Shown here: in pieces, positions 1-8,742 of the stretch
How the letters are laid out: each line of letters begins with the position of its first letter
How positions within the stretch are numbered: the stretch's first letter is position 1
From: Candidatus Atribacteria bacterium 1244-E10-H5-B2
GTDB lineage: Bacteria; Atribacterota; JS1; SB-45; 34-128
Direction: 5' to 3'
Length of the DNA: 8,742 nucleotides
NCBI GenBank assembly: GCA_003575245.1
Contig: NMQN01000105.1
Span: forward strand, 1-8,742
Notes under the pieces: generated by a model
Database searches by the model: none
What the model was told of the DNA's origin: nothing
The model's input: the letters and a program-made list of their open reading frames with translations, nothing else
Position numbers and translations under genes: made by a program

Positions 1-94
1 AACCCCCCAGAGCGCCAACGCCTTCGCCTGCCGCTTTAGTTTCGTAGCTATTAAGGTCGGTAAAATCACCTAAAATTTTAGCCCGAACGATTTT
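1..94 (-). other. Chimeric copy of an internal capsid-gene segment
   Basis: These 94 bases are identical to 1396-1489, inside the major capsid gene. From base 92 on the sequence matches 8651 onward instead, so the two sources meet with only three shared bases (ttt, 92-94). The segment therefore does not belong to the circular order of the rest of the window. It breaks the downstream gene: after residues ACI the accessory-protein frame runs into capsid sequence out of frame and stops at 70. It could be a library or amplification chimera, or a minority tandem duplication or small excised circle of about 1.4 kb in the sample. An artefact is more likely. Confidence 0.85.
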
Positions 95-182
95 ATACAA
101 GCTAATATTCCTACTCCGTCAGCTTCATCATCACCAGTAGAAGACCATTCACCACCAGAAGAAGCCGCACCAGCCGCCCCTG
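92..182. repeat. 91-bp terminal direct repeat (other copy 8651-8741): circle closure
   Basis: Bases 92-182 equal 8651-8741 exactly; the final base 8742 (a) differs from 183 (t). Merging the copies gives a circle of 8,559 bp and joins the 5' and 3' parts of one gene in frame. This is the pattern of an assembly that ran past the start of a circular molecule. A true 91-bp duplication is possible but would not explain why the two gene halves fit together. Confidence 0.8.
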
Positions 183-513
183 TGTACTCATAGGCAGTAC
201 CATCAATCGTAAAAGTTATAGTATCTCCTGATGTACCACCGCTAAGAGTTACAGTTAAAGCCTTCACTTTCACGTTAGCCGCTACGGTTGCCACCCTTGA
301 AGTAAGGTCAGCAGCTGAAGCACCGGTACTCGAAGACGCTTGAATGAGCTGCGTTGCCACCGTACCGCCTGCGGTTATATTGCCAATGTTCGTAACCGCC
401 AAGCACTCCCGGTATTCAGCCATATCATAGTACGGTCCGGTTACGTTGGTACTGGCTATACTTTGCGGCTCTAAACCTATATCTATTTGTAAATCTTCGT
501 ATGATTTATTCAA
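92..513 (-). CDS. Probable capsid accessory/decoration protein, 5' part (continues at 8650-8338)
   Basis: This is the first 140 or so residues of a protein whose remainder is at the far end of the window; joined, it is 244 aa. The start is TTG (513-511), preceded by AGAGGTGA at good spacing. No ATG occurs before residue 31. The sequence is rich in Gly, Ala, Ser and Thr and looks beta-stranded. A stretch around residues 85-115 (TVTLSGGTSGDTITF, then IDGTAYEYTG) resembles short beta repeats common in phage virion proteins. It lies 49 bp downstream of the capsid gene on the same strand, where phages often encode decoration proteins. No specific family is recognised; a virion role is inferred from position and composition. 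The tail after ACI in the local frame (residues KSFGLKF) is an artefact of the chimeric end. Confidence 0.65.
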
Positions 514-562
514 AATTATTCACCTCTCTTTTTTATTGTTTATATCACCTTCTATCAAATTT

Positions 563-1753
563 CTATACAATTATGCCATAAATTTTACAGAAATGATTAG
601 GTCTTAAAACTGCGATATCGAATCGAGTTCTTAACCTAATTTGTACTTCACATTTAGCAAAGGTATCGGTCGCGCCTGATTTAGCGATCTCTATTCCAAT
701 CGATTTTCTTATAGCATATAGAATCTGTTTATAATCTCCAACGAAAGCCTTGCTTGCCGCCGAGCTTGTACCCTGCGTATCGGTAATTCCTACCTGGTTA
801 GTTACAAACTTTTTAAGATTCTGATAGGATTCTGGCCCTACTAGCGGATCGTTAGTCGTTCCCTGTTTCAACCGGTCAATTGTGAAGTAAGTTCTCGGGG
901 CCATTATCACCGCGTTAGGCACGCCGTTATTATCATAAATATCTTCAACCGCATTAGAAAAATCATCATAAGTGGTTACGGTTGCGCCATTGGTACCCTT
1001 ATTTATAGTTTCCACGTCAGTTAGTACGTCAAGCCCTGAAGGCTCGTTAGTACCGCTTCCGTAGAGGGCTACCCTGTCCATTTCCAGAGCGATTGCCGCC
1101 GACATTGAAGCCTCTAACATCGAGCTAGCATTTTTAGCATCTTCGAGCAATTCTATGCTCGATTTTACGAGGCAACCGCAAGTCATAGCCTTCAGGTTCA
1201 GAGGCTCAAGTTGCCAGTCTGATACTGTAATTGCCGCGTGTTCTGCTCTAAAATGTGCAGTCGGATCGGAAACTAATTTAACCAATCTCATCTCAGGAGT
1301 AGGCATAGGCATTGTAGTTGCTCCGGCCTGCATTACACAAGATTTATTCCTGGCCAAATCTACCAGTCTTGAGCTTATGGTCTCAGGAACGAGCCAACCC
1401 CCCAGAGCGCCAACGCCTTCGCCTGCCGCTTTAGTTTCGTAGCTATTAAGGTCGGTAAAATCACCTAAAATTTTAGCCCGAACGATTTTCCCAATAGAAA
1501 AATCTTCTTCACCAGTATAAAGTCTTTCCTTTGAAGATATCGCTTTGTGAATCTTGCCCTCAGCATCCTCAAAAGATAGGCTCCCTTTGTAATCATCATC
1601 TCCAGCTGAAACGCCAAGCATTTTATTCGGTTTCACCTGGTTCAGCTTCTCAAACATCGCGTCTTGATAAGGCTTTATCTCTTTTTCGACTTTTGCTTTG
1701 ACTTTAGCCTCGACCGTTTCGCCAATAAGCTCTTTTATTCTATCAACATCCAT
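563..1753 (-). CDS. HK97-fold major capsid protein
   Basis: This encodes the shell protein of an icosahedral phage-type capsid (396 aa). Features match the phage HK97 gp5-like family: a charged, helical N-terminal segment (about residues 1-100), a flexible KAAGEGVGALGG stretch near residue 110, then GGWLVPETISSRL (118-130), LEMDRVALYGSG (223-234), VIMAPRTYFTIDRL and FVGDYKQILYAIR, and a C-terminal LRTRFDIAVLRPNHF. In HK97 the N-terminal delta domain is removed by a prohead protease near such a linker, but no protease gene is visible here. A GTG at 1762 is in frame, but it forms part of the ribosome binding site (AGTAGGTG), so the ATG at 1753 is preferred. The only other apparent virion gene lies 49 bp downstream. 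A 94-bp piece of this gene (1396-1489) is copied at the window start. Confidence 0.93.
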   Translation of the reverse strand: MDVDRIKELIGETVEAKVKAKVEKEIKPYQDAMFEKLNQVKPNKMLGVSAGDDDYKGSLSFEDAEGKIHKAISSKERLYTGEEDFSIGKIVRAKILGDFTDLNSYETKAAGEGVGALGGWLVPETISSRLVDLARNKSCVMQAGATTMPMPTPEMRLVKLVSDPTAHFRAEHAAITVSDWQLEPLNLKAMTCGCLVKSSIELLEDAKNASSMLEASMSAAIALEMDRVALYGSGTNEPSGLDVLTDVETINKGTNGATVTTYDDFSNAVEDIYDNNGVPNAVIMAPRTYFTIDRLKQGTTNDPLVGPESYQNLKKFVTNQVGITDTQGTSSAASKAFVGDYKQILYAIRKSIGIEIAKSGATDTFAKCEVQIRLRTRFDIAVLRPNHFCKIYGIIV

Positions 1754-1762
1754 ATAATTCAC

Positions 1763-2102
1763 CTACTTTTTGATTGATTTAGCGTCAAATTCGCCGACTT
1801 ATCAATCTCCAAGGGTGAATTTTAACAGCCTCTGATTGCCCTTACGGATCAATTTTCGCTATATTTTTGTCAATGTTTTATTTCTGTTCTTATGGGGGGG
1901 TAGAGGGAAATAAACTAAAACCTCTACCCCCTTAACTACGGCTAAAGAGTGCCTCTAAAGCTATGCTAATAGCTTCTAGCAGTTTATAATAGCCTTCACA
2001 GAAAGATATAGTCAGGAGCAAAGATACCAGATTGGGAGCCAAAGAATATAAAACTCCCGATCTAGCGGGGGCACCCCTAACTTGACCTTGCCCCCTATAT
2101 GT
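1763..2102. other. Hairpin-rich non-coding region upstream of the capsid gene
   Basis: This 340-bp gap has no convincing gene. It holds four inverted repeats: 1896-1906/1921-1931 (11 bp, GGGGGTAGAGG), 1958-1964/1969-1975 (7 bp, AAGCTAT), 2029-2038/2054-2063 (10 pairs, one of them G-T) and 2067-2073/2089-2095 (7 bp, GGGGGCA). The last two start 8 bp after the HTH gene and may end or process its transcript. None is followed by a clear T-run on the minus strand. A TTGACA on the minus strand (1868-1873) has no matching -10 box. Confidence 0.6.
1986..2015 (-). promoter_or_regulatory. Possible promoter for the capsid gene
   Basis: On the minus strand CTGACT (2015-2010) and TATTAT (1991-1986) are 18 bp apart. 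Transcription would start near 1980 and leave a leader of about 225 nt containing two of the hairpins. The -35 match is only four of six. Confidence 0.3.
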
Positions 2103-2570
2103 TTATTTTACTTTTTCGAATTCTTTTTTGAGCTTGGTTTCCCGGTACCTTAATTTTTTAACAATCTTCTCCGGCAAGACTTTTTCTAATTCTTTATTTT
2201 TTTCCTCCACTTTTTTTATGTTTACCTTAAATTTTTCTTTTTCTTTTTCTATCAAAAATTCTGTAACTATTTTTTGCATTAAAGGTATAGCTTTTTCGGT
2301 CCACTCTGAAAATTTAAGTCCTACCGCCTTATCAATCATTTTTATCATTTCATCGTCGGGCATACTCCTAATCCCTTTGCAAAGCAGAAAATCGTTTAAA
2401 GATTTTTCCCTAATAAACCACTTTCTACCCACTTTTACCGCAGGAATTTTCCCATCCCGGAGATATACTCTTGCACTATATTCGGTTATAGCTAGCACCT
2501 TCGCCAGGTCCGAAACATTGTAAAACCGGATCCCCTTCATTACTTTTTTTGGTACTATTTTCTCAGCCAT
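2103..2570 (-). CDS. Excisionase-type (MerR-like) HTH protein with a basic coiled-coil tail
   Basis: The 155-aa product begins with a MerR/excisionase-type DNA-binding domain (HTH_17 type, residues 16-62). The segment FYNVSDLAKVLAITEYSARVY forms the helix-turn-helix, followed by the typical wing IPAVKVGRKWFIREKSLNDFL. Residues 70-155 are helical and very rich in Lys and Glu, probably a coiled coil for oligomerisation, which is longer than in a minimal Xis. It follows the integrase gene on the same strand, so a role in excision or in controlling integration is likely; a plasmid-type regulator or partition adaptor is an alternative. GTG 2573 and ATG 2570 are adjacent; ATG is preferred because it sits seven bases after the GGGGGG of the binding site. 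A copy of the two-hairpin RNA element (2634-2715) lies upstream. Confidence 0.75.
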   Translation of the reverse strand: MAEKIVPKKVMKGIRFYNVSDLAKVLAITEYSARVYLRDGKIPAVKVGRKWFIREKSLNDFLLCKGIRSMPDDEMIKMIDKAVGLKFSEWTEKAIPLMQKIVTEFLIEKEKEKFKVNIKKVEEKNKELEKVLPEKIVKKLRYRETKLKKEFEKVK

Positions 2571-2616
2571 CACTTAACCCCCCTCTCTCTTTAAACATAC
2601 CTTAACATACTATATC

Positions 2617-2628
2617 GACATATGTCAA
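2617..2628 (-). promoter_or_regulatory. GACATATGTC palindrome overlapping a TTGACA box
   Basis: A perfect 10-bp palindrome (2617-2626) overlaps a consensus -35 TTGACA on the minus strand (2628-2623), about 50 bp upstream of the HTH gene. The expected -10 position holds TTAAGG, a poor match. This may be an operator for the HTH protein itself. Confidence 0.3.
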
Positions 2629-2633
2629 ATTAT

Positions 2634-2715
2634 CCCTGCTCCCCGGGAAAATAAACAAAAACCAGAGAGCAGGGCCCGACAACCCGGGTAATCTGGAAAA
2701 AAAACCGGACCGCCG
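2634..2715 (-). ncRNA. Two-hairpin RNA element, copy 1 (upstream of the HTH gene)
   Basis: On the minus strand the first hairpin pairs 2715-2705 with 2687-2677 (11 bp, four G-U pairs, 17-nt loop). The second pairs 2674-2662 with 2646-2634 (13 bp, two G-U pairs, 15-nt loop). Two bases separate them. There are no mismatches on the minus strand; on the plus strand each of the six G-U pairs would be an A-C mismatch. This copy lies farther from its gene (64 bp) than the others. Confidence 0.8.
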
Positions 2716-2720
2716 GGATT

Positions 2721-2885
2721 TTCACGCGATACTCGATACGCAATACGCGATTAGTCGTTAGTGAATAGTGAATAGTCGTTAGAATACCCCTAAAACGCTC
2801 AAATTTGCGTTTTAAGGGGGGTTAAATAGATTTTAGGTACAATCGTAAGCGTATATTGGCCTCTTCGCTTAAAAACTTAAATCTT
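2721..2885. other. Gap after the integrase: short repeats and a hairpin
   Basis: No gene is seen. Bases 2725-2780 hold imperfect short repeats: GATAC/AATACGCG-like units, then two copies each of TAGTCGTTAG and AGTGAAT. An inverted repeat at 2787-2798/2807-2819 (CCCCTAAAACGC, with one bulged A) might end the integrase transcript, but no T-run follows on the minus strand. The attachment site could be in this gap or the one upstream of the integrase; I cannot identify its core. Confidence 0.45.
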
Positions 2886-3464
2886 TTAAATTCCGAATCC
2901 ATTAATAACTTCTTTATTTTCGTCGTCATCGATGCCAATGTACCGGAAAGTTACTCCAATATTCCGGTGATTCAGTAAGCTAGAGATTCTTTCGATACTG
3001 ATTCCCTGCATTCTCAAGTGGTAGCCAAAGGTTTTTCGTAAGGTATGGCCCCCAACTTTATGCCGGATTCCGACGGTCCGGCACCACTCATTAATTAATT
3101 GGTAAGCTCTGACCCTGGTAATAGGTTTATTCTTTTTTGACTTCTCATTAGTGAATAGGTATTGGTCCAGGTTAAATATTCCGGTCTTTTTTAAGTAATG
3201 ATTTAAGGCCTCTTTAATCTGACTGTTAAAATGCACCTTCCGGGTCTTTCCGGTCTTTTGCTCTTTGATAGTCAAATAGTCTCTTAGATTGCCCTGGCCA
3301 TTTTTAACATCTGCAAGTTTCAGAGATAAGAGATCCCCTATCCTTAGGCCGGAGTTAATACCAAAAACGAATAATAAAAAATCTCTCGGGCTCTCCTGTC
3401 GGTATAGATTCCCCCTAATCTGTATAATTTGATTGGCTGATCTGATTGGCTCTACAATATTCAT
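2886..3464 (-). CDS. int: Tyrosine recombinase (phage-type integrase), catalytic domain only
   Basis: This would cut and rejoin DNA at attachment sites to integrate or excise the element, or resolve multimers. All catalytic positions of the family are present: R41 (in GLRIGDLL), a Lys near 70 (QKTGKTRKV), H140-x-x-R143 (HTLRKTF), H166 (LLNHRN) and Tyr175 (RYIGI). At 192 aa it lacks the arm-binding domain and most of the core-binding domain of full-length integrases of about 350 aa. Similar catalytic-domain-only recombinases occur in low-GC bacteria and their phages. The start ATG 3464 follows AGGGGG. A good promoter lies at 3506-3534. The HTH gene downstream is a candidate directionality factor. 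Confidence 0.92.
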   Translation of the reverse strand: MNIVEPIRSANQIIQIRGNLYRQESPRDFLLFVFGINSGLRIGDLLSLKLADVKNGQGNLRDYLTIKEQKTGKTRKVHFNSQIKEALNHYLKKTGIFNLDQYLFTNEKSKKNKPITRVRAYQLINEWCRTVGIRHKVGGHTLRKTFGYHLRMQGISIERISSLLNHRNIGVTFRYIGIDDDENKEVINGFGI

Positions 3465-3498
3465 AACTTTTTTACCCCCTATATATATTTAATCTAAC

Positions 3499-3534
3499 TG
3501 ACTAAATTATAACATAGGTATAATAAAAAAGCAA
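3499..3534 (-). promoter_or_regulatory. Promoter of the integrase gene
   Basis: On the minus strand TTGCTT (3534-3529) lies 17 bp before a perfect TATAAT (3511-3506), with the extended -10 element TGT directly before it. Transcription would start near 3499, leaving a leader of about 35 nt before the integrase ATG. Confidence 0.7.
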
Positions 3535-3774
3535 CTACCATTATATAATTAATTCAAATATTCTGAAAGCCTTATTCTATATAGGTTTTTATATTATACA
3601 CATTATGTATTGTGTTAAATGAATAACCCCTTTTAGATCCATCGATCCCCTCGAGTACTCGAGAATTTTAAAGAGGCTTTTTCGTAGACTAATTTAGCTT
3701 AGACTAAACACTTTACTTTACATATAGACATTCTTCTATTTCGTTCATCCACGGATTGACGAAATTGCAAATAT
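3535..3774. other. Non-coding gap with a 14-bp palindrome and short repeats
   Basis: There is no gene. A perfect palindrome CTCGAGTACTCGAG is at 3650-3663, and TAGACTAA is repeated at 3685-3692 and 3700-3707. A hairpin of ATTTCGT with ACGAAAT (about 3738-3765) follows the 129-aa gene. The place next to the integrase would suit recombinase binding sites, but no attachment core can be proved from one copy. Confidence 0.45.
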
Positions 3775-4164
3775 TTAGCTCTCTCCCTTAAAGGCTAGCA
3801 TCTTTTGAAGGCATTCTCGCGTATCTTTTAGAATGGAGGCTTTTTGTTCCGGGGGAAGTGGGTCCATTATAGCTTTATAGATAGATTTTTTATCTATAAG
3901 ATTCAATCCACTCCACCAATCATTAATATACTTTTCGCTTTTTAATTCCTTTTTAGAAACATCTTTAGAATCCCTTCTATTTACACACCCCTCAAACATA
4001 AATTGTTTACTCTCGAGATCGGCAATCTCCCACCAACATTCAAGCCTCAATCTCTTAATACTTCTTTTTTGCCAGGGTCCGCCAGGTACGAGATTTTTCC
4101 TTTGATTTTCTTTCGCCTGTGGAGTCCGGCCGTGATACGATTTTGCTCCTCTATATTTAGCCAT
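3775..4164 (-). CDS. Hypothetical protein, 129 aa, basic N-terminus
   Basis: I do not recognise this protein. Its first 40 residues are strongly basic and probably disordered (MAKYRGAKSYHG, then QKRSIKRLRL), which suits nucleic-acid binding. The rest is helical with the aromatic patches ECWWEIADLE and NDWWSGLN and a helix-rich C-terminus. No signal peptide or membrane segment is seen. The ATG at 4164 follows AAGGGAG at good spacing, and the gene is 20 bp downstream of the 53-aa gene, so the two form an operon. A small-terminase-like or DNA-binding role is possible from the basic start, but nothing proves it. Confidence 0.7.
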   Translation of the reverse strand: MAKYRGAKSYHGRTPQAKENQRKNLVPGGPWQKRSIKRLRLECWWEIADLESKQFMFEGCVNRRDSKDVSKKELKSEKYINDWWSGLNLIDKKSIYKAIMDPLPPEQKASILKDTRECLQKMLAFKGES

Positions 4165-4184
4165 GATTTTAGATCTCCCTTCTT

Positions 4185-4346
4185 TTAAAGTTTTCTTTCC
4201 CTTCTCTCCTGATTCATACTTTTAACCTTAGCACCAATAATTATATAAAAATCCCTCTCGTCTACCTTATCTTCTTTGACAGCGTTAATTATTACCTGGT
4301 AAAAATTATCGAATCTACCTAAAAAATTTAATCGTTCCGGTAGCAT
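4185..4346 (-). CDS. Hypothetical protein, 53 aa
   Basis: This short gene has a strong ribosome binding site (AGAGGTGA, eight bases before ATG 4346) and starts MLPERLNFLGRFDNFYQVII. It is a charged, soluble protein with one likely helix and a basic end (RRERKL). It is the first gene of a unit with the 129-aa gene and lies downstream of the three 17-bp dyads, which could control it. I recognise no family. The binding site and tight spacing to the next gene are the main support. Confidence 0.7.
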   Translation of the reverse strand: MLPERLNFLGRFDNFYQVIINAVKEDKVDERDFYIIIGAKVKSMNQERRERKL

Positions 4347-4543
4347 TTTAAATCACCTCTTTTAAATATATCACTTAAACTAAACAAAAAACATATGTTC
4401 ACCCCTGACCCTCTTTTTATTTTTCTATATTTCTGATCCTTCTTTTCTCATTAGTGGGGCTTTCTTTTTTAACCCCTAATTAAACACCAGGGGAAAGACC
4501 TTTAAGAGATACCTATTCCCTTAACTACCTATTAGAGTAAAGG
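4347..4543. other. Leader/promoter region of the 53-aa gene
   Basis: No gene is seen. On the minus strand CCCCT (near 4493) can pair with AGGGG (near 4479), and that AGGGG run can instead pair with CCCC plus CTAA further on (near 4455). These are mutually exclusive hairpins. No clear promoter was found. Confidence 0.3.
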
Positions 4544-4635
4544 GGTGACATTTTGTCACCTACCCCAGGTGACATTTTGTCACCGTACTTTTTTTAGAAA
4601 ATATTGAGGGAGTAAAGGGGTGACCTTTTGTCACC
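4544..4635. repeat. Three copies of a 17-bp dyad (GGTGACATTTTGTCACC): iterons or operators
   Basis: Copies are at 4544-4560, 4568-4584 and 4619-4635; the third has C instead of A at position 7. Each has arms GGTGAC/GTCACC, and starts are 24 and 51 bp apart, roughly multiples of 25. They lie 24 bp after the replication-type gene and about 200 bp before the 53-aa gene. This suits binding sites for a dimeric protein: origin iterons for the neighbouring winged-helix protein, or operators of the next unit. Confidence 0.8.
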
Positions 4636-4656
4636 CTTTTACTCCCTCTTTTTTTT
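4606..4656 (+). terminator. Intrinsic terminator (plus strand), possibly two-way
   Basis: A 19-pair stem (4606-4624 with 4630-4648) with loop CTTTT contains the third dyad and is followed on the plus strand by eight Ts (4649-4656). The single imperfect pair is G-T on the plus strand but C-A on the minus strand, so the plus transcript folds better. For the minus-strand gene ending at 4660 the following sequence AATATTTTC is only partly T-rich, so it may work both ways. Confidence 0.6.
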
Positions 4657-4659
4657 AAG

Positions 4660-5115
4660 TCATAAAAAAGGATTAGGCCCGGCAATACCTTCTTTGGTAA
4701 TTTTTCCTTCTTCTAATAATTTTTCTCTTGCTGTGTCCCACCTCAAAACTACAATAGTTCTGTCTTTCTTTCTTCTATCCCACCGGTTAGGCTTAAAATA
4801 TCTTTTAATTAAGTGCCAATATTCCAATTCATTCAGGAAGGATTTTTTTTTCTTTCCAATCCAATCTTCTGATATTCCGGAGAGTTTGCTTAATTTCGGA
4901 TTCCTGACATAAGTGGTTTGTCTTTTATTAGTGCAATATAAAATTATATCGTATAATTTTACCGCACGAGGCCTTAATTGAGAGGTTATATTTGCGTGAA
5001 AAAACCCAAATTTGATTCGTTTATGCTGTTCCCATAATTCCGGATATTCCGTAGAATCTAATCTTGAATTTTTGTCTAAAAAATGCTCTTGGTCCCAATA
5101 TTCTTTTTTCTTCAT
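4660..5115 (-). CDS. Winged-helix protein, probable replication initiator
   Basis: The 151-aa product has a central winged-helix region at about residues 45-108: LRPRAVKLYDIILYC, then LSKLSGISEDWIGKKKKSFL as the recognition part and ELEYWHLIKRYF as the wing. This layout resembles the N-terminal domain of phage and plasmid replication initiators and related HTH_36-type regulators. No nuclease, helicase or ATP-binding motif is seen, so it would bind the origin and recruit host enzymes. Context supports this: three dyads just downstream, a dyad over its promoter, and a leader that can hide its ribosome binding site (GAAAGGG) in a pseudoknot, as expected for copy control. The start is ATG 5115. 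A transcription regulator is the main alternative. Confidence 0.6.
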   Translation of the reverse strand: MKKKEYWDQEHFLDKNSRLDSTEYPELWEQHKRIKFGFFHANITSQLRPRAVKLYDIILYCTNKRQTTYVRNPKLSKLSGISEDWIGKKKKSFLNELEYWHLIKRYFKPNRWDRRKKDRTIVVLRWDTAREKLLEEGKITKEGIAGPNPFL

Positions 5116-5121
5116 AAAATT

Positions 5122-5193
5122 ACGCCCTTTCTATAAACCTGGCCAGCAAGTCAGAGTGAAAGGGCGTCCAACTCCCCAACCACCGGCCAGGTT
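5122..5193 (-). promoter_or_regulatory. Pseudoknot-type leader enclosing the ribosome binding site of the replication gene
   Basis: On the minus strand AACCTGGCC (5193-5185) pairs with GGCCAGGTT (5144-5136), and ACGCCCTTTC (5167-5158), inside that hairpin loop, pairs with GAAAGGGCGT (5131-5122). The two perfect stems (9 and 10 bp) interleave as an H-type pseudoknot. The second stem covers GAAAGGG, the only ribosome binding site before ATG 5115. Translation would depend on whether this stem forms. Confidence 0.65.
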
Positions 5194-5233
5194 ACAACAG
5201 GGAGCGACCAGATCCTTATCTACCCCCTGCCCA

Positions 5234-5281
5234 CGTAATAATTATACCATAAAAGGCAGGGAGCTTACGAAACTCCCTGCC
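5234..5281 (-). promoter_or_regulatory. Promoter and operator-like dyad of the replication gene
   Basis: On the minus strand a perfect TATAAT (5246-5241) is preceded by TGG, an extended -10 box; there is no good -35. Transcription would start near 5234, so the leader includes the pseudoknot. A perfect 9-bp inverted repeat, GGCAGGGAG (5255-5263) and CTCCCTGCC (5273-5281), covers the -35 region and could bind a repressor. Confidence 0.6.
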
Positions 5282-5297
5282 CTCGCGAAATTAAATT

Positions 5298-5361
5298 GTT
5301 AACGAGGGGGAGAAATACGCCTCAGGCAACCCTCGTTAACTGGCTCGAAACTGCCTGAGGC
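5298..5361 (-). promoter_or_regulatory. Second pseudoknot-type arrangement, after the lipoprotein gene
   Basis: Two perfect inverted repeats interleave: GTTAACGAGGG (5298-5308) with CCCTCGTTAAC (5330-5340), and GCCTCAGGCA (5319-5328) with TGCCTGAGGC (5352-5361). Stems are 11 and 10 bp; on the minus strand the loops are 11, 1 and 10 nt, an ideal H-type geometry. It begins six bases after the lipoprotein stop codon. It may protect or end that transcript, or act as DNA in replication control. No T-run follows. Confidence 0.55.
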
Positions 5362-5367
5362 TCAATA

Positions 5368-6207
5368 TTATTCTTCTGACTCTAAAAAACAATACTCAGA
5401 AGATTCAACTGCCGGATTACCGGCTAAATCTGTAATAGGAGTGGGAGGATCATTAGGAATATTAGGATCAATAAAATCCTCGTAAGCGACCCGGAGTATA
5501 TTTCCAACAGAAGCTAAGACAGTAGCACCTTTTAGTTCTACCACTTTAGGGGATATTAGCTTAGCAGATGAAAATTCTTCAAGGAGTTTGCCTGGTAATA
5601 TATCCGCATTCTTCGCAATCCAATCCTTTGGATTTTCTGCAGTAGCTTTGTCTAGCTCTTCGCTAAAGGTAGCTGTTACGGTAAGGTTAAGCGGAGCAGG
5701 GAGAATCCCAACCGCAGTTACTTTTACCATTTCCGGAGCAACTGTATCTAAAGTAAATTTATATTCAGTAGAAGGATCACTTTCAGCAAAACCGAGTTCT
5801 TTAGCAGTAGCATAAATAGTCTTTGTTCCGTCTGCACCTAAGTTATCTTCAGATACAAAAACTATAAAATATTCGGATAGTCCATAAGCAGTACTTGTAC
5901 CCACTATTACCCCACCAACATATATATTTACTTCGGAATATTTTGGAGCAAATCCTGTAACAAGTATACCATCAGTTACTTCTTCTTCGTTAATGTATTG
6001 AGTAGCCGAAGAGTAAAGGCTAATAATCCCTGTATCTTCTAAGTCATAACTTACATTAGTTATTTTTTCAATAACTGGAGTAACTGTCAGAGGTAATACT
6101 GGATCTGGCTCTGGCTCTGGATCTGGCTCTGGAGTTACACCGAGACAACCGACAAAGAGGAAAGAAGCCATAGCAACCACCATTAACATAATTAAAAGTT
6201 TCTTCAT
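5368..6207 (-). CDS. Secreted lipoprotein with Ig-like domains
   Basis: The 279-aa product starts with a signal peptide (MKKLLIMLMVVAMASFLFVG) and a lipobox Cys21, so it should be lipid-anchored on the outside of a membrane. A Pro/Glu/Asp linker (PEPDPEPEPDP, residues 26-36) follows. Residues about 45-155 and 156-279 look like two beta-sandwich domains: the first with VTGFAPKYSEVNIYVGG, the second with LDTVAPEMVKVTAV and VTATFSEELDKATAENP, typical of bacterial Ig-like/SbsA-type domains. The start has AAGGAG eight bases before ATG 6207. It is not a known replication or virion gene. A surface function in the host, such as blocking superinfection or changing adhesion, is a reasonable inference. 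An operator-like dyad lies upstream. Confidence 0.85.
   Translation of the reverse strand: MKKLLIMLMVVAMASFLFVGCLGVTPEPDPEPEPDPVLPLTVTPVIEKITNVSYDLEDTGIISLYSSATQYINEEEVTDGILVTGFAPKYSEVNIYVGGVIVGTSTAYGLSEYFIVFVSEDNLGADGTKTIYATAKELGFAESDPSTEYKFTLDTVAPEMVKVTAVGILPAPLNLTVTATFSEELDKATAENPKDWIAKNADILPGKLLEEFSSAKLISPKVVELKGATVLASVGNILRVAYEDFIDPNIPNDPPTPITDLAGNPAVESSEYCFLESEE
6101..6133 (-). repeat. Hexamer tandem repeat in the lipoprotein linker
   Basis: Five and a half copies of GG(A/C)TCT (plus strand) encode the PEPDPEPEPDP linker. Unit changes by slippage would keep the frame and only alter linker length. Confidence 0.7.
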
Positions 6208-6318
6208 TTTTTTTTCTCCTTAAAATTTTAATTTTTGAGTAGTCCTTAATCTCCCTGCTTATGATCAGTAAAAATTTCATAAACAACTCTCCATATCTCG
6301 ACCTGATACGAGTTAAGG

Positions 6319-6380
6319 CTAGCCAATTGACTAATCAATTGACTAGTAAATAATACGATAAAATCCGGGAGAAGTTTCAA
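6319..6380 (-). promoter_or_regulatory. Lipoprotein promoter candidate and 28-bp operator-like dyad
   Basis: On the minus strand TTGAAA (6380-6375) and TATTAT (6355-6350) are 19 bp apart, a little long. A 28-bp dyad (6319-6346, 12 of 14 pairs), built on CTAG, CAATTG, CAATTG and CTAG, would cover the start of transcription and suits a repressor site. The leader to the ATG at 6207 is about 135 nt and no gene is seen in it. Confidence 0.5.
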
Positions 6381-6396
6381 TCCGGTTTACAAAGAG

Positions 6397-6482
6397 GGGC
6401 CCGTTTAGGTCCTATGGCCAAGAGGCAAAGTCCCCGGGGTTTAATCGGGTTTACCGAAACTCTTAGCCAACCTTGCGGGCCC
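6397..6482 (-). ncRNA. Structured RNA downstream of the 75-aa gene
   Basis: On the minus strand three nested stems form: 6482-6476/6403-6397 (CGGGCCC type, 7 bp), 6473-6469/6411-6407 (5 bp, one G-U) and 6468-6460/6424-6416 (9 bp, one G-U), closing a loop with a small UCGG/CCGA hairpin and a CCCCGGGG palindrome. Both G-U pairs fit only the minus-strand transcript. It starts ten bases after the stop codon at 6493 and differs from the two-hairpin family. The function is unknown. Confidence 0.5.
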
Positions 6483-6492
6483 TCCTAATTAT

Positions 6493-6720
6493 TTATTTCG
6501 GTACTCGTCTTTCGTTCTCGACCCTCTTCTCTTTTATCCGTCTATCCTTCTGAAAAGTTACATAAGGAACGCTAATAATTTCTCCGGCTAATAGCCTTTT
6601 TTTGATTTTCTCAAGTCCGGAGAAATATAATTTTAGCCTTTTCCTGCAGGATTCAAAACTAACAGCAGAAGATTTATTAATTTTCCCGGCACTTTCTTTA
6701 AAAATTTTTATTACTATCAT
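6493..6720 (-). CDS. Hypothetical basic protein, 75 aa
   Basis: I do not recognise this gene. The product is rich in Lys and Arg, mainly helical at residues 15-45 (SFESCRKRLKLYFSGLEKIK), with a very basic, probably unfolded C-terminus. No membrane segment is seen. ATG 6720 is 19 bp after the zinc-ribbon gene, with a G-run (GGGGGGG) ten bases upstream as ribosome binding site. It appears to be the last gene of the small-gene block. Nucleic-acid binding would fit the charge but is not shown. Confidence 0.6.
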   Translation of the reverse strand: MIVIKIFKESAGKINKSSAVSFESCRKRLKLYFSGLEKIKKRLLAGEIISVPYVTFQKDRRIKEKRVENERRVPK

Positions 6721-6739
6721 AAAATAAAATCCCCCCCAA

Positions 6740-6847
6740 TTATTTTTCTTTTATAAGTTCTAATTTTCCACCACACTTTTGACAAGTTCCTTTTACTCCC
6801 CAACCATACCAAACCGCACCGCAATTTTGACATCTGTATTCTGGCAT
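6740..6847 (-). CDS. Small zinc-ribbon protein, 35 aa
   Basis: The product begins MPEYRCQNCGAVWYGWGVKG and continues TCQKCGGKLELIKEK. Two CxxC knuckles (Cys6/Cys9 and Cys23/Cys26), each followed by Gly, are the pattern of a rubredoxin-like zinc ribbon binding one zinc ion. It is little more than the ribbon itself. A perfect-looking site (AAAGGAGATTG) precedes ATG 6847. It lies between the 211-aa gene (33 bp upstream) and the 75-aa gene. Ribbons this small usually bind nucleic acid or protein; here it is a candidate partner for the element's RNA structures, which is speculation. Confidence 0.8.
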   Translation of the reverse strand: MPEYRCQNCGAVWYGWGVKGTCQKCGGKLELIKEK

Positions 6848-6880
6848 TTTTTCAATCTCCTTTCATTATTTTAAATTAAT

Positions 6881-7516
6881 CTATTCGATAAGTTTTCCTA
6901 AAATTTTCTGTAATTGTGATTTGTGTACCCTGATCCCTAGCTGACAAAATCCGTCGGTACTGATTTCTAGATCTATCTTTGTTTTCGTAGGAATAACAAA
7001 CCCCGGCAATATCTTCTCCGGTTTTCCGACTGAAACTTTAGAGAGTCCTGGCTGTTTCAGTACCCGGTTAAAGGCCTTTTTGATTAGCTCGAAAACATTA
7101 TCTAGGAGGATTGCTTTTTTTATCAAATCCTGCTCTCGGATAGTAACTTCAATCCAAGTTTGCCTACTGATCGGCTCATAGTCCCGAACCCAACTTGCCG
7201 GCTCCACTAGCTCTGAATAGCGTAATTTTAGATAGATCTTTAAAGCCTCTGAAGTACTCTTCATTTTGCAAAACATCAGATTAGAGTAACTGTACCGGGT
7301 ATAGGTTTCCAAATAATTAACTTTTACCCCCTGTTTAATTTCGGTAAGCAAAAAATTATTTATCTCTTTAAATAGATCCTTTTCCCACTCCGGTCTATTC
7401 CTCAAAAAAGTTTCTTCATTAAAGGTTTTCATTATATTAAATCCCCTTTCGATTTTTTCTTTTCTCTCTTCTAAAAATTGCGACTTAAAATCATAATCAA
7501 CGACTTCTTTTTCCAC
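6881..7516 (-). CDS. DUF5655-like protein, 211 aa
   Basis: Residues about 60-155 resemble the DUF5655 domain. Visible are a YLETYTRYSY segment, ALKIYLKLRYSELVEPASWVRD, then WIEVTIREQDL and FELIKKAFNRV, the last being the domain's usual end. DUF5655 often accompanies nucleases or restriction genes, but its activity is unknown, and no catalytic motif is seen here. The remaining C-terminus (IDLEISTDGFCQLGIRVHKSQL) may be a second small domain. Two starts are possible: GTG 7516 with AAAGGGGG, right after RNA element copy 2, or ATG 7432 (residue 29) with AAAGGGG ten bases upstream. The first 28 residues are highly charged. Confidence 0.75.
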   Translation of the reverse strand: MEKEVVDYDFKSQFLEERKEKIERGFNIMKTFNEETFLRNRPEWEKDLFKEINNFLLTEIKQGVKVNYLETYTRYSYSNLMFCKMKSTSEALKIYLKLRYSELVEPASWVRDYEPISRQTWIEVTIREQDLIKKAILLDNVFELIKKAFNRVLKQPGLSKVSVGKPEKILPGFVIPTKTKIDLEISTDGFCQLGIRVHKSQLQKILGKLIE

Positions 7517-7536
7517 AGAAATACCCCCTTTAAATA

Positions 7537-7618
7537 TCCCCTATCCCCCAGACGAAATTTACTAAAAGACCGGGGGACAGGGGACCGGCAGTCCGGGGAA
7601 TTGGAAACCGGACCACCG
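7537..7618 (-). ncRNA. Two-hairpin RNA element, copy 2 (upstream of the 211-aa gene)
   Basis: On the minus strand the first hairpin pairs 7618-7608 with 7596-7586 (11 bp, two G-U pairs) and the second pairs 7584-7570 with 7551-7537 (15 bp, two G-U pairs). The second stem has a different sequence from the other copies (UCCCCUGUCCCCC instead of CCCUGCUC) but keeps full pairing. It starts seven bases after the 29-aa gene stop and ends just before the AAAGGGGG site of the next gene. Confidence 0.85.
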
Positions 7619-7625
7619 AATCAAT

Positions 7626-7715
7626 TCACTTATTCCCTTTTTTCTTTTCTTTTTTAATGCTATATGCAATTATCCCAAAAACTATTAAAACCATAACGAT
7701 AAAATACCATTCCAT
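7626..7715 (-). CDS. Small single-span membrane protein, 29 aa
   Basis: The product MEWYFIVMVLIVFGIIAYSI is one membrane helix, followed by a strongly positive tail KKEKKKGNK, so the tail should stay in the cytoplasm. The gene has a strong site (AAAAAGGAGGG) before ATG 7715 and sits exactly between RNA element copies 3 and 2. Its plan resembles the 36-aa gene upstream, so the two may share an origin or act together. A role in lysis, membrane attachment or exclusion is possible; nothing identifies it. Confidence 0.75.
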   Translation of the reverse strand: MEWYFIVMVLIVFGIIAYSIKKEKKKGNK

Positions 7716-7738
7716 TATTAACCCTCCTTTTTAAATAT

Positions 7739-7826
7739 CCCTGCTCCCTGAAAAAGCACCGACTCTAAAACAGAGAGCAGGGGATCGATGATCCGGAGAA
7801 CCCTAGCCAGAAAAACCGAATCACCG
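7739..7826 (-). ncRNA. Two-hairpin RNA element, copy 3 (upstream of the 29-aa gene)
   Basis: On the minus strand the first hairpin pairs 7826-7816 with 7796-7786 (11 bp, two G-U pairs, 19-nt loop) and the second pairs 7782-7771 with 7750-7739 (12 bp, one G-U pair). Compared with copy 4, pairs 4 and 6 of the first stem change from C-G to U-A and from G-C to A-U, so both partners change together. It starts seven bases after the 36-aa gene stop. Confidence 0.85.
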
Positions 7827-7833
7827 AGTTATT

Positions 7834-7944
7834 TTAAAGCCTTTTCTTTGCAATATCTTCTTTTAATTCTTTGCCCGACTGGTAAGATATTAGTCCCATC
7901 GCTAGAAAAACAACTATCGGAATCGAAATCAAACACCACCACAT
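7834..7944 (-). CDS. Small single-span membrane protein, 36 aa
   Basis: The product begins MWWCLISIPIVVFLAMGLIS, one hydrophobic helix, and ends YQSGKELKEDIAKKRL, a charged cytoplasmic tail. ATG 7944 follows an ideal GAAAGGAGG. It starts 22 bp after the 43-aa gene stop, without an RNA element between them, and is followed by RNA element copy 3. I recognise no family; the small size and position next to virion genes are common for phage membrane proteins such as lysis accessories. Confidence 0.75.
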   Translation of the reverse strand: MWWCLISIPIVVFLAMGLISYQSGKELKEDIAKKRL

Positions 7945-7966
7945 AATTTTAACCTCCTTTCATTTA

Positions 7967-8098
7967 TTATTTAGTATTATTGTTTCTTTTTATTTTCGGC
8001 TTTTTAAATACTCCGATATTTTTAGATTTGAATTTGAAGAAGTCCTTAGTCGGTGTTATAGTTCCCGAAGGCTCGATTGTTTTCTTTTTCTTTTTCAT
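7967..8098 (-). CDS. Very basic small protein, 43 aa
   Basis: The product starts MKKKKKTIEPSGTITPTKDF and ends FKKPKIKRNNNTK; more than a third of its residues are Lys or Arg and there are almost no acidic ones. It is probably unfolded alone. ATG 8098 follows AAAGGGGG. It is the first gene after the capsid-accessory gene and is preceded by RNA element copy 4. A role in binding or condensing DNA, perhaps inside the capsid, or in binding the RNA elements, fits the charge but is only inference. Confidence 0.7.
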   Translation of the reverse strand: MKKKKKTIEPSGTITPTKDFFKFKSKNIGVFKKPKIKRNNNTK

Positions 8099-8122
8099 TT
8101 TTTACCCCCTTTCTTAGAGATT

Positions 8123-8206
8123 CCCTGCTCCCCGGGGAAATGATTACAAAAGCCGAAGAGCAGGGCCCGGCAGTCCGGTTCTGTCCTTAGTCCGGCCGGA
8201 CCGCCG
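8123..8206 (-). ncRNA. Two-hairpin RNA element, copy 4 (upstream of the 43-aa gene)
   Basis: On the minus strand the first hairpin pairs 8206-8196 with 8178-8168 (11 bp, one G-U pair, 17-nt loop) and the second pairs 8165-8153 with 8135-8123 (13 bp, two G-U pairs). The second stem ends 11 bases before the AAAGGGGG site of the 43-aa gene. This copy is closest to copy 1 in the second hairpin. Confidence 0.85.
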
Positions 8207-8221
8207 AATTATTCGAAATAT

Positions 8222-8280
8222 TTGATTTTTTTCTTTAATTCCTCTATAATAAAAAAGATCGATTAGGAATTTCCAAATCG
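8222..8280. promoter_or_regulatory. Overlapping opposite promoters with a 21-bp operator-like dyad
   Basis: On the plus strand TTGATT (8222-8227) and a perfect TATAAT (8245-8250) are 17 bp apart. On the minus strand TTGGAA (8276-8271) and TATTAT (8251-8246), 19 bp apart, could start the small-gene operon. A 21-bp dyad (8260-8280, nine of ten pairs, outer arms CGATT/AATCG, inner GGAA/TTCC) overlaps both start regions and looks like a repressor site. Confidence 0.45.
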
Positions 8281-8290
8281 GTAATATCGC

Positions 8291-8334
8291 AATAAAAATG
8301 GCTCATTTCTTCGCGGAGGCGGGTCATTTTTATT
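8291..8334. terminator. Inverted repeat after the capsid-accessory gene, possible terminator
   Basis: AATAAAAATG (8291-8300) pairs with CATTTTTATT (8325-8334) around a 24-nt loop, starting three bases after the stop codon at 8338. The arms themselves are T-rich in both directions. The weak, AT-only stem makes this a tentative two-way terminator; from the plus-strand promoter at 8222 it would bound a short antisense RNA of about 80 nt. Confidence 0.4.
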
Positions 8335-8337
8335 TTA

Positions 8338-8742
8338 TCATATCGCTGCAGGATATTGTCCTCCAACTTTCTCGTCGATTGCTCCCTTCTTCTTTCCTCT
8401 GATCAGTACAGCTGAGCAAATCCCGGTGTTACTTGTGGTCGTTACCTTCGTTGCAATAAACGGCAAACCGGTTGTTAATTCCTCCCCGCCAAACCAAACA
8501 TAACTATTCGCTTTTGTCGTTGCGAAAGTGGTAAAACTGCCAGTCTCGGCAATACTATCTAAATAATAGCCATCTTTTGCTTCTATGGTTAAAACTCCTG
8601 CACTTTCACTTGCAAAAGCTTTTTCAGTATCAAAGCCAACAGTAGCGTCGTTTATACAAGCTAATATTCCTACTCCGTCAGCTTCATCATCACCAGTAGA
8701 AGACCATTCACCACCAGAAGAAGCCGCACCAGCCGCCCCTGA
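8338..8742 (-). CDS. Probable capsid accessory/decoration protein, 3' part (starts at 513)
   Basis: This open frame enters from the window end and stops at TGA 8340-8338. Its first 30 residues repeat those encoded at 92-182 (such as SSGGEWSSTGDDEADGVGIL), then it continues ACINDATVGFDTEKAF and ends VGGQYPAAI. Joined with the 5' part the reading frame is continuous: 331 plus 404 bases make 245 codons including the stop. The C-terminal half is again beta-rich (GVLTIEAKDGYYL, NSYVWFGGEEL, FIATKVTTTS). This is the authentic C-terminus, in contrast to the chimeric end near base 70. Confidence 0.7.
   Translation of the reverse strand, partial: SGAAGAASSGGEWSSTGDDEADGVGILACINDATVGFDTEKAFASESAGVLTIEAKDGYYLDSIAETGSFTTFATTKANSYVWFGGEELTTGLPFIATKVTTTSNTGICSAVLIRGKKKGAIDEKVGGQYPAAI

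Follow-up and report, generated by a model that had tools for sequence, protein, structure and literature searches.

The phage-type contig and its genes

The stretch of DNA analysed here, referred to as the window, comprises the 8,742 nucleotides of contig NMQN01000105.1, from the assembly of Candidatus Atribacteria bacterium 1244-E10-H5-B2. It is an AT-rich contig of phage type, in which the recognised genes are located on the minus strand. Four copies of a double hairpin, named c1 to c4, lie among these genes and are the subject of this work. The features are listed below; bit scores refer to the covariance model R1, described further on.

563..1762, minus strand: major capsid gene (Pfam Phage_capsid, E 6.6e-28), which marks the contig as phage
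2103..2573, minus strand: HTH_17 (excisionase-like) gene, downstream of c1 (Pfam HTH_17, E 1.6e-10; PHROG DNA-binding/excisionase matches)
2634..2717, minus strand: double-hairpin copy c1, with stem-loop 1 at 2675-2717 and stem-loop 2 at 2634-2674 (fold z -4.31; 92 bits, c1 being in the training set of the model)
2886..3464, minus strand: tyrosine integrase gene, upstream of c1 (Pfam Phage_integrase, E 1.8e-24)
6881..7516, minus strand: 211-aa gene, downstream of c2 (open reading frame)
7536..7619, minus strand: double-hairpin copy c2, directly upstream of the 211-aa gene (fold z -6.77; 54.9 bits, E 1.2e-11, outside the training set)
7626..7715, minus strand: gene of a 29-aa hydrophobic peptide, between c3 and c2
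7739..7827, minus strand: double-hairpin copy c3, directly upstream of the 29-aa gene (fold z -6.06; 76.7 bits, in the training set)
7834..7944, minus strand: 36-aa gene with its stop just before c3 (open reading frame; an overlapping 37-aa frame at 7829-7942 is the alternative)
7967..8098, minus strand: 43-aa basic gene, downstream of c4 (open reading frame)
8123..8208, minus strand: double-hairpin copy c4, directly upstream of the 43-aa gene (fold z -4.30; 82.9 bits, in the training set)

The window closes on itself, since positions 92-182 and 8651-8741 are exactly the same, which would give a circle of 8,559 bp. Its first 91 or so bases look like an assembly join, and positions 1-94 repeat 1396-1489. 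This circle carries a capsid and an integrase gene and no recognised terminase. The capsid has a relative of 60% identity in the viral record L003, which also carries the double hairpin, and relatives of the integrase with 83-88% identity were found in 13 of 27 viral loci. The 211-aa protein gave no Pfam or PHROG match and has one relative, in record G010. Compared with known phages, the DNA of the window gave no match, the capsid showed identities of at most 24% among the matches listed (8 of 11 records), and the 211-aa and capsid proteins, used as queries, turned up no related phage.

Two further sites were noted in the window. Between 4544 and 4656, beside a gene at 4660-5115, there are three dyads of the GGTGACA/TGTCACC type and, on the plus strand, a 19-bp hairpin with T8 after it; these are possible operators and a possible plus-strand terminator. 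The palindrome GACATATGTC at 2617-2626 closely follows c1, precedes the HTH gene and is a possible operator of that gene.

One fold in four places

A first-pass annotation, made from the letters of the window, had described the four copies as sharing one minus-strand RNA fold, and RNA folding gave two adjacent hairpins in all four. On this strand none of 200 shuffles of any copy was as stable, with folding energies of -43 to -53 kcal/mol compared with -26 to -40 for the same dyads read on the plus strand; the plus-strand folds still beat most of their shuffles (z -3.0 to -3.7). When G-U pairs are allowed, the stems measure 12+16 bp in the copy at 7537 (c2), 13+13 in those at 2634 and 8123 (c1 and c4) and 12+12 in that at 7739 (c3). 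The lengths given at first, 11 bp and 12-15 bp, were thus right or slightly short of the 12-13 and 12-16 measured in this way. The count of 16 G-U pairs proved exact (6+3+3+4), with no A-C pair, and one position that fails to pair, topmost in stem 2 of c3, arises only when all copies are forced into one frame of 24 pairs. The variation in stem 1 agrees with the covariation first reported there, pair 4 being C-G, U-G or U-A and pair 6 being G-U, G-C or A-U. A strict two-hairpin descriptor found the four copies on the minus strand, nothing on the plus strand and nothing in 200 dinucleotide shuffles of the window.

The placement before genes also held. Copies c2, c3 and c4 end 19, 23 and 24 nt, respectively, before a start codon, with a motif resembling a Shine-Dalgarno (SD) sequence in between, while c1 ends 60 nt before the start of the HTH gene. 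The stop codon of the 29-aa gene lies 6 nt before c2, and short genes resembling this one precede the element in L002 and L199 and occur without it in L102.

Relatives in environmental viruses

A sequence pattern derived from the four window copies was run on IMG/VR and matched six stretches, all of which carry the element. In five of these copies the second stem pairs perfectly over 11-14 bp; the remaining one, L001, contains an internal tandem duplication of 37 nt with the two hairpins on either side. The model R1 was built from six copies and run on whole virus records, where it matched 8 of 30 and 3 of 22; because G022 is in both lists, this amounts to 11 of 51 distinct records, a fraction in which six of the eleven positives had been preselected by the pattern and the 51 include distant relatives and fragments. 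As only these 11 of 51 match, the element is not essential. The new full copies obtained in this way are those of L112 (the same copy being present in L113), L199, L203 and L225. Ten further full copies, one with the internal duplication, are therefore known from ten IMG/VR contigs, which brings the total to 14 full copies in 11 genomes: the four of the window, L001 to L006 and the R1 finds, with L112/L113 counted once. A partial copy in L001, at 8283-8334, comes in addition.

The strict descriptor, applied to 493 kb in 37 loci, gave 11 matches, all of them family members, and it is an incomplete finder because L001 and L112/L113 were missed. A looser pattern retrieved 64 stretches, 56 of them not already known, among which the model gave 17 matches at E <=0.1, the best being L149 (32 bits, E 9.6e-6, 73% GC); as these come from stretches preselected by a pattern, they were excluded from the membership count. 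In a collection of 84,980 cellular species, nearly the same pattern, with a spacer of up to 4 instead of 3, matched 90 stretches; within the 50 nt examined in each, perfect pairing in the second stem never exceeded 9 bp. Among the matches listed (45 of 96, ordered by stem length), genome GC content was 58-77%, against 31-38% for the viral ones. Other forms of the element may occur in cells, since the pattern misses L112, L199, L203 and L225.

Rfam 15, searched with the window up to E 1, returned only four sub-threshold matches to microRNA models, all within 4586-4671 and none at the element, and ten relatives gave no match at the gathering threshold. In the literature searched, no published description of such a double hairpin was found by title or abstract. 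From its sequences, the double hairpin is a new RNA family from environmental viruses, supported by covariation and without an Rfam 15 match at the thresholds used.

Evidence for selection on RNA

The alignment of 13 copies to the model comprises 24 pairs and 311 pair cells, of which 96.5% are standard pairs, compared with a mean of 90.9 for shuffled alignments (0 of 500 as high); these counts are biased by an alignment fitted to the structure, and cells of related copies are non-independent. When the 3' partners were slid by 1-3 columns, pairing fell to 32-54%. The covariation seen in the window was upheld once homologues were added: 22 cells have changed on both sides, whereas shuffles give a mean of 7.1 and none of 500 reached that number. 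Such two-sided change concerns 8 of the 24 pairs (5 of 500 shuffles as high), seven in stem 2 and one in stem 1, where six further pairs vary on one side. A measure of further pair types was not clearly above the shuffles, 40 of 500 being as high.

Across the 13 copies, 43 cells are G-U, two are A-C and nine are other mismatches. The sense strand has more A than T in all ten loci measured, and composition alone would favour A-C over G-U; a binomial value for this comparison is nevertheless overstated, because the cells of related copies are non-independent. Taken with the covariation and with the sense orientation of all 14 copies, the excess of G-U over A-C supports the claim that selection acts on RNA rather than on DNA dyads. 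The stem sequence is itself partly conserved, with CCGG ends and a CCCTG/CAGGG foot. This is more than a mere insulator would need and hints at specific recognition or at recent ancestry.

Position of the element between genes

All 14 copies are intergenic and in sense with the genes, as judged from lists of open reading frames without a gene caller. Copies upstream of genes in related elements, which were predicted from the window, are indeed found among the homologues, with a fold that covaries. Sense orientation, a covarying fold and a seat upstream of genes place the element among the cis-acting structured RNA leaders in the broad sense, and the earlier reading of an RNA-level leader family is supported at the sequence level.

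In 11 of the 14 copies, a stop codon lies no more than 33 nt upstream of the element, the exceptions being c1 (168 nt), L001 (82 nt) and c4 (about 130 nt, with the stop at 8338). On the other side, 12 copies have an SD-like motif no more than about 16 nt away and a start codon within reach; these motifs and the short genes were judged by eye, and L112 was taken from coordinates. The exceptions are c1 and L003, the latter having no SD-supported frame for about 290 nt. In five of the 14 (L001, L112, L119, L199 and L203) the nearby start belongs to a mini-ORF only, and a long gene follows 129-152 nt further. A position wedged between stop codon and SD is therefore a poor fit for c1, c4, L001 and L003.

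The genes that follow are of several kinds. Replication genes are located downstream in L112 and L203 (Pfam Phage_rep_O) and in L001 (PHROG DnaD-like), and, by similarity to the L203 gene, in L199 and, two genes later, in L119. The large terminase gene, TerL, follows after a small gene in L003, L004 and L225.

With this proximity in mind, the element could be a DNA site for packaging, replication or recombination, such as a cos or pac site, an origin or an attC-like site; it lies close to TerL in three genomes and precedes replication genes in five. We consider this very improbable, given the presence of four copies in one genome, the strand bias of the G-U pairs, the sense-only orientation and the absence of the element from L263 and L264, whose TerL proteins are 69-70% identical to that of L225.

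The same neighbourhoods are ones in which phages use antitermination, which brings in the put RNA of phage HK022, of about 70 nt and consisting of two stem-loops downstream of the early promoters (PMC9378689). According to the part of that source available, the put stems are bulged and carry a triplex, with a special fork base (PMC9378689). By this comparison, put (putL/putR) would be the nearest two-hairpin phage RNA found: both consist of two adjacent stem-loops, of 80-90 nt here, where transcription is predicted. A put-like antiterminator would bind RNA polymerase as a nascent two-hairpin RNA and carry it through the terminators of the following operon, and the element resembles it in gross design and size as well as in its place before the replication and TerL genes. 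We nevertheless regard this as rather unlikely. Unlike put as described there, the stems are unbroken in most copies, with 96.5% of the cells paired in 13 copies; the bulges, the triplex and the fork base were not found, and the linker of 1-3 nt is variable. Instead of following early promoters, many copies stand directly after stop codons within runs of genes, they come and go, and one small genome has four. Terminator-like sites in the window are also at the level of chance (8 found and 7.8 expected, two of them on the sense strand).

Other readings of the position were discarded. As a terminator, the element would be expected to have a U tract, which is missing from 3' flanks such as AUAUUUAAA, CUGAUUAAA and UUAUUAAA, and the gap separating hairpin and SD leaves a promoter little space; a terminator scanner gave one match inside c4, on a different stem. 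A third helix closing the structure between the flanks was not seen, since pairing within copies was no better than between copies (permutation p 0.55, 0.69 and 0.29 for three flank sizes). A leader peptide running through the element was rejected by eye: some copies have open frames, and the frames differ.

Gain, loss and exchange

Several pairs of related records differ by the element. In L112 a 68-aa gene is followed by the element and then by a replication gene with its leader. L110 lacks the element and is otherwise alike here in genes and leader, and in L201 the two genes are present with neither element nor leader. The element likewise follows the 68-aa gene in L119 and L203. L002 and L102 share their neighbours, a short hydrophobic gene and a gene of the 94-aa type, and L002 has in addition the element and a 178-aa endonuclease-like gene. 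With one neighbour the same, the element follows an 83-aa gene in L006 and is missing there in L101, and it precedes the small gene and TerL in L225 and is missing there in L263 and L264. Model searches of these element-free counterparts gave no match to the element.

The two hairpins have partly separate histories. Among five copies at four junctions, 37-41 of the 41 positions of hairpin 1 are identical, and hairpins 1 of L001 and L002 agree in 41 of 41 although the neighbours differ on both sides. L112 and L199 share their hairpin 2 beside unlike hairpins 1, which suits two separable modules. The same neighbours with and without the element, together with near-identical hairpins 1 at different junctions, indicate that the element spreads or is readily gained and lost. 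To judge by these sequences, the element and its halves would move between sites, or persist while the neighbours are swapped; the polarity is not established.

A mobile DNA without its own enzyme would leave similar traces. The hairpins might then be single-stranded DNA sites for a transposase, as in REP, BIME or IS200/IS605-MITE-like sequences, with the RNA irrelevant. Sequences of the REP/BIME/REPIN kind are short, GC-rich intergenic palindromes, possibly mobile, which occur at high copy number and in both orientations, have one palindrome type with a short conserved foot, and are linked to the Y1 transposase RAYT. The element is similar in being a set of short GC-rich palindromes between genes, possibly mobile, and G-T wobble pairs can form in single-stranded DNA too. 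Such an entity would naturally be present in some records and absent from others at one and the same junction, and would recur almost unchanged at different junctions; the SD-like TAAAAGG that flanks several copies on both sides could be a target duplication. We find this origin fairly improbable all the same. Left and right flanks resemble each other no more within a copy than between copies (permutation p 0.27), all 14 copies are in sense orientation, there are only 1-4 per record, the two hairpins are unlike each other and the wobble pairs are in the sense strand. No transposase, RAYT included, was recognised among the ten window proteins scanned, and the cellular collection yielded no long second stem of the viral kind in its 90 stretches.

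Endonuclease-like genes were observed at 2576-3112 in L002 and 2026-2529 in L004 (PHROG endonuclease VII/HNH matches) and, by eye, at about 6220-6520 in L263. All are located at, or close to, junctions at which the element is variably present, and these junctions are possible homing hot spots.

Phages, small circles and a possible protein partner

The element is common to circular-looking phage records of 35-37 kb and to elements of 7.6-10 kb. The small circular-looking elements related to the window, which are candidate phage satellites, are the following:

L003, 1-8057: integrase, TerL and capsid; terminal repeat of 123 bases
L004, 1-7711: integrase and TerL; terminal repeat of 77 bases
L225, 1-10191: integrase, TerL and a scaffold-like gene; terminal repeat of 127 bases
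L263, 1-10431: compared by TerL only; terminal repeat of 127 bases

The 35-37 kb records of L112, L203 and L199 have terminal repeats of 120, 119 and 127 bases, and such repeats are as expected of circular assemblies. No portal or tail gene was recognised among the scanned frames of the small circles, which, by gene content, look like satellites (7.6-10.3 kb) of a hypothetical helper. Capsid-forming PICI satellites are small integrating elements with their own capsid (PMC11389934). As carriers, the window and L003 resemble these in having integrase and capsid; they differ from PICI, within the part of that source available, in being unplaced environmental circles whose helper is hypothetical and, for the window, in having no recognised terminase.

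If satellites and helpers share the element, it might be a site at which a phage protein binds and regulates translation or late expression, which would place satellite operons under the control of the helper. The partly conserved stem sequence and the occurrence of the element in large records and small circles with common integrase and TerL families speak for such a site. In 18 records, many of them incomplete, no gene family tracks the element; the best-associated are the integrase, in 7 of 11 records with the element and 2 of 7 without, and TerL, in 6 of 11 and 2 of 7, and we judge this function distinctly unlikely. The protein partners proposed by the first-pass annotation are not supported. 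Relatives of the zinc ribbon are found both with the element (L112/L113) and without it (L104, L106 and L221/L222), and the 43-aa basic protein had no match up to E 1 in 65 other loci.

Proposed role and comparison with known systems

The arrangement of stop codon, hairpin 1, hairpin 2 and SD points to an insulator that would keep two messages apart and shield the new end of each. Our tentative preference, held at a little less than even confidence, is that the double hairpins constitute a new family of cis-acting RNAs of about 80-90 nt, exchanged by phages and small phage-like circles and insulating neighbouring cistrons. More generally, the element is probably a horizontally exchanged intercistronic RNA that affects the processing, stability or translation of the downstream message. 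Its two hairpins are GC-rich and separated by 1-3 nt, nearly all of the wobble pairs fall in the sense strand, and the element would act within a polycistronic transcript. Hairpin 1 would close off the upstream message at its 3' side; hairpin 2, directly in front of the following ribosome-binding site, would serve as a barrier on the 5' side. Insulation of the cistrons by the pair could come from cleavage by a nuclease at the junction or close to it, or from a block to exonucleases and to ribosomes reading in, and the stability and translation of the downstream gene would thereby be set separately from those of its neighbour. Spread may occur by recombination between co-infecting phages, perhaps aided by the free-standing endonuclease-like genes at some of the same junctions. 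Translation control, processing and protein binding, as initially suggested, are candidate roles only.

A further-reaching version, which we think unlikely, would make the element a portable RNA cassette of temperate phages and satellites that is seated between stop codon and ribosome-binding site and splits the message at that point, so that the upstream mRNA is capped by hairpin 1 at its 3' end and the downstream mRNA by hairpin 2 at its 5' end. Its halves would be traded separately, rewiring the stoichiometry of operons without new promoters. Were this true, the wiring of phage operons would evolve by the swapping of ready-made RNA insulators, and satellite-like elements and related phages would carry the same RNA parts. 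The natural pairs of records with and without the element between the same genes offer a direct way to test its function.

In phage T7, RNase III processing sites are intercistronic double-stranded RNA hairpins that split a polycistronic message. The insulating element proposed here would resemble them as a set of intercistronic hairpins, a likeness of description and not of sequence, with the cleavage putative. A second parallel is found in the intergenic hairpins that accompany homing endonucleases in T-even phages (seg43(25), mobE). For seg43(25) of Aeromonas phage 25, a very stable predicted hairpin lies directly upstream of the ribosome-binding site without covering it, and its effect was undetermined in that study (PMC2988022). 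The variable insertion at junctions is alike, and in L002 an endonuclease-like gene follows the element. The difference, in terms of the part of that source available, is that the T-even hairpins are single and tied to one gene, whereas a conserved and covarying double hairpin stands here before many different genes.

A second leader module

Upstream of replication-operon genes, a second conserved leader module was observed, consisting of an SD, a six-codon frame (MPLIVV-like) and a third GC-rich hairpin. It occurs both with and without the double hairpin, at the following places:

L112, about 7927-8046
L110, 7071-7185
L001, about 4728-4845 and 8171-8282
L006, 1019-1122
L111, 7040-7158
L203, about 2037-2140

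One of the L001 copies has its hairpin part inverted, and one is joined to a truncated double hairpin, which forms the end of a 133-aa frame. Between the two copies, L001 5043-8006 holds an antiporter gene, which we take to be NhaC-like, and a saccharopine dehydrogenase gene; this stretch is either host-like cargo or an assembly join. Among the best 120 of 2734 matches, the saccharopine dehydrogenase is 83-86% identical only to metagenome proteins and 60% identical to a protein of a Synergistales MAG.
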